Position numbers and translations under genes: made by a program
Part shown: positions 1 to 64,000 of the stretch, piece by piece
Layout: each line of letters begins with the position of its first letter
How positions within the stretch are numbered: the first letter of the stretch is position 1
NCBI GenBank assembly: GCA_031285625.1
Contig: JAITVV010000018.1
Coordinates: 1-64,000 of the forward strand
Direction: 5' to 3'
Length of the DNA: 64,000 nucleotides
From: Prevotella sp.
Lineage (GTDB): Bacteria > Bacteroidota > Bacteroidia > Bacteroidales > Dysgonomonadaceae
Notes under the pieces: model-generated
Told to the model about the DNA's origin: nothing
Database searches by the model: none
What the model saw: only the letters and a program-made list of their open reading frames with translations

Positions 1-527
1 GCCATACCATAAGCGAACGGGGTGGCATTTTTTTCAAAAGTGGTACCGTCGGCTGCAATGCCTTCGTTGAACTTATTCACCTGAACTTGCAGATCGGTAG
101 CGTATTCGTTCCTGTTCGGATATATCTGCTCCGGAGCAAGGCGTTTGGTATCGCCTCTTAATAACAGAAGATTATGTACATGCAGAAAGTTCAGGTCTAT
201 CAATGCATATTCGGTTTCCTCCTGAGAGAATCCTTTGCATATCATGTGCGGGACAGCCGCCACATTATATTTGTGCTGGATAGATGCGGCAATCGCTACC
301 GAGCCGGGACGTTTACGGATGTTAACCCTCTTTACCGACCCGTCAGGCATTTCCTGATCGAGATATTCGCTATGATGTGTCGTTATATTAATATATTGAG
401 GATCGAATTCAATCAGTTTATCAATGATATTATACACTTTTTCGATATTATTTCCTTTTAACGGAGGAAGTATTTCGAAAGAAAAAGCGGTTTTGTCATT
501 TTTGTTTATTAATTCACTTACGGTCAT
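1..527 (-). CDS. metF: Methylenetetrahydrofolate reductase, N-terminal part (runs off window)
   Basis: The enzyme reduces 5,10-methylenetetrahydrofolate to 5-methyltetrahydrofolate for methionine synthesis, using FAD and NAD(P)H in the cytosol. I translated the minus strand from the ATG at 527; the frame is open to base 1, giving about 175 N-terminal residues of a roughly 310-residue family. It shows the usual motifs in order: FSFEILPP near residue 16, NITTHH near 47, PHMICKGFS near 93 and NLLLLRGD near 118, the flavin-binding strands of the TIM barrel. It lies 87 bases downstream of rseP on the same strand and may be read through from that operon. The C-terminal part is outside the window. 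Confidence 0.93.
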   Translation of the reverse strand, partial: MTVSELINKNDKTAFSFEILPPLKGNNIEKVYNIIDKLIEFDPQYINITTHHSEYLDQEMPDGSVKRVNIRKRPGSVAIAASIQHKYNVAAVPHMICKGFSQEETEYALIDLNFLHVHNLLLLRGDTKRLAPEQIYPNRNEYATDLQVQVNKFNEGIAADGTTFEKNATPFAYGM

Positions 528-614
528 ATCTTAATATCTTTTTTTTTTACTAATAAATATGGTATCCTTAAATCCATTTGCTTATTGTTATATTACCTGA
601 TTCGGTATTTCCTC

Positions 615-2141
615 CTATTTAAAGAAGATTCTCATTATGTCATTTCCATTGGCCACTAGCAGCAGGAGGAGTAAAAACAGCATACCGCCTACCTGTGCAT
701 ATTCCATAAATTTCTCATTCGGTTGCCGCTTGGTTATGGCTTCGTATAAAAGGAACATAATGTGTCCTCCGTCCAGCGCCGGAATAGGGAGTATATTCAT
801 AAATGCAAGTACGATGGACAGGAATGCAGTCATAGACCAGAATGCGTACCAGTTCCATTGAGCCGGGAACATATTGCCGATACCGGCAAACCCACTCAGG
901 TTTTTCACTCCTTCTTTGGAGAATACGAAACGTATCTGTGCTACATAGCCCTTAAGTGTTGCTACGCCATTGTTGATTCCCGCCGGAAATGATTCGAAAA
1001 AGCCATAGTGGTCGGTCTGCATATTCTTTTTCGAGAAAATATCGGCCATCTTTGTCGGAGATTTGAAACCGATGACGCCGGATGTGTCTATCGCAGCTGA
1101 AACTGTCTGTACTTCACCGTTTCTGTAGAATGTGATTGCCACAGAACGGGTCTCCCTGCTTTCCAATTCTTCAAGTATTTTAGCCATAGCATAATTAAGG
1201 CCTTTGAATGCCGGGATAGAATCCGAATCCGATTTTGTAATACTGTCATTCCTTTGCAACCAAACTTTCAATGTTTTGCGGTTCAACAGAGGCGGAATAG
1301 TATTTTTCAAGCTGTCTTCCAGTTTATTACTTATCCTAGTTACATATTTTTGGATACCCAACAGAGAGGTAATCGGCTGTGAATCAAGAGCAGTTATGCT
1401 ATCTCCGCGTATCAGGCCGATTCTTTCGGCTTCGGAATTTTTGGTGACACTGTCTATAACTGGAGATTCCCAATAATTATAAGCCACTTGTTTTGACGCA
1501 ATTACACTGTCAGCAAAGCTTTCGGGGAGAGTCAACTCCATTTGTTTGCCATTGCGTACGATGGTTACGGTCTTGGCATCGATGAAATGCATGAATGTAT
1601 TCATATCCAGAACCCCGCGTCCCAGAACAAGGTCTTTGCCGTCGGCGCTCACCAATATATCTTTATCCTGAAATCCTCCGTTTCTTTTTACTGTTTCGGA
1701 GAAAACCATCCCATCTTTTACATTCTTCAGAGGCAGGTATTCATCACCCCATACGAACAGCATCATAGAGAAGATGATGATAGCCAGTATGAAATTGAAC
1801 AAAACACCGCCTACCATCACAAGCAGACGTTGCCATGCCGGTTTGGAGCGGAACTCCCATGGCTGGGGAGGAAGAGCCATTTGCTCCTTGTCCATCGATT
1901 CGTCTATCATTTCCGATATTTTCACATAGCCGCCTAATGGCAACCAGCCTATTCCGTATTCTGTATCGCTGTTCTTTGGCTTATATTTGAACAGGGAGAA
2001 CCACGGATTGAAGAATAAATAGAACTTCTCAACTCTTATCTTGAAGAGGCGGGCGAATAAGAAATGCCCGAACTCATGTATAATAACCAGTATCGATAAA
2101 CTTAGTATTAATTGTAACGCTTTAATTAAAATTGTTTCCAT
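615..2141 (-). CDS. rseP: RIP metalloprotease RseP (site-2 protease, M50)
   Basis: Inner-membrane zinc protease that cuts transmembrane segments of regulators such as anti-sigma factors. The zinc motif HEFGH is at residues 22-26 in the first membrane segment, and the second metal motif (NILPIPALDGG) sits in a C-terminal membrane helix near residue 450. A PDZ-like periplasmic region fills the middle, with further membrane helices near 110-130 and at the C-terminus. At 508 residues it is longer than the roughly 450-residue E. coli enzyme, with extra sequence in the PDZ region. It starts 15 bases after the dxr stop, so the two are very likely cotranscribed, an arrangement common in bacteria. Which regulator it cleaves cannot be told; the FecR protein encoded at 52.6-53.6 kb is the type of protein it could act on. 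Confidence 0.93.
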   Translation of the reverse strand: METILIKALQLILSLSILVIIHEFGHFLFARLFKIRVEKFYLFFNPWFSLFKYKPKNSDTEYGIGWLPLGGYVKISEMIDESMDKEQMALPPQPWEFRSKPAWQRLLVMVGGVLFNFILAIIIFSMMLFVWGDEYLPLKNVKDGMVFSETVKRNGGFQDKDILVSADGKDLVLGRGVLDMNTFMHFIDAKTVTIVRNGKQMELTLPESFADSVIASKQVAYNYWESPVIDSVTKNSEAERIGLIRGDSITALDSQPITSLLGIQKYVTRISNKLEDSLKNTIPPLLNRKTLKVWLQRNDSITKSDSDSIPAFKGLNYAMAKILEELESRETRSVAITFYRNGEVQTVSAAIDTSGVIGFKSPTKMADIFSKKNMQTDHYGFFESFPAGINNGVATLKGYVAQIRFVFSKEGVKNLSGFAGIGNMFPAQWNWYAFWSMTAFLSIVLAFMNILPIPALDGGHIMFLLYEAITKRQPNEKFMEYAQVGGMLFLLLLLLVANGNDIMRIFFK

Positions 2142-2156
2142 TAAAAAATCAGAGTG

Positions 2157-3305
2157 TTATTTGATAAATTCTTTTGCTATGTAACGGGCTTCCGTATCGG
2201 TCTGCACGTAATCTTCATACGACGGAGCCTGAATAAAACTTGTTTTGTGCATTGTTTTTTCTATGACCTCGCTCATTTCCAGAAATCCGACTTTGTCTTT
2301 CAGGAAAGCAGCTACCGCTATTTCGTTTGCCGCATTCATGATGCAGGCCATATTTCCTTTTACCCGCGCGGCCTCGAATGCAAATGCCAGATTGCGGAAT
2401 CGCTCCATATCGGGTTTTTCGAATGTCATTGTTTTCAGCTTGAAGAAGTCGAGACGTTCGAAATTCGATTTTAACCTGTTGGGGTAAGCCAACGCATATT
2501 GTATAGGCAGATGCATATCGGGTAGTCCCAATTGTGCGATGATGGACGAATCCTCGAATTGTACCATCGAATGTATGATGGATTGCGGATGTACAACGAC
2601 CTCAATCTGGTCGGGGGTGACATCAAACAGCCATTTGGCTTCTATCATTTCCAGTCCTTTATTCATCAGGGATGCCGAGTCTATCGTAACTTTTGCTCCC
2701 ATGTCCCAGTTCGGATGTTTGAGTGCTTCGGCTTTGGTTACTTTTGCCAGTTGTTCGGCAGAATGATTCCTGAACGGACCGCCGGACGCCGTAAGGATAA
2801 TTTTCTCGATAGGAGAACGTTCGCCATTGAGACATTGGAATATGGCGGAGTGCTCCGAATCTACAGGCAATATCGGTACTTTATGCTCAATGGCCAGGCT
2901 GGTAATCAGTTCACCTGCTACAACCAGCGTCTCTTTGTTTGCCAAAGCAATTACTTTTCCTGCTTTTATGGCGTTTATAGTGGGCTTCAGACCCGAGTAA
3001 CCGACCATGGCAGTAAGTACCATGTCGATAGGTTCACTTTGTACTACCTGTGCTATCGATTCACTTCCGGCCCATACTTTGACAGGTAAATGCTGTAAGG
3101 CTTCTTTGAGTCGGGTATATTTATTCTCGTTGGCAATAACTACTACCTCAGGAGAGAATTCCTCTGCCTGTCTGATAAGTAAATCTATATTTTCGTTGGC
3201 TGTCAGTGCATATATTTCAAAATGGTCAGGATTTTCTCTGACTATATCGAGCGCTTGTGTTCCAATTGATCCTGTAGAGCCTAGTATTGCAATATTCCTT
3301 TTCAT
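2157..3305 (-). CDS. dxr: 1-deoxy-D-xylulose 5-phosphate reductoisomerase
   Basis: Second step of the MEP isoprenoid pathway: converts 1-deoxyxylulose 5-phosphate to 2-C-methylerythritol 4-phosphate with NADPH and a divalent metal. GSTGSIG at residues 9-15 is the NADPH loop, ALANKE at 120-125 and VDSEHSAIFQ at 148-157 are the substrate and metal motifs, followed by the conserved LTASGGPFR and HPNWDMGAKVTIDSASLMNKG blocks. Length 382 is normal. The gene lies 8 bases downstream of the M23-like gene and 15 bases upstream of rseP, forming a three-gene minus-strand operon. Confidence 0.97.
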   Translation of the reverse strand: MKRNIAILGSTGSIGTQALDIVRENPDHFEIYALTANENIDLLIRQAEEFSPEVVVIANENKYTRLKEALQHLPVKVWAGSESIAQVVQSEPIDMVLTAMVGYSGLKPTINAIKAGKVIALANKETLVVAGELITSLAIEHKVPILPVDSEHSAIFQCLNGERSPIEKIILTASGGPFRNHSAEQLAKVTKAEALKHPNWDMGAKVTIDSASLMNKGLEMIEAKWLFDVTPDQIEVVVHPQSIIHSMVQFEDSSIIAQLGLPDMHLPIQYALAYPNRLKSNFERLDFFKLKTMTFEKPDMERFRNLAFAFEAARVKGNMACIMNAANEIAVAAFLKDKVGFLEMSEVIEKTMHKTSFIQAPSYEDYVQTDTEARYIAKEFIK

Positions 3306-3313
3306 ATGTGGTT

Positions 3314-4198
3314 TTAGAAAGATATATAGTTTTCAGGATTTACGGCATTGCCTCTATACCAAAGTTCAAATTCGAGTATTGAAGTTGTTGTACTTTCTGC
3401 TTTTTCGTCATCTACTTTGGTCTCTATTACAGCTATAGCCTCTCCTGTACGCACCTTATCTCCTGTTTTCTTTAGTAGCAGGGTATTGTACCTATATACT
3501 GAAATAAATCCGTTTTTATGCTGGATTTGTATTGTATGTCCTGTCTTCAGATCATATCCGGCAAAAATGACCACACCCTCCAGTGTCGCCAGTATGGTCT
3601 CTTTAGGTGAGGTTTTAATTGCGACTCCGAAGTGTCCGCCGGAAGGATCGAATTTGCTTGTTATAATTCCTCTGGCGGGTCTGAAGAATACAACACCTTC
3701 CATTGGATTGGTGGTACTGGATGATAATACAGAGAGATTGTACCGTTCTTCGTCTTCGTATCGTTTGGTATATTCTTTCTCCAGATCTGTTTTCTTGAGT
3801 AAGGGGTCGTTTTCGGATACAGATATCGTATCGAGAATCTTTACCGAATCGATCTGACGGGTGCCGTCGAATATACTGCGGAGGTTGCTTATATAAGCCT
3901 CCTGATATTTCAATTGCTGTTCGAGAGAGTCTGTCTTAATTGCCGACCGGATTGCTTTTTCCCTTACTTCGGCATCGAGATAACCCGGCAGGTAGTAGCG
4001 GATCGGTGTTGCTATGATGATAGCGGATGTGATTGCAATGAGAAAAAAAGCGAATACAAGAACCAAGACAGCACCTGAGAATATAGAAGCTTTAATCTTC
4101 CATATCTCCTCAAGTGTATTTTCATTCATTACGGAAAGGCGGTATTTGAAGTGCAACCGCTTCCATAGATTATGTTTGTTTTTTTTCTTCTTTATCAT
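3314..4198 (-). CDS. Membrane-anchored M23/LytM-fold protein with lost zinc ligands
   Basis: A bitopic inner-membrane protein: basic cytoplasmic head of about 35 residues, one membrane helix near 38-63, a coiled-coil-like linker near 75-150, and a C-terminal LytM (peptidase M23) fold from about 168 to 294. Family members cut peptidoglycan cross-links or, when degenerate, activate amidases (EnvC, NlpD). Here the first ligand His189 is kept, but the usual Asp of HxGxD is Ala193, the YAH position reads YRY near 235-237, and the final HxH reads ILE near 274-276. It should therefore not bind catalytic zinc and is better read as a regulatory or scaffold protein. It heads the dxr-rseP operon. Start ATG at 4198. 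Confidence 0.85.
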   Translation of the reverse strand: MIKKKKNKHNLWKRLHFKYRLSVMNENTLEEIWKIKASIFSGAVLVLVFAFFLIAITSAIIIATPIRYYLPGYLDAEVREKAIRSAIKTDSLEQQLKYQEAYISNLRSIFDGTRQIDSVKILDTISVSENDPLLKKTDLEKEYTKRYEDEERYNLSVLSSSTTNPMEGVVFFRPARGIITSKFDPSGGHFGVAIKTSPKETILATLEGVVIFAGYDLKTGHTIQIQHKNGFISVYRYNTLLLKKTGDKVRTGEAIAVIETKVDDEKAESTTTSILEFELWYRGNAVNPENYISF

Positions 4199-4384
4199 TC
4201 GGCGCTATGGCTTTTCTAAGCATCAAAAGGCTTTCAAATTCTAATTATTTGACATATGTAGCCACTAATCTGCAAATTTAAGAAAAAAGCGGTATATTAC
4301 GGGAAGAAGATGCAGAAGATTGTATTAAAATATCCTTTTTTTAAATATTTATTCCAAAAGGGACACATTCTTATTTTTTTTAGC

Positions 4385-4392
4385 TATTTTTG
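4385..4392 (+). promoter_or_regulatory. Candidate -7 element for the serine palmitoyltransferase gene
   Basis: The octamer TATTTTTG fits the Bacteroidota -7 consensus TAnnTTTG and lies 76 bases before the ATG at 4468. No convincing TTTG -33 element is present at 19-base spacing, so this is a weak call. Confidence 0.4.
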
Positions 4393-4467
4393 CAGCCTGT
4401 AAATCTCGGAATATTAAATTGTTCCTAAGATGCAGTTATAATAATCTACATTTGTTGTAAGTTGAGT

Positions 4468-5673
4468 ATGAGTTTATTAACTGATAAGTTATATCGGTAC
4501 GACGCGGCAAGACTAACACGTGCTGCAGGAATCTACCCTTATTTTAGAGAAATCCAGAGTGATCAGGACACACAGGTTATTATTAACGGGAAAAAAGTAT
4601 TGATGTTCGGATCAAATGCCTATCTGGGATTGACAAATCATCCAAAAGTAAAAGAAGCTGCGATTGAAGCAGTAAAAAAATATGGGACAGGTATGGCCGG
4701 TTCCCGCTTTTTGAATGGTACTTTGGATATTCATGTTGAATTGGAAAAGAAGCTGGCTAAATTTGTAGGAAAAGAAGATGCTATGGTATACTCCACTGGT
4801 TTTGGAGTAAATGAAGGTGTTTTATCCTGTATAACCGGCCGTGAAGATTACATCTTGTGGGATGAGCTTGATCATGCTTCTATTATAGAAGGTGCAAGAG
4901 TTTCGTATTCCACCAAGTTGAAATTCCGTCATAACGATATGGAATCTCTTGAGAAGCAGCTTTTAAGATGTGAACCTGATAAAGTGAAACTTATTGTTGT
5001 TGACGGTGTATTCAGTATGGAAGGCGATATAGCCAAACTACCTGAGATCGTTCAATTGGCAAAAAAATATAATGCGAGCGTAATGGTTGACGAAGCGCAC
5101 AGTTTAGGTGTTCTCGGAACCAACTTTAATGGAAAAGGGCTTGTAGAACAATGTGGACTAGTGGATGATGTAGAACTCATTATGGGTACTTTCAGTAAAT
5201 CTCTGGCATCTATAGGTGGTTTTATAGCTGGTAATGAAACTATACTTGATTATCTGCGTCACAATTCCCGCCCTTATATTTTTACTGCAAGCGCTACCCC
5301 TGCAGCTACAGCAGCGGCAAGTGCAGCTTTGGATATCATCCTGGCAGAACCGGAAAGAATTAAAAACCTATGGGATATTACACACTATGCCCTTGATGGT
5401 TTCAGAGAAATGGGTTGCGAAATAGGACATACTGCTACTCCGATTATTCCTTTGTTTATTCGTGATAATGAAAAAACATTCATGATAACAAAACTGTTAT
5501 TCGAAGAAGGAGTTTTTGTAAATCCTGTAGTATCTCCGGCTGTTGCTCCGACTGATACGTTGATTCGCTTCTCTCTGATGGCGACACATACGAAAGAACA
5601 AGTAGATTACGCTCTTGATAAAATTGAGAAAGTATTTAAAAAAATGGGTGTATTATCTGAAGTGAAAGCCTGA
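4468..5673 (+). CDS. spt: Serine palmitoyltransferase-type alpha-oxoamine synthase
   Basis: PLP-dependent enzyme of the alpha-oxoamine synthase family, which joins an amino acid to an acyl-CoA with loss of CO2. In Bacteroidales the close homologue condenses serine and palmitoyl-CoA, the first step to sphingolipids. Counting from the ATG at 4468, the PLP lysine is K244 in GTFSKSLAS, the cofactor Asp is in DEAHSLG at 208-214, and substrate-loop motifs include GSNAYLGL near 48-55 and GTGMAGSRFLNG near 73-84. Length is 401. KBL (glycine C-acetyltransferase) and BioF are homologous alternatives; the N-terminal region (YDAARLTRAAGIYPYFREI) and the standalone context favour SPT. The upstream in-frame TTG at 4462 is less likely as the start. 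Confidence 0.83.
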   Translation: MSLLTDKLYRYDAARLTRAAGIYPYFREIQSDQDTQVIINGKKVLMFGSNAYLGLTNHPKVKEAAIEAVKKYGTGMAGSRFLNGTLDIHVELEKKLAKFVGKEDAMVYSTGFGVNEGVLSCITGREDYILWDELDHASIIEGARVSYSTKLKFRHNDMESLEKQLLRCEPDKVKLIVVDGVFSMEGDIAKLPEIVQLAKKYNASVMVDEAHSLGVLGTNFNGKGLVEQCGLVDDVELIMGTFSKSLASIGGFIAGNETILDYLRHNSRPYIFTASATPAATAAASAALDIILAEPERIKNLWDITHYALDGFREMGCEIGHTATPIIPLFIRDNEKTFMITKLLFEEGVFVNPVVSPAVAPTDTLIRFSLMATHTKEQVDYALDKIEKVFKKMGVLSEVKA

Positions 5674-5717
5674 TCAAAAGGGTAGAGCGAAGAATACATA
5701 CTTCTATAAAATAAGAT

Positions 5718-5750
5718 AACCCTCTGTCCGTTAAAAGATAGAGGGTTTTT
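5718..5750 (+). terminator. Rho-independent terminator after spt
   Basis: AACCCTCT at 5718-5725 pairs with AGAGGGTT at 5740-5747 around a 14-base loop and is followed by a T-run. It separates spt from the next gene, which starts 20 bases later. Confidence 0.75.
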
Positions 5751-5769
5751 CATTTAAAGATATCGATTG

Positions 5770-7074
5770 ATGAGAACATTATTTATCCTATTGTCCATAT
5801 TTTTTCTATCCCTACAGATATTTGCTCAGAAATATACTGTTTCGGGAGGCACCGGTTCTCCATATTCCTATGGTGAGAACCTAACAGGGACTAATATTGA
5901 ACAAGTGTATCTATTGAATGGGTTGACTAATGCATCTGTAACATATTCATCTTCTGCTGTATCTGTTGTTTTTTATAAATACCAAAGATCTCAGGCGGAC
6001 AGGCAGCAAATACCGGATTCGGATATCTCAATCTCTTCATTCAATAATAACACAACTTATACTATCACCAAGGTAGATGATGGTTATGGATATTTTGCGG
6101 AGGTGAATGGTAAAGCAGAAGATGCAGTCTGGATTATCGATTATAATCTTCATAAGGCTGCGCTAAATTCTATTAAACCCGATGAAACATCTGACCAGTG
6201 TGAAAACTTGAAACTACTGGTAGAAAAAACGGAGGATGAACTATCTTTCTATAGCAAAAGTGGTAATAAAAGAAATATTTTGAGAAAGTACACCTTGAGC
6301 TATGATGATATGAAATGGGATGAAGGAAAGAAAGAATTTGTATCTGACCCATATAACAGAAGCTTCGATATTGGAACAGAGGTTAATATTTCGGCCCCCA
6401 AAAAGAATACAAACTTTGTACTGAAAGGTGACCAGTTTGCAGAACACTTCAATATAGCAAAGCAAATATCAGCCAGTTATGATGCTGTAGCTGTAGAAGG
6501 ACATATTGTATTTGAAAAAGAGAACCCTGCAGGAACAGATGATGAAAGCGCAGAGAGTACAGAAAATTCTGCACCACTTACTGTGAGCTATTCTGCGAAG
6601 GCAAGCGATGCTGTGAATTTTTATACTTGGTATATATATAACGAAAACGATATGGATAATTATATTGTCCGCTATACTGATCAGAATATAAAATATACAT
6701 TTGAGCAGTCCGGAAACTTTATAGTGAGGCTCGAAGTTGCTAATACGGCTTCAGCATGCGCTTCTGATACTACCAGTGTTTCATTAAATATGGCAGACTG
6801 GGATTTGCAGGTACCTAATTATTTTTCTCCCGGAGGTACTACCAATACGGAATTTAGAGTTTCATATAAGTCAATCATAAAGTTTAAATGTACTATTTTC
6901 AACCGGTGGGGTGTCAAAGTATATGAATGGAACGACCCCGAGAAAGGTTGGGATGGAAGACATAATGGAAGATTTGTCAATACCGGAGTTTATTATTATG
7001 TAATAGAATATACAGCTTCGGATGGTAAAAAACGGAATAAAGGCGGTGATATAAACGTTTTGCGAAAGAATTAA
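5770..7074 (+). CDS. Secreted protein with T9SS type B (gliding-motility-type) C-terminal sorting domain
   Basis: The protein begins with a clear signal peptide (hydrophobic run at about 3-18, then FAQ) and ends with a type B sorting domain of the type IX secretion system: VPNYFSPGGTTNTEF near 350, TIFNRWGVKVYEW near 376 and a GVYYYVIEY strand near 408. A PKD-like beta-sandwich (FYTWYIYNENDMDNYIVRYTD, then FEQSGNFIVRLEV) precedes it near 265-345. The N-terminal 250 residues are unrecognised. The expected route is Sec export, then T9SS export and attachment or release at the surface. The ATG at 5770 follows an in-frame TTG. The gene sits alone between a terminator and the promoter at 7094. Confidence 0.85.
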   Translation: MRTLFILLSIFFLSLQIFAQKYTVSGGTGSPYSYGENLTGTNIEQVYLLNGLTNASVTYSSSAVSVVFYKYQRSQADRQQIPDSDISISSFNNNTTYTITKVDDGYGYFAEVNGKAEDAVWIIDYNLHKAALNSIKPDETSDQCENLKLLVEKTEDELSFYSKSGNKRNILRKYTLSYDDMKWDEGKKEFVSDPYNRSFDIGTEVNISAPKKNTNFVLKGDQFAEHFNIAKQISASYDAVAVEGHIVFEKENPAGTDDESAESTENSAPLTVSYSAKASDAVNFYTWYIYNENDMDNYIVRYTDQNIKYTFEQSGNFIVRLEVANTASACASDTTSVSLNMADWDLQVPNYFSPGGTTNTEFRVSYKSIIKFKCTIFNRWGVKVYEWNDPEKGWDGRHNGRFVNTGVYYYVIEYTASDGKKRNKGGDINVLRKN

Positions 7075-7093
7075 TATAATTTTATTCTAAAAA

Positions 7094-7124
7094 TTTGTTA
7101 ATTAAAAAAGTTCTAATATCTTTG
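7094..7124 (+). promoter_or_regulatory. Full-consensus Bacteroidota promoter for the rtcB cluster
   Basis: TTTG at 7094-7097, exactly 19 bases, then TATCTTTG at 7117-7124: a perfect match to the sigma-ABfr consensus TTTG-N19-TAnnTTTG. Transcription would start near 7130, giving a leader of about 260 bases before the first gene of the RtcB cluster. It is the best promoter match I found in the window. Confidence 0.75.
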
Positions 7125-7130
7125 CGATTG

Positions 7131-7389
7131 AAATTTGAGTACTAACCCTTTAAAAACTATGGAAAGGGTACAATTATGTTAGAGAAAAAATAAATCAGAA
7201 TCAGGACTAAGTTGGCTTATCGGGATGAAGAGCATTTGCAACTTATTTTCTTATATCAAATACCAAAAACTACAATTGGTAATTGTTGATTAGTCCTACA
7301 ATCAAACTATAATTATTACGAAAGCTGATATATCGGCTATAGGTCTATTTTGTCCTTATGTCGCGCTGTATCACATAATACAATTTTTC
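7131..7389 (+). promoter_or_regulatory. Long leader with candidate structured RNA
   Basis: This 259-base stretch has no gene but several paired segments. GTAC/CCCTTT at 7139-7151 pairs with AAAGGGTAC at 7163-7171 with a small bulge. AGGACTAA at 7203-7210 pairs perfectly with TTAGTCCT at 7290-7297 and encloses two adjacent hairpins, ATTTG 7234-7238 with CAAAT 7257-7261 and ACCAA 7262-7266 with TTGGT 7276-7280, a multibranch shape. Tiny ORFs (MERVQLC at 7159, MLEKK at 7177) could be leader peptides. It may be a regulatory leader, an independent small RNA, or chance in AT-rich DNA. I recognise no known family. Confidence 0.35.
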
Positions 7390-8172
7390 ATGGGCAATTT
7401 TGCTAATGAGCGAGACCTCATTGTACAAAATAATCTGCCTGCATACCGTTGGAAAATAAGGCGTATACGTACAGCTAATGATAAAAAGTTGCGCCGGATG
7501 GAAAAAGAATATAAACGTGTTTATAATCAAATCAGGGATTTAGGTTACGAAGATCTGAATCCACCAATCCAACGAGGATACAAGCGATTGTTCGTATTGA
7601 CAGAGGAAACCAAGTATAGTAAACAAGCGGATTTTTATCAGGAACTGCTGGATAAGATAAACACAATACGATATAGTCCGCACAAAACTTTTAAAGAGAA
7701 GAAACGGAGAATCGGTAAATGGAAGTATAAAGTGCGGAATGAGCAGGCTTTACAGGAATTTGACAGCTGGACTTTTCATGATAATAAAAAGTTTACAGCC
7801 GAAGAAAAGAAGCTGTTCTACCGGGTTGAGTATTATGACTTTTCCTTGAAGGGGTATAGAGCCAAGTATGTGTTCTTTGAACCGTGGCGCTTTGCTTTGA
7901 GAGTGAAACTGAATATAATTACAAAAGTGCAGATTAAAGATTTTGAATTGGAAAAATATCGCGACGAGCTGAGTGATTATCTGGATCAGGATAAAAATCG
8001 CAGAAGACTGGTAAAAACAGTGTATGGAAGTAACACATATTCGTGGAAGAAAGTAATTAATGAACGTGAGAATAAAAAGAAATATAATTACAATTCTTTT
8101 ATAAATGTGCCTCTCCATATGGTAGAAGAAATATATAAAGAAGAAAAAGATTTAATATGGAAATTCGATTAA
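7390..8172 (+). CDS. Uncharacterised basic protein, first gene of the rtcB-prfH cluster
   Basis: I do not recognise this family. The 260-residue product has no signal peptide or membrane helix and is strongly charged, with many Lys/Arg and Tyr/Trp residues; an apparent helical region near 25-55 (KIRRIRTANDKKLRRMEKEYKRVYNQI) is compatible with RNA binding. A second half from about 150 contains RVEYYDFSLKGYRAKYVFFEPW. Its last 16 bases overlap the start of rtcB, so the two are translationally coupled and probably functionally linked. A role as an RNA-binding or damage-recognition partner of RtcB is inference from context and composition only. Confidence 0.75.
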   Translation: MGNFANERDLIVQNNLPAYRWKIRRIRTANDKKLRRMEKEYKRVYNQIRDLGYEDLNPPIQRGYKRLFVLTEETKYSKQADFYQELLDKINTIRYSPHKTFKEKKRRIGKWKYKVRNEQALQEFDSWTFHDNKKFTAEEKKLFYRVEYYDFSLKGYRAKYVFFEPWRFALRVKLNIITKVQIKDFELEKYRDELSDYLDQDKNRRRLVKTVYGSNTYSWKKVINERENKKKYNYNSFINVPLHMVEEIYKEEKDLIWKFD

Positions 8173-9554
8173 AAGAATTAAGCAAATTAGGATATACCGA
8201 CAATGTGGCTCGCAGTTTGGCTATAAATATAATAAGTAAGCATTGCAAGCATAATACGAAAGTTGAGGTGACAAACATATTGACAGATTTGTTGGAATAT
8301 CCTGAAAATTACAAGAACAATGAAGTATGGGGTAAGCTGGCAGAGCATTTTGCCCCAACTATATACGAAAAGAAATTTATGGTATATGATCTCACCGATC
8401 AGCCATTGCCATTCAAAACTTATGGAGGCAAGTTTATAGAAAGCCTGGCTAAGCAACAAATGGAGCTGGCAATGCGCCTACCCATTACGCTTTCGGGAGC
8501 ATTGATGCCGGACGCTCATGCCGGATATGGTTTACCTATTGGTGGGGTATTGGCTGTAGATAATGCGGTGATACCTTATGCAGTGGGTTTAGATATCGGT
8601 TGCCGGATGAGCTTGACCGTATTTGATGCGAAGGTAGATTATTTGAAACGTTATTCGCATCAGATAAAGGAAGCATTGAAGGAATATACACACTTTGGTA
8701 TGGATGGTTGTCTTTCTTTTCCTCAAGAACATGAAATACTGGACAGGAAAGAGTTTCAGCTCACTCCACTACTAAAAATGCTTCATGGTAAGGTAGTACG
8801 ACAACTTGGTTCGTCCGGCGGTGGCAATCATTTTGTCGAGTTTGGTGAAATAGAACTGATAGAAAATAATGTATTGAATTTACCCGCTGGAAATTATGTA
8901 GCTCTGCTCTCCCACTCCGGCTCGCGCGGTATGGGAGCAGCTATTGCAAAGCACTACAGTAATATAGCGCGTGAAGTTTGCAAACTGCCACGCTATGCAC
9001 AACATTTTGCATGGCTGGGACTCGATACTGAAGAAGGGCAGGAATACTGGATGAGTATGAATCTGGCAGGGGACTTTGCACAGGCTTGTCATGAAAGGAT
9101 ACATATTAATCTTTCCAAAGCGTTAGGACTGGAAGCTCTGGGTAATGTGAATAATCATCACAATTTTGCATGGAGAGAAGAAATCGCACCCGGAAAGTTT
9201 GCCATCGTACACCGAAAAGGTGCTACCCCTGCGGGAAATGGCGTTGCCGGATTTATACCCGGTAGTATGGCTACTCCAGGTTATCTGGTATGTGGAAAAG
9301 GTAGTCTGGAATCGCTTAATTCGGCTTCACATGGTGCAGGACGTGCTATGTCGAGACAAAAAGCAAAGGAACAATTCACTCAGTCTGCTTTGAAGAAGTT
9401 GCTTACTCAGCAAGGAGTAACTCTTATTGGCGGTAGTGTAGAAGAAATGCCTTTGGCTTATAAAGACATCGACAGGGTGATGCCTGCACAGGAGTCTCTG
9501 GTAGATATACACGGACGCTTTATGCCGCGAATAGTAAGAATGAATAAAGAGTAA
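8157..9554 (+). CDS. rtcB: RNA 2',3'-cyclic phosphate / 5'-OH ligase RtcB (PrfH-linked type)
   Basis: GTP- and Mn-dependent RNA ligase that joins a 3'-phosphate or 2',3'-cyclic phosphate end to a 5'-OH end. Motifs are complete: MPDAHAGYGLPIGG at 118-130, GLDIGCRM at 144-151 with the metal ligands Asp146 and Cys149, GSSGGGNHFVEF at 218-229, SHSGSRG at 252-258, NNHHNF at 332-337, HRKGATPA at 352-359, and SASHGAGR at 389-396 whose His392 should carry GMP. Length 465 exceeds the roughly 408 of E. coli RtcB, with a longer N-terminus. The start ATG lies inside the preceding ORF, and a GTG-started gene follows after 4 bases. With prfH 4.5 kb downstream, it resembles the RtcB2-PrfH ribosome-repair pair rather than a lone RtcB. 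Confidence 0.95.
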   Translation: MEIRLKELSKLGYTDNVARSLAINIISKHCKHNTKVEVTNILTDLLEYPENYKNNEVWGKLAEHFAPTIYEKKFMVYDLTDQPLPFKTYGGKFIESLAKQQMELAMRLPITLSGALMPDAHAGYGLPIGGVLAVDNAVIPYAVGLDIGCRMSLTVFDAKVDYLKRYSHQIKEALKEYTHFGMDGCLSFPQEHEILDRKEFQLTPLLKMLHGKVVRQLGSSGGGNHFVEFGEIELIENNVLNLPAGNYVALLSHSGSRGMGAAIAKHYSNIAREVCKLPRYAQHFAWLGLDTEEGQEYWMSMNLAGDFAQACHERIHINLSKALGLEALGNVNNHHNFAWREEIAPGKFAIVHRKGATPAGNGVAGFIPGSMATPGYLVCGKGSLESLNSASHGAGRAMSRQKAKEQFTQSALKKLLTQQGVTLIGGSVEEMPLAYKDIDRVMPAQESLVDIHGRFMPRIVRMNKE

Positions 9555-9558
9555 AACT

Positions 9559-10050
9559 GTGGGTTGGAAAGTAGTAGAACGAAAGTTAGGCAGGGCAGGT
9601 GGTATAAAACAGCAACAGGCTCGCCAAAAAGAATGGGACAGCAAATATGGTGCGGATAACTGGATGGTTGGTTATATTATTAATGATAAATTTATTACAT
9701 CCGAAGAAGCATTCGACATTATCTATTATCCAAGCTATGTACAGCATTTCAGGAATCATCCCGAAGATTTAAACGAGTTGGTTTCTACAGCTAAAAGTCT
9801 GCGGAATCCACATGCTGAAGCTACAGGAGGTGTTGATTTACAGGTTCCTGCTATTCAGAGATATCTGAGGGAAAATAACCTGACTCTACAAGGTAGTGCA
9901 CTGATGGATATAGGCACATGGGGAAATATACATTCTCATAAACTAAGTGTCAGGGTAAGTCCCTTGCAAATCAAAGTAGTGGGCGACGACAAGATAACCC
10001 TTGAAAAATACTGGCAGGAGAAAAAAGTATTAGTAGTATGGACAGATTAA
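9559..10050 (+). CDS. Uncharacterised RtcB-associated protein
   Basis: The 163-residue soluble protein starts at a GTG, 4 bases after the rtcB stop; no ATG is available near the homologous-looking beginning (VGWKVVERKLGRAGGIKQQQARQKEWDSKYG). I do not recognise the family. It contains a basic Gln-rich opening, then YYPSYVQHFRNHPEDLNELV near 58-76, and the C-terminal half has alternating hydrophobic strands (KLSVRVSPLQIKVVGDD). The tight spacing on both sides suggests translation coupled to rtcB and a role in the same process. The first six or so residues depend on the choice of GTG. Confidence 0.75.
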   Translation: MGWKVVERKLGRAGGIKQQQARQKEWDSKYGADNWMVGYIINDKFITSEEAFDIIYYPSYVQHFRNHPEDLNELVSTAKSLRNPHAEATGGVDLQVPAIQRYLRENNLTLQGSALMDIGTWGNIHSHKLSVRVSPLQIKVVGDDKITLEKYWQEKKVLVVWTD

Positions 10051-10058
10051 AAGAAATT

Positions 10059-10829
10059 AATATGAAAAATAAAATAAGGTTAGACCACGAATTACCATTG
10101 GCAGTAGTTGAATGGGGTTGGAAATTTCATCACCTTGGAACTCCAACAGATAAAGTAATGCCTGATGAGACGTATTTGGCACTCTTTAAACTTTATGTTT
10201 CAGGATTTGACACAAGCCCTTTTGGCATTGAGTGGATGCGGTATGAGAAAGATTCGCCTATTCATCCGCTAATACAGGAAGTACCCCATATCTGTTTTGA
10301 AGTAGAGAATCTTGATTATGAATTAAGCATACACGATTTTAATATTATAACATTGCCAAACTCACCATCAAAGGATACAAGGGTTGCAATGATAGAACAT
10401 AATGGCGCGCCAATGGAATTAATTGAGTTTAAAAATAAAAAAAATAGTAATAAGAAAAATAAAATAAGATTGGACCACGAATTACCATTGGCTGTTGAAG
10501 AATGGGGCTGGAAATATCATCATTTGGGAATTCCAACAAATAAAGTATTGCCGGAAGAGAGATATTTACCCCAATTTAAACTGTATGTTTCAGGCTTTGA
10601 CACAAGCCCGTTTGGGGTGGAATGGATGCGATATGAAAAAGACAGTCCAATATCAGATATAACAAAATCAGTTCCTCATATTGCATTTGAAGTTGATGAT
10701 ATTGACCAGGAATTCGCCAAATATAATTTTGAAATTATTTCTGAACCAGGTATACCTTCCGATGGAGTCAGAGCAGCAATGATTTTGCATAATGGTGCAC
10801 CAATCGAATTAATAGAGTTTAGAAAGTAA
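10059..10829 (+). repeat. Internal tandem gene duplication, two units of about 375 bases
   Basis: Unit 1 begins at 10062 and ends near 10437; unit 2 runs from about 10455 to 10829. They are similar at DNA level as well as protein level, for example AAAAATAAAATAAG(G/A)TT(A/G)GACCACGAATTACC at both starts. The A-rich linker near 10434-10460 encodes KNKKNSNKK. The high DNA identity indicates a recent duplication. Confidence 0.85.
10062..10829 (+). CDS. Tandem-duplicated VOC-fold (glyoxalase-like) protein
   Basis: Two copies of a 125-residue domain lie head to tail (about 1-125 and 131-255). Each begins KNKIRLDHELPLAV, carries FKLYVSGFDTSPFG and EWMRYEKDSPI, then PHI(C/A)FEV and ends GAP(M/I)ELIEF, the pattern of vicinal-oxygen-chelate enzymes such as glyoxalase I and antibiotic-resistance proteins. 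Such domains usually pair to make one active site, so the fusion could be a built-in dimer. No function is assignable; His in WKxHHLG is a possible metal ligand. The first copy aligns with the second from the ATG at 10062, so I prefer it to the in-frame ATG at 10038, which would overlap the previous gene. The next gene overlaps its stop codon by one base. Confidence 0.75.
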   Translation: MKNKIRLDHELPLAVVEWGWKFHHLGTPTDKVMPDETYLALFKLYVSGFDTSPFGIEWMRYEKDSPIHPLIQEVPHICFEVENLDYELSIHDFNIITLPNSPSKDTRVAMIEHNGAPMELIEFKNKKNSNKKNKIRLDHELPLAVEEWGWKYHHLGIPTNKVLPEERYLPQFKLYVSGFDTSPFGVEWMRYEKDSPISDITKSVPHIAFEVDDIDQEFAKYNFEIISEPGIPSDGVRAAMILHNGAPIELIEFRK

Positions 10830-11269
10830 TGACAGATTTATATACAGGAAAAGATTTATTGATAAAGAAGTATGGGTTAAATCTCAAGAATGATGGTTAT
10901 TGGTACATTAAGAAGGAAAATGCTCATGAACAATTAGTTTTTAAGGACTCATTCTTTCAAAAGAGTGACCTCATAATTATTCTGTTTCGAATTTATAAGC
11001 TTTGTTTTGCTAAGGTCAGTTATTTCAGGCGAAATATACATAAGTATGAAGCATACAAGTATCATTATAAGGATGGATTTACTCAAACAGACCTATGGGA
11101 TGCAGACTTCTTTAAGCATAAGAAGTCAGGATATATTATTGATTTCAGATTTCTGCAAACTATAACAGATATAAACATATTCTTGCAGTTAGTTGCAGAA
11201 CTAGAGTTGACAGAGGATGAGAAATATCGCGACATGAGTATTTTTTCGCGATTGGAGTCCCTGTCGTAA
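10829..11269 (+). CDS. Uncharacterised protein
   Basis: The 146-residue product has no signal peptide or membrane helix and no motif I recognise. It is rich in aromatic and charged residues (YWYIKKE, YKLCFAKVSYFRRNIHKYEAYKYHYKDG) and ends in a likely helical, acidic C-terminus. Its ATG shares one base with the TAA of the VOC gene, so translation is probably coupled. Codon use resembles the VOC gene, a little more AT-rich than rtcB, which may mean that the two arrived together. Function unknown. Confidence 0.65.
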   Translation: MTDLYTGKDLLIKKYGLNLKNDGYWYIKKENAHEQLVFKDSFFQKSDLIIILFRIYKLCFAKVSYFRRNIHKYEAYKYHYKDGFTQTDLWDADFFKHKKSGYIIDFRFLQTITDINIFLQLVAELELTEDEKYRDMSIFSRLESLS

Positions 11270-11289
11270 CAAACATAATTTAAAAAACA

Positions 11290-12135
11290 ATGAAAATAGC
11301 AATATTTGCCGATATACATGGCAAGATACTTCTACCGTTCAAGATGGTGGATGCTTATCAAAAACAATATGGAGAAAAGATAGACCTGATTCTCCAATGC
11401 GGAGATATAGGAGCTTTTCCGGACATAGAAAAACTGGACAAAGCCACAATAAAGCATGCCAAAGGGGACATGCAGGAACTGGGGTTTAGCAAGCAGTTTC
11501 TTTATATCAACCGGGATATCGAACAATTTCTGGACAAGCTGGATATCGATATGATTTGTGTACGTGGTAATCACGAAGACCATGATTTTCTGGACGAAAA
11601 AGAAGGAAAAGCAACAGACTTTCGTTACCCTATCGACTGCTATCATAGAATATTTGTTTGCAAAAGCGGTATCACACAGTCATTTTGGAAAGATGGGGAA
11701 GAACTTGTCTTTATGGGTATCGGACGCATTGGTGACCGTAAACAACGGAATGACAAACGTTTTATCCAGGAATATGAACGCAGGGAAATTAAAAGGGCTC
11801 TTCATCAGGGACATAAAATAGATATTCTTATTTCGCATGATATATCTTCAGAGATGACAAGCCCCGGATTCGGCATGGACGAACTCCGGCCTGTATTGAA
11901 CCAGTTAAGACCTTTTGCACATTTCTTCGGGCATACTGGTAAACCCTATAAGGTAGAACTGGATGAGAATAAGCAGACTTTTTCCGTAAAAATAAAAGAG
12001 CTGGAATTTGATGTCTCCGGTAGTTTGCCCGAAGGTTGCATGTTTATACTTGAAAAAATAAATGGCGTGATTGAAGGAGATCCGGTTAGTATCGATTTTA
12101 TTCGTCAGTTCAATAAACATACATGGCTTTTGTAA
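11290..12135 (+). CDS. Calcineurin-like metallophosphoesterase
   Basis: Predicted dinuclear-metal phosphoesterase. The metal motifs appear in order: FADIHG at 6-11, QCGDIG near 36-41, VRGNHEDHD near 79-87, ISHD near 180 and FFGHTGKPY near 211-219. The 281-residue protein is soluble and has an extra C-terminal region of about 60 residues after the last motif. It lies 20 bases after the previous gene and completes the first half of the rtcB-prfH cluster. Members of this superfamily include 2',3'-cyclic nucleotide and RNA phosphodiesterases, so trimming of RNA ends before or after RtcB sealing is a reasonable but untested inference. Confidence 0.85.
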   Translation: MKIAIFADIHGKILLPFKMVDAYQKQYGEKIDLILQCGDIGAFPDIEKLDKATIKHAKGDMQELGFSKQFLYINRDIEQFLDKLDIDMICVRGNHEDHDFLDEKEGKATDFRYPIDCYHRIFVCKSGITQSFWKDGEELVFMGIGRIGDRKQRNDKRFIQEYERREIKRALHQGHKIDILISHDISSEMTSPGFGMDELRPVLNQLRPFAHFFGHTGKPYKVELDENKQTFSVKIKELEFDVSGSLPEGCMFILEKINGVIEGDPVSIDFIRQFNKHTWLL

Positions 12136-12203
12136 TTTCGGATAAAATTATCTAATATTATGTTGCATTAGAAGAATAGAAAGTAACAAATTAAAATAGA
12201 GGT

Positions 12204-12283
12204 AAAAGTGTTACTTTTGTCACCTTTTGTTTGTATTATATTGAATATTAGTATTCTATGAAAATAGAAAAAGTGTTACTTTT
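12204..12283 (+). promoter_or_regulatory. Candidate promoter with two copies of an AAAAGT-gtt-ACTTTT operator
   Basis: A 15-base inverted repeat, AAAAGTGTTACTTTT, occurs at 12204-12218 and again at 12269-12283, 65 bases apart. The first copy overlaps TACTTTTG at 12212-12219, a fit to the -7 consensus. The pair precedes the zinc-ribbon gene at 12307, so the prfH half of the cluster probably has its own promoter and repressor-like control. A variant, AAAACTATTACTTTT, lies upstream of the lipoamide dehydrogenase gene at 35773. Confidence 0.5.
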
Positions 12284-12306
12284 TACATTAATTTGAGACT
12301 TACAGA

Positions 12307-12876
12307 ATGAAAAGATATACAAAATCAGGTAGATATTATAAAAACTACTATTTAGTAGAATGTCCCCAATGTCATAAACCAGCCAATGTGGAAAAAGGAA
12401 TACTTAGCTGTCCGAATTGTATGCTACTAAAGAATGCAGATGATGATATTTCATATAAGGCATATGTAAAACGGTTTTGTCCTTATTGTGGAAAAGAAAT
12501 ATATGCTGAACAGTCGGGATTTAAAACTCCCCCGAAAGAAATAAGTGTGACTTGTTCTCATTGTCAGGAAGCTATTGAATATTCTCCGAATATTGAGAGC
12601 TACCGGAAGATATATTCTTTACCTCAGGATACAGGACTAAAGAAAGACCCTTATTTCTGCTTACCATTGTGGTTGCAAACAGAGGTGAAAGGAAATATTT
12701 TCTGGGCATGTAACCGCGAGCATCTGCAGGAAATAAAAGAATATGTAGAATCTGACCTTCGCGAACGGTTATGGCCATATCTGATGACAATGACGGCAAA
12801 ACTACCCGCATTTATAAAAGATGCGAAAAATAGGGAAGATATTATAAAGGGAATTAACCGGCTGGAAAAAAAATAA
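12307..12876 (+). CDS. Zinc-ribbon protein of the rtcB-prfH cluster
   Basis: The first 90 residues hold four CxxC pairs: C19/C22 (CPQC), C35/C38 (CPNC), C58/C61 (CPYC) and C83/C86 (CSHC). These would make two zinc ribbons of the TFIIB or rubredoxin-knuckle kind, usual in proteins that bind RNA, DNA or the ribosome. The C-terminal part (about 105-189) reads DPYFCLPLWLQTEVKGNIFWACN followed by helices. It starts a second tight run of genes, ending 2 bases before the next ATG. A role in recognising damaged RNA or ribosomes is inference from context. Confidence 0.8.
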   Translation: MKRYTKSGRYYKNYYLVECPQCHKPANVEKGILSCPNCMLLKNADDDISYKAYVKRFCPYCGKEIYAEQSGFKTPPKEISVTCSHCQEAIEYSPNIESYRKIYSLPQDTGLKKDPYFCLPLWLQTEVKGNIFWACNREHLQEIKEYVESDLRERLWPYLMTMTAKLPAFIKDAKNREDIIKGINRLEKK

Positions 12877-12878
12877 TT

Positions 12879-13475
12879 ATGGGATTACTTGATTTATTAT
12901 TTCCAAAGAAGGAAGATGCACAGAAAGTGACAGAAGAGGATATGCGTAATACTATTATTAAGCTGAATCTACTTATAACAATTCTGGAACTATTTGATGG
13001 TACTTGTGCGGATAAGGTTGTTACCCGTTTGGGGCTGAATGAATCTTATGGTTTCACAAAACCATATCCAATCATCGATTTACTAAAATGCCAGCAGGAT
13101 CATTACTTAATTGACCGGTATATTCCTTTACTTGCTTATGGACATGGGACAATATATGCATATGATAGCCTTTTAAATGGATTTATAAAATACTATTTGG
13201 AACTGGGGCCTAAAGATGGGCGATATCCTACTCTTACATGGGACGGCGTATTTATTGACTATATATTCAGTTTATGGGAAAATAAGTGGATAGATGATGA
13301 TAATGAAGAATATACGAATGAGGATATAATATATGTTGGAAAATTGTTAGGCTTGAAACATATTGAAGTGATAATGGAATCCATCGTCAGGAATTTCGAG
13401 GTTGGTACTTTCAACTCTTACGAAAAATGGAAACAAGAGACGACAGACCTATTAAATGCTCATATAAATGAATGA
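12879..13475 (+). CDS. Uncharacterised protein of the rtcB-prfH cluster
   Basis: Predicted mostly helical cytosolic protein of 198 residues with no recognised domain. It opens MGLLDLLFPKKEDAQKV, carries many acidic residues, and has a WDGVFIDYIFSLWENKWIDDDNEEYTNEDI segment near 123-152. It begins 2 bases after the zinc-ribbon stop and its end overlaps the next gene by 8 bases, so it is part of the prfH transcription unit. I do not recognise the family and assign no function. Confidence 0.7.
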   Translation: MGLLDLLFPKKEDAQKVTEEDMRNTIIKLNLLITILELFDGTCADKVVTRLGLNESYGFTKPYPIIDLLKCQQDHYLIDRYIPLLAYGHGTIYAYDSLLNGFIKYYLELGPKDGRYPTLTWDGVFIDYIFSLWENKWIDDDNEEYTNEDIIYVGKLLGLKHIEVIMESIVRNFEVGTFNSYEKWKQETTDLLNAHINE

Positions 13476-14022
13476 TCTTATCCATTATCACGATTTTAAA
13501 CATCATCTATTATCTGACCTGAAATGGTTAGAGAAGAACAAGGGCGAATGGGATGAAGTTATAGAACTTGATCTAAAATCGATAGGTAATTCTCAGTTGG
13601 ATTTTTATATAGGTAATCTTTCTTCTGAAAATATCAAAGCAGAGATGTCTGCATGGTTAAGAAGTCGTCAGCTTTACCAGAAAGATAATTACAAAGATTG
13701 GATCAGCGAAAATAAAGGTTTCAGGGAAGTAAAGCTTTCTGATGATTCGGCATGGACGTTGCGTATTATAGAGAAAGAGTCGTTTATACATATTCATCCG
13801 TCACGCTATTCCACGCATACTATGCGTATAAAGGCAAATACATTGAAAACAGTATTATGCACACTTCTCTTTGAGAATATATACACATTTATATTCAATA
13901 CAGAGTCGGTTAATTATTATAGGGATAAATATTTAGATTTATCTCTTGTTAAGGTTGCTGGCAACCACAATGAACTGGAGGCTGTTTTCAGCCTGTTTAC
14001 AGATAAAAGAATAAATGAATAA
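13468..14022 (+). CDS. Uncharacterised protein of the rtcB-prfH cluster
   Basis: A 184-residue soluble protein without recognised motif. A central segment (ESFIHIHPSRYSTHTMRIKANTLKTVL near 103-130) is basic and may bind nucleic acid, with flanking mixed alpha/beta sequence. Start overlaps the previous gene by 8 bases and its stop overlaps the start of prfH by 8 bases, the tightest coupling in the cluster, which makes it a strong candidate partner of PrfH. No function assigned. Confidence 0.7.
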   Translation: MNDLIHYHDFKHHLLSDLKWLEKNKGEWDEVIELDLKSIGNSQLDFYIGNLSSENIKAEMSAWLRSRQLYQKDNYKDWISENKGFREVKLSDDSAWTLRIIEKESFIHIHPSRYSTHTMRIKANTLKTVLCTLLFENIYTFIFNTESVNYYRDKYLDLSLVKVAGNHNELEAVFSLFTDKRINE

Positions 14023-14635
14023 TAAAATATACTTACAAATAACTTCAGGAAGAGGGCCAGCCGAATGTTGCAGGGCTGTGGCTTTAGTTTTGGAGAAAAT
14101 ATTAAAGCAAGCGAAGGATCAGGCGTTAAAAGCAGAGGTGATAGATCGTGAAGCCGGTCCGCTTAACAGGACATTATTATCTGCAACCTTATCGATAGAA
14201 GGTAAGAACCCGCATGAAATGGTTAAAGAATGGGAAGGTACAATACAATGGATATCAAAAAGCCCTTATCGTATTTATCACAAACGTAAAAACTGGTTTA
14301 TAGGTATTCAGACTTTTACTATTCCTGTCAATAAGGAAGCCAATGAAAGAGAAATCCGCTACGAAACTTTACGCGCTTCAGGACCGGGTGGGCAGCATGT
14401 GAATAAAACAGAATCAGCTGTAAGGGCTATCCATACACCTTCAGGCTTAAGCATTACAGCATCTGATCAACGATCACAACTGCAAAATAAGAAACTGGCA
14501 ACAGAACGCTTACTAATAAAACTTGCAGCATGGAATGTGGAACAAGCAATGATTGCCGCACAGGCCAATTGGAGTAATCATAACACTCTTCAACGAGGAA
14601 ATCCTGTAAAAGTAATAGAGGCTCCATTGTCTTAG
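14015..14635 (+). CDS. prfH: Peptide chain release factor homologue PrfH
   Basis: Short class I release-factor relative that hydrolyses peptidyl-tRNA. The catalytic GGQ is at residues 125-127 in ASGPGGQHVNKTESAVRA, followed by the basic SDQRSQLQNKKLATERL block at 149-166. At 206 residues it lacks the N-terminal domain of RF1/RF2, and I see no stop-codon-reading PxT or SPF motif. E. coli PrfH paired with its RtcB has been shown to act on ribosomes with a broken decoding-centre rRNA, releasing the peptide so that RtcB can reseal it. The gene ends the cluster, coupled by overlap to the preceding unknown gene. ArfB/YaeJ is an alternative GGQ protein but is smaller, with a basic C-terminal tail absent here. 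Confidence 0.92.
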   Translation: MNNKIYLQITSGRGPAECCRAVALVLEKILKQAKDQALKAEVIDREAGPLNRTLLSATLSIEGKNPHEMVKEWEGTIQWISKSPYRIYHKRKNWFIGIQTFTIPVNKEANEREIRYETLRASGPGGQHVNKTESAVRAIHTPSGLSITASDQRSQLQNKKLATERLLIKLAAWNVEQAMIAAQANWSNHNTLQRGNPVKVIEAPLS

Positions 14636-14745
14636 ACTGACCATTTAACTTTTTCGTCGAGAGAATTTCCCTCTTTGTCGATTATCATTTTTTGGACGAA
14701 AACTTGTTCATAATTTTGAATTAACAAACTTAAAGCACAAAGATT

Positions 14746-15348
14746 ATGAAAAAGTTATTAATAGCCATTAGTATATTTTTTGCAGTAGGAATGGTTTCTC
14801 CTACAATGGCACAGAACATAAATATAAACATAAATTTGGATAAGCAACCGGCTTGGGGTCCAACTGGATACGACTATGCAGGATATTACTATTTCCCTGA
14901 TATTAATGTATACTTTGATGTGAATAATTCCCTGTTCTATTACCTTACAAGTGGGAGATGGATTTCGAACCAGTACTTACCTAGCAGTTATCGTAAATAC
15001 GATCTGTACAGCATGTATAAGGTTGTAGTAAATGATAATCAGCCTTGGTTGCAAAATAAGACACATAAGAAGTCATATTCCCAGTATAAGGGTGATCGTA
15101 CTCAGGAGCCTATTCGTTACAGTAATAATACTAAATACAATAATAGTAAGAATAATACACGAGGCTGGGTAAATACTAATTCGAACTCAAATTCGAATAA
15201 TAACAGACAGAATGCCAGAGAGAGCAGTAATGTTACTAGTAATAGAAATACTGACAGTCGGCAGACAACAAATAGGAATACTACAGACAGACAATCTGAT
15301 AGGAACTCAAGTACTACAAGGAATTCAAATACTACAAATAAAAGATAG
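14746..15348 (+). CDS. Secreted protein with Asn/Ser/Thr/Arg low-complexity tail
   Basis: Signal peptide (hydrophobic 4-18, cleavage likely after TMAQ at 23), then a compact domain of about 80 residues rich in Tyr and Asp (WGPTGYDYAGYYYFPDINVYFDVN), then a tail from about 110 to 200 made of Asn, Ser, Thr, Arg, Gln and Asp. The first domain resembles small periplasmic or surface proteins of Bacteroidales whose function is unknown. The tail looks disordered and may contact DNA, glycans or the wall. The gene stands alone, followed by a terminator shared with the convergent DinB-like gene. Confidence 0.8.
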   Translation: MKKLLIAISIFFAVGMVSPTMAQNINININLDKQPAWGPTGYDYAGYYYFPDINVYFDVNNSLFYYLTSGRWISNQYLPSSYRKYDLYSMYKVVVNDNQPWLQNKTHKKSYSQYKGDRTQEPIRYSNNTKYNNSKNNTRGWVNTNSNSNSNNNRQNARESSNVTSNRNTDSRQTTNRNTTDRQSDRNSSTTRNSNTTNKR

Positions 15349-15395
15349 GATAAGTTAATAAGTTAAGTTCAGTAAGATTGATTGGTTAATAAGGT

Positions 15396-15421
15396 AAAGG
15401 CGAGCAGTGATGCCCGCCTTT
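15396..15421. terminator. Bidirectional terminator
   Basis: AAAGGCG at 15396-15402 pairs with CGCCTTT at 15415-15421; two further base pairs close the loop. It lies between the convergent genes ending at 15348 (plus) and 15433 (minus) and has A/T runs on both sides. Confidence 0.75.
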
Positions 15422-15432
15422 ATTATCTGAGG

Positions 15433-15903
15433 TCATTTTGCTATAATTTCTTCTATTTCGCTGATGTGTAAATGCAGGTGACTTGGATATCCGTTAATCA
15501 TATCGTGTAGCGATACTATATTTCCTTCAAAGTCAGTCCATGTATTATTCAATTTGGATATATCTATGTTTTGCACCAGATGTACAATATGTAGATTATA
15601 GAACTTCCATAGGGCTACAAGGTTATTCCAATCTTCATTCTGGTAATTCTGAATAGCTATCCAGCGGTCATTATCCTGCGTATAATCAGGGAATGTAAGA
15701 TCAGAATGATATTGTAATCGCACCATCCGTTGGTGATTGTTAGAGGCCGAGTCGATGAGGTGTCCTATTAGCTGTTTTATGGTCCTGTTTTGTGAATTCC
15801 TTCTGTTTGAAATTGTATCATCTGGTAAATTCAGTAACTTACTCTCCCATACCTCAGTTATATGGTTTATCGCATTTATTGCTTCAGTGAAATTTGCCAT
15901 CAT
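15433..15903 (-). CDS. DinB/YfiT-like four-helix metalloprotein
   Basis: The 156-residue protein matches the DinB-like superfamily: an N-terminal helix, then RTIKQLIGHLIDSASNNHQRM near 40-60 and a C-terminal YPSHLHLHISEIEEII, placing His residues where family members hold a metal. Members include bacillithiol or mycothiol S-transferases and damage-induced proteins; substrate here is unknown. Two start codons (MM) lie together at the start; either is possible. Transcribed alone and convergent with the secreted protein gene. Confidence 0.75.
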   Translation of the reverse strand: MMANFTEAINAINHITEVWESKLLNLPDDTISNRRNSQNRTIKQLIGHLIDSASNNHQRMVRLQYHSDLTFPDYTQDNDRWIAIQNYQNEDWNNLVALWKFYNLHIVHLVQNIDISKLNNTWTDFEGNIVSLHDMINGYPSHLHLHISEIEEIIAK

Positions 15904-16001
15904 TCTCTTTTTATTACTGGAAAGATTGAGATAAAAATAAATCTATCCGTTTTCAAAGATAACGAATAGATTTACACTACTTTATTTTTAATATGGGAAA
16001 A

Positions 16002-17123
16002 TTATCCTCTTAATACCAGCAACGGAGTGTCGGAATGGAATAACATTTTCCGGGAGATACTCGGACTGAACATTCTGGCAAATATATTACGCTTACTAGT
16101 GGTGAGAGCTAATACCTGGATATGATCATTCTTTATATATTCATCCAGACTTTTCAGCATATCGCTTGTATCTATTAGCTTATAGTCAAGATTCAGATTC
16201 GGGTATTGTTTGGAAAAATATGTTTTGATACCTTCCAATTTTATCTTATCCCATTGATCTGATTTTTTTACAGCTATATGAGTAAGTGAAATTCTTATAT
16301 CCTGGTATGGTTGCAATAGCTTTGCTAATAAGTCGAATGAGATCAGATCACGCTGACTGAAATTTGTAAGGAAAGCAATATGCTTTACATCCCTGAAATC
16401 ATAAAATGGAGTATTCTCAGGTATAGCTATCAATGGAACGTGAGTCATTTCTATTACTTCAGCTGTCACACTACCTATCAGGTCAGCATCTTTCTGGTCT
16501 TTACCACGTGTACCCATAACTATAAGAGCCGGCTTATATTCCTTTGTAAAGGTTACTATCTCTTCTTCCGGTAAACCTTCTCTCAATACGTATGAATAAT
16601 TCACAGGAGGAAACTCTCCTTCAGATACTTTCTTGTCAATCGTATTGCAGAGTTTCTGTATATTTTCTTTTACTTTTTCTATAATATTCTGAAATTCCTT
16701 TTCTTCTTTGCCCTGGTAGGCAAATGCTTCAGCCATAGGCAGAGCTGTGGGATAATACGGATTAAAATACACATGCAGTATTTTTACCTTTGCATCTAAT
16801 TCCCGTGCGAGATTAAAAGCTATGCGGCAGGCTTTGAGTGAATAATCCGAGAAATCGACAGGGATTAAAATACGTTTTCGCCCGTCATCAGTACGATAAG
16901 TTTCTTCTTCGTCATAACTGAATAGGTGTCGGCTTTCTACTACGCTAAGTGCTTTTGGCAGATCAGATTCTTTTATACGAATACGAACTCCGGCTGCTAC
17001 TCCGGGATTACTCAGATCAACGTCATTGATGTGAACTTCAATCTTTTCACTTTCTAACACTTTCTTTAATATCTGGGCTTTTTCATTCGTATGAATGGCA
17101 AGTGTTACTAGTTTATCTTCCAT
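16002..17123 (-). CDS. DUF2007-like domain fused to two universal stress protein domains
   Basis: Residues 1-65 resemble the DUF2007 signal-transducer domain (TLAIHTNEKAQILKKVLESEKI, then VRIRIKESDLPKALSVVES). Residues about 83-230 are a UspA domain: RILIPVDFSDYSLKACRIA at the start and IVMGTRGKDQKDADLIGSVTAEVIEMTHVPLIAIPE at the end, whose GxxG-x9-G(S/T) pattern is that of ATP-binding Usp proteins. A second, more divergent Usp domain covers 248-373. Such tandem Usp proteins act in stress and energy-limitation responses. The fusion with DUF2007 is the unusual part. It is followed in the opposite gene order by the small HTH gene 81 bases upstream. Confidence 0.87.
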   Translation of the reverse strand: MEDKLVTLAIHTNEKAQILKKVLESEKIEVHINDVDLSNPGVAAGVRIRIKESDLPKALSVVESRHLFSYDEEETYRTDDGRKRILIPVDFSDYSLKACRIAFNLARELDAKVKILHVYFNPYYPTALPMAEAFAYQGKEEKEFQNIIEKVKENIQKLCNTIDKKVSEGEFPPVNYSYVLREGLPEEEIVTFTKEYKPALIVMGTRGKDQKDADLIGSVTAEVIEMTHVPLIAIPENTPFYDFRDVKHIAFLTNFSQRDLISFDLLAKLLQPYQDIRISLTHIAVKKSDQWDKIKLEGIKTYFSKQYPNLNLDYKLIDTSDMLKSLDEYIKNDHIQVLALTTSKRNIFARMFSPSISRKMLFHSDTPLLVLRG

Positions 17124-17204
17124 AACCTAAATAAGTATTTTAATAGTTCTTTTTTATTATTTGAAAAGAGATGAACACTTCTTCGTATTCATCTCTCTAT
17201 TTTT

Positions 17205-17459
17205 TTAGACCTCCTTTGTTTCCATCATTTCTAAAGCCATATCCAAAATAGTGGTATCGTCGAGTGAAACATAACCGCCGTCCGGCCCGGGTTCTATATG
17301 AACGCCACAGCTTTGTCCTTTTTCATAACTGTATCCGCCAAAATAGTTCCAAACAGTTTCCACCGGAATTTGTAGTCTCTCCGCTATTTGATGTATGCTT
17401 CCATCTGGTAGGTTGTCCTTGATGCTTCGAAGCTCTGCAAATTTAATAACTCTAGTCAT
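17205..17459 (-). CDS. Small helix-turn-helix-like protein
   Basis: An 84-residue protein whose middle (SIHQIAERLQIPVETVWNYFGG, about 21-42) fits a helix-turn-helix. The C-terminal part carries VHIEPGPDGGYVSLDDTTILDMALEMM, a short strand-helix. It is a small cytosolic protein of a type common in Bacteroidales near stress genes; target and function are unknown. It lies between the Usp gene and the PAP2 gene, with 81- and 78-base gaps. Confidence 0.7.
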   Translation of the reverse strand: MTRVIKFAELRSIKDNLPDGSIHQIAERLQIPVETVWNYFGGYSYEKGQSCGVHIEPGPDGGYVSLDDTTILDMALEMMETKEV

Positions 17460-17537
17460 ACTCTCTAAGTTTTAAATGGTAAATGATTAGGAATATGTTC
17501 TAAAGTTATAAAATTCTTTTTTGAAAAGCAATTGATT

Positions 17538-18233
17538 TTAGTTAGGAATATTAAATAATGCACTATAGATAGCAATAAATAATATCGTAATTACAATTGT
17601 TGCAATTATAACTTTTGCCCTATCGTTTGAATATACAGGGATTTTCAAATCCCCTTTAGGGACTTTTAATATATATTGGCGAGAGGTTAAATAAATATAA
17701 TACACTAAAAAGCCTATAAGTGTTCCCCAGATAGCTCCACCAACCACGTCGGAGATGAAATGTACTCCAAGATATATGCGCGAGTATGCTGTGGTTGTAG
17801 CCCATATGATCATTGTGATGGTCAGATATCTGTATTTGAAAAGTAATGATATAAATGTTACAACACCAAAACCGTTGGCTGCATGATTTGATATAAAACC
17901 ATACTTGCCTCCGCGATATCCTTTTACGGTATCTACAAAATTCTGGAAGTCGGGGTGATGGGTTGGTCTTGGACGCTCGAAAAACGGTTTTATTAGCTGA
18001 GCCGATACATAATCACATAAGATGCCAACCAATGCTGCACAGAGGAGTAAAAGAAGAGCTTCTTTCCATTTTATTTTATAAACGAAAATAATAAATGAGA
18101 CAATAACAAGAGGCAACCATATTAGCTTACCGCTATATATCCACATAAAGACATCCCAGTAGGCAGTATGATGCTCATTTAGCCACAAGAATAACTCCCG
18201 CTCATAAGGTAAAATTTTTTCGACAAAACTCAT
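17538..18233 (-). CDS. PAP2-family membrane phosphatase
   Basis: Lipid phosphatase family member that removes phosphate from undecaprenyl-PP, phosphatidate or similar lipids. The three active-site motifs are visible: KPFFERPRP near 91-99, the central S-N-H of GFISNHAANG near 116-125 (replacing the common PSGH), and SRIYLGVHFISDVVGG near 158-173 with the catalytic His and Asp. About six membrane helices. It follows batE by 29 bases and is probably transcribed with the end of the bat operon. Confidence 0.88.
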   Translation of the reverse strand: MSFVEKILPYERELFLWLNEHHTAYWDVFMWIYSGKLIWLPLVIVSFIIFVYKIKWKEALLLLLCAALVGILCDYVSAQLIKPFFERPRPTHHPDFQNFVDTVKGYRGGKYGFISNHAANGFGVVTFISLLFKYRYLTITMIIWATTTAYSRIYLGVHFISDVVGGAIWGTLIGFLVYYIYLTSRQYILKVPKGDLKIPVYSNDRAKVIIATIVITILFIAIYSALFNIPN

Positions 18234-18262
18234 TTATGTGTTTTTCATCTGATTTAGGGGTA

Positions 18263-19099
18263 TTAAATTATTTCCAGTTTTTCCCGTTGAATCCAACCGA
18301 TTGTACCGTTATCTATCTCTATTTCGAGCCAGTTACGGTCTTCTTTTGTTACAGTAACCTTTGTTCCTGCATGTAAAACAGTGAGTTCCTTGCTGTTTAT
18401 ATCGGGAGAACTTACTATTGAAGCTGATCCCGTCATAATCACTGCTGTATCTCTGTTTTCTATTTTATTTTTCTGCCTGAATGAAAAGATATTTGCAAAT
18501 ATAACGACAATTATTAGTACTATACCGGAATAGAATGCAAGTTTTTTAAAGAAGATCAGCCTGCTAAAGAAAAATAAAACCAGACATCCTATAAGTATGA
18601 TAAAGCATACCACACCTATATTAGCCCATGTATTTGATTTAAAGAGATTTTGTACAGCGTTAAACCATATATTCAGGAAGAAAGAATCAGCTACAGGTAT
18701 CTTATCTTCTATTTTGGTCATTATATAGTTGATATTATGCCTTGTATCCCTGTCTCCCGGATCTAGGAGCAATGCTCTTTCATAATTTAATCTGGCTTTT
18801 GCAATCTCGTTTATCCTGAAATAAGCATTTCCCAGATTATAATATAATTCTGGAGATTCCAGGCCCAAAGCTTTTTGCTCATTCCTTTCTTTCTCCAACT
18901 CTTCAATCACCTTACGGAAATCACCTTCGTTATACATCAGGGTTATCGGGTCTGTAGTACCATCTTGTCTAATGGCGGAATTTACGTGAGTGGCACCAGA
19001 ATCTGTTTTTATATTTATTGAATCCTGAGCATATGATGTAACAAATGCAAATAATATGAACAGGTATGATAATATAACTCGTTTCATAATACTCATCAT
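18263..19099 (-). CDS. batE: BatE, TPR and SH3b membrane protein
   Basis: Last protein of the Bacteroides aerotolerance set. Signal peptide at the N-terminus (FAFVTSYAQ), a TPR region near 50-130 (ELYYNLGNAYFRINEIAKARLNYERALLLDP), two membrane helices near 155-205, and a C-terminal bacterial SH3 domain (about 215-278, HAGTKVTVTKEDRNWLEIEIDNGTIGWIQ). Its start overlaps the stop of batD by four bases (ATGA). Expected to sit in the inner membrane with the TPR domain on the periplasmic side, with the other Bat proteins. Confidence 0.88.
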   Translation of the reverse strand: MMSIMKRVILSYLFILFAFVTSYAQDSINIKTDSGATHVNSAIRQDGTTDPITLMYNEGDFRKVIEELEKERNEQKALGLESPELYYNLGNAYFRINEIAKARLNYERALLLDPGDRDTRHNINYIMTKIEDKIPVADSFFLNIWFNAVQNLFKSNTWANIGVVCFIILIGCLVLFFFSRLIFFKKLAFYSGIVLIIVVIFANIFSFRQKNKIENRDTAVIMTGSASIVSSPDINSKELTVLHAGTKVTVTKEDRNWLEIEIDNGTIGWIQREKLEII

Positions 19100-20934
19100 T
19101 GTTTTATTTTGTTTATTGTACTTTCCATTTTACCTATTGCATCCACAGTGTCATTGTATAGGTTATCCATTTCATGCCCTGATTCTGAAGGAGCATAGCG
19201 TGCAAATTCTCCTGTATCAAGGATATTCATGAATGTGCCGATCAGATTTTCATCTACACCATACCTTAAAAGTTCTGACTCTATATTTTCCCTGTTAAGT
19301 TCTGCTACAGGGATGGTGAGCTTGTCACTAAGGTACCCCCACACAGCACGTAATATCTCTTCGTAGAAATTATCTTTTTTCTGTGCTTGTAAATATTGTT
19401 TTGCCAGTTTAAGGCGTTTTGTTGCTACCTTATTTGCTTTCTTGGTCCGCATCAGAGCAATATCGGCATTTGCTTTGATTTGTTTCCTATAGATGATGGA
19501 GAACGTAATAAACAATACTAATGGAATCAGGTACCATAGAAGATATGATAATGAACCGACAAAGAAGCTCTTCGGGTTTTTAAAAGAATAATCTCCGGTT
19601 TTGATATAACGGATATCTTGGTCTACTTCTAAATCTTTTTGATTAGAATAGCTGGTTGACACGTTTTTTCCTGCATTTGGATCTTTGTCTACATCAAGAT
19701 CATAAGCCGGAGAAGATACAGTTTTGTATGTATTGGATCTTGTATCGAAATATGAAAATTCGATCGGAGGTATTGTAAATTTACCAGGGTAACGCGGAAT
19801 GAACATATATTCTATCGACTTAGTTCCGGATAAGCCATTTTCAGAGATCCTGTAGTCATTCTTAACCTGAGCATCATAGGTTTCAAAATCTTTCGGGAAT
19901 TTTATTTCAGGATTCTTGATTAGCTTTAAGTTTCCTGTACCTGTGATATCCAGCTTGATTGTAACAGCATCATTTGCCTTCATCTTTTGTGCCGAGATAG
20001 TTGGCTTGAATGTAAATGAACCAACAGCACCTGAGAAATTAGCCGGTTTGTCTTGTGTTGGAAGAGGCGAAATATCTACAGTAACAGGACTGGTACGTAA
20101 TGTTTTTTTTGCTTCAGTCATTACATCCTGTGGCCCGAAAAATGTTTGTACTTTACGCCCTGATGCCACTTCAAATACAATTTCCATTGTTCCGGCAGGA
20201 ATTGTTATCTTACCCGAACGCTGAGGAAATAGTAGCGTCTTCTTTACATCCACGGCCATATAGTTGCGCCCCTTATAGTGTTCAGCAGTTAGTTGCTGAT
20301 TTGTTTGCATCTCAAAGTCTTCAGTCATGAAGCCCTCAAACTCGGGGAATTGAATTTTTCCTACATTCCTGATGTTTAATACAGTATAGAACCTGAATGT
20401 AACCACTACAGCCTCTTGTTCTTTAACTCTGGTCTTGGAAAAGATAGCTCTGATAAAGGCATCATCAGCACTTACATTCCCGTCTGTTGAGGTCTGAGTT
20501 ATGACCTGTGGCTGGCGCCCGGGTTGCTGCGGCTGTGCATTCTTATCAGGAGGGAGCACTTTTATCTGTGTTGTTCCTGATTTATAATTACGCCCATTTA
20601 CTTTGATAGAGGCTGCCGGTAGCGTAAAAGTACCTTCACTATTGGCCATTAGTACATATGTGAATGTAGTATTACTTTCAGAAGTAACCTTCCCGTTTAT
20701 GTTTGATGAACTATAAACCTGAGATACAGATGGCCCGAACAGAATATCAAAACCTTTTATTTCGTCCGGAATCTGAATGTCATTACCACTTCCTCCTTTA
20801 AGGATATATTGCAGTTGAATTTGTGCCCCTTTTACAGTGGATCCGGGAGCATTAATTACAAAGCTAACATCCTGACCCAATACTTCTGTTATACTAATGA
20901 GTAATAATATGAATAAAAAATAATATCTTTTCAT
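19096..20934 (-). CDS. batD: BatD, large periplasmic membrane-anchored protein
   Basis: The 612-residue protein has a signal peptide, then three or so Ig-like beta domains typical of BatD (NAPGSTVKGAQIQLQY near 26, GFDILFGPSVSQVYSS near 62, FMTEDFEMQTNQQ near 200, FIPRYPGKFTIPPIEFSYFD near 385), a membrane helix near 470-488 and a cytoplasmic helical tail. BatD proteins are part of the aerotolerance complex with the VWA proteins BatA and BatB. A shorter paralogue lies directly upstream, 55 bases away. Confidence 0.9.
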   Translation of the reverse strand: MKRYYFLFILLLISITEVLGQDVSFVINAPGSTVKGAQIQLQYILKGGSGNDIQIPDEIKGFDILFGPSVSQVYSSSNINGKVTSESNTTFTYVLMANSEGTFTLPAASIKVNGRNYKSGTTQIKVLPPDKNAQPQQPGRQPQVITQTSTDGNVSADDAFIRAIFSKTRVKEQEAVVVTFRFYTVLNIRNVGKIQFPEFEGFMTEDFEMQTNQQLTAEHYKGRNYMAVDVKKTLLFPQRSGKITIPAGTMEIVFEVASGRKVQTFFGPQDVMTEAKKTLRTSPVTVDISPLPTQDKPANFSGAVGSFTFKPTISAQKMKANDAVTIKLDITGTGNLKLIKNPEIKFPKDFETYDAQVKNDYRISENGLSGTKSIEYMFIPRYPGKFTIPPIEFSYFDTRSNTYKTVSSPAYDLDVDKDPNAGKNVSTSYSNQKDLEVDQDIRYIKTGDYSFKNPKSFFVGSLSYLLWYLIPLVLFITFSIIYRKQIKANADIALMRTKKANKVATKRLKLAKQYLQAQKKDNFYEEILRAVWGYLSDKLTIPVAELNRENIESELLRYGVDENLIGTFMNILDTGEFARYAPSESGHEMDNLYNDTVDAIGKMESTINKIKQ

Positions 20935-20989
20935 TACCCTCCGTTATATTGTTTTACTGATTTCTCTATGCAAAATTAATCTTTTTACT

Positions 20990-21853
20990 TTATATAGCTT
21001 TCAAATCCTGTACTCGTATTGTTACCGGATCTATTTTTAAGACTTTATTGTTTGTCAATACTTCATCATATACATCACCCCATATATCTCTGACTTTACG
21101 CCCTGTAGGTTTCGAATACTGCACCGTAACCGATCCTTCGGGAATATTTATTTCTCCTAGTCTGCGTGGTTGTAATAGCAGTTTACGTATTTCTATGACC
21201 TTATATACTTTACCCTCTATTTCCTTTTCTGTAAAATTCTGCCGACGGCGTGTGATATTACTTGAATAAAAGTCATTTATAGCAGGAAAATCCGTGCTCA
21301 CTATTTTACGTATTTCTTCAGTTGAGTATAACCGGTAGGTAATCGTTACAGTATCGGACAGATTGATACTGTTTCTCGACACGGAGACTTTTATAAATGC
21401 ATCAATGTTATCTATCTCGGATGCTATATCTTCTTTTGACTTTACTGTTATCTTGAAATTGTCTGGCTTGTATTTCTTATTATCAATGGATACTTCTGCC
21501 CGGGGTAACGAATAACTGCCTTTTTGTTCCGCCTTGAGTATATATGTCGATGTAACAGTATAAGACTGTATTCTTTTCCCGTTTTGAAAAGTGGTAGAGG
21601 AGGAGTTTGAAACGGATGGTCCGTAAATAATTTCAAATCCTGGTATATTTTTTATTATTACAGGCTCTCTTACTTCTTTATCGCTTTCCACTATATAGGA
21701 TACTTTAAACTGCTCACCTATAGTGACAGTTTCCGGAGCTTTTATTGAGACTTTCGTTTCCTGTCCGGTTGCGGATATACAAAGTATAGACAAGAAAGCT
21801 AATATAAATAATTTATGTAATGAGTAAAAATTACTTCTTATAGTCATTACCAA
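20990..21853 (-). CDS. Short BatD paralogue lacking membrane anchor
   Basis: The 287-residue protein repeats the N-terminal half of BatD: signal peptide, KVSIKAPETVTIGEQFKVSYIV near 35, GFEIIYGPSVSNSSSTTFQNGK near 69, KGSYSLPRAEVSIDNKKYKPD near 115 and LLLQPRRLGEINIPEGSVTVQY near 225. It ends where BatD goes on into a further Ig domain, membrane helix and cytoplasmic tail, so it should be soluble in the periplasm. It overlaps batC by 7 bases. The complete ends and good operon fit suggest a working paralogue rather than a truncated pseudogene. Confidence 0.85.
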   Translation of the reverse strand: MVMTIRSNFYSLHKLFILAFLSILCISATGQETKVSIKAPETVTIGEQFKVSYIVESDKEVREPVIIKNIPGFEIIYGPSVSNSSSTTFQNGKRIQSYTVTSTYILKAEQKGSYSLPRAEVSIDNKKYKPDNFKITVKSKEDIASEIDNIDAFIKVSVSRNSINLSDTVTITYRLYSTEEIRKIVSTDFPAINDFYSSNITRRRQNFTEKEIEGKVYKVIEIRKLLLQPRRLGEINIPEGSVTVQYSKPTGRKVRDIWGDVYDEVLTNNKVLKIDPVTIRVQDLKAI

Positions 21854-22629
21854 TCCTTGTTTTGTTTTCTGTTATTTTCGTTTTTCTGTTTGCGTTCCTG
21901 AGCTTTTGCCTGTTTCACGCGTTCCTGAGTATTCTTTTCATCCTGCTCTATGGCTTGCAGAATCTGTTGCATATTGTCTTGCGACATTTGGTTTTGTTGG
22001 TCTTTATTCTGATCCTGTTTTTGATCTTTATTCTGATCCTGATTCTGGTCTTTATTCTGATCTTGCTTTTGGTCTTTGTTCTGATCTTGTTTTTGATCCT
22101 TGTTTTGATCTTTATTCTGATCCTGTTGATCTTTTATCATCTTTTGTACCACAGCCAGATTGTAACGGGTCTGGTCATCTTTTGGATTCAAACGCAAGGC
22201 ATTTTTATAGGCTTCCATCGAGAGTTTCAGATTATCAGCTTGTTGTTGAGGCTGCTGGGGCTGTTGTCCCTGTGGAACCGGCATCTGTCCTTTCTCATTG
22301 GCTTTCTTTTTGAGAAAAGTATTGCCCATGTTACTCCATGCAGAACTCATTTTGTCAGGATCTTCATTTTCCAGTGTCAGGTAGTGTTGATACTCCTTTA
22401 CGGCTTCATCCCATTTCTGCTGTTTGTAATATGTATTTGCCAGATTAAAAGATGCTTCTTTCGATCCTGCGTTTTCCTTCAATGCTTTATTATATTCAGC
22501 TTCTGCGGCACCATATCGCTGTTCATTATACGCACTATTTCCCGAACGGATAGCTTTACGTACTTCCTTCTGAGCAGATAAGCTAATAGCAATCAAGATG
22601 AATAATGTTATAAATATAGTTTTCTTCAT
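21847..22629 (-). CDS. batC: BatC, TPR protein with Asp-Gln-Asn-Lys repeat region
   Basis: Signal peptide, then TPR motifs near 25-95 (SGNSAYNEQRYGAAEAEYNKAL, EASFNLANTYYKQQKWDEAVKEYQHYL) and 140-165, and a low-complexity stretch of DQNK/DQKQ units near 172-215. A Gln/Lys-rich tail ends in NKDW. I chose the ATG at 22629 (MKKTIFITLFI), which starts a proper signal peptide 17 bases after batB. The longer reading from 22692 would overlap batB by 46 bases and put 21 polar residues before the signal. Confidence 0.87.
   Translation of the reverse strand: MKKTIFITLFILIAISLSAQKEVRKAIRSGNSAYNEQRYGAAEAEYNKALKENAGSKEASFNLANTYYKQQKWDEAVKEYQHYLTLENEDPDKMSSAWSNMGNTFLKKKANEKGQMPVPQGQQPQQPQQQADNLKLSMEAYKNALRLNPKDDQTRYNLAVVQKMIKDQQDQNKDQNKDQKQDQNKDQKQDQNKDQNQDQNKDQKQDQNKDQQNQMSQDNMQQILQAIEQDEKNTQERVKQAKAQERKQKNENNRKQNKDW
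21999..22135 (-). repeat. Short tandem repeat inside batC
   Basis: About seven imperfect copies of an 18-base unit encode DQNKDQ/DQKQDQ. Such repeats can change copy number by slippage without shifting the frame, because the unit length is a multiple of three. Confidence 0.75.
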
Positions 22630-22645
22630 TGTTTTGATTCTAATA

Positions 22646-23674
22646 TTATTTGAACAGTTTGATATTTCTGAATATTCTGTTCTTCTTGTCAAATATGCAT
22701 ACTTCCAGAATAAGTAGTGCTAACATGGCCCATGCAAAAATCTGGAATTTTTCGTCGTATTCAGAATAGGCAATACCATCTATCTCTTTTTTCTGAAGTT
22801 TTTCAAGCTCTGCCTGAAGACTCTTTAAAGCACTGTTTGAATTGTCTGCATGAGCATATAACCCTTGGCCGGCTTTGGCTATCTGGCGACACATTTCTTC
22901 GTTCAGTTTTGTTACTACAGGTTGTCCCTGCATATCTCTTTTGAAATCTCTTGATCCTTCGGATACAGGAATCATAGAACCTTGTGTGGTACCAATGCCA
23001 ACTACATTAACATGGACACCTTTGTCTGCAGCTCTTTTTGCCGCTTCTTCAGCATTGCCTTCATGTCCTTCCCCATCTGTAATCAAAACAATAGCCTTGT
23101 CTATATTTTCATCGTTGGAGAAACAACTCATACTTACATCGATTGCACTACCAATAGCTGTTCCCTGTACTGGAACTAAATTTGTATCTATTGTTTCCAG
23201 AAATAATTTTGCTGACTGGTTATCCGGTGTTAGAGGCAGCTGAATAAAAGCTTCACCTGCGAAAACGACAATAGCTACTTTATCATTTTTCCGCTCATCA
23301 ATGATGCGGGTAAGCATTTGTTTAGCTTTAGTTAGCCTGCTTGGTTTTATATCTTCTGCCAGCATAGAGTTTGATACATCAATGGCAATAACAAGTTCAA
23401 TACCTTTTTTATCCACTTTTTCGACTTTTGTTCCAAACTGCGGACGGGCTAGAACAATTATACCAAATCCAATGATCACCATCGTTACCCAGAATTTCAG
23501 ATAAGAACGCTTAAGAGACAATTCAGGCATCATTTTTTTTACTAATGCCAATGTACCTAGTTTTTCTACACCTTTTCGTTTGGCAATATTTAACAAGATA
23601 AAGCCAATAATGAAAACGGGTATGGCGAAGAATAAATATAGAAATTCAGGATTTGCAAATTTAAATACACTCAT
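22646..23674 (-). CDS. batB: BatB, VWA-domain membrane protein
   Basis: Integral membrane protein with helices near 10-30 and 60-78, a von Willebrand A domain from about 90 to 290 and a C-terminal helix near 312-328. The metal-site MIDAS motif is intact as DVSNS at 99-103, with a later VLITDGEG. It forms a pair with BatA; in the aerotolerance system VWA proteins are thought to be remodelled by the MoxR ATPase. Gene order and 20-base spacing from batA support one operon. Confidence 0.92.
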   Translation of the reverse strand: MSVFKFANPEFLYLFFAIPVFIIGFILLNIAKRKGVEKLGTLALVKKMMPELSLKRSYLKFWVTMVIIGFGIIVLARPQFGTKVEKVDKKGIELVIAIDVSNSMLAEDIKPSRLTKAKQMLTRIIDERKNDKVAIVVFAGEAFIQLPLTPDNQSAKLFLETIDTNLVPVQGTAIGSAIDVSMSCFSNDENIDKAIVLITDGEGHEGNAEEAAKRAADKGVHVNVVGIGTTQGSMIPVSEGSRDFKRDMQGQPVVTKLNEEMCRQIAKAGQGLYAHADNSNSALKSLQAELEKLQKKEIDGIAYSEYDEKFQIFAWAMLALLILEVCIFDKKNRIFRNIKLFK

Positions 23675-23694
23675 AATTATCTAACACTTTTTAT

Positions 23695-24678
23695 TTATGG
23701 AATGTTTCTTAACCATGTACGACGAAGGATTAATTCAAATCCGATAAGAGCTAGTGCCAAAATAGCATATGGTAAATAAAGCTCTTTACGTTTCGTTACA
23801 GTGTTTACACTTATATGAGACTTTTCCATCTGATCTATTTCATCATATATACCACTCAGACTGGTATTGTCTGTTGCGCGGAAATATGTACCTCCTGTTA
23901 TGGATGCTATTTCGGTTAATGTACGTTCATCAAAATCACCTGAAACATTCATCGACTGCATTCCATACGGAGTCATGATGCGGGCAACCGAAGTTCCGCG
24001 GGAACCTACCCCGATTGTATATACACGTATACCGTACGAGGCGGCTAATTCTGCTGCTGTAAGTGGCGCTATCTGTCCGGCATTGTTCGACCCATCGGTA
24101 AGAAGAATAACAACACGTGATTTGGATTCACTGTCTTTCAGCCTGTTCACTGAGTTTGCCAGCCCTAAGCCTATAGCAGTACCGTCTTCTATCATCCCGA
24201 ATTTCACTTCACTCAGAAGATTGAGTAAAACACGGTGGTCGGTAGTCAATGGACATTGAGTGAAACTCTCTCCTGCAAAGATCACAAGCCCGATCTTATC
24301 ACTTTTTCTATCGTTGATAAATTCAGATGCTACTTTTTTTGCTGCTTCCAGACGGGTAGGGGAGAAGTCATTTGCCATCATGGTACCTGATATATCCAGT
24401 GCCATAACTATGTCGATACCCTCAGAATTGGAAATATCGGATGAATTTACACTTTGCGGTCTTGCCAGAACAATAATTACCAGTGCAATGGCAATCAGTC
24501 TCAACAGGAATGGCAAGTGCCGCATATATACCCTTATTGTAGAGGGTGCTTTTTCGAATGCATAGCTAGAAGATAATTTGAATGTAGCCTGCACTTTCCG
24601 CAACTTAAAGATATACCATACTATAAGTGGTATAAGCAATAAGAGTAAATATAAATAATTCGGATTAGCATATTCCAT
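23695..24678 (-). CDS. batA: BatA, VWA-domain membrane protein
   Basis: The 327-residue protein has helices near 8-24 and 56-73, a VWA domain from about 85 to 285 and a C-terminal helix near 303-320. The MIDAS motif reads DISGT at 95-99, with Thr where BatB has Ser, and VILLTDGSNNAGQI follows. Together with BatB it forms the VWA core of the aerotolerance system. It follows the 353-residue membrane protein by 11 bases. Confidence 0.92.
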   Translation of the reverse strand: MEYANPNYLYLLLLLIPLIVWYIFKLRKVQATFKLSSSYAFEKAPSTIRVYMRHLPFLLRLIAIALVIIVLARPQSVNSSDISNSEGIDIVMALDISGTMMANDFSPTRLEAAKKVASEFINDRKSDKIGLVIFAGESFTQCPLTTDHRVLLNLLSEVKFGMIEDGTAIGLGLANSVNRLKDSESKSRVVILLTDGSNNAGQIAPLTAAELAASYGIRVYTIGVGSRGTSVARIMTPYGMQSMNVSGDFDERTLTEIASITGGTYFRATDNTSLSGIYDEIDQMEKSHISVNTVTKRKELYLPYAILALALIGFELILRRTWLRNIP

Positions 24679-24689
24679 TTCTATATCCT

Positions 24690-25751
24690 TTAGCTTGGTT
24701 TTTTATCTTGGTTTATAATTTCCTGTCCTTTTTCAGGAGTGTTTCCTGCAACGCCTTCTTTTTGGTCTTCAAGAGTAGGGCGCTCTTCTATCTTTGTCTG
24801 ATTAACAAACAGGAATGCGTTGACCAGACTGAGGTCATTTTCGTCTGCATATGGTGTGTATTTTGCAAACTTAACTAAGTCGGCCAGCCTTAACACCTGT
24901 GCCAGTCCGTCAGTCGCCGATTTAGTATCTGTTGCCAAGTGCACTGCAGCAATAATATCATCAGAAATCATTTCTGGTGCATCAATATTGAAACGGCGGT
25001 CAATGTATTTACGGAGAATATCTGTAAGCTCGGTAAAATATTCTTTCTCCATACCCTTTTGCCACAACTTCGACTCTTTAAGCTTATCGAGCCCTTGCAA
25101 AGCTTCGACATGCGGTGGTAAAATGATCTTAGGAGTGAAGTAATATCCTTTTTTCTTTTTCCTAAGTATAAAGTATACCGCAACACCGATTAGTATCAAT
25201 GCCAGGATAATTAGCAAAGGGATATATAAAAATTCCAGATAATCTTGCCACACAAATGGAGGTTTCTGGATATCCTTTATATCACTTATCTGTAGTTTAT
25301 CAAAGTCTATCGAATCTGTCTGGTGAGTATTCAGCATCTCCAGATAGGCTAATGTAGAGTCTGATAATTGAGGAGCAGAGACTTTCAGTCCAAAATCATT
25401 TGTCCGTAATGTATCGGTTCCGTCGACTACCATCATGTAAGGAATGTGGTAGAGGGTAGAATCGAAGGAGGTGACAACATACTTCTGGCTGATTGTCATT
25501 ACTTCCGTCATAGTAGTGTCAGGTTTCAGCATATGTAGTATTTCCACTCCTGTGATCAATGTATCCTGATATACAGGGAAAAGGATATTTCTATCCTTCG
25601 GACTGATGACTTCTACATTAATGATAGCCTGCTCACCAATCAGTATGTCTGATGGCTGGATGGTTGCTCTTACAGTCGGTTTCTGTGCATATACCGAGAA
25701 GCTCAAGCAACAAAGCAAACAAAACAATATTATATTTTTTATTTTCACCAT
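24690..25751 (-). CDS. Bat-operon membrane protein with periplasmic beta domain
   Basis: Signal peptide (CCLSFSVYAQ), a beta-rich periplasmic region at about 25-150 (VRATIQPSDILIGEQAIINVEVISP), one membrane helix near 175-195, and a cytoplasmic helical domain of about 100 residues (ALQGLDKLKESKLWQKGMEKEYFTELTDILRKYIDRRF) followed by a polar tail. The cytoplasmic part resembles DUF4381-like proteins found between DUF58 and VWA genes. Its place between the DUF58 gene and batA marks it as part of the same complex. Exact role unknown. Confidence 0.8.
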   Translation of the reverse strand: MVKIKNIILFCLLCCLSFSVYAQKPTVRATIQPSDILIGEQAIINVEVISPKDRNILFPVYQDTLITGVEILHMLKPDTTMTEVMTISQKYVVTSFDSTLYHIPYMMVVDGTDTLRTNDFGLKVSAPQLSDSTLAYLEMLNTHQTDSIDFDKLQISDIKDIQKPPFVWQDYLEFLYIPLLIILALILIGVAVYFILRKKKKGYYFTPKIILPPHVEALQGLDKLKESKLWQKGMEKEYFTELTDILRKYIDRRFNIDAPEMISDDIIAAVHLATDTKSATDGLAQVLRLADLVKFAKYTPYADENDLSLVNAFLFVNQTKIEERPTLEDQKEGVAGNTPEKGQEIINQDKKPS

Positions 25752-25757
25752 ATACTT

Positions 25758-26627
25758 CTAACTTCTCTTTTTAAATAAAGCGAGCAATGCTTTCACATAA
25801 TCTTCATCTGTGCGTACAGACACATTATCCACCTTACTCCGATTGAAAGATGTCTGCATATTTTGCTGTTGTTGTTGCCACCAATCTTTATATGTTTGCC
25901 GCACTTTACGGGATGATGTGTCGATCCATCGTTCTGCCCCGGTTTCCGCATCGAGTATTTTCATTAGTCCTACGCTTGGTAACTGGGTTTCCAGATTATC
26001 ATATACCTGTAAGGCTACAATATCATGCTTACGGTTTGCTATTGTCAATGCATTGTTATAGTCTTTTATATCGATAAAGTCGGAGATCATAAATGTTGTA
26101 CAACGTTTTTTGATCACATTGGTCAGGTATTTTAAGGCCATTCCCATATCTGTTTTGGGGCTTTCCGCTTCAAAGTTTATCAGTTCCCTTATGATATATA
26201 GAATATGCTTTTTACCTTTTTTGGGTGGGATGAATTTCTCAATCTTATCCGAAAAGAAGATCACCCCGATTTTATCATTATTCTGTATCGCCGAAAATGC
26301 CAGTGTTGCAGCTATTTCTGTAACCACATCGCGTTTGGGTGACTGACGGGTTCCGAAATCCTGACTGGCCGATACATCCACTAGGAGCATAACAGTAAGT
26401 TCCCGCTCTTCTTCAAAAACCTTAATAAAGGGTTTGTTATAGCGGGCAGTTACATTCCAGTCTATGTCGCGGATGTCATCACCATATTGATATTCACGTA
26501 CTTCAGAGAAAGCCATACCCCTGCCTTTAAACGCAGAATGGTATTGCCCTGCAAAAATGTTACGGGACAAACCACGAGTCTTTATCTCAATCTGACGTAC
26601 TTTTTTTAATAATTCGCTTGTTTCCAT
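25758..26627 (-). CDS. DUF58 protein of the MoxR/Bat operon
   Basis: The 289-residue cytosolic protein shows the DUF58 signature GRGMAFSEVREYQYGDDIRDIDWNVTAR near 35-62 and a following VWA-like fold (TVMLLVDVSASQDFG near 78-92, with DVSAS matching a MIDAS motif). DUF58 proteins always occur with MoxR ATPases and are probable substrates or adaptors. It lies 71 bases after the moxR stop, across a short hairpin. Confidence 0.9.
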   Translation of the reverse strand: METSELLKKVRQIEIKTRGLSRNIFAGQYHSAFKGRGMAFSEVREYQYGDDIRDIDWNVTARYNKPFIKVFEEERELTVMLLVDVSASQDFGTRQSPKRDVVTEIAATLAFSAIQNNDKIGVIFFSDKIEKFIPPKKGKKHILYIIRELINFEAESPKTDMGMALKYLTNVIKKRCTTFMISDFIDIKDYNNALTIANRKHDIVALQVYDNLETQLPSVGLMKILDAETGAERWIDTSSRKVRQTYKDWWQQQQQNMQTSFNRSKVDNVSVRTDEDYVKALLALFKKRS

Positions 26628-26644
26628 TAATTTCTAAGCTGTTA

Positions 26645-26694
26645 GCTATTAGCGGATAGCCAATAGCAGATTTATTCTCCAGAAAGCTAATAGC
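26645..26694. repeat. Intercistronic inverted repeat
   Basis: GCTATTAGC at 26645-26653 is the exact reverse complement of GCTAATAGC at 26686-26694. Each lies in further AGCTATTAGC-like repeats (AAGCTGTTAGC and AAGCTAATAGCTT). The hairpin sits between moxR and the DUF58 gene and may tune the mRNA ratio. Confidence 0.5.
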
Positions 26695-26698
26695 TTAA

Positions 26699-27691
26699 TT
26701 ACGGAACTTCTACTTTATTCAGTATTTCGCTGATGATTTCGTCTGAAGTAGTATTGTTTGCTTCGGCCTCGTAAGTAAGGCCAATACGGTGACGTAGTAC
26801 ATCGTGACATACAGCACGTATATCTTCCGGTATAACATAACCTCTACGTTTGATAAAAGCATATGCACGGGATGCAAGTGCCAAGCTGATGGATGCACGT
26901 GGAGAAGCCCCGAATCCTATCATACCTTTTAGCGAGGTTAGTCCGTTTTCTTCAGGGAAACGTGTTGCAAATACAATATCTACGATATATTTTTCAATTT
27001 TCTCATCCAGATAAACATCTCTTACCACTTCGCGGGCACTGATTATTTCATCGGCTTTCATTACCGGTTCAACTCTGCCGTAATCTCCGGTTAAGTTATT
27101 CCTTAAGATTAATTTCTCCTCTTCTTTTTTAGGATAATTTATCACAACTTTCAGCATGAAACGGTCAACCTGAGCTTCAGGCAGCGGATATGTACCTTCT
27201 TGTTCAATCGGGTTTTGAGTGGCCATTACCAAGAATGGGGAAGGTAACTTATAGGTTTTCTCACCAATGGTAACCTGACGTTCCTGCATGGCTTCGAGCA
27301 GAGCACTCTGTACTTTTGCCGGAGCACGGTTGATTTCATCGGCCAATACAAAATTGGAAAATACAGGCCCGTGTTTTACAAAGAACTCTTCTGTCTTTTG
27401 GCTGTAAATCATTGTACCTATAACGTCCGCCGGAAGTAAATCGGGAGTAAATTGTATGCGGCTGTACTTAGCCTCGATAAGTGATGCCAAAGATTTGATA
27501 GCTAGTGTTTTTGCTAGTCCGGGAACCCCTTCTAGTAATATGTGGCCATCAGCAAGTAATCCTATCAAAAGGGATTCCACAAGATGCTTTTGTCCCACAA
27601 TCACTCTATCCATTCCCATAGTGAGCGATTCTACGAATGAACTTTTACTTTGAATTCTTTCGGTAAGTTCCCGAATATCAACTTGTGCCAT
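26699..27691 (-). CDS. MoxR-family AAA+ ATPase
   Basis: First gene of the bat operon. Walker A is GVPGLAKT at 55-62, Walker B is VLADEINRAP at 115-124, and sensor region ATQNPIEQEGTYPLPEAQVDRF follows, all typical of MoxR proteins. At 330 residues it has the normal length. MoxR proteins act as chaperone-like ATPases that insert metals into or activate VWA partners, here presumably BatA, BatB and the DUF58 protein. Confidence 0.94.
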   Translation of the reverse strand: MAQVDIRELTERIQSKSSFVESLTMGMDRVIVGQKHLVESLLIGLLADGHILLEGVPGLAKTLAIKSLASLIEAKYSRIQFTPDLLPADVIGTMIYSQKTEEFFVKHGPVFSNFVLADEINRAPAKVQSALLEAMQERQVTIGEKTYKLPSPFLVMATQNPIEQEGTYPLPEAQVDRFMLKVVINYPKKEEEKLILRNNLTGDYGRVEPVMKADEIISAREVVRDVYLDEKIEKYIVDIVFATRFPEENGLTSLKGMIGFGASPRASISLALASRAYAFIKRRGYVIPEDIRAVCHDVLRHRIGLTYEAEANNTTSDEIISEILNKVEVP

Positions 27692-27744
27692 ACTTTTATT
27701 CTATTTTGTATTTATATTTGATTTTCCTATTTACTAAGCAGGAC

Positions 27745-27752
27745 AAAAATAG
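27745..27752 (-). promoter_or_regulatory. Candidate -7 element for the moxR-bat operon
   Basis: Read on the minus strand the octamer is TATTTTTG, a match to TAnnTTTG, 54 bases before the moxR ATG. No TTTG -33 element is found at the ideal distance. Confidence 0.4.
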
Positions 27753-27898
27753 AAATGTTAAATCTGAAAACCGATAATTCGGAGTTAAAAAAAATTAAGT
27801 GGAACGAAGTATTTAAGCCAAAAAATTAAATAGTATAGATGATATGCGGCTTATTAGTTAAATTTTGTAATTTTATCGTTCACTATGTAGACCATACT

Positions 27899-28567
27899 AT
27901 GAAAGAATTGCGACCAAATGCCAAAAGAGGGAGAATAGCTGTAGGTGTGATATGGGTAATAATATTACTCGGCATTGTATCATTAATTATTGAGGGTATA
28001 CAATTACTGATTGCTTCTGAAATTATCTCAGTCGAAGATATAGGTGGCAATCTACTTTTTATATTGGATTCGGTCCTATCTTACACTACCTCTTTAATTT
28101 TTGTGGCTACCATCGCTTCCATCGTCACATTTATACTGTGGTTTAGACGTGCATACTATAATATCGGTCTAAAAACAGGAAAAATGAGATATGGCGACGG
28201 ATGGGCTGCCGGTGCGTGGTTTATTCCTATTCTTAATCTGTTTGTCCCTTATCGGATAATGAAAGAACTATATGAAAAAACAGATCAGTATCTTGTGGTT
28301 AATAGCAGGGAACCATATACTGAAAGGCTGAAAACAGATTATGTCAATGGCTGGTGGACATTATGGATTATCAGGTTTTTCACAAGCTACATCTCGTTCA
28401 AAATAGAATGGGGTCCGCTTTCTACTAGTGATGGAAATCCTTTCTTCTCTGTTCTTGATTCCATTATAGGAATTACTCTCGGAATTGTGACTATTATCGT
28501 GATTGAGGATTACTCCAAAGCTGAGAGACTACTTGTCGAAACAGAAGATAATGCGATTGACCAATAA
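27899..28567 (+). CDS. DUF4328-type multi-spanning membrane protein
   Basis: A membrane protein with helices near 13-35, 60-82 and at the C-terminal end near 185-205. The DUF4328 signature is present: WFRRAYYNI, then RYGDGWAAGAWFIPILNLFVPYRIMKELYEKT in the middle. I chose the ATG at 27899 (MKELRPNAKRG); an upstream ATG at 27839 would add 20 residues of poor fit. The protein's role is not known. It is transcribed divergently from the bat operon. Confidence 0.78.
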   Translation: MKELRPNAKRGRIAVGVIWVIILLGIVSLIIEGIQLLIASEIISVEDIGGNLLFILDSVLSYTTSLIFVATIASIVTFILWFRRAYYNIGLKTGKMRYGDGWAAGAWFIPILNLFVPYRIMKELYEKTDQYLVVNSREPYTERLKTDYVNGWWTLWIIRFFTSYISFKIEWGPLSTSDGNPFFSVLDSIIGITLGIVTIIVIEDYSKAERLLVETEDNAIDQ

Positions 28568-28696
28568 AGAAAATATGTATCAATGAATTGTAGCCTTTTT
28601 GTAAACTCTAATTAACAAATGATCGGATAAAATCTATATTCTGACAAATTTCACCATATTTTCGTTTTTTAGTAAAAAATCTATCACAGAATTTAG

Positions 28697-28704
28697 TATA
28701 TTTG
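28697..28704 (+). promoter_or_regulatory. Candidate -7 element for pgk
   Basis: TATATTTG fits TAnnTTTG and lies 80 bases before the pgk ATG in AT-rich DNA. The -33 element at 19 bases spacing is not a consensus match. Confidence 0.5.
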
Positions 28705-28783
28705 TATCGCTTTTAAAATCAGGTGGTAGCTGATCAATATGCTGATAATCAATAATATTAATTATATTTAATTAGAAAGAATC

Positions 28784-30046
28784 ATGATTACAATTGACAA
28801 ATTCAACTTTTCAGGCAAAAAAGCCTTTGTTAGAGTTGATTTTAATGTGCCTTTGGATGCACAATTCAACATCACAGATGACACTCGTATTCGTGCTGCA
28901 ATGCCTACGCTTAAAAAAATTATAGCTGATGGTGGTAGCCCTATTATCGCTTCACACTTAGGTCGTCCAAAAGGCGTAGAAGAAAAGTACTCATTGAAAC
29001 ATATTCTTACTCATGTATCTAAACTTTTAGGAGTTGATGTACAGTTTGCAAACGACTGTGTTGGGGAAGAAGCCGGAGTAAAAGCTGCTGCTCTTCAACC
29101 GGGAGAAGCTCTATTGCTTGAAAATCTTCGTTTCTATGCTGAAGAGGAAGGAAAGCCTCGCGGATTAGCAGATGACGCTAGCGATGACGAAAAAGCCGCT
29201 GCAAAAAAAGCGATAAAAGAAAGCCAGAAAGAATTTACTAAAACTTTGGCTTCATATGCGGATGTATATGTAAATGATGCATTTGGTACAGCTCACCGTG
29301 CACATGCTTCTACGGCACTTATTGCTGACTACTTCGATGCGGAACATAAAATGTTCGGTTACCTGATGCAAAAAGAAATTGATGCAGTGGAAAAAGTAAT
29401 GAAAGATACTGCACGTCCGTTTACAGCAATCATTGGTGGTGCTAAAGTTTCTTCAAAAATTGATATTATTGAGAACCTGTTGGATAAGGTAAACAATCTT
29501 GTTATCGGTGGAGGTATGGCATTTACTTTCATCAAGGCTGCAGGGGGTAAAATTGGTAACTCATTGGTAGAAGATGACAAACTGGAGCTTGCTAATGAAA
29601 TAGTTGCTAAAGCTAAAACAAACGGTGTACAACTAGTAATTGCCAGCGATGCTAAGATTGCAGACGCTTTCAGCAACGATGCAAATACTAAGATTTCGGA
29701 AGCTAATGCAATTCCTGATGGATGGATGGGGCTTGACGTAGGTCCTAAAGGCGAAAAGGAAATTGCTGATGTATTGATGGCATCTAAAACTATTCTTTGG
29801 AATGGTCCTGTTGGTGTATTCGAATTCGACAACTTTGCTCAGGGTACAAAAGTAACTGCTGAGGCCGTTGCCTCTGCTACTAAAGCCGGAGCATTTTCTC
29901 TTGTAGGTGGTGGTGACTCTGTGGCTGCTGTTAACAAGTTCGGTCTGGCTGATCAGGTATCTTATGTATCTACAGGTGGTGGTGCTTTGCTTGAGTTTAT
30001 CGAAGGAAAAGTACTTCCTGGAATCAAAGCAATCAGAGGATATTAA
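28784..30046 (+). CDS. pgk: Phosphoglycerate kinase
   Basis: Glycolytic enzyme that transfers phosphate from 1,3-bisphosphoglycerate to ADP. Conserved blocks include [10 protein letters not shown] near 17-26, ASHLGRPKG near 56-64, [13 protein letters not shown] near 165-177, GGAKVSSKI near 218, the NGPVGVFE nucleotide motif near 344 and [10 protein letters not shown] near 383. Length 420 is normal. The gene ends with a strong terminator and is not in an obvious operon. Codon use is more biased than that of its neighbours, as expected for a highly expressed gene. Confidence 0.97.
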
Positions 30047-30065
30047 GACTTCTTTATATTTTACT

Positions 30066-30100
30066 ATAAAGGCCTGGATTGATTAGTCCAGGCCTTTATT
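30066..30100. terminator. Terminator after pgk
   Basis: AAAGGCCTGGA at 30068-30078 pairs perfectly with TCCAGGCCTTT at 30087-30097 around an 8-base loop. The flanks are T- and A-rich, so it can serve pgk and the convergent XRE gene. Confidence 0.9.
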
Positions 30101-30123
30101 TATTTAGAACTGCTTATTAAGCC

Positions 30124-30333
30124 TTATTCATCTTCTTTGTATTCTATAATATCTCCTGGCTGACATTCTAAAGCTTTGCAAATAGCTTCCAATGTTGATA
30201 ACCGGATTGCCTTTGCTTTCCCATTTTTCAATATTGAAATATTAGCCATCGTTATTCCAACTTTTTCGGTAAGTTCGGTGACGCTCATCTTTCGCTTTGC
30301 AAGCATCACATCTATGTTGATTATAATTGCCAA
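30124..30333 (-). CDS. Small XRE-family transcription regulator
   Basis: A 69-residue protein that is nearly all one Cro/C1-type helix-turn-helix (KRKMSVTELTEKVGITMANISILKNGKAKAIRLSTLEAICKAL), ending CQPGDIIEYKEDE as in the YozG group. These regulators typically occur with a DUF2975 membrane protein, as is seen here 11 bases upstream. The pair is expected to be autoregulated. Confidence 0.88.
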   Translation of the reverse strand: MAIIINIDVMLAKRKMSVTELTEKVGITMANISILKNGKAKAIRLSTLEAICKALECQPGDIIEYKEDE

Positions 30334-30344
30334 TTTTTTATCTT

Positions 30345-30827
30345 TTAAATCGTTAAGTCATTTTCATCTTTCATATCCACCCCATTTTGCAAGACTCTTT
30401 CTCCTACAGCCGCAGCTGTACCGATAATAGTAGATATAAAAATCATAGCAAGTCCCATGGCAACACCTCCGGCAATATCCTCAGTACCACGCTGAAATAT
30501 AAAGAAGTAGGCTTCTGCTCCAGTAATAAAAACAATTAGGACTATCGCACAATATTTTATAGTCTGTAAAGCCCTGACAGAATTTCGCGAGAATATTCTG
30601 TTTTGCCCGATATATCCCAGTAGCTTAAAAACTTGATATAATACCACAAAGAAAGAAATAGATGCAATATACACATATGCAAGAAATGGGTCTTTGAAAT
30701 AAATCTCAAAGGGTGTTGCATGTATATTTCTGCCTTCAAGGTGGGGTTCCCAAAGCATAAGAGCCAGAGTTCCTGTGCCGATGAAGACTACGACTATCTG
30801 GAGAAATATTATTGAAACTCTTTTCAT
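30345..30827 (-). CDS. DUF2975 membrane protein
   Basis: Four membrane helices (about 5-25, 48-70, 92-110 and 120-145) with the central LGYIGQNRIFSRNSVRALQTIKYCAI block of DUF2975. The 160-residue product is paired with the XRE regulator just downstream. Function unknown; the pair is widely distributed in Bacteroidota and Firmicutes. Confidence 0.82.
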   Translation of the reverse strand: MKRVSIIFLQIVVVFIGTGTLALMLWEPHLEGRNIHATPFEIYFKDPFLAYVYIASISFFVVLYQVFKLLGYIGQNRIFSRNSVRALQTIKYCAIVLIVFITGAEAYFFIFQRGTEDIAGGVAMGLAMIFISTIIGTAAAVGERVLQNGVDMKDENDLTI

Positions 30828-30956
30828 GATTTTTTAAATTATTGATTGATCATTACATTTATATTGTTTGCAAATATATAAAATATATCGAAATACGATA
30901 AATTATTATTGTTTTTTTGTTTATTCAAAAAATATTTGCAGACCTTTTTGTTGATC

Positions 30957-31654
30957 TTATAATCTAAAAACTATGGGTAATATGAAAAAGGCATCTACAT
31001 TTTCTCCTTTATGTTTTGCCGGTATCCAACTTGGCATTAGGTTGATGATACGCAATGCTTCTTTATCTAATAGGGGTGTTAAGCCCTTATAATTTCCGGT
31101 GATTCTATTTTACCTTCCTTAGTTACGATAAAGCGGATAGTTACTCTACCCCGAGGACACAGAGAACAACTGTCTCCAAAGCATTCATACTCAATTATCG
31201 GATATTTAAGATTTTTTTGTATAAAATTATACAAAGCTTGCTCTCCATCTGGAAAAAAAGGGAGTTGATATATTTTCCTACTATTAATAGTAGGAAGCGT
31301 AAAGTTGACTGGTAATATGATTTCATCTGAGAGTTTATTCTTATTTACCGGAATCCATCTAGGCATGGTCTTCATCATTTTTATAACAGCACTATCACAC
31401 GCACTTTCCAGACTTTTATTTATTCTTATGTTTACTACATCTCCGTTAGGAGCAATGTTAAATTGTATAATCACTTGTCCTTCTATTCCTTTTATTTGAG
31501 CAAATTCGGGATATACAAGATTATCTTTTATAAACTTCGTTAGTGCCTTTTCCCCTCCAGGATAAGCTGGTATTGGTTCTGCTGAAACAAAAATATCTTG
31601 TGACATAATAGATAAGCCGTAGAGGAGGAAGATGAAAGTAAATATGTATCTCAT
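30957..31654 (-). pseudogene. Two-domain TonB C-terminal protein with frameshift near the end
   Basis: The open frame 31079-31654 encodes a signal peptide and two TonB C-terminal domains; the first is complete (GGEKALTKFIKDNLVYPEFAQIKGIEGQVIIQFNIAPNGDVVNIRINKSL, then MKTMPRWIPV) and the second (DGEQALYNFIQKNLKYP, then GRVTIRFIVTKEGKIESPEIIR) stops after IIRA. In the -1 frame the missing end is readable: GLTPLLDKEALRIINLMPSWIPAKHKGENVDAFFILPIV, stop at 30957. A run of three G on the minus strand (31084-31086) with one base lost explains it. It is either a real pseudogene, a sequencing error, or a slippage site. I see no ExbB/ExbD partner. Confidence 0.8.
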
Positions 31655-31751
31655 AGTTTAATTACTTTCTTATATAGAAGTACAGAATGATAAAATTCCA
31701 TAATAAGATTTCTGATTTTTTTTGTGTGACTATAAACCGCTAAACTTTTTG

Positions 31752-31759
31752 TACTTTTG
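31752..31759 (+). promoter_or_regulatory. Candidate -7 element for the DUF4286-ruvC-lipB operon
   Basis: TACTTTTG matches TAnnTTTG, 18 bases before the ATG at 31777, leaving a leader of about 10 bases. A TTTG at -33 is not at the ideal spacing. Confidence 0.45.
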
Positions 31760-31776
31760 AATAAAAAATCTTACTA

Positions 31777-32088
31777 ATGATTATTTTCAATACAACTTTC
31801 CATGTAGAAGACGATGTGTGTGATGAATATATCCGTTTTATGAAAGAAAATTATATTGTAAAAGCTGCTAACAGTGGTTTTCTACATGAACCACGCTTTG
31901 CGCGGATACATGCGCAACACGAAGAAAGTGGGAGCAGTTATTCGCTCCAGTTCAAAGTGAAAAATCTGGATACACTGAACCATTGGTATGCTACTGAAGG
32001 AGAAGCCTTGCAAAAGGAAATTACAACATACTTTGGTAATAGAGCTTTGGGTTTTGTTACTATCCTTGAAGAAATAGACCTCGGATGA
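31777..32088 (+). CDS. DUF4286 protein
   Basis: A small alpha/beta protein of 103 residues, common in Bacteroidota and often next to ruvC. It opens [27 protein letters not shown], contains the [29 protein letters not shown] block and resembles ABM-like dimeric barrels. Its stop overlaps the ruvC start by four bases (ATGA). Function unknown. Confidence 0.85.
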
Positions 32089-32645
32089 TAGAGAAAGAAC
32101 GGATTATATTGGGGATAGACCCGGGGACTCAGGTGATGGGATATGGTGTATTGCGTGTAGTGAACAATAAACCTGAATTATTAGCTATGGGTATTCTCCA
32201 ACTAAGCAAATATGATGACCATTATCTAAAGCTTCGCCGTATTTTTGAACGCATAATTAGTCTGATCGATGAATTTCTTCCTGATGAATTGGCTATTGAG
32301 GCTCCCTTTTTTGGAAAGAATGTGCAAAGTATGCTAAAGTTGGGTAGAGCACAGGGGGTAGCTATGGCGGCTGCTTTGTCGCGTGATATTCCCATTTTTG
32401 AATATGCTCCGCTGAAAATAAAAATGTCGATAACCGGAAATGGTCGTGCTGCTAAGGAACAGGTTGCCTATATGTTACAACATTTTCTGAAAATTCCTGA
32501 CGAAAATATGCTCCCGCAGATGGATGCTACGGATGGATTAGCTGCTGCAGTTTGTCATTATTTCCAAACAAATAATCCTTCTCAGGAAAAAAAGTTTACA
32601 AGTTGGAAAGATTTTATAAATAAAAATCCCGGAAAAGTTAAATAA
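32085..32645 (+). CDS. ruvC: Crossover junction endodeoxyribonuclease RuvC
   Basis: Resolves Holliday junctions with RuvAB. The acidic active site is visible: Asp in [15 protein letters not shown] near 12, Glu in [13 protein letters not shown] near 69, and the C-terminal pair in [14 protein letters not shown] near 146-149. It is 186 residues, normal for the family. Overlaps the DUF4286 gene by four bases and precedes lipB. Confidence 0.96.
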
Positions 32646-32657
32646 TTGTCTAATCTG

Positions 32658-33320
32658 ATGATTTACAATGATCTGAAAAGTATAGAATACGGGCAGGCAT
32701 GGGAGTATCAGCAGGAGTTATTCGCATATTCTCTAAGCCGCAAGGATAGCCATGTTTCGACAGAAAACTATCTTTTGTTTTGCGAACACCCTCATGTTAT
32801 CACAATTGGTAAACATGGTAAACATGAAAATCTCCTGTTTCAGGAAAGTTTTCTCAAAGAAAAAGGAGTATCACTTTTCCAGATTGACCGTGGAGGAGAT
32901 ATTACATATCATGGTCCCGGGCAACTTGTTGGTTATCCGATCTTTGATCTTGAATCCTATAATATAGGATTGCGACAATATATTTTTAACCTGGAAGAAA
33001 TTATTATACGTCTTCTGTCTTCTTATAATATTCAATCGGAAAGACTAAATGGTGCTGCCGGTGTTTGGATTAATACAACTATACCTTCCCATACGCGAAA
33101 AATAGCAGCAATTGGTGTTCGTAGTAGCCGCTTTGTCACAATGCATGGATTTGCCTTGAATATAAATACCGATTTATCTTATTTTTCACTGATAAATCCT
33201 TGTGGCTTTATTGACAAGGGTGTTACATCTATGGAAAAGGAACTCGGATATAAGGTTGATATGGAGGAGGTGAAAGATAAGATGAGAAAATTATTTGAGG
33301 AGATTTTTGTGGGAAAATAG
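32658..33320 (+). CDS. lipB: Octanoyl-[acyl-carrier-protein]:protein octanoyltransferase
   Basis: Transfers octanoyl groups from ACP to lipoyl domains, the first step of lipoate synthesis. CEHPHVITIGKHGKHENLL near 42-60, RGGDITYHGPGQLVGYP near 75-91, and KIAAIGVRSSRFVTMHGFALN near 148-168 carry the catalytic Lys; the nucleophile Cys is in INPCGF near 181. The ATG at 32658 is preferred over a TTG at 32646, giving 220 residues. Follows ruvC by 12 bases. The target could be the E2 partners of the lipoamide dehydrogenase encoded at 35.9 kb. Confidence 0.94.
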   Translation: MIYNDLKSIEYGQAWEYQQELFAYSLSRKDSHVSTENYLLFCEHPHVITIGKHGKHENLLFQESFLKEKGVSLFQIDRGGDITYHGPGQLVGYPIFDLESYNIGLRQYIFNLEEIIIRLLSSYNIQSERLNGAAGVWINTTIPSHTRKIAAIGVRSSRFVTMHGFALNINTDLSYFSLINPCGFIDKGVTSMEKELGYKVDMEEVKDKMRKLFEEIFVGK

Positions 33321-33367
33321 CAGAAGGACAAACTGTGGAAAGGCTTTATCATAGTATTTCACTTGTA

Positions 33368-33434
33368 GGGCGTATTGCATACATCTGAAGACAAAATCCA
33401 ATAAACAGGCGTATTCAATATATTGAATACGCCC
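33368..33434. repeat. REP-like palindrome beside transposase relic
   Basis: A perfect 26-base palindrome, GGCGTATTCAATA and its mirror, lies at 33408-33433. The same GGGCGTATT motif occurs at 33368-33376, followed by GCATAC. GGGCGTATTGCATACGCCC-type hairpins are typical companions of REP-associated tyrosine transposases, and the relic of one starts inside this repeat. Confidence 0.7.
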
Positions 33435-33674
33435 GCAAATATAAATATAGTACCTAATGATAATCCGGACATGAACACTACATCCCTACAATCACCATCG
33501 CAAACAGTTGGAGCTATTGTGCGGGGATTCAAATCATCGGTTACTAAATGTATTGGATTTCCTGTATGGCAACGTAATTACCATGAACATATCATACGAA
33601 ATAAAAATTCGTTGCAGACTATTTCCCAGTATATAATTGAAAATCCAGCCCGATGGCAAGATGATTGTTATTAA
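33423..33674 (+). pseudogene. Relic of a REP-associated tyrosine transposase (C-terminal end)
   Basis: The 83 codons encode the end of a RAYT/Y1-type transposase: SQTVGAIVRGFKSSVTK, then PVWQRNYHEHIIRNKNSLQTISQYIIENPARWQDD. A full protein has about 180-250 residues and carries its HUH and tyrosine motifs earlier; these are absent, so the copy is dead. The frame begins at a TTG within the palindrome, with no proper start. This is the only trace of a mobile element in the region. Confidence 0.8.
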
Positions 33675-33693
33675 TAAATAATGCTATTTACCA

Positions 33694-34449
33694 ATGAAAA
33701 ATTTACAAAATAAAATAGTTTTTATCACAGGAGGAGCTAATGGTATCGGCAAAGCGATAGTAAAAGCTTTCTGTGAAGCCGGGGCAGATGTTACATTTTG
33801 CGATATGGACGAAATTGCAGGACAGCAATTAAAAGATGAAATGAGATCTTATAAATGTTCATTTGTTCATCTCGATGTTATCGATGCAGGAGCTTTAACC
33901 AATACTGTCAATACTATTCTTTCAGAGAAAGGTAATATCGATATTCTGATCAATAATGTAGGCGTAGGTAATTTTGGTTCTATACTGGATGTATCTGTTG
34001 AGGAATTTGATAAGACGCTGGAAATAAATCTGCGGCCTGTATTCATTACGGCTAAATTATTAGCGAAACATCGTTCATTGTATAAAGATTTGAATTCATA
34101 TGGACGTATTATCAACATGTCATCTACCCGCTACCTAATGAGTGAGCCCGATACAGAGGCTTATGCTGCATCTAAAGGAGCAGTTGTATCCCTTACTCAT
34201 GCATTGGCTGTTTCTTTGAGTAGATATAATATTACGGTGAATTGTATCAGTCCGGGCTGGATAGATACAGGACATTATGGAGAACTAAGGCCTATAGACC
34301 ACAATCAGCATCCATCCGGAAGGGTCGGACGTCCGGAAGATATCGCCGGAACATGCCTCTTTTTGTGTGATCCTGCCAATGACTTTATCAATGGGCAAAA
34401 TATTGTGGTCGATGGCGGTATGACTAAAAAAATGATATATGTAGAATAA
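33694..34449 (+). CDS. Short-chain dehydrogenase/reductase
   Basis: NAD(P)-dependent oxidoreductase of 251 residues. The cofactor motif GGANGIG at 13-19 and NNVG near 88 are intact. The active site is Ser in MSSTRY near 143, Tyr157 and Lys161 (YAASK). ISPGWIDTG near 190 and the C-terminal DPANDFINGQNIVVDGGMTKKMIY are those of 3-oxoacyl-ACP reductase-like or glucose dehydrogenase-like members; the substrate cannot be told. An Asp at the end of the second strand (CDMDE) suggests NAD preference. Lies 19 bases after the RAYT relic. Confidence 0.9.
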   Translation: MKNLQNKIVFITGGANGIGKAIVKAFCEAGADVTFCDMDEIAGQQLKDEMRSYKCSFVHLDVIDAGALTNTVNTILSEKGNIDILINNVGVGNFGSILDVSVEEFDKTLEINLRPVFITAKLLAKHRSLYKDLNSYGRIINMSSTRYLMSEPDTEAYAASKGAVVSLTHALAVSLSRYNITVNCISPGWIDTGHYGELRPIDHNQHPSGRVGRPEDIAGTCLFLCDPANDFINGQNIVVDGGMTKKMIYVE

Positions 34450-34484
34450 TTTGCTATCTTTATGTGACTAAAAACCTGATCACT

Positions 34485-35699
34485 ATGAAAGGCCTGAATT
34501 TTATTCTGCTGATGCTATTTGCAGTTTCAATGCAAATTTCAGCTTGTACTACAGCTATTATCTCAGGAAAATGTACTGCAGATGGGCGTCCTTTGCTTTA
34601 TAAGCACAGGGATACCGGGGCTTTGCAAAATAAGCTGATGACATTCACGGATGGCAAATATAATTACATTGGCCTTGTTAATAGTAATGATAAAGTTGGA
34701 AAGGAAGTTTGGGGAGGTTATAACTCTTCCGGCTTTGCAATTATGAATTCAGCATCTTATAATTTGAATAATACAGAAGCCGGACCTGAAGAGCGTGAAG
34801 GAATTGTTATGAAACAGGCTTTGCAACAATGCGCTACTCTTGCCGATTTTGAAAAAATGCTGGAAACTTTACCTAAACCGCTTTATGTAAATGCTAATTT
34901 TGGAGTGATTGACGCTAATGGAGGCGCAGCTTATTATGAAACAGGCGATTATGAATTCAAAAAGTTTGATGCAAATGACCCTTCTGTTGCCCCTATGGGA
35001 TACATTGTTCGTACAAATTTTTCTTTTTCCGGAGAACGTGCCAGAGATAAAGGGTTGAGCCGTTATCAGGCAGCAGAACCTTTATTTTATAGTGCCTCAT
35101 TGACGGGTACTCTCTCTTATCGCTTTTTGTTACAGGAGGTATCCAGGCATTTGGTACACGGACTCACTGGTGCAAATCTGTATGATGCGACCCCTCAAGA
35201 CAGTCATAAACCTGTTTTTGTAGCATTCAGGGATTATATACCCCGTTATTCTACATCTTCTGTTATTGTTGTGCAGGGCGTGAAGGATAAAGAACCTGCC
35301 TCTCTAACTTCTATGTGGACGATACTAGGTTCTCCGCTTACAACACCTGCTGTGCCGGTATGGCTGAATAAAGATAATATTTACCCTTCTGTTCTATTTG
35401 CTAATGAAACTGGGAATGCTAAAATTTGTAACTGGTCACTGGACTTGAAGAAACGACTTTTCCCCATAACAAGAGGGGAAGGGAATGATTATATAAATAT
35501 GGCAGCACTTATCTCTGCCGATGGGAATGGTATTCTGCAAAAATTGAGACCTATAGAGGACCGTATACTTCATAACTCAGATATTTTGTATGACATTATG
35601 CGTAAGGGAGGCTATAACCCCTCAAAGCAAAAAGAGTTTTGCGATTGGGTAGATCAATTCGTAACGGAATCCTACAATCAGATATTTTCAATAAATTGA
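34485..35699 (+). CDS. Ntn-hydrolase, C45/acyltransferase-like
   Basis: A secreted amidase of the N-terminal nucleophile fold. From the ATG at 34485 there is a signal peptide of about 20 residues, and the nucleophile Cys21 (ACTTAIISGK) would become the mature N-terminus. The sequence goes on with LLYKHRDTG, GLVNSND and WGGYNSSGFAIMNSAS, typical of C45 acyl-CoA:6-aminopenicillanate and linear-amide hydrolases. Length 404. Substrates could be acyl-amides, peptidoglycan or bile-salt-like conjugates; it is not predictable. A GTG at 34464 would add seven residues and is less likely. Confidence 0.82.
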   Translation: MKGLNFILLMLFAVSMQISACTTAIISGKCTADGRPLLYKHRDTGALQNKLMTFTDGKYNYIGLVNSNDKVGKEVWGGYNSSGFAIMNSASYNLNNTEAGPEEREGIVMKQALQQCATLADFEKMLETLPKPLYVNANFGVIDANGGAAYYETGDYEFKKFDANDPSVAPMGYIVRTNFSFSGERARDKGLSRYQAAEPLFYSASLTGTLSYRFLLQEVSRHLVHGLTGANLYDATPQDSHKPVFVAFRDYIPRYSTSSVIVVQGVKDKEPASLTSMWTILGSPLTTPAVPVWLNKDNIYPSVLFANETGNAKICNWSLDLKKRLFPITRGEGNDYINMAALISADGNGILQKLRPIEDRILHNSDILYDIMRKGGYNPSKQKEFCDWVDQFVTESYNQIFSIN

Positions 35700-35772
35700 A
35701 TTACATTTATCTATATATAAGTATCTTAGTCAAAAAAAACAATAAAAGAAAGTGACATCACAAAACAATGTA

Positions 35773-35788
35773 AAAACTATTACTTTTG
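35773..35788 (+). promoter_or_regulatory. Candidate promoter/operator upstream of lipoamide dehydrogenase gene
   Basis: AAAACTATTACTTTT at 35773-35787 is a variant of the AAAAGT-gtt-ACTTTT repeat seen twice upstream of the zinc-ribbon gene at 12.2 kb, and TACTTTTG at 35781-35788 fits the -7 consensus. TCACCTTTT follows both. The shared element could be a common promoter type or a shared regulator. Confidence 0.4.
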
Positions 35789-35897
35789 TAACCTTTGTCA
35801 CCTTTTAACAGTTTATATATTTATTATAAACAAAATATCGATTTTGCAACAGTGTTAACTTTTGCAGATAATATTAACGATTAAATATAAATTGAAT

Positions 35898-37253
35898 ATG
35901 ATTTTATACGATGTTGCCATTATTGGCGGAGGGCCGGCTGGCTATACAGCAGCAGAGAGAGCTTCTGCAAATGGACTAAAAACTATACTCTTCGAAAAGA
36001 ATGCTTTGGGTGGTGTTTGTTTAAATGAAGGTTGTATTCCAACCAAAACACTTTTATATTCAGCTAAAACACTTGATAATATAAAAAATTCCACAAAATA
36101 TGGAATTACCGTAGAAGGTCAGCCCGCATTCGATCTGGGAAAGATAATCGCACGCAAACAAAAAACTGTACGTAAGTTAGTGGCAGGTATAAAGCAAAAA
36201 CTGGCAGCTCATGATGTAACCGTTATTAGTGGTGAAGCAGCTATTGAAGGTGAGGACGGAGAACGGAATGTACTGATCTCTTGTAATGGAGAAACTATCA
36301 CAGCCGCCAAGGTATTGTTGTGTACCGGTTCCGAAACGGTTATTCCTCCTATTAAAGGATTAGATGAATCAGGGTATTGGACATCAAAGGAAGCCTTAGA
36401 TAACAAGGAAGTGCCCGAGTCTTTAGCTATTATTGGCGGTGGTGTTATTGGTGTAGAGTTTGCTTCTTTCTTCAATAGTTTAGGCTCTAGGGTAACAGTA
36501 ATAGAAATGTTGCCGGAAATACTAGGGGTAATGGATAAAGAATTATCTGCCATGCTTCGTGCTGAATATACAAAGAAAGGGATCGAATTCCATTTAGATA
36601 CCAAAGTTGTTGAAATCCGGAACGATCAAATTATAATAGAGAAAGATGGAGAACAATCATGTGTTCAGACTGCTCAGATACTACTCAGTACCGGACGCCG
36701 TCCTATCACGGCAAATCTTAATCTTGACAGGCTCGATATCGAGATGTTCAGAAATGGTGTAAAGGTAGACGAATGGATGAAAACATCGCATCCTAATGTA
36801 TATGCATGCGGAGATATAACAGGTCATTCCCTGTTGGCACACACAGCTGTGCGTGAAGGCGAAGTTGCTATCAATCATATCTTAGATAGGATTGATCATA
36901 TGAACTATCAGGCTATCCCCGGAGTTGTATATACTAATCCTGAAATTGCCGGAGTAGGACAAACGGAAGAGGAGCTTACAGCAAAAGGTGAAAGATTTAG
37001 TGTACTTAAATTACCAATGGCGTATTCGGGACGCTTTGTCGCTGAAAACGAGCTCGGAAACGGTGTTTGCAAGCTAATTATCAGCGAAAATAAGAAAATA
37101 ATAGGCTGCCATATGCTGGGAAATCCTGCATCTGAATTGATTGTTATTGCGGGTATTGCCATTGAGAAAAGTTTTACTGTTGAAGAGTTCCAAAAGATAG
37201 TCTTTCCGCATCCTACAGTAGGTGAAATCATTCATGAGGCATTGTTCTCCTAA
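35898..37253 (+). CDS. lpdA: Dihydrolipoamide dehydrogenase
   Basis: FAD enzyme (E3) that reoxidises dihydrolipoyl groups of 2-oxoacid dehydrogenases or the glycine cleavage system. FAD-binding GGGPAG near 10-15, redox disulphide C41/C46 in GGVCLNEGCIPTK, NAD-binding IIGGGVIGVEFAS near 175, and the C-terminal FPHPTVGEIIHEA with the catalytic His-Glu pair. Start is the ATG at 35898, not the TTG at 35862. Length 451. No E1/E2 genes lie beside it. Confidence 0.93.
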   Translation: MILYDVAIIGGGPAGYTAAERASANGLKTILFEKNALGGVCLNEGCIPTKTLLYSAKTLDNIKNSTKYGITVEGQPAFDLGKIIARKQKTVRKLVAGIKQKLAAHDVTVISGEAAIEGEDGERNVLISCNGETITAAKVLLCTGSETVIPPIKGLDESGYWTSKEALDNKEVPESLAIIGGGVIGVEFASFFNSLGSRVTVIEMLPEILGVMDKELSAMLRAEYTKKGIEFHLDTKVVEIRNDQIIIEKDGEQSCVQTAQILLSTGRRPITANLNLDRLDIEMFRNGVKVDEWMKTSHPNVYACGDITGHSLLAHTAVREGEVAINHILDRIDHMNYQAIPGVVYTNPEIAGVGQTEEELTAKGERFSVLKLPMAYSGRFVAENELGNGVCKLIISENKKIIGCHMLGNPASELIVIAGIAIEKSFTVEEFQKIVFPHPTVGEIIHEALFS

Positions 37254-37272
37254 ATGCTTATTTAGCATTTAG
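37250..37272. terminator. Hairpin between convergent lpdA and nadK
   Basis: CTAAATGCT at 37250-37258 and AGCATTTAG at 37264-37272 are a perfect 9-base inverted repeat with a 5-base loop. It overlaps the lpdA stop and sits in the 22-base gap before the nadK stop. It lacks a clear T-run. Confidence 0.45.
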
Positions 37273-37275
37273 AAA

Positions 37276-38145
37276 CTAGCTTTGTCGGGGATCGATACCC
37301 CACATCAGCTTGTTTCGGAGAGTATTGTAGAATGTATTTTCTTTACGTTTAATCACCTTGAGCGTAAAGTCAGCTTTCTTAATAGTCAGTCTTGTTCCTG
37401 TTTTAAAGATATTTGACCGGCCATCCAGAGATATCAGGAAATTATCATTCCTGCTCTCTACTTCTAGAGTAATAATACTATCATCTGGTATTACCAATGG
37501 CCTGTTGCCAAGACTGTGCGGGGCAATAGCAGATATGACGAAATTAGAAGTTGTAGGGGTCATTATCGGACCTCCTACACTTAATGAATAGGCCGTAGAG
37601 CCGGTCGGTGTTGCCACAATTAGCCCGTCAGCCTCATACGATGTCAGGTATTCATCATTGATATGTGCATGCAGTGTGATCATTGATGCACTATCCTGTT
37701 TCATGATGGCTATTTCATTCAGTGCATAATTGAACCCGTGGTAAACTTTTTTCTCGGTGGATAATTGCAGTTGGCTACGGTGTTCTATCCGGTAGTTTCC
37801 GTTAAAAATATCCGTAAAAGTTTCCTCCAGATCCTTTTCACCGACGTCAGCTAAAAAACCTAATCTTCCGGCATTTATCCCTAAAATGGGTATATTCTTT
37901 TTACCTATCACCGAAGTAGTACGTAAGAAAGTCCCGTCACCACCTATGCTGACTACCAGATCCACATCAAAGTTTTCATCCTTTATGATTCCGGCAATGT
38001 TATATTGCAGATGAAATGCATCTTTCAGATAATTATAGAATTTCTCCTGAAGGTATATTTCAATATTGTTATCGCCTAAGATGGAAAACAACTTCTCTAC
38101 TTGTTCTCTTTTCTGATGCTTACTTCCGAAGATGGCAATTTTCAT
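37276..38145 (-). CDS. nadK: NAD kinase
   Basis: Phosphorylates NAD to NADP with ATP. The GGDGT motif is at 68-72, followed by INAGRLGFLA near 91, ALNEIAIM near 136, and DGLIVATPTGSTAYSLSVGGPI near 174-195, with PHSLGNRPLV near 210. Length 289 is normal. Transcribed divergently from pdxJ, as seen elsewhere in Bacteroidales. Confidence 0.95.
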   Translation of the reverse strand: MKIAIFGSKHQKREQVEKLFSILGDNNIEIYLQEKFYNYLKDAFHLQYNIAGIIKDENFDVDLVVSIGGDGTFLRTTSVIGKKNIPILGINAGRLGFLADVGEKDLEETFTDIFNGNYRIEHRSQLQLSTEKKVYHGFNYALNEIAIMKQDSASMITLHAHINDEYLTSYEADGLIVATPTGSTAYSLSVGGPIMTPTTSNFVISAIAPHSLGNRPLVIPDDSIITLEVESRNDNFLISLDGRSNIFKTGTRLTIKKADFTLKVIKRKENTFYNTLRNKLMWGIDPRQS

Positions 38146-38245
38146 AATTCTTTCTTTTTAGATCGATCTATTTGTACACAAAACAAATAATCACTCAAGC
38201 TGTTAATAAAATGGAACTGATACCCGCTTTTTCAGCAAATCATAT

Positions 38246-38253
38246 TACATTTG
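38246..38253 (+). promoter_or_regulatory. Candidate -7 element for pdxJ operon
   Basis: TACATTTG fits TAnnTTTG, 99 bases before the pdxJ ATG. -33 element not clear. Confidence 0.45.
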
Positions 38254-38351
38254 TAGCTTAATATCGTTTCACAAAGTTGCTAAAAAACTTTTAACTGTGA
38301 AGTGGTTTTTGCAATTATGTAAGTGATATTTTTTAATTGTTCAATTCAGAT

Positions 38352-39077
38352 ATGACAAAGTTAAGCGTAAATATTAATAAGGTAGCTACATTACGTAATG
38401 CTCGTGGAGGAAATGTTCCCGATGTAATCAAAGTGGCTCTTGATTGTGAGAGATTCGGGGCTGAAGGAATTACTGTTCATCCTCGTCCGGATGAGAGACA
38501 TATTCGTTTCAAAGATGTATATGATCTGAAAGCTAAGATCAGGACAGAACTAAATGTGGAAGGGTATCCTACTCAGAAGTTCATTGATTTGATCACGACC
38601 ATTAGGCCAACACAGGTAACATTAGTTCCTGATAAACCGGATGCAATTACTTCAAATGCCGGTTGGGATACGATTGAGAACCAACAATTTTTGTCTGACC
38701 TGATTGATACATTTAGAGCTGTAGGTGTTCGTACTTCTATCTTTGTGGGCACTGATCTCAAAATAATAGAATTTGCAGCTAAAACCGGTACGGATAGAGT
38801 TGAATTATATACCGAACCTTATGCCAATATTTATGCTAAAAATAAGGAAGAGGCCGTTGCTCCTTTTATTGAAGCCGCTAAGCTGGTAAAAAAACTCGGA
38901 CTTGGCGTTAATGCAGGTCATGATTTGAGTTTAGAGAATCTGAATTATCTATATAAAAATATCCCTTGGCTTGATGAGGTCTCTATTGGGCATGCTCTGA
39001 TCAGTGATGCTCTTTATTTGGGTTTGGATAAGACAATAAAAGCATATAAAGACTGTTTGAAAGATAAACAAGATTAA
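38352..39077 (+). CDS. pdxJ: Pyridoxine 5'-phosphate synthase
   Basis: Last step of deoxyxylulose-5-phosphate-dependent vitamin B6 synthesis, joining 1-deoxyxylulose 5-phosphate with 3-amino-2-oxopropyl phosphate; it shares its sugar substrate with Dxr. [17 protein letters not shown] near 3-20, [13 protein letters not shown] near 39-51, VTLVPDKP near 93 and [10 protein letters not shown] near 185-194 are family blocks. From the ATG at 38352 it has 241 residues. The TonB gene begins 2 bases after its stop. Confidence 0.95.
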
Positions 39078-39079
39078 AA

Positions 39080-39943
39080 ATGGAGGCACAAAAAGACAGA
39101 ATGATAAGCATAGGGGCAACTGTAGGGTTCCACTTACTGATTATTTTAGCTCTTATCTTTTATACTTTGGATCTGACACCTATTGTGAGACAGAGCGAAG
39201 ATTTGGGAGGTGTGCCCGTTATGTTCGGCAATGTTCCCGATGCCTTTGGTGATGATGAACCTTTTGGACGGGGAAATGGTGATGTTGGTGCCACAGAAGC
39301 TACATCTCCTAATGTGGTGGAAGATCCAATTCCGTTAGTGGATAATACTTCTAAAGAAGTGAAGCCAGTGGTAAAAAATGCAGATGAGGCTCCCGTTACT
39401 CAAAACTTTGAAGAAACAGTAGCCATAAAAGAGGCTGCTAAAAAAATTGAGGCAAAAAAACAACAGGAAGCTGAGGAGAAACGTAAAAAAGCTGAGGCGG
39501 ATCGTATTATACAACAAGAGGCTGCTAAGAAAGGGCAGATAAATGATAAAATGGCCGGATTGTTTGGTAATGGAACTGGCAGTGGTAGTCGGGGTAATAC
39601 AGAAGGTACCGGTACTCAAGGCGTTCCTACCGGAAATGCCAGCTATGGGAAAACATCCGGAGTTGGAGGATGGGGTTCTTTCGATCTTGGTGGACGTAGT
39701 CTTGGCAGCGGCGGACTGATCAAGCCCAATTATTCTGTGGATGACTATGGTACTGTTGTTGTCGATATCCTTGTCGACGCCAAAGGTAATGTGGTAGAAG
39801 CAACAATTGGGAAAGGAACAAATACCCCTAATACTAATTTGCGGAATGAAGCCGTAAGAGCTGCTAAACGTACTAAGTTTAATGCTGTATCATCTGTCAC
39901 AAATCAAAAGGGAACAATCACATATAAGTTTAATCTAAATTAA
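39080..39943 (+). CDS. TonB/TolA-like energy transducer
   Basis: One membrane helix near 10-28, a Lys/Glu/Ala-rich coiled-coil linker at about 115-155 (EAAKKIEAKKQQEAEEKRKKAEADRII), a Gly-rich stretch at 160-205 and a TonB C-terminal domain from about 210 (YGTVVVDILVDAKGNVVEATIGKG). It should span the periplasm and contact outer-membrane transporters, for example the SusC proteins. Such genes normally follow exbB and exbD; here it follows pdxJ directly. It could act with ExbB/ExbD encoded elsewhere. Confidence 0.85.
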   Translation: MEAQKDRMISIGATVGFHLLIILALIFYTLDLTPIVRQSEDLGGVPVMFGNVPDAFGDDEPFGRGNGDVGATEATSPNVVEDPIPLVDNTSKEVKPVVKNADEAPVTQNFEETVAIKEAAKKIEAKKQQEAEEKRKKAEADRIIQQEAAKKGQINDKMAGLFGNGTGSGSRGNTEGTGTQGVPTGNASYGKTSGVGGWGSFDLGGRSLGSGGLIKPNYSVDDYGTVVVDILVDAKGNVVEATIGKGTNTPNTNLRNEAVRAAKRTKFNAVSSVTNQKGTITYKFNLN

Positions 39944-39949
39944 ATTGAT

Positions 39950-40492
39950 ATGAAGACTATATTCTTATTTCTTACAACCGGATTTGAAGAAATCGAAGCG
40001 CTGGGTACTCTTGATATTCTGCGTCGTGCGGAACTTGATGTTAAATCAGTATCGTTGACTGATAGCAAACAAGTAACGAGTAGTCGTAACGTTTTAGTTG
40101 TAGCCGATCTGATGTTTGATCAGGTTGACTTTTCTCAGGCTGAGATGTTGGTTCTGCCTGGTGGCACACCTAAATTTAATGATCATGAGAATATGAAGAA
40201 GGAACTTTTAGCCTTTGCCAATAAAGGTAATAAAGTTGCAGCTATATGTGCTTCACCAATGGTACTTGGTGGATTAGGTTTGCTTGAAGGGAAAAATGCA
40301 ACTTGCTATCCCGGCTTTGAGCAGTACCTCAAAGGAGCTACTCTTCAAACCGACAAATCTGTGGTTATAGATGGAAATATCACTACAGGTCGTGGTCCGG
40401 GACTAACTATAGATTTTGCCCTCAGTCTGGTAGAGCAACTTGCTGGTAAAGCTAAGAGGGATGAAGTAGCTGCCGGATTATTGGTTCAATAA
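39950..40492 (+). CDS. DJ-1/PfpI family protein
   Basis: A flavodoxin-like protein of 180 residues. It has LFLTTGFEEIEALG near 5-18 with the conserved Glu, VLPGGTPKFNDHE near 72, and the nucleophile Cys in AAICASPMVLG near 101. DJ-1/YajL relatives are deglycases, glyoxalases or oxidative-stress chaperones. Follows the TonB gene by 6 bases and is in the pdxJ operon. Confidence 0.9.
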   Translation: MKTIFLFLTTGFEEIEALGTLDILRRAELDVKSVSLTDSKQVTSSRNVLVVADLMFDQVDFSQAEMLVLPGGTPKFNDHENMKKELLAFANKGNKVAAICASPMVLGGLGLLEGKNATCYPGFEQYLKGATLQTDKSVVIDGNITTGRGPGLTIDFALSLVEQLAGKAKRDEVAAGLLVQ

Positions 40493-40573
40493 AATTTATT
40501 TAGGAATGATGGGGTGCGAATCTCATCATTTCTAATATTATTCTATATAATATTAAGTAACACAACTCTAAAA

Positions 40574-41260
40574 ATGGAATTTTTACATGAAGTTTGGACC
40601 TTCTTTCTTAATTTGTTAAGAGATACAGGTGGAACGTTAGACATGCTTGTAACAGAATATGGTGTATGGGTATATGCTATATTATTTTTGATTATCTTTT
40701 GTGAAACCGGATTGGTTGTAACACCCTTTTTACCAGGTGATTCTCTATTATTCTTAGCAGGAGCCATCGCTGTACGTCCCGATAATCCATTACACATTTA
40801 TTTCCTCGTTGGTATTCTGATTGTAGCAGCTATTATAGGAGATGCCGCCAATTACACCATCGGGCGATTTTTTGGACAGAAACTATTTAGTAATCCTAAA
40901 TCTAAAATATTTAAGCAAGAGTATCTGGAAAAAACGAATAAGTTTTATGAGAAGCATGGAGGTAAGACTATTATCCTAGCACGCTTTGTCCCTATTGTAC
41001 GCACATTTGCTCCATTTGTAGCCGGCATGGGTAGAATGAGTTATAAACATTTCTTCTCATATAATGTTATAGGAGGTATAGCCTGGGTTTGTATATTCTG
41101 TGCTTTGGGCGCTATTATAGGTAGTAATGCTTGGGTTGAAAAGAACTTGGATAAGGTTGTAATAATTATTGTAATTGTTTCCATCTTACCTGGTGTATAT
41201 GAAGTTGCCAAAGCAAAATGGGTATCAAGGAAGGAAGCTAAAGCTAAAGCAGAGAACTAA
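40574..41260 (+). CDS. DedA-family membrane protein
   Basis: Inner-membrane protein with about five helices, carrying the family blocks ETGLVVTPFLPGDSLLFLAGA near 44-64, GDAANYTIGRFFGQK near 94-108 and ILARFVPIVRTFAPFVAGMGRMSY near 134-157. DedA members flip undecaprenyl phosphate or polar lipids. I chose the ATG at 40574, giving 228 residues, over a reading from 40514 that would add a hydrophobic extension. A strong terminator follows. Confidence 0.88.
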   Translation: MEFLHEVWTFFLNLLRDTGGTLDMLVTEYGVWVYAILFLIIFCETGLVVTPFLPGDSLLFLAGAIAVRPDNPLHIYFLVGILIVAAIIGDAANYTIGRFFGQKLFSNPKSKIFKQEYLEKTNKFYEKHGGKTIILARFVPIVRTFAPFVAGMGRMSYKHFFSYNVIGGIAWVCIFCALGAIIGSNAWVEKNLDKVVIIIVIVSILPGVYEVAKAKWVSRKEAKAKAEN

Positions 41261-41288
41261 AATATAGATTTATTATCTTAATTCTTTT

Positions 41289-41340
41289 ACCACTTACACT
41301 TATAGGGATAATTGTGCCCTACGGTGAAGGTGGTTTTTTA
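41289..41340 (+). terminator. Terminator after dedA
   Basis: A long imperfect stem from ACCACTT at 41289-41295 and AAGGTGGT at 41327-41334, with TAGGG/CCCTA closing the loop, followed by six T. It falls before the ndh ATG at 41363, so the upstream GTG reading of that gene is excluded. Confidence 0.8.
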
Positions 41341-41362
41341 TTTATTAAAAAACGATCTACAT

Positions 41363-42661
41363 ATGAGTCAAATTGCAAATATCCCTGATTCAGGAAGTAA
41401 GAAAAGGTTAGTAATAATAGGAGGTGGCTTTGCTGGTCTGGAGCTGGCAAAAAAGATCAATAAAAGTCATTATCAGGTGGTATTAATTGATAAGAATAAT
41501 TATTATCAATTTCAACCATTGTTTTATCAGGTTGCCACAGGCGGTTTGGAACCAAGCTCTATATCTTACCCGCACCGGAAGAACTTTCAGAAGAATAAGA
41601 ACTTTCATTTTCGCATGTGTGAGGCAGAATGTGTGGAGGCGGAGAATAAATTGGTAAAAACGAATATTGGAGATATTACTTATGATTATCTGGTAGTATC
41701 TACAGGATGCGATACCAATTATTTTGGAAATGATAGCCTGAAAGAGAGTACCTTTGCTCTGAAAACCGTATCAGAATCCCTTTTACTCAGAAACCGTATT
41801 TTATTAAGTTTTGAAGAAGCTTTAAATGCTAAGGATGACAAAGAATTAAGAGAAATATTATCTTTTGTTATAGTAGGTGGAGGTGCTACCGGAGTAGAGC
41901 TAGCTGGCGCTTTGGCCGATATGAAAAAATCTATTTTGCCAAAAGACTATCCTGAAATAGATTTTTCCAAGATGGAAATACATTTAGTAGATGCATCTCC
42001 CAGATTGTTATTTGCAATGTCGGAAAAAGCTTCGGAGAATGCCGCTAAAACATTGCGGGGTAGGGGAGTCATAATCCATCAGGATATTTCTGTTAAATCT
42101 TATAATAAACCTTGTGTCGAAATAAGTGATGGCACCCATCTTTATACCCGTAATGTGTTTTGGGTGGCCGGGGTGAAACCAAATAGTCTGAAGGGACTCG
42201 AAGAAACGGCCTATAACCGGGGACGCCTTGCCGTAAATGAATTTAATCAGGTGCAAGGTTATGATGACATCTTTGCTATTGGAGATACAGCATTATTGAT
42301 ATCTGACAATAGTCCCAAGGGGCATCCTCAAGTTGCACAAGTAGCTTTACAGATGGCTAAGCGTTTAGCGAAGAATCTGAATAATACGGCTGAAGGCAAG
42401 AGCTGGGATAAGTTCTCCTATATAGATAAAGGATCTTTAGCTACAATCGGGCGAAATGCAGCTGTTGCAGACCTTGGTAAATTCCGTTTTGGTGGTTGGT
42501 TTGCATGGTGGTTGTGGTTATGGGTACATATCCTTTCTATAGTAGGTATGCGAAATAAAGTTTCCGTGTTTATTGATTGGGTATGGAGTTATCTTAACTA
42601 TGATGTATCTTTGCGTCTCTTTATCCGGCCTAAGTTTAATAAGATGTATAAGGAAGAATGA
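41363..42661 (+). CDS. ndh: NADH:quinone dehydrogenase, type 2 (NDH-2)
   Basis: Single-subunit, non-pumping respiratory NADH dehydrogenase. FAD motif VIIGGGFAGLELAKK near 16-30, quinone-site-like QFQPLFYQVATGGLEPSSIS near 48-67, NAD motif FVIVGGGATGVELAGALADM near 173-192, and FAIGDTA near 310; the C-terminus has a Trp-rich membrane-binding helix (WWLWLWVHIL). Length 432 from the ATG at 41363. The stop overlaps the next start by four bases. Confidence 0.92.
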   Translation: MSQIANIPDSGSKKRLVIIGGGFAGLELAKKINKSHYQVVLIDKNNYYQFQPLFYQVATGGLEPSSISYPHRKNFQKNKNFHFRMCEAECVEAENKLVKTNIGDITYDYLVVSTGCDTNYFGNDSLKESTFALKTVSESLLLRNRILLSFEEALNAKDDKELREILSFVIVGGGATGVELAGALADMKKSILPKDYPEIDFSKMEIHLVDASPRLLFAMSEKASENAAKTLRGRGVIIHQDISVKSYNKPCVEISDGTHLYTRNVFWVAGVKPNSLKGLEETAYNRGRLAVNEFNQVQGYDDIFAIGDTALLISDNSPKGHPQVAQVALQMAKRLAKNLNNTAEGKSWDKFSYIDKGSLATIGRNAAVADLGKFRFGGWFAWWLWLWVHILSIVGMRNKVSVFIDWVWSYLNYDVSLRLFIRPKFNKMYKEE

Positions 42662-43185
42662 ACTTTATAAGAGTGAATGAAAATGATGGATGGTATAAAC
42701 AAATTCTCGAAATTTATAAGCCATCTTTTCCTCTATACGAACAAAGAAACGAAGAGCAGCAGAGAAAGGCTTTTGAAGATAATCGTTATCATCTTTTGGC
42801 AAAACTGGCTGAAAATGATGATTTCAAACTAGCCTCTTTTATTTCATACTGGGATTTTGACAGCTATGTTTATATCGAGCATTTTGCTGTAAATTCAATC
42901 ATGAGAGGTCAAAATATTGGGAGTTCTTCATTAAAGCTATTTGCTGACCTTATTAAGAAGCCTGTTTTATTAGAAATAGATCCTTTAGTCGACGATATTT
43001 CGAAGAGCCGTTTTCATTTTTATGAAAAACTGGGCTATCAATTAAATACTTATAAACATTTTCATCCGGCATATAATCCGGAGTTTAAGCCTCATGAATT
43101 ATTGGTATTGAGCTATCCGGAAAAGATTGATCAAAAGCAATATGACCAATTTCGACATGATTTGGAATATGTTGTCATGAAATGA
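42658..43185 (+). CDS. GNAT-family N-acetyltransferase
   Basis: The 175-residue protein matches the GNAT fold: strand IEHFAVNSIMRGQNIGSSSLKLFADL with the acetyl-CoA loop RGQNIGSS near 81-90, then VLLEIDP and FYEKLGYQ near 125. Substrate unknown. Coupled to ndh by an ATGA overlap and convergent with focA, only 2 bases apart. Confidence 0.85.
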   Translation: MNFIRVNENDGWYKQILEIYKPSFPLYEQRNEEQQRKAFEDNRYHLLAKLAENDDFKLASFISYWDFDSYVYIEHFAVNSIMRGQNIGSSSLKLFADLIKKPVLLEIDPLVDDISKSRFHFYEKLGYQLNTYKHFHPAYNPEFKPHELLVLSYPEKIDQKQYDQFRHDLEYVVMK

Positions 43186-43187
43186 TT

Positions 43188-43979
43188 TTATCTGCTATCT
43201 TTAAGGTATAAATACCAATAGACGCACCCAACTAGAAGTACACCTCCAACCAGATTGCCTAAGGTGGCAGGTATTAGGTTCTGAATTATAAAGTCACCCC
43301 ATGCTACACCAGCTCCCGAATAGATTGCTGCAGGAATAAAAAACATATTGGCTATAGAGTGTTCATAACCTAGTGTAACAAATAGCATGACTGGAATCCA
43401 GATTCCAATACATTTACCTATGATATCCTTAGATGCATATCCCATCCACATACCTAAACATACCAGCCAGTTAGCGCCGATTCCTTTTATAAAAACAGTG
43501 TAGAAATCTTGATTTACTTTGGCTTCTGCAAGATGATGTAAGTACGATTGCCAAGGCTCTTTATCGAAAAATCCAATACTGGAACTAAACCAATAGGCTA
43601 TTATCTGAGCCCCTAAGAAGTTGAAAATATAAGATAAAGTCAGGAACTTAATGAACGCTGGAATTCGTATTCTATTCTGTAATAATGGTATAGAAAAAGC
43701 TGTGCAATCACTGGTAAATAAATCAGCCCCTGTGAAAGAAACAATAATTAATCCGACAGGAAATAAAGCTCCGGCAATGAATTTTACTAATCCGGGATTC
43801 TCTGTGCCTAGTCCGGGTATCCCACCCGCAACCATAACAGACAACAGCCCTCCAAAGGCAATAAATACCCCACCAAGTATAGCGATAATACAGAACTTTA
43901 TAAGTGATAGATTCATTTTGTAAACACCGGAATTTGCAAACTCCTTTGCGATATCTGTGGGGTCATTATAATTTTTCAT
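43188..43979 (-). CDS. focA: Formate channel/transporter FocA
   Basis: Pentameric inner-membrane formate channel with six helices per subunit. It has FTGADLFTSDCT near 83, GYEHSIANMFFIPA near 205 carrying the selectivity His, and GNLVGG near 240. Length 263. It lies downstream of pflA by 15 bases and would export formate made by PflB. Confidence 0.9.
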   Translation of the reverse strand: MKNYNDPTDIAKEFANSGVYKMNLSLIKFCIIAILGGVFIAFGGLLSVMVAGGIPGLGTENPGLVKFIAGALFPVGLIIVSFTGADLFTSDCTAFSIPLLQNRIRIPAFIKFLTLSYIFNFLGAQIIAYWFSSSIGFFDKEPWQSYLHHLAEAKVNQDFYTVFIKGIGANWLVCLGMWMGYASKDIIGKCIGIWIPVMLFVTLGYEHSIANMFFIPAAIYSGAGVAWGDFIIQNLIPATLGNLVGGVLLVGCVYWYLYLKDSR

Positions 43980-43994
43980 TATTTACTTTAGATT

Positions 43995-44720
43995 TCAGTA
44001 TATTAGCTTTAGTCCATTATTCCGAAAAATGCTTTCAGCGTTTTCTATTTCGGCTTGGGTAGGAGTCGGTACATCCTTAAGTTTGTATTGCTGTTCTATT
44101 TCTTCCCATTTATGTAATCCCATCTGATGAAAAGGAAGGATATCCACCCTTTCCACATTCTCAAATTTTGACGCATATACAGCCCAATTATTCAAGTCTT
44201 CCGCATCATCAGTAAAACCCGGAACAAGAACATATCTTAGCCATACAGGTTTCTGGATTTCTGACAAATACTCCATAAACCTGAATGTTGGTTCGAGAGG
44301 TCTTGCTGTCAGATTTTTATATTTTTTGGGATTAATATGCTTTATATCGAGTAGAACAAGGTCAGTATATTCCAAAACTTCTTTTACTTTATTATTTAGA
44401 ACATAACCTGATGTATCAACTGCGGTATGTAGTCCCTCAGTTTTGCATAACTTGAATAGTTCAGTGACGAACTCTGACTGTAAAAGAGGTTCACCTCCAG
44501 ATACAGTTACTCCTCCGTTTTTAATAAAGGACTTGATTTTGAGTATATCAGACAGAACTTCTTCAGGTGATAACTCATATTTTTTATCAGCAATATTCCA
44601 TGTATCAGGATTGTGACAATAAAGGCATCTTAGCGGACAGCCTTGCATAAATAATACAAAGCGAATACCTGGTCCGTCTTTAGTGCCGAATGTTTCAAAT
44701 GAATGTATCAATCCCTTCAT
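43995..44720 (-). CDS. pflA: Pyruvate formate-lyase activating enzyme
   Basis: Radical SAM enzyme that installs the glycyl radical in PflB. The [4Fe-4S] motif is C28-x3-C32-x2-C35 (GCPLRCLYCHNPDTW), preceded by FGTKDGPGIRFVLFMQ. SAM-binding GGVTVSGGEPLLQ near 73-85. Length 241 is normal. Located 66 bases downstream of pflB. Confidence 0.95.
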   Translation of the reverse strand: MKGLIHSFETFGTKDGPGIRFVLFMQGCPLRCLYCHNPDTWNIADKKYELSPEEVLSDILKIKSFIKNGGVTVSGGEPLLQSEFVTELFKLCKTEGLHTAVDTSGYVLNNKVKEVLEYTDLVLLDIKHINPKKYKNLTARPLEPTFRFMEYLSEIQKPVWLRYVLVPGFTDDAEDLNNWAVYASKFENVERVDILPFHQMGLHKWEEIEQQYKLKDVPTPTQAEIENAESIFRNNGLKLIY

Positions 44721-44786
44721 TCCGATAGTTATGAATAGAAATCAGGCAGAAATGGAAGCCCAATCTGCCTGATAATAATTATACAA

Positions 44787-47018
44787 TTAGATGGACATAG
44801 TTATTGTCCTGTTTATAACATCTAACTGTTGTTCTCTTGTAAGTTTAATGAAATTAACAGCATAGCCTGATACCCGGATTGTTAACTGAGGATATTGCTC
44901 CGGATGCTCCATAGCATCAATCAATAGTTGCCTGTCAAAAACATTTACATTCAAATGATGTCCTGTCTGCAAGAAATATCCATCCAGTAATCCTGATAGA
45001 TTCTGCGCTTCTTCTTCCTTATTCTTCCCTAATGTATTTGGAGTAATAGCAAATGTATAAGATATACCATCATTTGCGTGTTCGAAAGGAAGTTTTGCTA
45101 CCGATGAAAGTGATGCTACTGCACCCTTGGTATCACGTCCGTGCATTGGATTAGCTCCGGGTGCGAACGGAGTGCCATCACGACGGCCATCAGGTGTATT
45201 ACCTGTTTTCTTTCCGTAAACGACATTAGATGTAATAGTCAATACAGACTGTGTAGGGATTGCATCCTTGTACATCTTACGTTTACGAATTTTGTTCATA
45301 AATGTTTCTACAATGTCTACCGCAAATTGGTCTGTACTATCATCATTATTTCCAAATGGAACATAGTCTTTCTCATTGATATAATCTATTGCATCTCCAT
45401 CAGCATCTCTTACAATACGTACTTTACCATACTTAATTGCTGCAAATGAGTCTGCAATGATGGATAGGCCCGACACGCCGAATGCCTGTGTGCGTACAAT
45501 ATCCACATCGTGAAGAGCCATTTCAAGGGCTTCGTATGAATATTTGTCGTGCATATAGTGGATTATGTTCAGGGCTTTTACATAGGTTTCTGCTACCCAG
45601 TCGAGTGTACGGTCAAATTTTTCCCATACTTCGTCAAAATCCAGATAATCGCCTGTCACTTTCTCTACCCAATGTTTAGGTAATACCTGAGCTTTTGTTT
45701 TTTCATCTTTACCTCCATTTATTGTGTAAAGTAACGCTTTAGGTAAATTGGCACGAGCTCCGAAAAACTGCATCTGATGGCCAATACGCATAGGTGAAAC
45801 ACAACATGCAATACCATAATCATCTCCTAGCTGAGGACGCATCAGATCGTCATTCTCGTATTGAAGGGAAGATGTGTCAATAGATACTTTTGCACAGTAT
45901 TTCTTCCATGGCTCAGGTAAACGGTCACTCCAAAGAATCGTCAGATTCGGTTCTGGAGCAGGTCCCAGATTATAGAGCGTATGCAGCATACGGAAACTGT
46001 TTTTTGTTACCATTGAGCGGCCATTGTTGGTCATACCTCCTATTGACTCCGTAACCCAAACCGGATCTCCTGAGAATAGCTCATTGTATTCACTGGTACG
46101 AAGGAAACGCACAATACGCAGCTTCATAACAAAATGGTCTATCATTTCCTGAGCCTCTTTCTCAGTAATGATACCATTCTTAAGATCGCGTTCGATATAG
46201 ATATCCAAAAAGGTAGTAACACGTCCCAAACTCATCGCAGCACCATTTTGATCTTTGATTGCACCCAGATACCCGAAATATGTCCACTGGATAGCTTCCT
46301 GTGCATTAGTAGCAGGCTTAGATATATCGAACCCATAAGCTGCCGCCATACGCTTAAGCGCTTTTAAGGCCTGTATCTGAGAACTTAATTCTTCACGAAG
46401 ACGGATCAGATCGTCTGTCATAACAATAGGATCACATTCTTTGAATCGTCTTTCACGTTCAACAATCAAACGGTCTACACCATAGAGGGCGACACGGCGA
46501 TAATCACCGATAATACGTCCACGCCCGTATGCATCTGGTAGTCCGGTTAGTAAGCCATTGCTTCTGGCACGACGGATACTATCGGTATATGCAGAGAATA
46601 CACCTTCGTTGTGAGTCCTGCGGTATTTGGAAAATATTTCAGTTGTGATTGGATCCAGTTTATAACCGTATTCTTCGAGACTTTGTTGCACCATACGGAG
46701 CCCTCCATTAGGGAAGATAGCCCTCTTAAGAGGTTTGTCTGCCTGTACACCCACTATCTTTTCCAGATCTTTGTCAATATAGCCTGCCCCATAAGCATCT
46801 ATCTGGGATGGAATCTTAGTTTCGGCATCATAGACACCTTTTTCTTTCTCTATTTTGAACATTTCACTGAGTTTATCCCACAATTTTGTGGTAGCTTCAG
46901 TTGGTCCTTCAAGAAAATTTTCATCACCAGTGTACTCTGTATAATTTTTCAGGATAAAATCGTTCACATCGATCTTATCTTTCCACTTTACTCCTGCAAA
47001 ATCTTTATATGCTTCCAT
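44787..47018 (-). CDS. pflB: Formate C-acetyltransferase (pyruvate formate-lyase)
   Basis: Glycyl-radical enzyme that converts pyruvate and CoA to acetyl-CoA and formate under anaerobic conditions. The catalytic pair of cysteines lies in [11 protein letters not shown], and the radical Gly is G718 in RVSGYAVNF near the C-terminus. N-terminal [18 protein letters not shown] and length 743 match true PFL rather than glycerol dehydratase. It is the first gene after the cobalamin riboswitch at 47222-47475, an unusual setting. Confidence 0.97.
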
Positions 47019-47221
47019 TTATTTAATTATTTATTAAAATATGTTTGTCCTTCTTTATGAAGCTTATCAGGGATAAATGAAGACAAAAAGTATGCCTAAC
47101 AATAGACATAAAAATTAAAATGCTTAAATAAAAAATAATAAAAGAGAATAAGAACACATTTTATATAAAATATATCAGAAGTTCTCCAGCTTTATTCCCC
47201 GAAAGCTTTAAACTACGTATT

Positions 47222-47475
47222 TTGGCAGGTCTTCTGACTTACTCCATCTTTGAGCGCCTTCCCGCTAATACCAATAGTTCTAAATTAATAGTTCAAATAC
47301 CTCCTACTTTTTTTCATGGATAGTTTTTGTTGACCATTAACTGTAACTATTACAGCAGTGGATTGAGTTAACTCAAAGACTTTGGTGGAGCTTACAGCAG
47401 CGGGTCTGTTCCGGATTTACACCGGATTCCCTTTTCACCACTTTGTACGGATGTATAAAGTGACACCAAAATGTG
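47222..47475 (-). ncRNA. Cobalamin (B12) riboswitch
   Basis: On the minus strand the sequence has the conserved blocks in order: GGTGAAAAGGGAATCCGGTG, TAAATCCGGAACAGACCCGC, then GCTGTAAG, the CCACTG B12-box-like element, and finally AGCGGGAAGGCGCTC and GTCAGAAGACCTGCC at the 3' end near 47224. That is the cobalamin (adenosyl- or methylcobalamin) riboswitch core. The next gene downstream is pflB, whose start is about 204 bases later. A hairpin (AGCTTT/AAAGCT, 47188-47207) follows but lacks a T-run. Most B12 riboswitches control uptake or synthesis genes, which are absent here. Confidence 0.9.
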
Positions 47476-47577
47476 GCATCAAAGATAAGAATTTTTATGT
47501 AAATCTTCAATTAAAATAAATCAAAGACGGATCTGTGGATTTTATGGATATAGATCTATTGTTAAATACTCTGAAAC

Positions 47578-47611
47578 AATGTGGGTCAATAGCTCTCTAT
47601 CAACCCACATT
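47578..47611 (-). terminator. Long stem after the first susD gene
   Basis: On the minus strand AATGTGGGTTGATAG pairs with CTATTGACCCACATT through 15 base pairs (two G-U), loop AGAG, starting 12 bases after the SusD stop. It probably ends or stabilises the susC-susD transcript and shields the riboswitch region from readthrough. Confidence 0.7.
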
Positions 47612-47622
47612 TTACAAATTAA

Positions 47623-49062
47623 TTAATACCCCGGATTCTGTATCAGTTTTGTCGAATTCATGTCGGATATCGGGATAGGTAATATCTCATGAATTCCTTT
47701 TTTGAAACCTCTGAAAGCTAAAACTTCCGCAGCCTTTCCTATTCGAACTAAATCGAACCATCGATGTCCCTCCATAGCTAGTTCTAATCTGCGTTCTTCA
47801 TAAATATTATCTAACGTAGCAGGTTTGGAGCCCAGTCCTACCCTGCTTCTAACCTTATCCAAATAATATTGAGCCTTAGCAAGATCTCCTCCTCCTCTGA
47901 CTATAGCCTCTGCCTCCATAAGATATGTGTCGGCTACGCGGATTTCGATAACATTGAAGTCCCAGTTCAAAGCGGCTGGATATTGGGTATTCACATATTC
48001 TAATTTTGGAGAATATTTATTTGTAAAATAGCCTGTATTTTGGTATCCTGCAGAATATGTAGCACCTTCTGTTTCCACCAGTTTATTTACATCGATAATA
48101 GTGTATGGATAACGTGGATCATTTTCCATTGATTTTACAAAATCAAGGATAACTGGATTAAAACCATACCCGTTGTGATAATATGGTCCTATATAATCCC
48201 GGATACCCAGATAATCACCTAATCGATTGCCAAAATTACTGGCTTCCCCTTTATATGTAACTTCAAAAATAGATTCTGAGTGAAATTTATTTTTAGGATC
48301 AAACAACTTACCAAAATCACTTATTAAAGAATAAAGAGGGGATGAGTTTACTTTTTCGAAATAATCGGCAGCCTCAAGCATTCTGCTTTCATCGTTTTGA
48401 GTTAAAATAACTTTGCCTAATAGTGCATTTCCCGCACCTTTTGTTATTCGTCCTTTTTCATCATCGCTTCTTTCTTCCGGTAGGTCTGGAATGGCTGCTT
48501 TTAGGTCTGTTTCTATCTGAGCATAAACATCCTCAGGCTTCGCTTGTTCAACATCATATACTTCCATTGTCTTCAATACCTCAGTTATTAATGGTACATT
48601 CTTGAAAGAACGCACCAACCAAAAGTTGTAATAAGCTCTTAACCATTTTGCTTCAGCAATGTATTGTTTTTTTAGATTATCCGTCATTCCCGGGATATTA
48701 TCAATCTTTGATAAAAGTACATTACAGCGATAGATTCCCAGGTAAGATCTTTCCCAAATCGATGATTGAGGACCAACACTTTCGTCCAGAGTGTAATTAC
48801 CCCATACCTGAAAATGATTCCAGTCTGCTGCGCCACCACCACCAAGATAACATTCATCAGAAGCAGAAGTTGCTCCCATGACTGCAATAGACCAAATATC
48901 CCTTAATGGCTGATATGCGGCAACTAAAGCTGCAAAGGCCTCCTGAGAATCTTTATAATAATCCGATTCAAGATCTATCCCTTTTGGTTTCACATCCAAA
49001 AAGTCATCGCAACTACAAAATATTAATGTCAACAGACTTATTATTAAAATATATTTTTTCAT
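47623..49062 (-). CDS. SusD/RagB-family outer-membrane glycan-binding lipoprotein
   Basis: Lid subunit of a SusC-SusD importer. Signal peptide with lipobox FCSCDDFLD near 15-23 gives lipid anchoring at Cys18. SusD blocks include YLGIYRCNVLLSKID near 105, EAKWLRAYYNFWLVRSFKNVPLI near 136-158, TKGAGNALLGKVIL and the C-terminal ERRLELAMEGHRWFDLVRIGKA near 428. Length 479. It begins 23 bases after the SusC stop. Specificity unknown; it lies in a PUL controlled by ECF sigma and FecR. Confidence 0.94.
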   Translation of the reverse strand: MKKYILIISLLTLIFCSCDDFLDVKPKGIDLESDYYKDSQEAFAALVAAYQPLRDIWSIAVMGATSASDECYLGGGGAADWNHFQVWGNYTLDESVGPQSSIWERSYLGIYRCNVLLSKIDNIPGMTDNLKKQYIAEAKWLRAYYNFWLVRSFKNVPLITEVLKTMEVYDVEQAKPEDVYAQIETDLKAAIPDLPEERSDDEKGRITKGAGNALLGKVILTQNDESRMLEAADYFEKVNSSPLYSLISDFGKLFDPKNKFHSESIFEVTYKGEASNFGNRLGDYLGIRDYIGPYYHNGYGFNPVILDFVKSMENDPRYPYTIIDVNKLVETEGATYSAGYQNTGYFTNKYSPKLEYVNTQYPAALNWDFNVIEIRVADTYLMEAEAIVRGGGDLAKAQYYLDKVRSRVGLGSKPATLDNIYEERRLELAMEGHRWFDLVRIGKAAEVLAFRGFKKGIHEILPIPISDMNSTKLIQNPGY

Positions 49063-49085
49063 AATCGTAGATTAATAGTTTTTGA

Positions 49086-52000
49086 TTAAAAAGAAAGATT
49101 TAGACCGAACATGTAGGATCTAGCCTGTGGATATATACCCCTGTCAATACTTTTCGCCATTTCCGGATCGTAACCGGTATATTTTGTAAAAGTTGCGAGG
49201 TTATTTACCGTCATATACACACGTAATCTGTTTATATCTAATTTCTGAGTGATTCTGGATGGGATATTATAGCCTAACTGTATTGTTTTTATCCTGAAGA
49301 ATGCTCCACTTTCTAAATAAAAATCAGAAGGTTTTGTGAAATTCCGGTTAGTATCCGAATCGGTAAGGCGAGGATAACTATTAGATGTTCCCGGGCCTGT
49401 CCATCTGTCAAGTGCTGCTGTACTATAGTTCGCAGTCGGAATATCGAGACGGCGTAATCCCTGGAATATTTTATTTCCTCCTGATCCTTGCCCGAATATG
49501 GAAAGATCGAAATCCTTGTATGTAAGATTTACTGTCAAGCCGTAATACCATGTAGGTATTGATGAACCCAGAAAATCTCTGTCGCCTCCGGATATCTGCC
49601 CATCTCCATCTAAATCTGCAAAGCGGAAATCTCCCGGTTTTGCATTTGGCTGTATAACTTTTCCATCTTTGTTTTTGTAATTATCCACTTCCTCCTGAGT
49701 TTGGAAAATACCCATCGTTTTAAAACCATAGAAAGATGCAATCGGTTGCCCTACAGCTGTTCTTGTAATATTGTAGTCACTAGCTTGGAAAGTATCCCCT
49801 TCAAGATAATCTTTATCATCACCTAGATAGATAACTTCATTTTTGACATGTGAAATATTACCCTTTACATCAAGAAAAACATTACCTAATTGTTTGTGAT
49901 ACCCTAATTCTATCTCAAAGCCTTTGTTATCCATATCTGCGATATTCCCATATGAAGAACCGCTGATACCTACATATTTAGGATAGCTTACAGCTAATAA
50001 CATATCTCTGGTTTGCTTTTTATAGACATCTACAGATAGATCGAAATTCTCAAGAATTCGCATATCAACACCAATGTTTGTTTGTGATGTTTTTTCCCAT
50101 TTCAGATCCGGATTTGCCAGGCCGTTCGGGCTATAACCAATGTGTATATTATTATCTGTGCCGAATATATAGTTTCTCCCGCTGGATATAGTAGATACAT
50201 AACTGAACGCTCCAAAATTGTCATTTCCTGTTACACCATAAGAAAGACGCAGCTTGAGTGTATTTATAATATCACTTTTCCAAAAACTTTCGCGAGATGG
50301 TACCCATCCTGCCTGCACGGAAGGAAACGTTCCGTAACGGTTGTTCTCTCCAAATCTGGAAGAACCATCGACACGTATAATTCCGGTAAACAGATATTTT
50401 TCTTTGTAGTTATATGATGCACGTCCAAAGAAAGAACTTATCCGGTATGGTTGATCTTCAAATCCTGTAGCTATTTTATTTTCATTTGATAATGAATAGT
50501 TTAGTGATGCATCATCGAAATTATCTGCCGGAATTCCCCGGAATTTACCGGAAAGACCATCCGCACTTCTGTCTTGTATGCTGTTTCCTACCATACCCGA
50601 AACAAAATGATCTCCAATGGCTTTTGAATATGAAGCTGTATTTTCCAGTGACCATAACAACGTTTTTTTCAGGGAACGATCATATATCGTTTTTTCAAGA
50701 TTTGTTTGAACAGCATTAAGATAATATAGAGGTGTGAAGCTTTCATCTCCCCAGAAAGTCATTTTTGCTGCTATCTGTGATCTGACTTTTAGGTCTTTGA
50801 GAGGTTCTATCTCGAGATAAGCGTTAGATATAATATTATGTGTCCATGCGTAATTTCCATCCTTCGTTTTTATATAAGCAAGAGGATTGGTGATTTCATT
50901 GGCAACATACTTAGATATTCCATAAGGATATCCGTTTTTGTCTCTCATTACAGGTTGTGAGGCGTAGGGATTCGACTCCATTTCCTGTGGGTCAGTAATA
51001 ATTACAGGTGTTATTGGGTCAAGGTTTATTGCAGAATTCAATACGCCCCCTCTTTCTGTATTGGCACTTATATTATTACTGTTCTTTACATAAGAATAGG
51101 TTGCATTTGCTCCTAATCTAAGCCAAGGTTTAATTTTATGCGTTGTGTTTAGTCTGAATGTAAGACGTTTATATCTGGCTGCATCAGGAGTTACAATTCC
51201 TTCCTGATCAAAGTAACTGAAAGAAGAATAATATGTAGATATCTGATTACCTCCCGAAAGACTGAATTCATGATTTTGAATTTTTGCACTATTACTGAAT
51301 ATAACATCCTGCCAATCGGTTCCCTTCCCTAATGATTCTACATTATCGAAAACAAGCCCTTTTCCTGCTGCCTGAGAAGATTCATTCCTTAAGGTTGCAT
51401 ATTGTGTTGCATTCAACAGATCTAACTTTTTATCCGGTGCCTGTAATCCAAAATATCCATTATAACTTAATCTCATTTTACCTTCTTTTCCTGATTTTGT
51501 AGTTACCAGAATTACACCACTTGCTGCTTTTGTTCCGTAAATTGCAGCGGAAGCCGCATCTTTCAATACCTCAATAGATGCAATATCGGATTGATTCAGG
51601 AAATTTATATCTCCAATAGGGATAACCTGTCCGTCTACTACATACAGTGGATCACTATTGTTAATTGAAGTTACTCCACGCACACGCACAGTGGCGTCTG
51701 CTCCCGGCATACCGGAACTGCTAATAACACTCACGCCTGATGTCCGTCCTTGCAACGATTGTTCAAGACGCATAACTGGCATATTTTCGATGTCAGAACT
51801 GGTGATTTTAGAAATTGAGCCTGTTACAACACTCTTCTTTTCAATCCCATATCCTACCACTACTACTTCTTCTAATAGTTGAGTGTTTTCCTGCATGACA
51901 ATGGAGAAATCTGTTTTGTCTCCGATTTTAATCTGCTGATCAATATATCCCACATAGGTGATTTTGATAGTGGATGCTTCGGATGATACAGAAAGTGTAA

Positions 52001-52505
52001 ATTTACCCTCGATATCAGTCATCGTACCGTTGGTTGTTCCCACTTCAACAACGCTGGCTCCGATTATTGCTTCATTGTTTTGATCTCTGACTATACCTTG
52101 AATTATTTTGGTTAGTTGAGTAATCTGGAGTTTTTCCTTCTTCATTAGTAGAATGTTATTCCCTTCCATAGCATAAACAATATCTGTATTCTCGAATATT
52201 TTGGAAAGGATATTGGCTACAGAAGTATTCTCTGTCTTCATTGTAATATGCGAAGACAGATTTACATTATCATTGTTATATACAAACAGATAATCCGTTT
52301 GGGATTCAATTTGGTCAATAATCACCTTGATTTGTTGGTTAGATGCATTGATATTGACACGTGCAGTCTGTGAATTCATTGTTGTGGCAAAACAACAGGA
52401 AATGCAAAAGACTAAAAAGACTAAGGTTAATTTCATGATTCTAAAGAAATGTTTGTTTTTTGCTAACAATTCGGGTATAGTAGTCCCTACAAGTTTTTTT
52501 TTCAT
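49086..52505 (-). CDS. SusC/RagA TonB-dependent transporter with STN signalling domain
   Basis: Outer-membrane porin of 1139 residues. In order: signal and leader (LVFLVFCISCCFATTMNSQ), STN signalling domain (about 55-110, QIKVIIDQIESQTDYLFVY), carboxypeptidase-regulatory Ig domain (about 138-215), plug with EEVVVVGYGIEKKSVVTGSIS and YVVDGQVI, beta barrel, ending MFGLNLSF. The STN domain is the element that talks to the FecR-type anti-sigma factor encoded next door, so this transporter probably senses its own substrate. Length is typical of the family with STN. Confidence 0.94.
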   Translation of the reverse strand: MKKKLVGTTIPELLAKNKHFFRIMKLTLVFLVFCISCCFATTMNSQTARVNINASNQQIKVIIDQIESQTDYLFVYNNDNVNLSSHITMKTENTSVANILSKIFENTDIVYAMEGNNILLMKKEKLQITQLTKIIQGIVRDQNNEAIIGASVVEVGTTNGTMTDIEGKFTLSVSSEASTIKITYVGYIDQQIKIGDKTDFSIVMQENTQLLEEVVVVGYGIEKKSVVTGSISKITSSDIENMPVMRLEQSLQGRTSGVSVISSSGMPGADATVRVRGVTSINNSDPLYVVDGQVIPIGDINFLNQSDIASIEVLKDAASAAIYGTKAASGVILVTTKSGKEGKMRLSYNGYFGLQAPDKKLDLLNATQYATLRNESSQAAGKGLVFDNVESLGKGTDWQDVIFSNSAKIQNHEFSLSGGNQISTYYSSFSYFDQEGIVTPDAARYKRLTFRLNTTHKIKPWLRLGANATYSYVKNSNNISANTERGGVLNSAINLDPITPVIITDPQEMESNPYASQPVMRDKNGYPYGISKYVANEITNPLAYIKTKDGNYAWTHNIISNAYLEIEPLKDLKVRSQIAAKMTFWGDESFTPLYYLNAVQTNLEKTIYDRSLKKTLLWSLENTASYSKAIGDHFVSGMVGNSIQDRSADGLSGKFRGIPADNFDDASLNYSLSNENKIATGFEDQPYRISSFFGRASYNYKEKYLFTGIIRVDGSSRFGENNRYGTFPSVQAGWVPSRESFWKSDIINTLKLRLSYGVTGNDNFGAFSYVSTISSGRNYIFGTDNNIHIGYSPNGLANPDLKWEKTSQTNIGVDMRILENFDLSVDVYKKQTRDMLLAVSYPKYVGISGSSYGNIADMDNKGFEIELGYHKQLGNVFLDVKGNISHVKNEVIYLGDDKDYLEGDTFQASDYNITRTAVGQPIASFYGFKTMGIFQTQEEVDNYKNKDGKVIQPNAKPGDFRFADLDGDGQISGGDRDFLGSSIPTWYYGLTVNLTYKDFDLSIFGQGSGGNKIFQGLRRLDIPTANYSTAALDRWTGPGTSNSYPRLTDSDTNRNFTKPSDFYLESGAFFRIKTIQLGYNIPSRITQKLDINRLRVYMTVNNLATFTKYTGYDPEMAKSIDRGIYPQARSYMFGLNLSF

Positions 52506-52629
52506 AACTTTGTATTATTCAATGTTGGTACTAAATCAAATTTTTTTTGGCCTTGGTACTGACCGTAAGGCCGGGTTATGTTACAGCATAATCCGGTCGT
52601 TTTTTGTTGTCATTTTTTACATAGGCGTG

Positions 52630-53568
52630 TTATTTTATAGTTATTAGATTTAAATTTTTGTCAACAGTATAGGTGAATTTGTGCTCAATCTGTAGTACCT
52701 TAAGTATTTGTTCTATTCCATCCTTGGTGCGGAATTTTCCTGTGTAGCGGAATTTTAATAAGGTATCTTTCTTTACCTCTATGCGTGTGTCATAGTATAG
52801 TTCAAGTTTTTTTATAATACTTTCTATCGGTTCATTATTGAAACAAAGTAATCCCTCTTTCCACCTGAAATAGTCAAAATCGTTTATGACAGAAGAATAT
52901 AATTTTCCGTCTTTTATCTTTACCAAATCATTGGGCTTCATAACAAGTCCCTGATTAGGCATCTTAGGACTTTTAAGTTCGATAGAACCAGTAAGAAGTG
53001 ATATTTCAGTTAAAGGCATATTGTGATAAGCAATTACATTAAATTCTGTGCCCAAAACGTGTATGTCAACATCCTTCGTTTTTACAATAAATGTTTGTTT
53101 CGATTTTTTTACTTTAAAGTAGGCTTCTCCATTTAATTCCACCTCCCTATTGTTTTTTCCAAAATCGGTAGGATAAGTAATACTGGTTTGAGCATTTAGC
53201 CATACTATACTACTATCTGGTAATAGAAGTTCAGCCCGTTGACCGGGAGGTACAAATAATGTTTGAGAATTAATCTCCGTTTTCTTATTCAGAAAATATC
53301 CTCCGGCTAAGAAGATTAAAAATACTGCCGCTATTTTAGAAAGCTCAAACAATAATTTCTTTATTTTGAAGTTTTTCTTTTCTACTTTTTCTATTGGAGT
53401 CTTGGCTGGCTCATTGAGCAGAGATATATTATGTAACTTTCGTAGTGAAATCATTTCTTGCAAATGAGATTCGTGCGAGTCCAGCCATTCTACAACTTCT
53501 GCAATTTCTTCCTCAGTTGCTTCGCCTGTTATATATTTTTGAAGTATTTTGTTTTCTATCATTTGCAT
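52630..53568 (-). CDS. FecR-family anti-sigma factor
   Basis: Inner-membrane regulator: short N-terminal cytoplasmic part binding the sigma factor (ILQKYITGEATEEEIAEVVEWLD), one helix near 85-105, a periplasmic FecR domain (LFVPPGQRAELLLPDSSIVWLNAQTSITYP) and a C-terminal DUF4974-like strand domain (LYYDTRIEVKKDTLLKFRYTGKFRTKDGIEQILKVLQ). It should receive a signal from the STN domain of the SusC just downstream and free the sigma factor. Located 74 bases after the sigma gene. Confidence 0.93.
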   Translation of the reverse strand: MQMIENKILQKYITGEATEEEIAEVVEWLDSHESHLQEMISLRKLHNISLLNEPAKTPIEKVEKKNFKIKKLLFELSKIAAVFLIFLAGGYFLNKKTEINSQTLFVPPGQRAELLLPDSSIVWLNAQTSITYPTDFGKNNREVELNGEAYFKVKKSKQTFIVKTKDVDIHVLGTEFNVIAYHNMPLTEISLLTGSIELKSPKMPNQGLVMKPNDLVKIKDGKLYSSVINDFDYFRWKEGLLCFNNEPIESIIKKLELYYDTRIEVKKDTLLKFRYTGKFRTKDGIEQILKVLQIEHKFTYTVDKNLNLITIK

Positions 53569-53642
53569 ATATAAGTTAATTATATGACCGATTATAGTAT
53601 AGAGACAACGCAGAATAAAAAATCCCTAATTGAAATTTTATT

Positions 53643-54197
53643 TTAATTATAAAAAAGTAAAATATAGAATAAAGGGAGATAATCTTTCAATGCAAAACGT
53701 AGGGCTTTTAGTGATTTCGTTATATGATATTCTACAGCTTTGGAGCTAAGTGATAATTCATCTGCAATTTCTTTCACTGACTTGGATTCGTAACGGCTCA
53801 TTTCAAATATCCGGCGAGTTTGTTCGGGAAGTGATTGTAGAGTTTCTCGGACTATCTCAGCAATCTCTGATGAGAAAATCTCTTCCGGATCACATGCCTG
53901 AAGGGTCACAATTCTGTAGTCGAGATCTCTGATCATAACGGATGAGATAGACTCCATTGCCGTACGTTTTACTTTCAGGTGTTTTAAATAATTTAATGAT
54001 TCATTTCTGAGGATAGAAAGGAGCATAGCTAAAGGATTCTGAACATTCCCTTTTTTTATTGCTCCCCATAAATTTATGAACGAATCGGAAACAATATCTT
54101 CCGCAACTTCTGTATCGTTAACATACGATTTTACGAACAATAAAAATTTCTTATAATATTGTTGATAAATTTCATCGAAACCCAAATTTTGATTCAT
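53643..54197 (-). CDS. ECF RNA polymerase sigma factor
   Basis: Sigma-70 family ECF protein of 184 residues: region 2 (IYQQYYKKFLLFVKSYVNDTEVAEDIVSDSFINLW) and region 4 (ETLQSLPEQTRRIFEMSRYESKSVKEIADELSLSSKAVEYHITKSLKALR). With the adjacent FecR it forms the classic Bacteroidota trans-envelope switch of PULs. Its own promoter may be at 54260 on the minus strand. Confidence 0.94.
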   Translation of the reverse strand: MNQNLGFDEIYQQYYKKFLLFVKSYVNDTEVAEDIVSDSFINLWGAIKKGNVQNPLAMLLSILRNESLNYLKHLKVKRTAMESISSVMIRDLDYRIVTLQACDPEEIFSSEIAEIVRETLQSLPEQTRRIFEMSRYESKSVKEIADELSLSSKAVEYHITKSLKALRFALKDYLPLFYILLFYN

Positions 54198-54259
54198 AAG
54201 CTGTCCCTTTTCTCCGTGTCTGATATAGCTTGATTAATTAAGCTGATGAATGTTCTATG

Positions 54260-54267
54260 CAAATATA
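54260..54267 (-). promoter_or_regulatory. Candidate -7 element for ECF sigma gene
   Basis: TATATTTG on the minus strand, 63 bases before the ATG. Fits TAnnTTTG; no -33 match at 19 bases. Confidence 0.4.
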
Positions 54268-54346
54268 TAAATATAAAAGGCAACAGAATATTTCTTCATA
54301 TTTAAACAGAAAGCCGGGTGTATTAAAATACTATTTTCAATATTCT

Positions 54347-56566
54347 TTATTCAATTAATTCAAATTCGGTCTGTTTAAGATTATCAGAGCTGTTTCCAAC
54401 AAAAAGTTTAAAGATACCGGGTTCCGTAATAAGCTCATTTTTTAGATTAAAAGAGCCTAGATCTTTATTTGTTAAAACAAATTCAATTTGCTTCTCTTCA
54501 CCTGGTTTCAATTCAATTTGCTGAAATCCGCAAAGTTCGATTACCGGGCGTGTAACAGAACTTACAACATCTTGCAGATATAATTGTACTGTTTCTTTCC
54601 CCTTATATTTCCCTGTGTTCTTTACCAAGGTTTTTATTCTGATATTTTCATTGTACCCATATTGCTTTTTTGACATTACCGGGGTGGTTATTTCAAAGGT
54701 AGTGTAGCTAAGCCCATATCCGAATGCATATGCAGGTCTAACATCTTCGTCTATATACCGGCTTGTGTACTGATTATCCGCACTCCATGGGCGTCCGGTA
54801 CTCTTATGGTTATAGTATATAGGGCATTGTCCACTGTGTTTTGGAAATGTTATAGGTAGTTTGGCTGAGGGATTATATTGGCCTGTAAGAACGTCTGAGA
54901 TAGAATTTCCGGCTTCTACCCCCAGCCACCAAGTCATCAAAATAGCATCTGCATATGGTTCCATCGCGGAGAAAACTAAAGGCCTTCCGCCTGTAATAAG
55001 TACAATGACAGGTTTGCCTGAATCTTCTTTTAGTTTCTTTACCAGTGATTGTTGGTTTTGATCGATGCTTATGTCTACTTTCGATTTAGCTTCGCCTGAC
55101 TCAGTTGCTTTCTCCCCAATAGTTACGATTATGATATCAAATTCTGATAAGTAGGGAAGCTCTTTTGTCGTATTAGTTTTGTGATCATAGCCTTCGATAT
55201 ATGTAATATTCGATTTTGGTAAACTGGCCTTTAATCCATCTAAGATTGGTATCACGTATTCGGCTTTGCCCATGCCAACCCAATTGCCTAGCATATCCCA
55301 TTTCGATGTATTTAGGGGTCCAATCAAGGCAATATTTTTAACTTTGTCTGAAATCGGCAACACTGAATTATTCTTAAGTAATACTATCGATTTGGCTCCG
55401 GCTTCACGGGCAAGTGTCCGGTATCTATTGTTGATTTTTTCATTCTTGAGTTCTGCTTCCCTGTTGTTATAGCAGAAAGGATCTTTAAATAATCCCAGTT
55501 CAAATTTCTTTGTCAGAATACGTTTTACGGCATCATCAATTATAGAAATGTCGACATCCCCTGTATTTACAAGGTGTTCCAGATTTGAAATATAACTACT
55601 GGAGCACATATCCATATCACAGCCTGCTAATGATGCAAGTTTAGCTGCATCTTTGGCATTTTGTGCAACTCGATGATTTTGTAATTCACCTACTGATTCC
55701 CAATCACTAACCACAAAACCATCAAAATCCCATTTGCCTTTTAATAAATCTCTCATCAATGGTCTGTGTGCTGTGGCCGGAATTCCGTTCAGATCATTAA
55801 ATCCGCTCATGAAAGTAGCCACTTTAGCTTCTATTGCAGCACGAAAGGGTGGAAGATATACCTGATGCAATGTGTTTTCTGAAATGTCTGCTTCTGCATA
55901 ATCTTTGCCTGCGATGGCAGCACCATAAGCAGCAAAATGTTTGGCACATGCCAATATTGTTCTTTTATCAGTATAATCTTTTCCTTGAAAGCCTTTTACT
56001 CTGGCTTTTGCAACTAGACACCCATACCATGTATCTTCCCCTGCACCTTCCATAACCCGTCCCCAGCGTGCATCTCTCGAAATATCTACCATTGGGGCAA
56101 AGGTCCAGTGAAGACCGTGTGCCGAAGCTTCTGCTGCTGCAACCTCAGCCGTTTTAGTCATCAACTCCAAGTCAAAGCTAGAGGCTTCTGCAAGAGGGAT
56201 TGGAAATGTAGTTTTCATACCATGCACAACATCCATTCCAAAAATCAATGGTATTCTTAACCGCGATTTCATAGCTTCCTCCTGGTATTGTTTCGCACGC
56301 GAAACGGAGGTGACATTTAGCATTGAACCTACTCTGCCTTTTCTGATCTCTTCAAGATGATTGAGGTTATTTATAACCGGACCAGTATTCTTTCTGTCGT
56401 TAGAATACTGGTTCATCTGACCTATTTTTTCTTCCAGGGTCATTAACCTTATAATGGAATCGACCTGGTAAGAAATATTGTTATGAATAGTTTGGGATTG
56501 AATTAATAAAGCCTTTGTGAAAAATATAAATACAAGAAAGGTGAGTCTAGGAATAACAGATTGCAT
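54347..56566 (-). CDS. bglX: Glycoside hydrolase family 3 beta-glucosidase
   Basis: Secreted or periplasmic exo-beta-glycosidase. Signal peptide (FLVFIFFTKALLIQSQ), GH3 TIM barrel with FGMDVVHGMKTTFPIPLAEAS near 108 and GRVMEGAGEDTWYG near 170, and the nucleophile Asp288 in GFVVSDWESV. A second alpha/beta domain holds KNNSVLPI near 400 and GEKATESGEAKS, and a C-terminal fibronectin-III-like domain closes the 739 residues. Likely substrates are beta-gluco- or beta-xylo-oligosaccharides. It is the last gene of one PUL or a singleton between two PULs. Confidence 0.92.
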   Translation of the reverse strand: MQSVIPRLTFLVFIFFTKALLIQSQTIHNNISYQVDSIIRLMTLEEKIGQMNQYSNDRKNTGPVINNLNHLEEIRKGRVGSMLNVTSVSRAKQYQEEAMKSRLRIPLIFGMDVVHGMKTTFPIPLAEASSFDLELMTKTAEVAAAEASAHGLHWTFAPMVDISRDARWGRVMEGAGEDTWYGCLVAKARVKGFQGKDYTDKRTILACAKHFAAYGAAIAGKDYAEADISENTLHQVYLPPFRAAIEAKVATFMSGFNDLNGIPATAHRPLMRDLLKGKWDFDGFVVSDWESVGELQNHRVAQNAKDAAKLASLAGCDMDMCSSSYISNLEHLVNTGDVDISIIDDAVKRILTKKFELGLFKDPFCYNNREAELKNEKINNRYRTLAREAGAKSIVLLKNNSVLPISDKVKNIALIGPLNTSKWDMLGNWVGMGKAEYVIPILDGLKASLPKSNITYIEGYDHKTNTTKELPYLSEFDIIIVTIGEKATESGEAKSKVDISIDQNQQSLVKKLKEDSGKPVIVLITGGRPLVFSAMEPYADAILMTWWLGVEAGNSISDVLTGQYNPSAKLPITFPKHSGQCPIYYNHKSTGRPWSADNQYTSRYIDEDVRPAYAFGYGLSYTTFEITTPVMSKKQYGYNENIRIKTLVKNTGKYKGKETVQLYLQDVVSSVTRPVIELCGFQQIELKPGEEKQIEFVLTNKDLGSFNLKNELITEPGIFKLFVGNSSDNLKQTEFELIE

Positions 56567-56725
56567 GATATTATTATTTAAGATTTATTACATAGACAAC
56601 TCAATAGTAGAAATCCCTAAGAATAAATCTTAATATTTTCTGGAAATAAATAATAATAATGATTTTAGATATCTGTGTCCTGTTGTTCGGGGCAGGACTA
56701 TGAACTCTGGTAGCTCATAGCTTTG

Positions 56726-56867
56726 AATAATGAAATGTAATACCTCAAAACTTGCATACGGTTTTCACAAATAGTACACACTGAAGTCTTTTGTATAGAC
56801 CTGAAGACAACTCGCGCTTGTTTTTATTTTGAGTCTCCATATTTCGAGGTATTAATATTTCATTATT
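56726..56867. repeat. 142-base element bounded by a near-perfect inverted repeat
   Basis: AATAATGAAATGTAATACCTC at 56726-56746 is nearly the reverse complement of the 22 bases at 56846-56867 (one mismatch and one inserted base). The interior has no gene. It may be a MITE-like element or a long hairpin. The 300 bases between the GH3 start and this point hold nothing else that I can support. Confidence 0.5.
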
Positions 56868-56884
56868 TATAAATTACATAGTGG

Positions 56885-57236
56885 TTATTTTAAATCCTTT
56901 CGAAAACATAGAACTGGTAGGGATACTAATGAATGAACTAGTAGCTGATATACCGAGTGGAGCTCCGAATGAAGGGCCCGGACGCTTGATTATCATTCTG
57001 ATTCGTTAAATGTGAATGAATGATCGGCATTACGGGTTAATAAGTTCCCGTAATTCGATTCATCGGCTGCTGCCCATGAAATTCTGAATAGTTTTGCTTT
57101 GCACATACAATATTTTATTGATAGGAGCTTCAGGAGCAGCAATTCCTATTGAACCATCGCTAACCATCACGGCAGCACCCGAATATGCAGGGGCTGTAGC
57201 GAGTTTCATGTCTCCGTTTACATGTAGTGACCTTTA
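56885..57236 (-). pseudogene. Decayed coding remnant, several frameshifts
   Basis: No intact ORF exists, but the minus strand reads as protein in successive frames: SLHVNGDMKLATAPAYSGAAVM...SDGSIGIAAPEA to 57086, then LFRISWAAADESNYGNLLTRNADHSFTFNESE ending near 57005, then MIIKRPGPSFGAPLGISATSSFISIPTSSMFSKGFKITTM ending near 56885. AYS...DGSIG resembles C-terminal motifs of sialidase or BNR-repeat proteins, but this is a faint similarity. It may be the wreck of an enzyme once in this PUL, on the same strand and after the DUF3863 gene. Confidence 0.45.
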
Positions 57237-57466
57237 AGTATTCCACTACGATCTATTTCAGATTCGACGAAACAGAAGAAACCGACGTGTGGAGTTTTTT
57301 ACCAAATCCTATTTATCTGAATAATAAGTCTGCATGCGCCACTCATATAAAATGGCTTTACTCCTTAAGGCGTTATTCAGCTCTAGTGTCCGGCGCGAAT
57401 GAGAATCTTCTGTATGATTTTTATAACAAACAATATGAGTATATTGAGAATATTGGTTTAAAATAA
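57227..57466 (+). CDS. Small ORF or gene remnant
   Basis: An open frame of 79 codons from a GTG, without ATG, ends at the edge of a terminator. The translation (RFDETEETDVWSFLPNPIYLNNKSACATHIKWLYSLRRYSALVSGANENLLYDFYNKQYEYIENI) has a protein-like mix and no recognised motif. It is opposite in direction to its neighbours and stands next to decayed DNA, so it may be the 3' end of a lost gene. Confidence 0.3.
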   Translation: MTFKYSTTIYFRFDETEETDVWSFLPNPIYLNNKSACATHIKWLYSLRRYSALVSGANENLLYDFYNKQYEYIENIGLK

Positions 57467-57494
57467 AAGGCTATTCATAAAGAATAGCCTTTTT
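57465..57494. terminator. Bidirectional terminator
   Basis: AAAAGGCTATTC at 57465-57476 pairs perfectly with GAATAGCCTTTT at 57482-57493 around a 5-base loop, with T and A runs on the two sides. It ends the DUF3863-like gene (minus) and could also end the plus-strand remnant. Confidence 0.85.
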
Positions 57495-57508
57495 GTTAAG
57501 TGTATTAT

Positions 57509-58945
57509 TTAATTAAATAATTCAGGATAATATTTCTGTATTAAATCCTTATCATTAGTTGTAAGTTCGTCAATAAGTTTTGGCGCATCCTGAGGTCGCA
57601 ATCCTTTTTGGTTCATCACATTTATCAGACTCCAGTCTTTTACAGGCTTTTCAGGTGAAGGATCCGCCGGTTCTACCGCTTTTAGGTCATAACGGGTAAA
57701 ATCTATTACGTATGCGGGATCCCCTTTCTTATGCCAATTACGCAGTAAAGCTAATCTAAATTCTTTATTCATGAACCACTTGATCTCAAGGTTATTATAA
57801 GAATCGCCCAAGCCTGAACCACGTTCTACAAACTTGTAATTCCAGTCGTCATTCGATTTGTTTTCCTGTCTCCATATATTACCGAATTCGCCAAATGTCA
57901 GAAAATGAGTATCAGGCCAGCGCTTTTTTGTTTCTGTTACCCACATTTCCATTGCATCGCAGATAAGTTCTTTCCCGAACTCATGCACCATTTGTGCTTC
58001 CCATATATTGGTTACCCATCCGAAACCATTCAATTCGAGTCCTTTCTCAAAATGAATTGATTGGGTATGCATCACTTCACGGTGACCAAGATCGAGTCCC
58101 CAACCTTTATATGTTTCTATAGGGCCTACTCCACGCCGGCTGTTATATCCGTCGATACCATGACCGGTTTGTCCACTCTGGCGTGCACAAATGAAATCCA
58201 TAGTCCATCCATCTAAATTCACACAATCGATAAAGTCCTTTTTCCCTTGTGCCGGTTTGCAAAAATGCTCAGTAGAGGGATAGAAAGGGTAGGACGGAGA
58301 TCCGTCGGCTCCTCCGCCATCTATATTGTGCTGGCTCCAGATAACGGCATGTGCTACATGTATATCTTCTTTTTCCGCCAGATATTTTAAGTTATCAGCA
58401 GACAAAAAGCCACCTATTATGGATTGCGGGCGATAGTTGTTCCCTACCATTTTAGAAATAATTTGAATGGCTTCCGACATTTCTCGGTTTACCCGTTCAC
58501 GAGGCAGGTACATTGCCGGAAAATATCCAGGAAAGTATGATACCTCATCACCATATTTCTTCTGGCATTCTACAATATATTGCCGTATTTGCTTATAGTT
58601 TTCTCTCTGATCCTCTAGAGCATTCATTGTGAAACCCCAGGTTAACCGGCCGTCAGGGTTGTTTTTGGCAAATGCTTCGCGCAACGAACGTACTCCATCA
58701 AGTGTGTGCCAATCTCCTTCGTCGCGCGGATGTATCTTAACATCCCGTGACACTTCCCAAGGAGTGGTCCTTATCATTATGCAAAGGGTGACAAACCTAT
58801 TCCCGTTTAAAGTTATAGGAGGCTGGCTAATAGGAATAACAGGTTCTTTAGCTTGTAGATAACCAGTACATAGGATTATTATCAGTAGTGAGAAAAGAAT
58901 TCTTTTCGTAAAAATATTCTTCTTTTTATATAAAATATATTTCAT
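57509..58945 (-). CDS. Secreted DUF3863-like protein of the PUL
   Basis: Signal peptide (LLIIILCTGYLQA), then a 450-residue domain of a type recalled as DUF3863/DUF3864. It has many conserved Trp, His and Asp residues: HPRDEGDWHTLDGVRSLREAF near 75, YFPGYFPAMYLPRERVNREMSEA near 137, IIGGFLSADNLKYL near 175, AVIWSQHNIDGGGADGSPSYPFYPS near 200, and GWTMDFICARQSGQ near 247. The pattern suggests a barrel enzyme, possibly a carbohydrate-active hydrolase or deacetylase-like fold, but no catalytic residue can be named. Lies 27 bases after the GH2 gene. Confidence 0.7.
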   Translation of the reverse strand: MKYILYKKKNIFTKRILFSLLIIILCTGYLQAKEPVIPISQPPITLNGNRFVTLCIMIRTTPWEVSRDVKIHPRDEGDWHTLDGVRSLREAFAKNNPDGRLTWGFTMNALEDQRENYKQIRQYIVECQKKYGDEVSYFPGYFPAMYLPRERVNREMSEAIQIISKMVGNNYRPQSIIGGFLSADNLKYLAEKEDIHVAHAVIWSQHNIDGGGADGSPSYPFYPSTEHFCKPAQGKKDFIDCVNLDGWTMDFICARQSGQTGHGIDGYNSRRGVGPIETYKGWGLDLGHREVMHTQSIHFEKGLELNGFGWVTNIWEAQMVHEFGKELICDAMEMWVTETKKRWPDTHFLTFGEFGNIWRQENKSNDDWNYKFVERGSGLGDSYNNLEIKWFMNKEFRLALLRNWHKKGDPAYVIDFTRYDLKAVEPADPSPEKPVKDWSLINVMNQKGLRPQDAPKLIDELTTNDKDLIQKYYPELFN

Positions 58946-58972
58946 TATATCTAATTTTTGTAAGTATAGCCA

Positions 58973-60799
58973 TTATTTTTCTTTTGTATTTTTTATAACA
59001 GCTTCATTTATTTGTTTTACTTTATTCAAATCCATTTTTTCTACCCAGCGATCATAGGTTACCAAACCATTTATCTCATGCTCTACATCTGTAGTCTGGG
59101 TGTAAACAGCAGCACTCAGGCCATAATATTTTACGATCTGTTCCAATTCGTTGAGCATTAGAATATATGTGTCTGTCAGATTTTCTTTATTAAGCATCAT
59201 TTCATATGCATCGTTACGTACAGGCCATAAATGATCCCGTACAAACAATCCTTTTCCTCCGAATTCGCCAAGTGAAGCTGCTCGCTTTTCATCAGGTCGT
59301 GGCATCGCTTTAAGTTGAATTTTTCCATAGTGGTGAAGATCTACGAAATCACCATTGCCAGGATCACCATATGCGGGACGATAACCAGGAGCATTATTAT
59401 ACCCCGAATTTCCATTTACTAAACGTGTAGGATCATACTTCTTCACCCAATCTGTAATATCCGCTACTTCAAAAGCACCCCAATTTTCATTGAACGGAAC
59501 CCATTGGATGATAGAAGGGGAACTTATATGCTGATCGATCATTGCTTTTAATTCCTGGCGAAACTGCTTGCGAACAGCAACGGAATCTACGTCGTCAGGT
59601 TCCCACAGATTAGGCATGTCCTGCCATACAAGTAGTCCTAAACGATCGCAATGATAGTACCAGCGTTGTGGTTCTATCTTGATATGTTTACGTATCATAT
59701 TAAAGCCGGACCGCTTAGCTAATTCTATATCATACAATAGGGCACTGTCGGTAGGAGCTGTAAAAATACCGTCGGGCCAGTATCCCTGATCCAAAAGGCC
59801 TATCTGGAATACAAATTCTCCATTCAGCAATATACGATTAAATTCTCCAACCTTTTCGATAGTTATCGAACGCATTCCGAAATAAGAATCAATTTCGTCT
59901 ATTACTTTTCCCTGACGATCTTTGAGTTGGAGTTTTAAATCATATAAAAAGGGATTATCCGGACTCCATGTCTTAGGGTTTTTGATTGGAATATAAAATG
60001 CCTTGTTGGTTGTTCCTTGTGTTTTGCCCACTTCGGTGAACCCATCTTTGGCTATTGCTGAAACACTAAGGTCTGATTTGTCTGCATAGGCTACTACTTC
60101 CAGACGACTGTTCTTTAGGTCGGGAATCAACTTAATTTGAGAAATGTATTGTTTTTCTACCGGTTCAAGCCAGACTGTTTGCCATATGCCGGATGTAAAG
60201 GTATAATCACCACGGGGGCCATTCTTGCCACAAGCTGTTTTGCCGTCATTCGGATCATATGCACCTACGACAAGAATATTGTTTCCTGCTTTTATAAAAT
60301 CTGAAATGTCAAGGGTAAAAGCATCATAACCTCCTGTATGCGAACCCACCTTTTTCCCATTTATAAAGACTGTTGCAATATGGTCTACGGCTCCAAAATG
60401 CAACAAAATATTTTTACCATTCCACTCTTTAGGAATTGTGAAATTGCGACGATACCAAAGATTTGTTTCACCTTTTCGTTTCACTCCTGATAGCTCTGCT
60501 TCTGGTGGGAATGGTACGCGTATTTTCTCCGGCGTGGCTGGAAATACAGGGGAAACTGTCACCGTAAGAGGATTTGTGAAATCTTTACCTCCCATATAAT
60601 CCCACATGCCATTCAAATTCAACCATTTCGATCGGACCATTTGGGGACGAGGATATTCCTGTAGAGGTGTCTCTGCCTGTAAGGCTCTTTCTGTCCAAGG
60701 AGTTGGTAATGTAAAAGAACTAGTATTCTGTGATTTTATTCCAGAAAACCCGGTTAATAATAAGCAGATTAAGAGAAGGCTGCTTTTCACTTTTATCAT
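58973..60799 (-). CDS. Glycoside hydrolase family 2 enzyme
   Basis: Secreted exo-glycosidase with the GH2 order: signal peptide (1-23), jelly-roll sugar-binding domain (about 55-215), Ig-like middle (about 220-320), TIM barrel (about 330-600). The acid/base is E438 in PFNENWG and the nucleophile is E512 in SLGEFGG. At 608 residues it is short, more like beta-glucuronidase or small beta-galactosidase types than LacZ. Substrate (galactoside, glucuronide or mannoside) cannot be told. A 15-base-pair hairpin lies between it and the upstream SusD gene. Confidence 0.9.
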
Positions 60800-60844
60800 T
60801 TCTAATTTAGTTATTGATTATACACTCTCAGTTCTTCAGGCAAT

Positions 60845-60881
60845 ACTTCTCCTTTATTCTATTTTGGAATAAAGGAGAAGT
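60845..60881 (-). promoter_or_regulatory. Perfect 15-base-pair hairpin between susD and GH2 gene
   Basis: ACTTCTCCTTTATTC at 60845-60859 and GAATAAAGGAGAAGT at 60867-60881 are exact reverse complements with a 7-base loop. There is no T-run after it on the minus strand, so it looks like a partial terminator or mRNA-stability hairpin that lowers downstream expression relative to susCD. Confidence 0.7.
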
Positions 60882-60926
60882 AAACTTACCAAAAGAATAT
60901 TTTAATTACAATTCTTCTATTCAGAT

Positions 60927-62618
60927 TTAATCCCAACCAGGATTATTTGGTGCGAGATTTTTATTAAGCTGGAGTTCATCCAATGGAAGAGAAAAATAAT
61001 AATTTTTAGGGGTCACAAAGTTACGATTTGCTACAGGTTCTACTATTAAGAAACCTTCGCTATCTACTAAGCCCGGATTTCCACTATTTAAGACTTCCAG
61101 ATCTTCGTATTCTGTCCCTTTGTATTTTATACCTCTGATGGCTTGCTTCAATTCTGTTTCAGCTGTTTTCCAACGTCTCAGATCGTCGCGCCTGAAACCC
61201 TCAAACGCAAGTTCGACTGTTCGCTCGCGACGTATTTCAGTTAACATATTTAAGCCGTTATCTGTTATGAATTTATTAGTCAGGCCAGGCATTTCAACTC
61301 CTTTGCGAGAACGGATCACATTGATTGTATTTCTTAAAACTTCATCACTGATAGAACCATTTTTCTCGTATGTTGCTTCTGCCAAAATGAGTAACACTTC
61401 GGGATAGCGGATAATATGATAATCATAAGTCGCTTCGTTTGTGTTTCCTTTAACTTCTCCCATAAATTTCCATAGTTTATACCCTGTACGTGTTTCAGGC
61501 CGGGTTGTAAATTTAGGTGAACATATCAGGTCTCCTTCCTGAGCACTAATATACGCAGTTCCAGGCATTAATAACGTTTGGCTCATACGGGGGTCACGGT
61601 TCTTGAATTCATCCTCTATCTTCTCATAGCCAGAAAATCCTGCTCCGGGAACGTCGATTGGTAACCCTGTGCTTTTACACAGATACATATCTGCCATTTT
61701 TTTAGTTGGAGTACCTCTCCAACCCCAATATGTTGAATGTGCGGTGGAATGCATTGCAACATCTTTGGCATAGCGACGAGAAAAAATACCTTCTGGTGAA
61801 TCATCCCCTTTTTCTATAAATAACTGACGATAACTCTGATCGCCTTCCTTTTCGAATAGCCGATATTCGTTACTGGCTATTACTTTTTCGGCTGCAGTTA
61901 TTGCCTGATCTAGTAATTCCACATAATCGGTACGATGTTTATGGTTCTTAGCCCAAGTACCCGAAAATAGAGCAACTCTTGCTTTTAGAGCCAATGCAGC
62001 ACCCCTTGTTACACGTCCTAGTTCGTCTGTTGTAAGTTCGCTCTGTAATGGAAGTTTATTATATATTGCCTCCAATTCTGAAAGAATAAAATCTTCTATA
62101 TCTTTCTGTGGTGTTCTGGCGCTATATAGTTCTGGAGAATCGAACGTCAACGGGATTGTTATCAATGGAACCTCGGTGTATCTTTTCATCAAGCGCCAGT
62201 AATAATATGCTCTGAAAAAACGTGCTTCCATTACATAACGTTCAATTTCGGTAACATCACCTTTATAAGTTTCACTTTTTTGAACAATCAGGTTGCTGCT
62301 ACGAATTTGTTCATAGCATATATTCCATTCGTCCTCACTATTGGGAGCGATTTGTGTCCCATTACTTATTGTGTTTTCCGATAATTCGTAAGCAATATCA
62401 CTATCTACGTCTCTTGCCTTGTTGTCTTTTGCATAAATAACGAGAAAAGTTTCGAGATCGTTATACAATTGATTAGCAGCCTTTACGTAAGCAGCCGAAT
62501 TATCCCAATACCATTCGTCAGGTAATTCGGATTTGGGAGATAAATCGATATCTTCACAACTCTGCGTAGTTATAAGGGCAACTACTGCAGCAGAAATTAT
62601 TAATATATATTTTTTCAT
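60927..62618 (-). CDS. SusD/RagB-family outer-membrane glycan-binding lipoprotein
   Basis: Lipoprotein of 563 residues, lipobox TTQSCEDID near 17-23. SusD features: SPKSELPDEWYWDNSAAYVKAANQLYNDLETF near 31, YVMEARFFRAYYYWRLMKRYTEVPLI near 131, RGAALALKARVALFSGTW near 208, and ERTVELAFEGFRRDDLRRWKTAE near 485. Longer than the first SusD (479). Starts 21 bases after the SusC stop, so the two form one susCD pair. Downstream GH2 gene suggests a beta-glycan ligand. Confidence 0.94.
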   Translation of the reverse strand: MKKYILIISAAVVALITTQSCEDIDLSPKSELPDEWYWDNSAAYVKAANQLYNDLETFLVIYAKDNKARDVDSDIAYELSENTISNGTQIAPNSEDEWNICYEQIRSSNLIVQKSETYKGDVTEIERYVMEARFFRAYYYWRLMKRYTEVPLITIPLTFDSPELYSARTPQKDIEDFILSELEAIYNKLPLQSELTTDELGRVTRGAALALKARVALFSGTWAKNHKHRTDYVELLDQAITAAEKVIASNEYRLFEKEGDQSYRQLFIEKGDDSPEGIFSRRYAKDVAMHSTAHSTYWGWRGTPTKKMADMYLCKSTGLPIDVPGAGFSGYEKIEDEFKNRDPRMSQTLLMPGTAYISAQEGDLICSPKFTTRPETRTGYKLWKFMGEVKGNTNEATYDYHIIRYPEVLLILAEATYEKNGSISDEVLRNTINVIRSRKGVEMPGLTNKFITDNGLNMLTEIRRERTVELAFEGFRRDDLRRWKTAETELKQAIRGIKYKGTEYEDLEVLNSGNPGLVDSEGFLIVEPVANRNFVTPKNYYFSLPLDELQLNKNLAPNNPGWD

Positions 62619-62639
62619 AATTTTGTACTTTAAATAGAA

Positions 62640-64000
62640 TTAGAAAACAATACTTGCACCAAAAGAAAAATTACGGGCAAACGGATAAGATATGATAGAT
62701 GGTTGTTCAATTCCGTCTCCTCTTATTCCTATATCTTCAGGGTCCCAGCCTTTAGGTGCATTATGTATCTCAAATAGGTCTTCAGCACTGAAATATACTC
62801 TTATCTTCTCCAATTTAATTTTCTCAGTATATCTTTTTGGTATTGTATAACCAACCTGTAGATTTTTCATGCGTATATAAGCTACATTATGTTTTGTGTT
62901 GGTTGAGTATTGATAGTTGTAATTTCGCTTATCCTTACTTGTTATGGCTGGATACTTGGCATCCGTTCTTTCTGCTGTCCATGTTTTACCATACCAGTAT
63001 TCGGAAGACTGATACCATGGCTGAGGGAAAGGCATTCTGGCTTCACCTTCCAGGAACATAGTACGGCGGCCTACTCCCTGAAAGAAAGCTCCCAGGTCGA
63101 TTCCTTTATATTCGATATTCAGATTCAAACCGAATGTATAGCGTGGATTCAAGTCTCCTAAATATTTAACGTCTCCACTACCAGCTTCACCGTTACCTAG
63201 TGTTGTCAACTTTCCGTCTCCATCAAGGTCCTTATATTTAGCATCTCCTACAGCTAAGTCTCCCGGAATACCTCCGTTTTTGAAATGTGCTTTGTATTCT
63301 TGCAGTTCCTGTTCTGTTTGGATGATTCCATCAAACTCATACCCAAAATATGAATTTAGAGGATAACCTTTGGGTGAGTCATTTAAACCTAATTGAATCA
63401 ATTGATCCCCTGCTCTTTCTACCATTTCGTTTTTAGCATCACTTAAGCTACCTCTTACCGAGTAACTGACATTTCCAATGCGGTCTCTCCAACCTATTGC
63501 TACTTCCCAACCATTGATTTTTAAATGGCCGTCATTGGTTGTAGGAGGATCGATCCCAAGCATTTTAGGATAAGATTTCAGGATGAGCATATTCTTATTT
63601 TCTTTCCAGAAATAATCGAAAGATCCATATAGTCTGTTATTCAATATGCTGAAATCCAATCCGATATCTGTTGTGTGGATAGTTTCCCATGTGCGTTCGG
63701 TAGAAACCAGATTCTTTGCTTTGTACATTTGACCTTTCAGTCCGTTTCCGAATGGGTAATAAACGTCTTTTCCTCCCGATCTGTTGATCGCCATAAATGC
63801 TATGTAGTCGTAATAAGCATTTCCAAGCTGGTTACCCATTTCTCCATATGAAGCCCTTAATTTTAGATCATCAAAAATGTTCAGATTCTTCATAAGTTGT
63901 TCTTCGCCTAAGCGCCAGGCAACACTTACTCCCGGGAACCAGCCCCAGCGATGTCCTTTAGCATATCGAGAGCTACCATCGGCACGTAGCGTACCTTCGA
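62640..64000 (-). CDS. SusC/RagA TonB-dependent transporter, C-terminal part (runs off window)
   Basis: The open frame continues to the window edge; the readable upstream part (EGTLRADGSSRYAKGHRWGWFPGVSVAWRLGEEQ) belongs to the beta barrel, so the first ATG at 63893 is internal. The C-terminal barrel shows LKLRASYGEMGNQLGNAYY, GDAKYKDLDGDGKLT, LGDLNPRYTFGLNLNIEYKGID, and the final RNFSFGASIVF strand. Partner of the SusD encoded 21 bases after its stop. Whether it has an STN domain cannot be seen. Confidence 0.95.
   Translation of the reverse strand, partial: EGTLRADGSSRYAKGHRWGWFPGVSVAWRLGEEQLMKNLNIFDDLKLRASYGEMGNQLGNAYYDYIAFMAINRSGGKDVYYPFGNGLKGQMYKAKNLVSTERTWETIHTTDIGLDFSILNNRLYGSFDYFWKENKNMLILKSYPKMLGIDPPTTNDGHLKINGWEVAIGWRDRIGNVSYSVRGSLSDAKNEMVERAGDQLIQLGLNDSPKGYPLNSYFGYEFDGIIQTEQELQEYKAHFKNGGIPGDLAVGDAKYKDLDGDGKLTTLGNGEAGSGDVKYLGDLNPRYTFGLNLNIEYKGIDLGAFFQGVGRRTMFLEGEARMPFPQPWYQSSEYWYGKTWTAERTDAKYPAITSKDKRNYNYQYSTNTKHNVAYIRMKNLQVGYTIPKRYTEKIKLEKIRVYFSAEDLFEIHNAPKGWDPEDIGIRGDGIEQPSIISYPFARNFSFGASIVF

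Follow-up and report, generated by a model that had tools for sequence, protein, structure and literature searches.

The closest described relatives of the locus analysed here are operons in which a gene for an RtcB-family RNA ligase is linked to prfH, encoding release factor H. For the E. coli pair it has been shown that, on ribosomes cut in the decoding centre, PrfH releases the nascent chain and RtcB reseals the 16S rRNA, and the window's pair would be expected to do the same. In P. aeruginosa the PA5471.1-armZ-prfH locus, which responds to ribosome stress by induction, offers a precedent for a leader in front of such genes (PMC13041342, PMC12057347 and PMC3884212), and the PA5471.1 attenuation model is said there still to await confirmation (PMC12057347). 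A further account describes TPR, Pol-beta, zinc-ribbon and charged-helix proteins around RFH-RtcB (PMC6514570). The window, a stretch of 64,000 nucleotides from a Prevotella sp. of the Dysgonomonadaceae (contig JAITVV010000018.1), holds a modular rtcB-prfH repair operon, and our comparisons of sequence make it fairly probable that this is an inducible ribosome-repair operon controlled by a translation-sensing leader. No printed account of the present findings was located in the open-access literature.

The rtcB-prfH cluster and its accessory genes

An initial annotation had described one plus-strand cluster of ten genes with tight junctions, and this was confirmed: ten ORFs lie between 7390 and 14635 (Table 1), and eight of the nine junctions range from a 16-nt overlap to a 20-nt gap, with 171 nt between mpe and znr. 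The identities given to rtcB and prfH were also borne out by profile searches, in which rtcB scored 260 bits against Pfam RtcB (PF01139, cut-off 27) and prfH, of the short release-factor form with a GPGGQ motif, scored 295.8 bits against TIGR03072 (cut-off 166.65). The ligase lies in the same unit as prfH, and scored 134.1 bits against TIGR03073, the model for release-factor-linked RtcB, which is under the cut-off of 271.8 and leaves it outside that subfamily. Among 113 distinct prfH loci, the window's own included, rtcB is upstream of prfH in 108 and within 150 nt of it in 86 of those 108. Elsewhere prfH was found in 45 plasmid records and 5 viral contigs, and a search of phages gave 23 records, likely RF2 matches among them.

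Table 1. Positions of the features of the locus, with the number of prfH loci (of 113) in which a gene was found
Feature	Position	Strand	Description	prfH loci
promoter	7094..7124	+	putative, Bacteroidetes-type: TTTG 7094-7097, 19 nt, TATCTTTG 7117-7124	
P1 hairpin	7145..7169	+	ACCCTTT/AAAGGGT	
mini-ORF	7176..7193	+	ATGTTAGAGAAAAAATAA, MLEKK*, five codons	
three-way junction	7203..7297	+	P2 7203-7210/7290-7297; P3 7214-7233; P4 7239-7242/7285-7288	
bistable element	7324..7373	+	helix A 7324-7328/7333-7337; helix B 7326-7332/7367-7373	
g1	7390..8172	+	basic charged protein, 260 aa, upstream of rtcB	39
rtcB	8157..9554	+	RNA ligase family, 465 aa	
g3	9559..10050	+	163 aa, GTG start, no family assigned	
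voc	10038..10829	+	double VOC-domain protein, 263 aa	5
g5	10829..11269	+	146 aa, no family assigned	2
mpe	11290..12135	+	metallophosphoesterase, 281 aa	3
znr	12307..12876	+	zinc-ribbon protein, 189 aa	8
g8	12879..13475	+	198 aa, no family assigned	
g9	13468..14022	+	184 aa	3
prfH	14015..14635	+	release factor H, 206 aa, GGQ motif	

The domain calls for a metallophosphoesterase, a zinc ribbon, a double VOC protein and five unfamiliar proteins hold too: mpe is over the Pfam cut-off (PF00149, 44.8 bits), the zinc ribbon and VOC are recognisable yet under curated cut-offs, and searches of Pfam, NCBIfam, PHROGs and PADLOC gave nothing convincing for g1, g3, g5, g8 and g9. Against solved structures there was no match for mpe at E 0.01, none for the g1 profile at E 1 and a chance match only for g8. 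By eye, a stretch of g8 looks SUKH-like, with no database support.

Among 101 genomes of the family, all g1 matches are at rtcB, no relative of g3 or g8 was found, and mpe, g5 and g9 each occur in one further genome, adjoining prfH. g5 adjoins prfH in one other Dysgonomonas and has solitary relatives in three genomes of the order, members of the g9 family are widespread as lone genes in other Bacteroidales, and voc is frequently solitary. A joined query, with at most two candidates scored per genome, matched 37 of 393 order genomes, most matches being g9; because so few candidates were scored, g3 and g8 were searched separately in these genomes, giving two weak matches for g3 (E 0.003 and 0.009) and none for g8. 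Two short scraps of g3 follow rtcB in Dysgonomonas sp. 521. Searches for g9 and mpe in viral contigs and for g8 in plasmids found no relatives, which leaves descent from viruses or mobile elements unsupported for the three genes covered in this way.

g1, the zinc ribbon and this subfamily of phosphoesterases are almost confined to rtcB-prfH-type loci, voc is partly linked to them, and the g5 and g9 families also occur alone. It is somewhat unlikely that the extra genes are passengers that take no part in repair and have gathered at a loose insertion site between rtcB and prfH, some of them possibly as orphan immunity genes. The varying content, the uniqueness of g3 and g8, the solitary relatives of g5, g9 and voc and the look of g8 would all suit such passengers, but mpe lies between rtcB and prfH at every prfH locus that has it, g1 is always at rtcB in the family, and low dN/dS in comparison with Dysgonomonas sp. 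521 shows purifying selection on mpe, znr and g1. Furthermore, voc and znr remain behind the leader RNA described below where rtcB and prfH have been lost: two solitary voc copies in relatives sit behind it, as does znr in another genome (G027), by AAA/M41 and KptA genes. We infer the function of every helper gene: they may be optional helpers differing from strain to strain, with g1 and the zinc ribbon binding RNA or ribosomes and the phosphoesterase processing ends. Of the larger, undescribed repair machine proposed initially, what survives is that the extra genes do not lie beside rtcB and prfH by chance; one fixed machine is rejected because gene content differs among loci and rtcB and prfH mostly lie close together, and some parts appear already in PMC6514570.

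A conserved, structured leader RNA

Upstream of g1 lies an untranslated leader of ~260 nt (about 7131–7389, the first start codon following at 7390). It was absent from the initial annotation and turned out to be the most informative part of the locus; position 7094, at which that annotation began, is the -33 box of the putative promoter, in which TTTG and TATCTTTG fit the Bacteroidetes-type consensus. A covariance model of the leader, R1, scores 157.6 bits at 7138-7308 in the window, which is in its training set. R1 had 20 strong places in the 101 family genomes, 12 of them training sequences and 8 outside the training set, and all 20 precede cluster genes, including some loci that have lost rtcB and prfH. 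It was present in 14 of 15 prfH genomes, the 15th having a contig edge there. These figures include a scan with stricter filters that scored 26 candidates per genome. A TTTG box lies at most 45 nt upstream in most of the 27 R1 leaders inspected.

The 3' arm of the P1 hairpin forms an SD-like GAAAGGG seven nt ahead of the mini-ORF; P1 is without covariation support because five of its six counted pairs never vary. A mini-ORF is at the corresponding place in all 27 inspected leaders, and its codon 2 is Leu in 26 of them (TTA, TTG or CTG). Beyond it, the three-way junction is, on comparative evidence, a strongly covarying, structured and conserved leader RNA: in alignment A3 double changes occur in 11 of 25 pairs and 99.1% of 448 cells are paired (at most 54% in slid controls), and none of 500 shuffles equalled the alignment in paired percentage, in double-change counts or in covariation score. 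The window's leader had no Rfam match over gathering score, and at seven loci of other leader types the sole Rfam hit, Flavo-1, was distant from the leader. By eye, the Bacteroidales mini-ORF showed no consistent pairing with P2. Comparison thus shows the conservation, structure and ORF of the leader in this family.

Between the junction and g1, 16 nt ahead of its start, is an element with two mutually exclusive helices, both with double changes in alignment A8 (17 sequences; helix A 98.8% and helix B 93.2% of cells paired). Changed pairs in helix A are no more numerous than in shuffles, and one slid version of it pairs 71%. Local energies tie in the window, at -14.1 for either helix; of the 17 sequences B is lower in 14 and A in two, and folding of the whole window leader favours A (pair probability 0.66-0.85 vs 0.07-0.12 for B).

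Leader ORFs in other families and a possible translation-sensing switch

Beyond the family, R1 was not found or only marginally so in other orders (two Chitinophagaceae loci, E 0.004 and 0.02) and mini-ORFs persist at the same place. Of 101 distinct loci, 89 could be given a leader ORF class and 12 fitted none; among controls, a class fitted 2 of 613 regions and 2 of 1010 mononucleotide shuffles. The classes were defined after inspection of those same leaders. SD-led leader ORFs were also seen at all five E. coli loci and the one P. mirabilis locus read; counts from E. coli genomes were not used because the search includes a dispersed repeat. The Sphingobacteriales leaders (alignment A7) have candidate competing hairpins.

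In two related families, comparison shows a terminator-antiterminator arrangement that makes use of the leader ORF. In 22 of the 25 leaders, CTTCGYGGYTT of the ORF is predicted to pair with an arm of the terminator directly after it (99.1% of 220 cells paired, as against no more than 62.3% in slid controls). Eight of the ten pairs of this helix are invariant and one pair alone changes on both sides; changed-pair and pair-type numbers were not above shuffles.

We consider it distinctly unlikely that the window's leader is instead a protein- or small-molecule-sensing RNA (autoregulation by RtcB, PrfH or g1, or a riboswitch) with an incidental or merely RNA-opening mini-ORF. The P2-P4 junction is large, well conserved and beyond the needs of a plain attenuator, and no terminator stands beside the window's ORF, both in favour of such an RNA; against this, the mini-ORFs outlast R1 in other orders, their second codon varies mostly among Leu codons, and the ORF itself is used for antiterminator pairing in the 22 leaders. 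The translation-sensing leader that we favour would probably switch the repair genes on when ribosomes translate abnormally: ribosomes on the short ORF would keep the nascent RNA in an OFF form, failure or stalling there would let it refold and the repair genes be expressed, and repaired ribosomes would turn them off again. The window's leader may work likewise, with the bistable element before g1 as output; that output step is a guess because no intrinsic terminator was found in its leader.

A more specific version, in which the leader directly senses the lesion that the operon repairs, 16S integrity rather than general translation rate, seems improbable to us. The mini-ORF would be read via an SD complementary to the extreme 16S 3' tail, normally hidden in this phylum. 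(The 16S 3' end, CACCTCCTTTCT, was taken from two relatives because the 16S of the window's own genome was not found in the assembly.) As a decoding-centre cut would detach the 3' fragment bearing the tail, its gain, loss or release could alter mini-ORF translation and switch the repair genes on; alternatively, the free 16S fragment could do so by pairing with the leader itself. If true, this would make a closed loop reading 16S integrity.

A cluster serving primarily as an antibiotic-response locus, acting on drug-stalled ribosomes with rRNA repair secondary, is also unlikely. Ribosome-targeting drugs do induce the P. aeruginosa relative, relief of macrolide-stalled ribosomes has been reported for its PrfH, and VOC folds include drug-modifying enzymes (a FosM-like match was far under cut-off). 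However, the KptA, RNA ligase, HD-kinase and RNase-T-like neighbours in relatives suggest cut RNA, and E. coli rtcB2-prfH protects against colicin E3 (PMC9223846).

If leader ORFs do precede most Bacteroidota rtcB-prfH operons, and those of E. coli and Proteus, Pseudomonas would be one branch of a widespread response to ribosome status, and what turns these repair operons on becomes a testable question. The leader RNA signature also locates genes of the cluster at loci that no longer have rtcB and prfH.

Comparison with described systems

The window shares with E. coli RtcB2-PrfH a PrfH over the TIGR03072 cut-off with GGQ, an RtcB-family ligase and one apparent transcription unit; it differs in its 465-aa RtcB, which has ~90 N-terminal residues outside the TIGR03073 match and scores far under the cut-off of that model, in the seven genes between rtcB and prfH, and in having g1 in front. 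The available part of Burroughs and Aravind 2019 (PMC6514570) has in common with our loci a zinc ribbon with a charged C-terminus, a charged helical protein that is probably g1, and the TPR and Pol-beta genes, here found in relatives; the phosphoesterase, double VOC, AAA-M41, KptA, RNA ligase, HD-kinase and RNase-T-like genes and the leader do not figure in that part. With the extended-SD autoregulation of rpsU in Bacteroidia (PMC9976891) the leader shares an SD-like element that could report the 16S 3' tail, although SDs are normally disregarded by the ribosomes of this phylum, but the window's SD fronts a mini-ORF and not the regulated gene.

The likeness to P. aeruginosa PA5471.1-armZ(PA5471)-PA5470, in which ArmZ is an RtcB-like anti-repressor adjoining prfH, is one of arrangement: a short leader ORF, at 7176-7193 in the window, precedes an RtcB-like gene beside prfH. 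As proposed for PA5471.1, full translation of the ORF would favour the terminator in the 22 leaders of the two related families, whereas the window, with no ORF-coupled terminator-antiterminator found, has a three-way junction and a bistable element. We read the window's leader and those of its relatives as following the same logic as PA5471.1-armZ-prfH in new RNA forms.

The repair operon and its members

The genes form a modular operon for ribosome repair, which a leader RNA responsive to translation status probably controls. The initial annotation had described rtcB and prfH in a ten-gene cluster with eight extra genes, perhaps a larger repair machine, and this cluster is present as described; the identity of prfH is unambiguous and rtcB encodes an RtcB ligase, although it falls below the cut-off of the TIGR03073 subfamily. 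Compared with Dysgonomonas sp. 521, dN/dS was approximately 0.04 to 0.08 for rtcB, mpe (metallophosphoesterase), znr (zinc ribbon) and g1, the first gene (dS 0.9 to 2.9), and dS was saturated for g9 (dN 0.33) and prfH (dN 0.07).

Features of the window and of a related plasmid locus
Sequence	Coordinates	Strand	Feature
Window	8157-8430		~90 N-terminal residues of RtcB outside the TIGR03073 match
Window	14746-15348		Asn-rich protein with signal-like start; kept 3' of prfH in three Dysgonomonas loci including the window
Window	47207-47485	minus	Cobalamin riboswitch, 93.6 bits
E. coli plasmid pMTY18781-3 (locus L316)	between 1616 and 1862		Leader between yafP (ends 1616) and rtcB-family gene (starts 1862)

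prfH was found in 15 of 101 family, 15 of 393 order and 28 of 395 phylum genomes, samples which overlap in part. Among 113 loci with distinct prfH retained out of 126 (the window and four viral-contig loci included, some clipped by contig ends), rtcB lay upstream of prfH in 108, within 150 nt of it in 86, and at a spacing of more than 300 nt in 19, the longest being the 4.5 kb of the window. Genes near prfH in these 113 loci, again counting the window, were g1 (39 loci), znr (8), voc, for the double VOC protein (5), mpe (3), g9 (3), g5 (2), g3 (1) and g8 (1). Other repair-like genes on the flanks of prfH in relatives are KptA, RNA ligase, HD plus kinase, RNase-T-like, Pol-beta-like, TPR and AAA fused to M41 peptidase. 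In two loci (L058 and L147) a single run takes in rtcB-prfH and, on its 3' side, genes for KptA, RNA ligase and HD plus kinase, and two RNA sealing routes may stand side by side there. A 607,744-base contig filed as viral (L225) carries rtcB and prfH with short ORFs in between.

Each of mpe, g5 and g9 recurred in one more of the 101 family genomes, adjoining prfH, and voc was also solitary in several. All g1 matches in these genomes were at rtcB, one being a remnant. Three further genomes had znr at prfH; in another, G027, it adjoined AAA-M41 and KptA genes. Relatives of g9 were common solitary genes among the 393 order genomes, where g5 had three relatives at E <1e-10 and one weak one, away from prfH yet in prfH-carrying genomes. 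No Pfam match was obtained for the window g9, whose family, solitary in many Bacteroidales genomes (L252-L268), shows by eye the motifs KHH...DxYxGxL...IHIHPxR. As cluster members g1, znr and mpe are well supported, voc moderately so and g5 and g9 weakly.

A conserved leader RNA with a mini-ORF

The leader between promoter and g1 was alignable over Dysgonomonas, Bacteroides and Tannerellaceae loci, and its conservation is strongly supported. Over 18 sequences the structure P1-P4 was paired in 99.1% of cells with double changes in 11 of 25 pairs; none of 500 shuffles matched the paired percentage, double-change counts or covariation score, and slid versions reached at most 54% paired. The pair-type count was not above shuffles (398/500), and 5 of the 6 P1 pairs were invariant. 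R1, a covariance model of this leader, detected the Bacteroidales prfH loci with the leader in view other than divergent ones, for which scores were weak or absent. Across the 101 family genomes, 20 places scored above 100 bits, spread over 19 genomes (12 had served in the training alignment, eight had not), and three weak ones scored near 27 bits; the strong places include 14 prfH loci, out of 15 prfH genomes. The other strong places lay ahead of g1-rtcB at a contig end (G028), at rtcB-voc-...-KptA without prfH (G005), at znr-AAA/M41-KptA (G027), at a prfH fragment plus voc (G007) and at two solitary voc genes (G007 and G016). These solitary voc places are probably reduced clusters, because an apparent g1 start can be seen there by eye; of nine neighbourhoods of solitary voc genes retrieved, 2 contained the RNA.

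All 27 R1 leaders inspected hold a 4-6 codon ORF shortly 3' of a GGG-containing SD-like arm, encoding MLEKK*, MLVKK*, MLEQ* and similar peptides, with Leu at codon 2 in 26, via three codons. Other groups carry different short ORFs at that position: in 37 loci, chiefly from Mucilaginibacter, Pedobacter, Chitinophaga and relatives, it is MTEQRYISPLSLIA* or a variant, in Chitinophagaceae MLEQ*, and in f123 and f124, related families taken as Flavobacteriales, MFVLTSTSQSF..LRGLFQS* and similar. Using class patterns written after inspecting these leaders, and loci with 250 nt or more of upstream sequence, a leader ORF class was matched by 89 of 101 distinct loci (12 fit none), compared to 2 of 613 other-gene upstream regions and 2 of 1010 mononucleotide shuffles.

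Many leaders contain AGAAAGG, to which the 16S 3' end (CACCTCCTTTCT in two relatives) is complementary; the GAAAGG of the window is complementary to it across six bases. Bacteroidia ribosomes normally keep this tail hidden (PMC9976891). The leader may respond to the state of that tail or to translation failure more generally.

Terminators and alternative helices

In 22 of 25 f123/f124 leaders an intrinsic terminator lies 20-24 nt after the ORF; L089, L093 and L313 did not fit the ORF-terminator pattern used. The ORF segment CTTCGYGGYTT can pair with the terminator 5' arm AARCCCGAAG, and this antiterminator helix was paired in 99.1% of 220 cells (slid versions at most 62.3%). Eight of its 10 pairs are invariant and one is changed on both sides in 7 sequences; counts of changed pairs and pair types were not above shuffles. 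The terminator stem was paired in 92.9% of cells; the unpaired ones fall in two columns, in seven sequences with a 3' arm aligned one base off. Termination would be expected when a ribosome completes the ORF and so masks the antiterminator arm, and read-through when it fails to get that far. The signal is probably not a particular amino acid, because the peptides share little beyond LRG.

No terminator of this kind was found in the window leader. Directly 5' of g1 lies a second element of two mutually exclusive helices, both conserved over 17 sequences (A paired in 98.8% of cells, B in 93.2%; best slid versions 71% and 59%). Double changes in helix A fall in one pair and six cells (reached by 451/500 and 1/500 shuffles respectively), and those in helix B in three pairs and six cells (25/500 and 1/500). 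Local folds of the window with either helix enforced gave -14.1 kcal each; B won in 14 of the 17 sequences and A in 2, and folding the entire window leader favoured A. From its sequence this element looks as a switch would, and is a candidate for one.

Comparison with Pseudomonas, E. coli and Proteus leaders

In E. coli and Proteus mirabilis (L316-L321), SD-led leader ORFs precede prfH and an rtcB-family gene. The five E. coli loci read are identical, with AAGGAGGTAAATC-ATG and then the ORF MTNPLSMTLCRPFQD*; P. mirabilis has a similar SD and the related ORF MTTTNMNTLCGQSQK*. Three of the E. coli records list the ligase gene as a pseudogene, and the NCBI annotation of one rtcB-family pseudogene in E. 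coli mentions drug-inducible mexXY expression. No paper linking the P. aeruginosa, E. coli and Proteus leader ORFs was found in the open-access literature.

The mechanism of the window-type leader is proposed by analogy. According to published work, transcription of P. aeruginosa armZ, which adjoins PA5470 (prfH) and is induced by ribosome-targeting drugs, is controlled by the leader peptide PA5471.1 (PMC12057347, PMC13041342, PMC3884212). A 2025 review still terms the attenuation step unconfirmed. In the published model, full translation of PA5471.1 lets a terminator form and stalling relieves it. ArmZ rose on deletion of the leader or on introduction of an early stop in it (PMC12057347, PMC13041342, PMC3884212).
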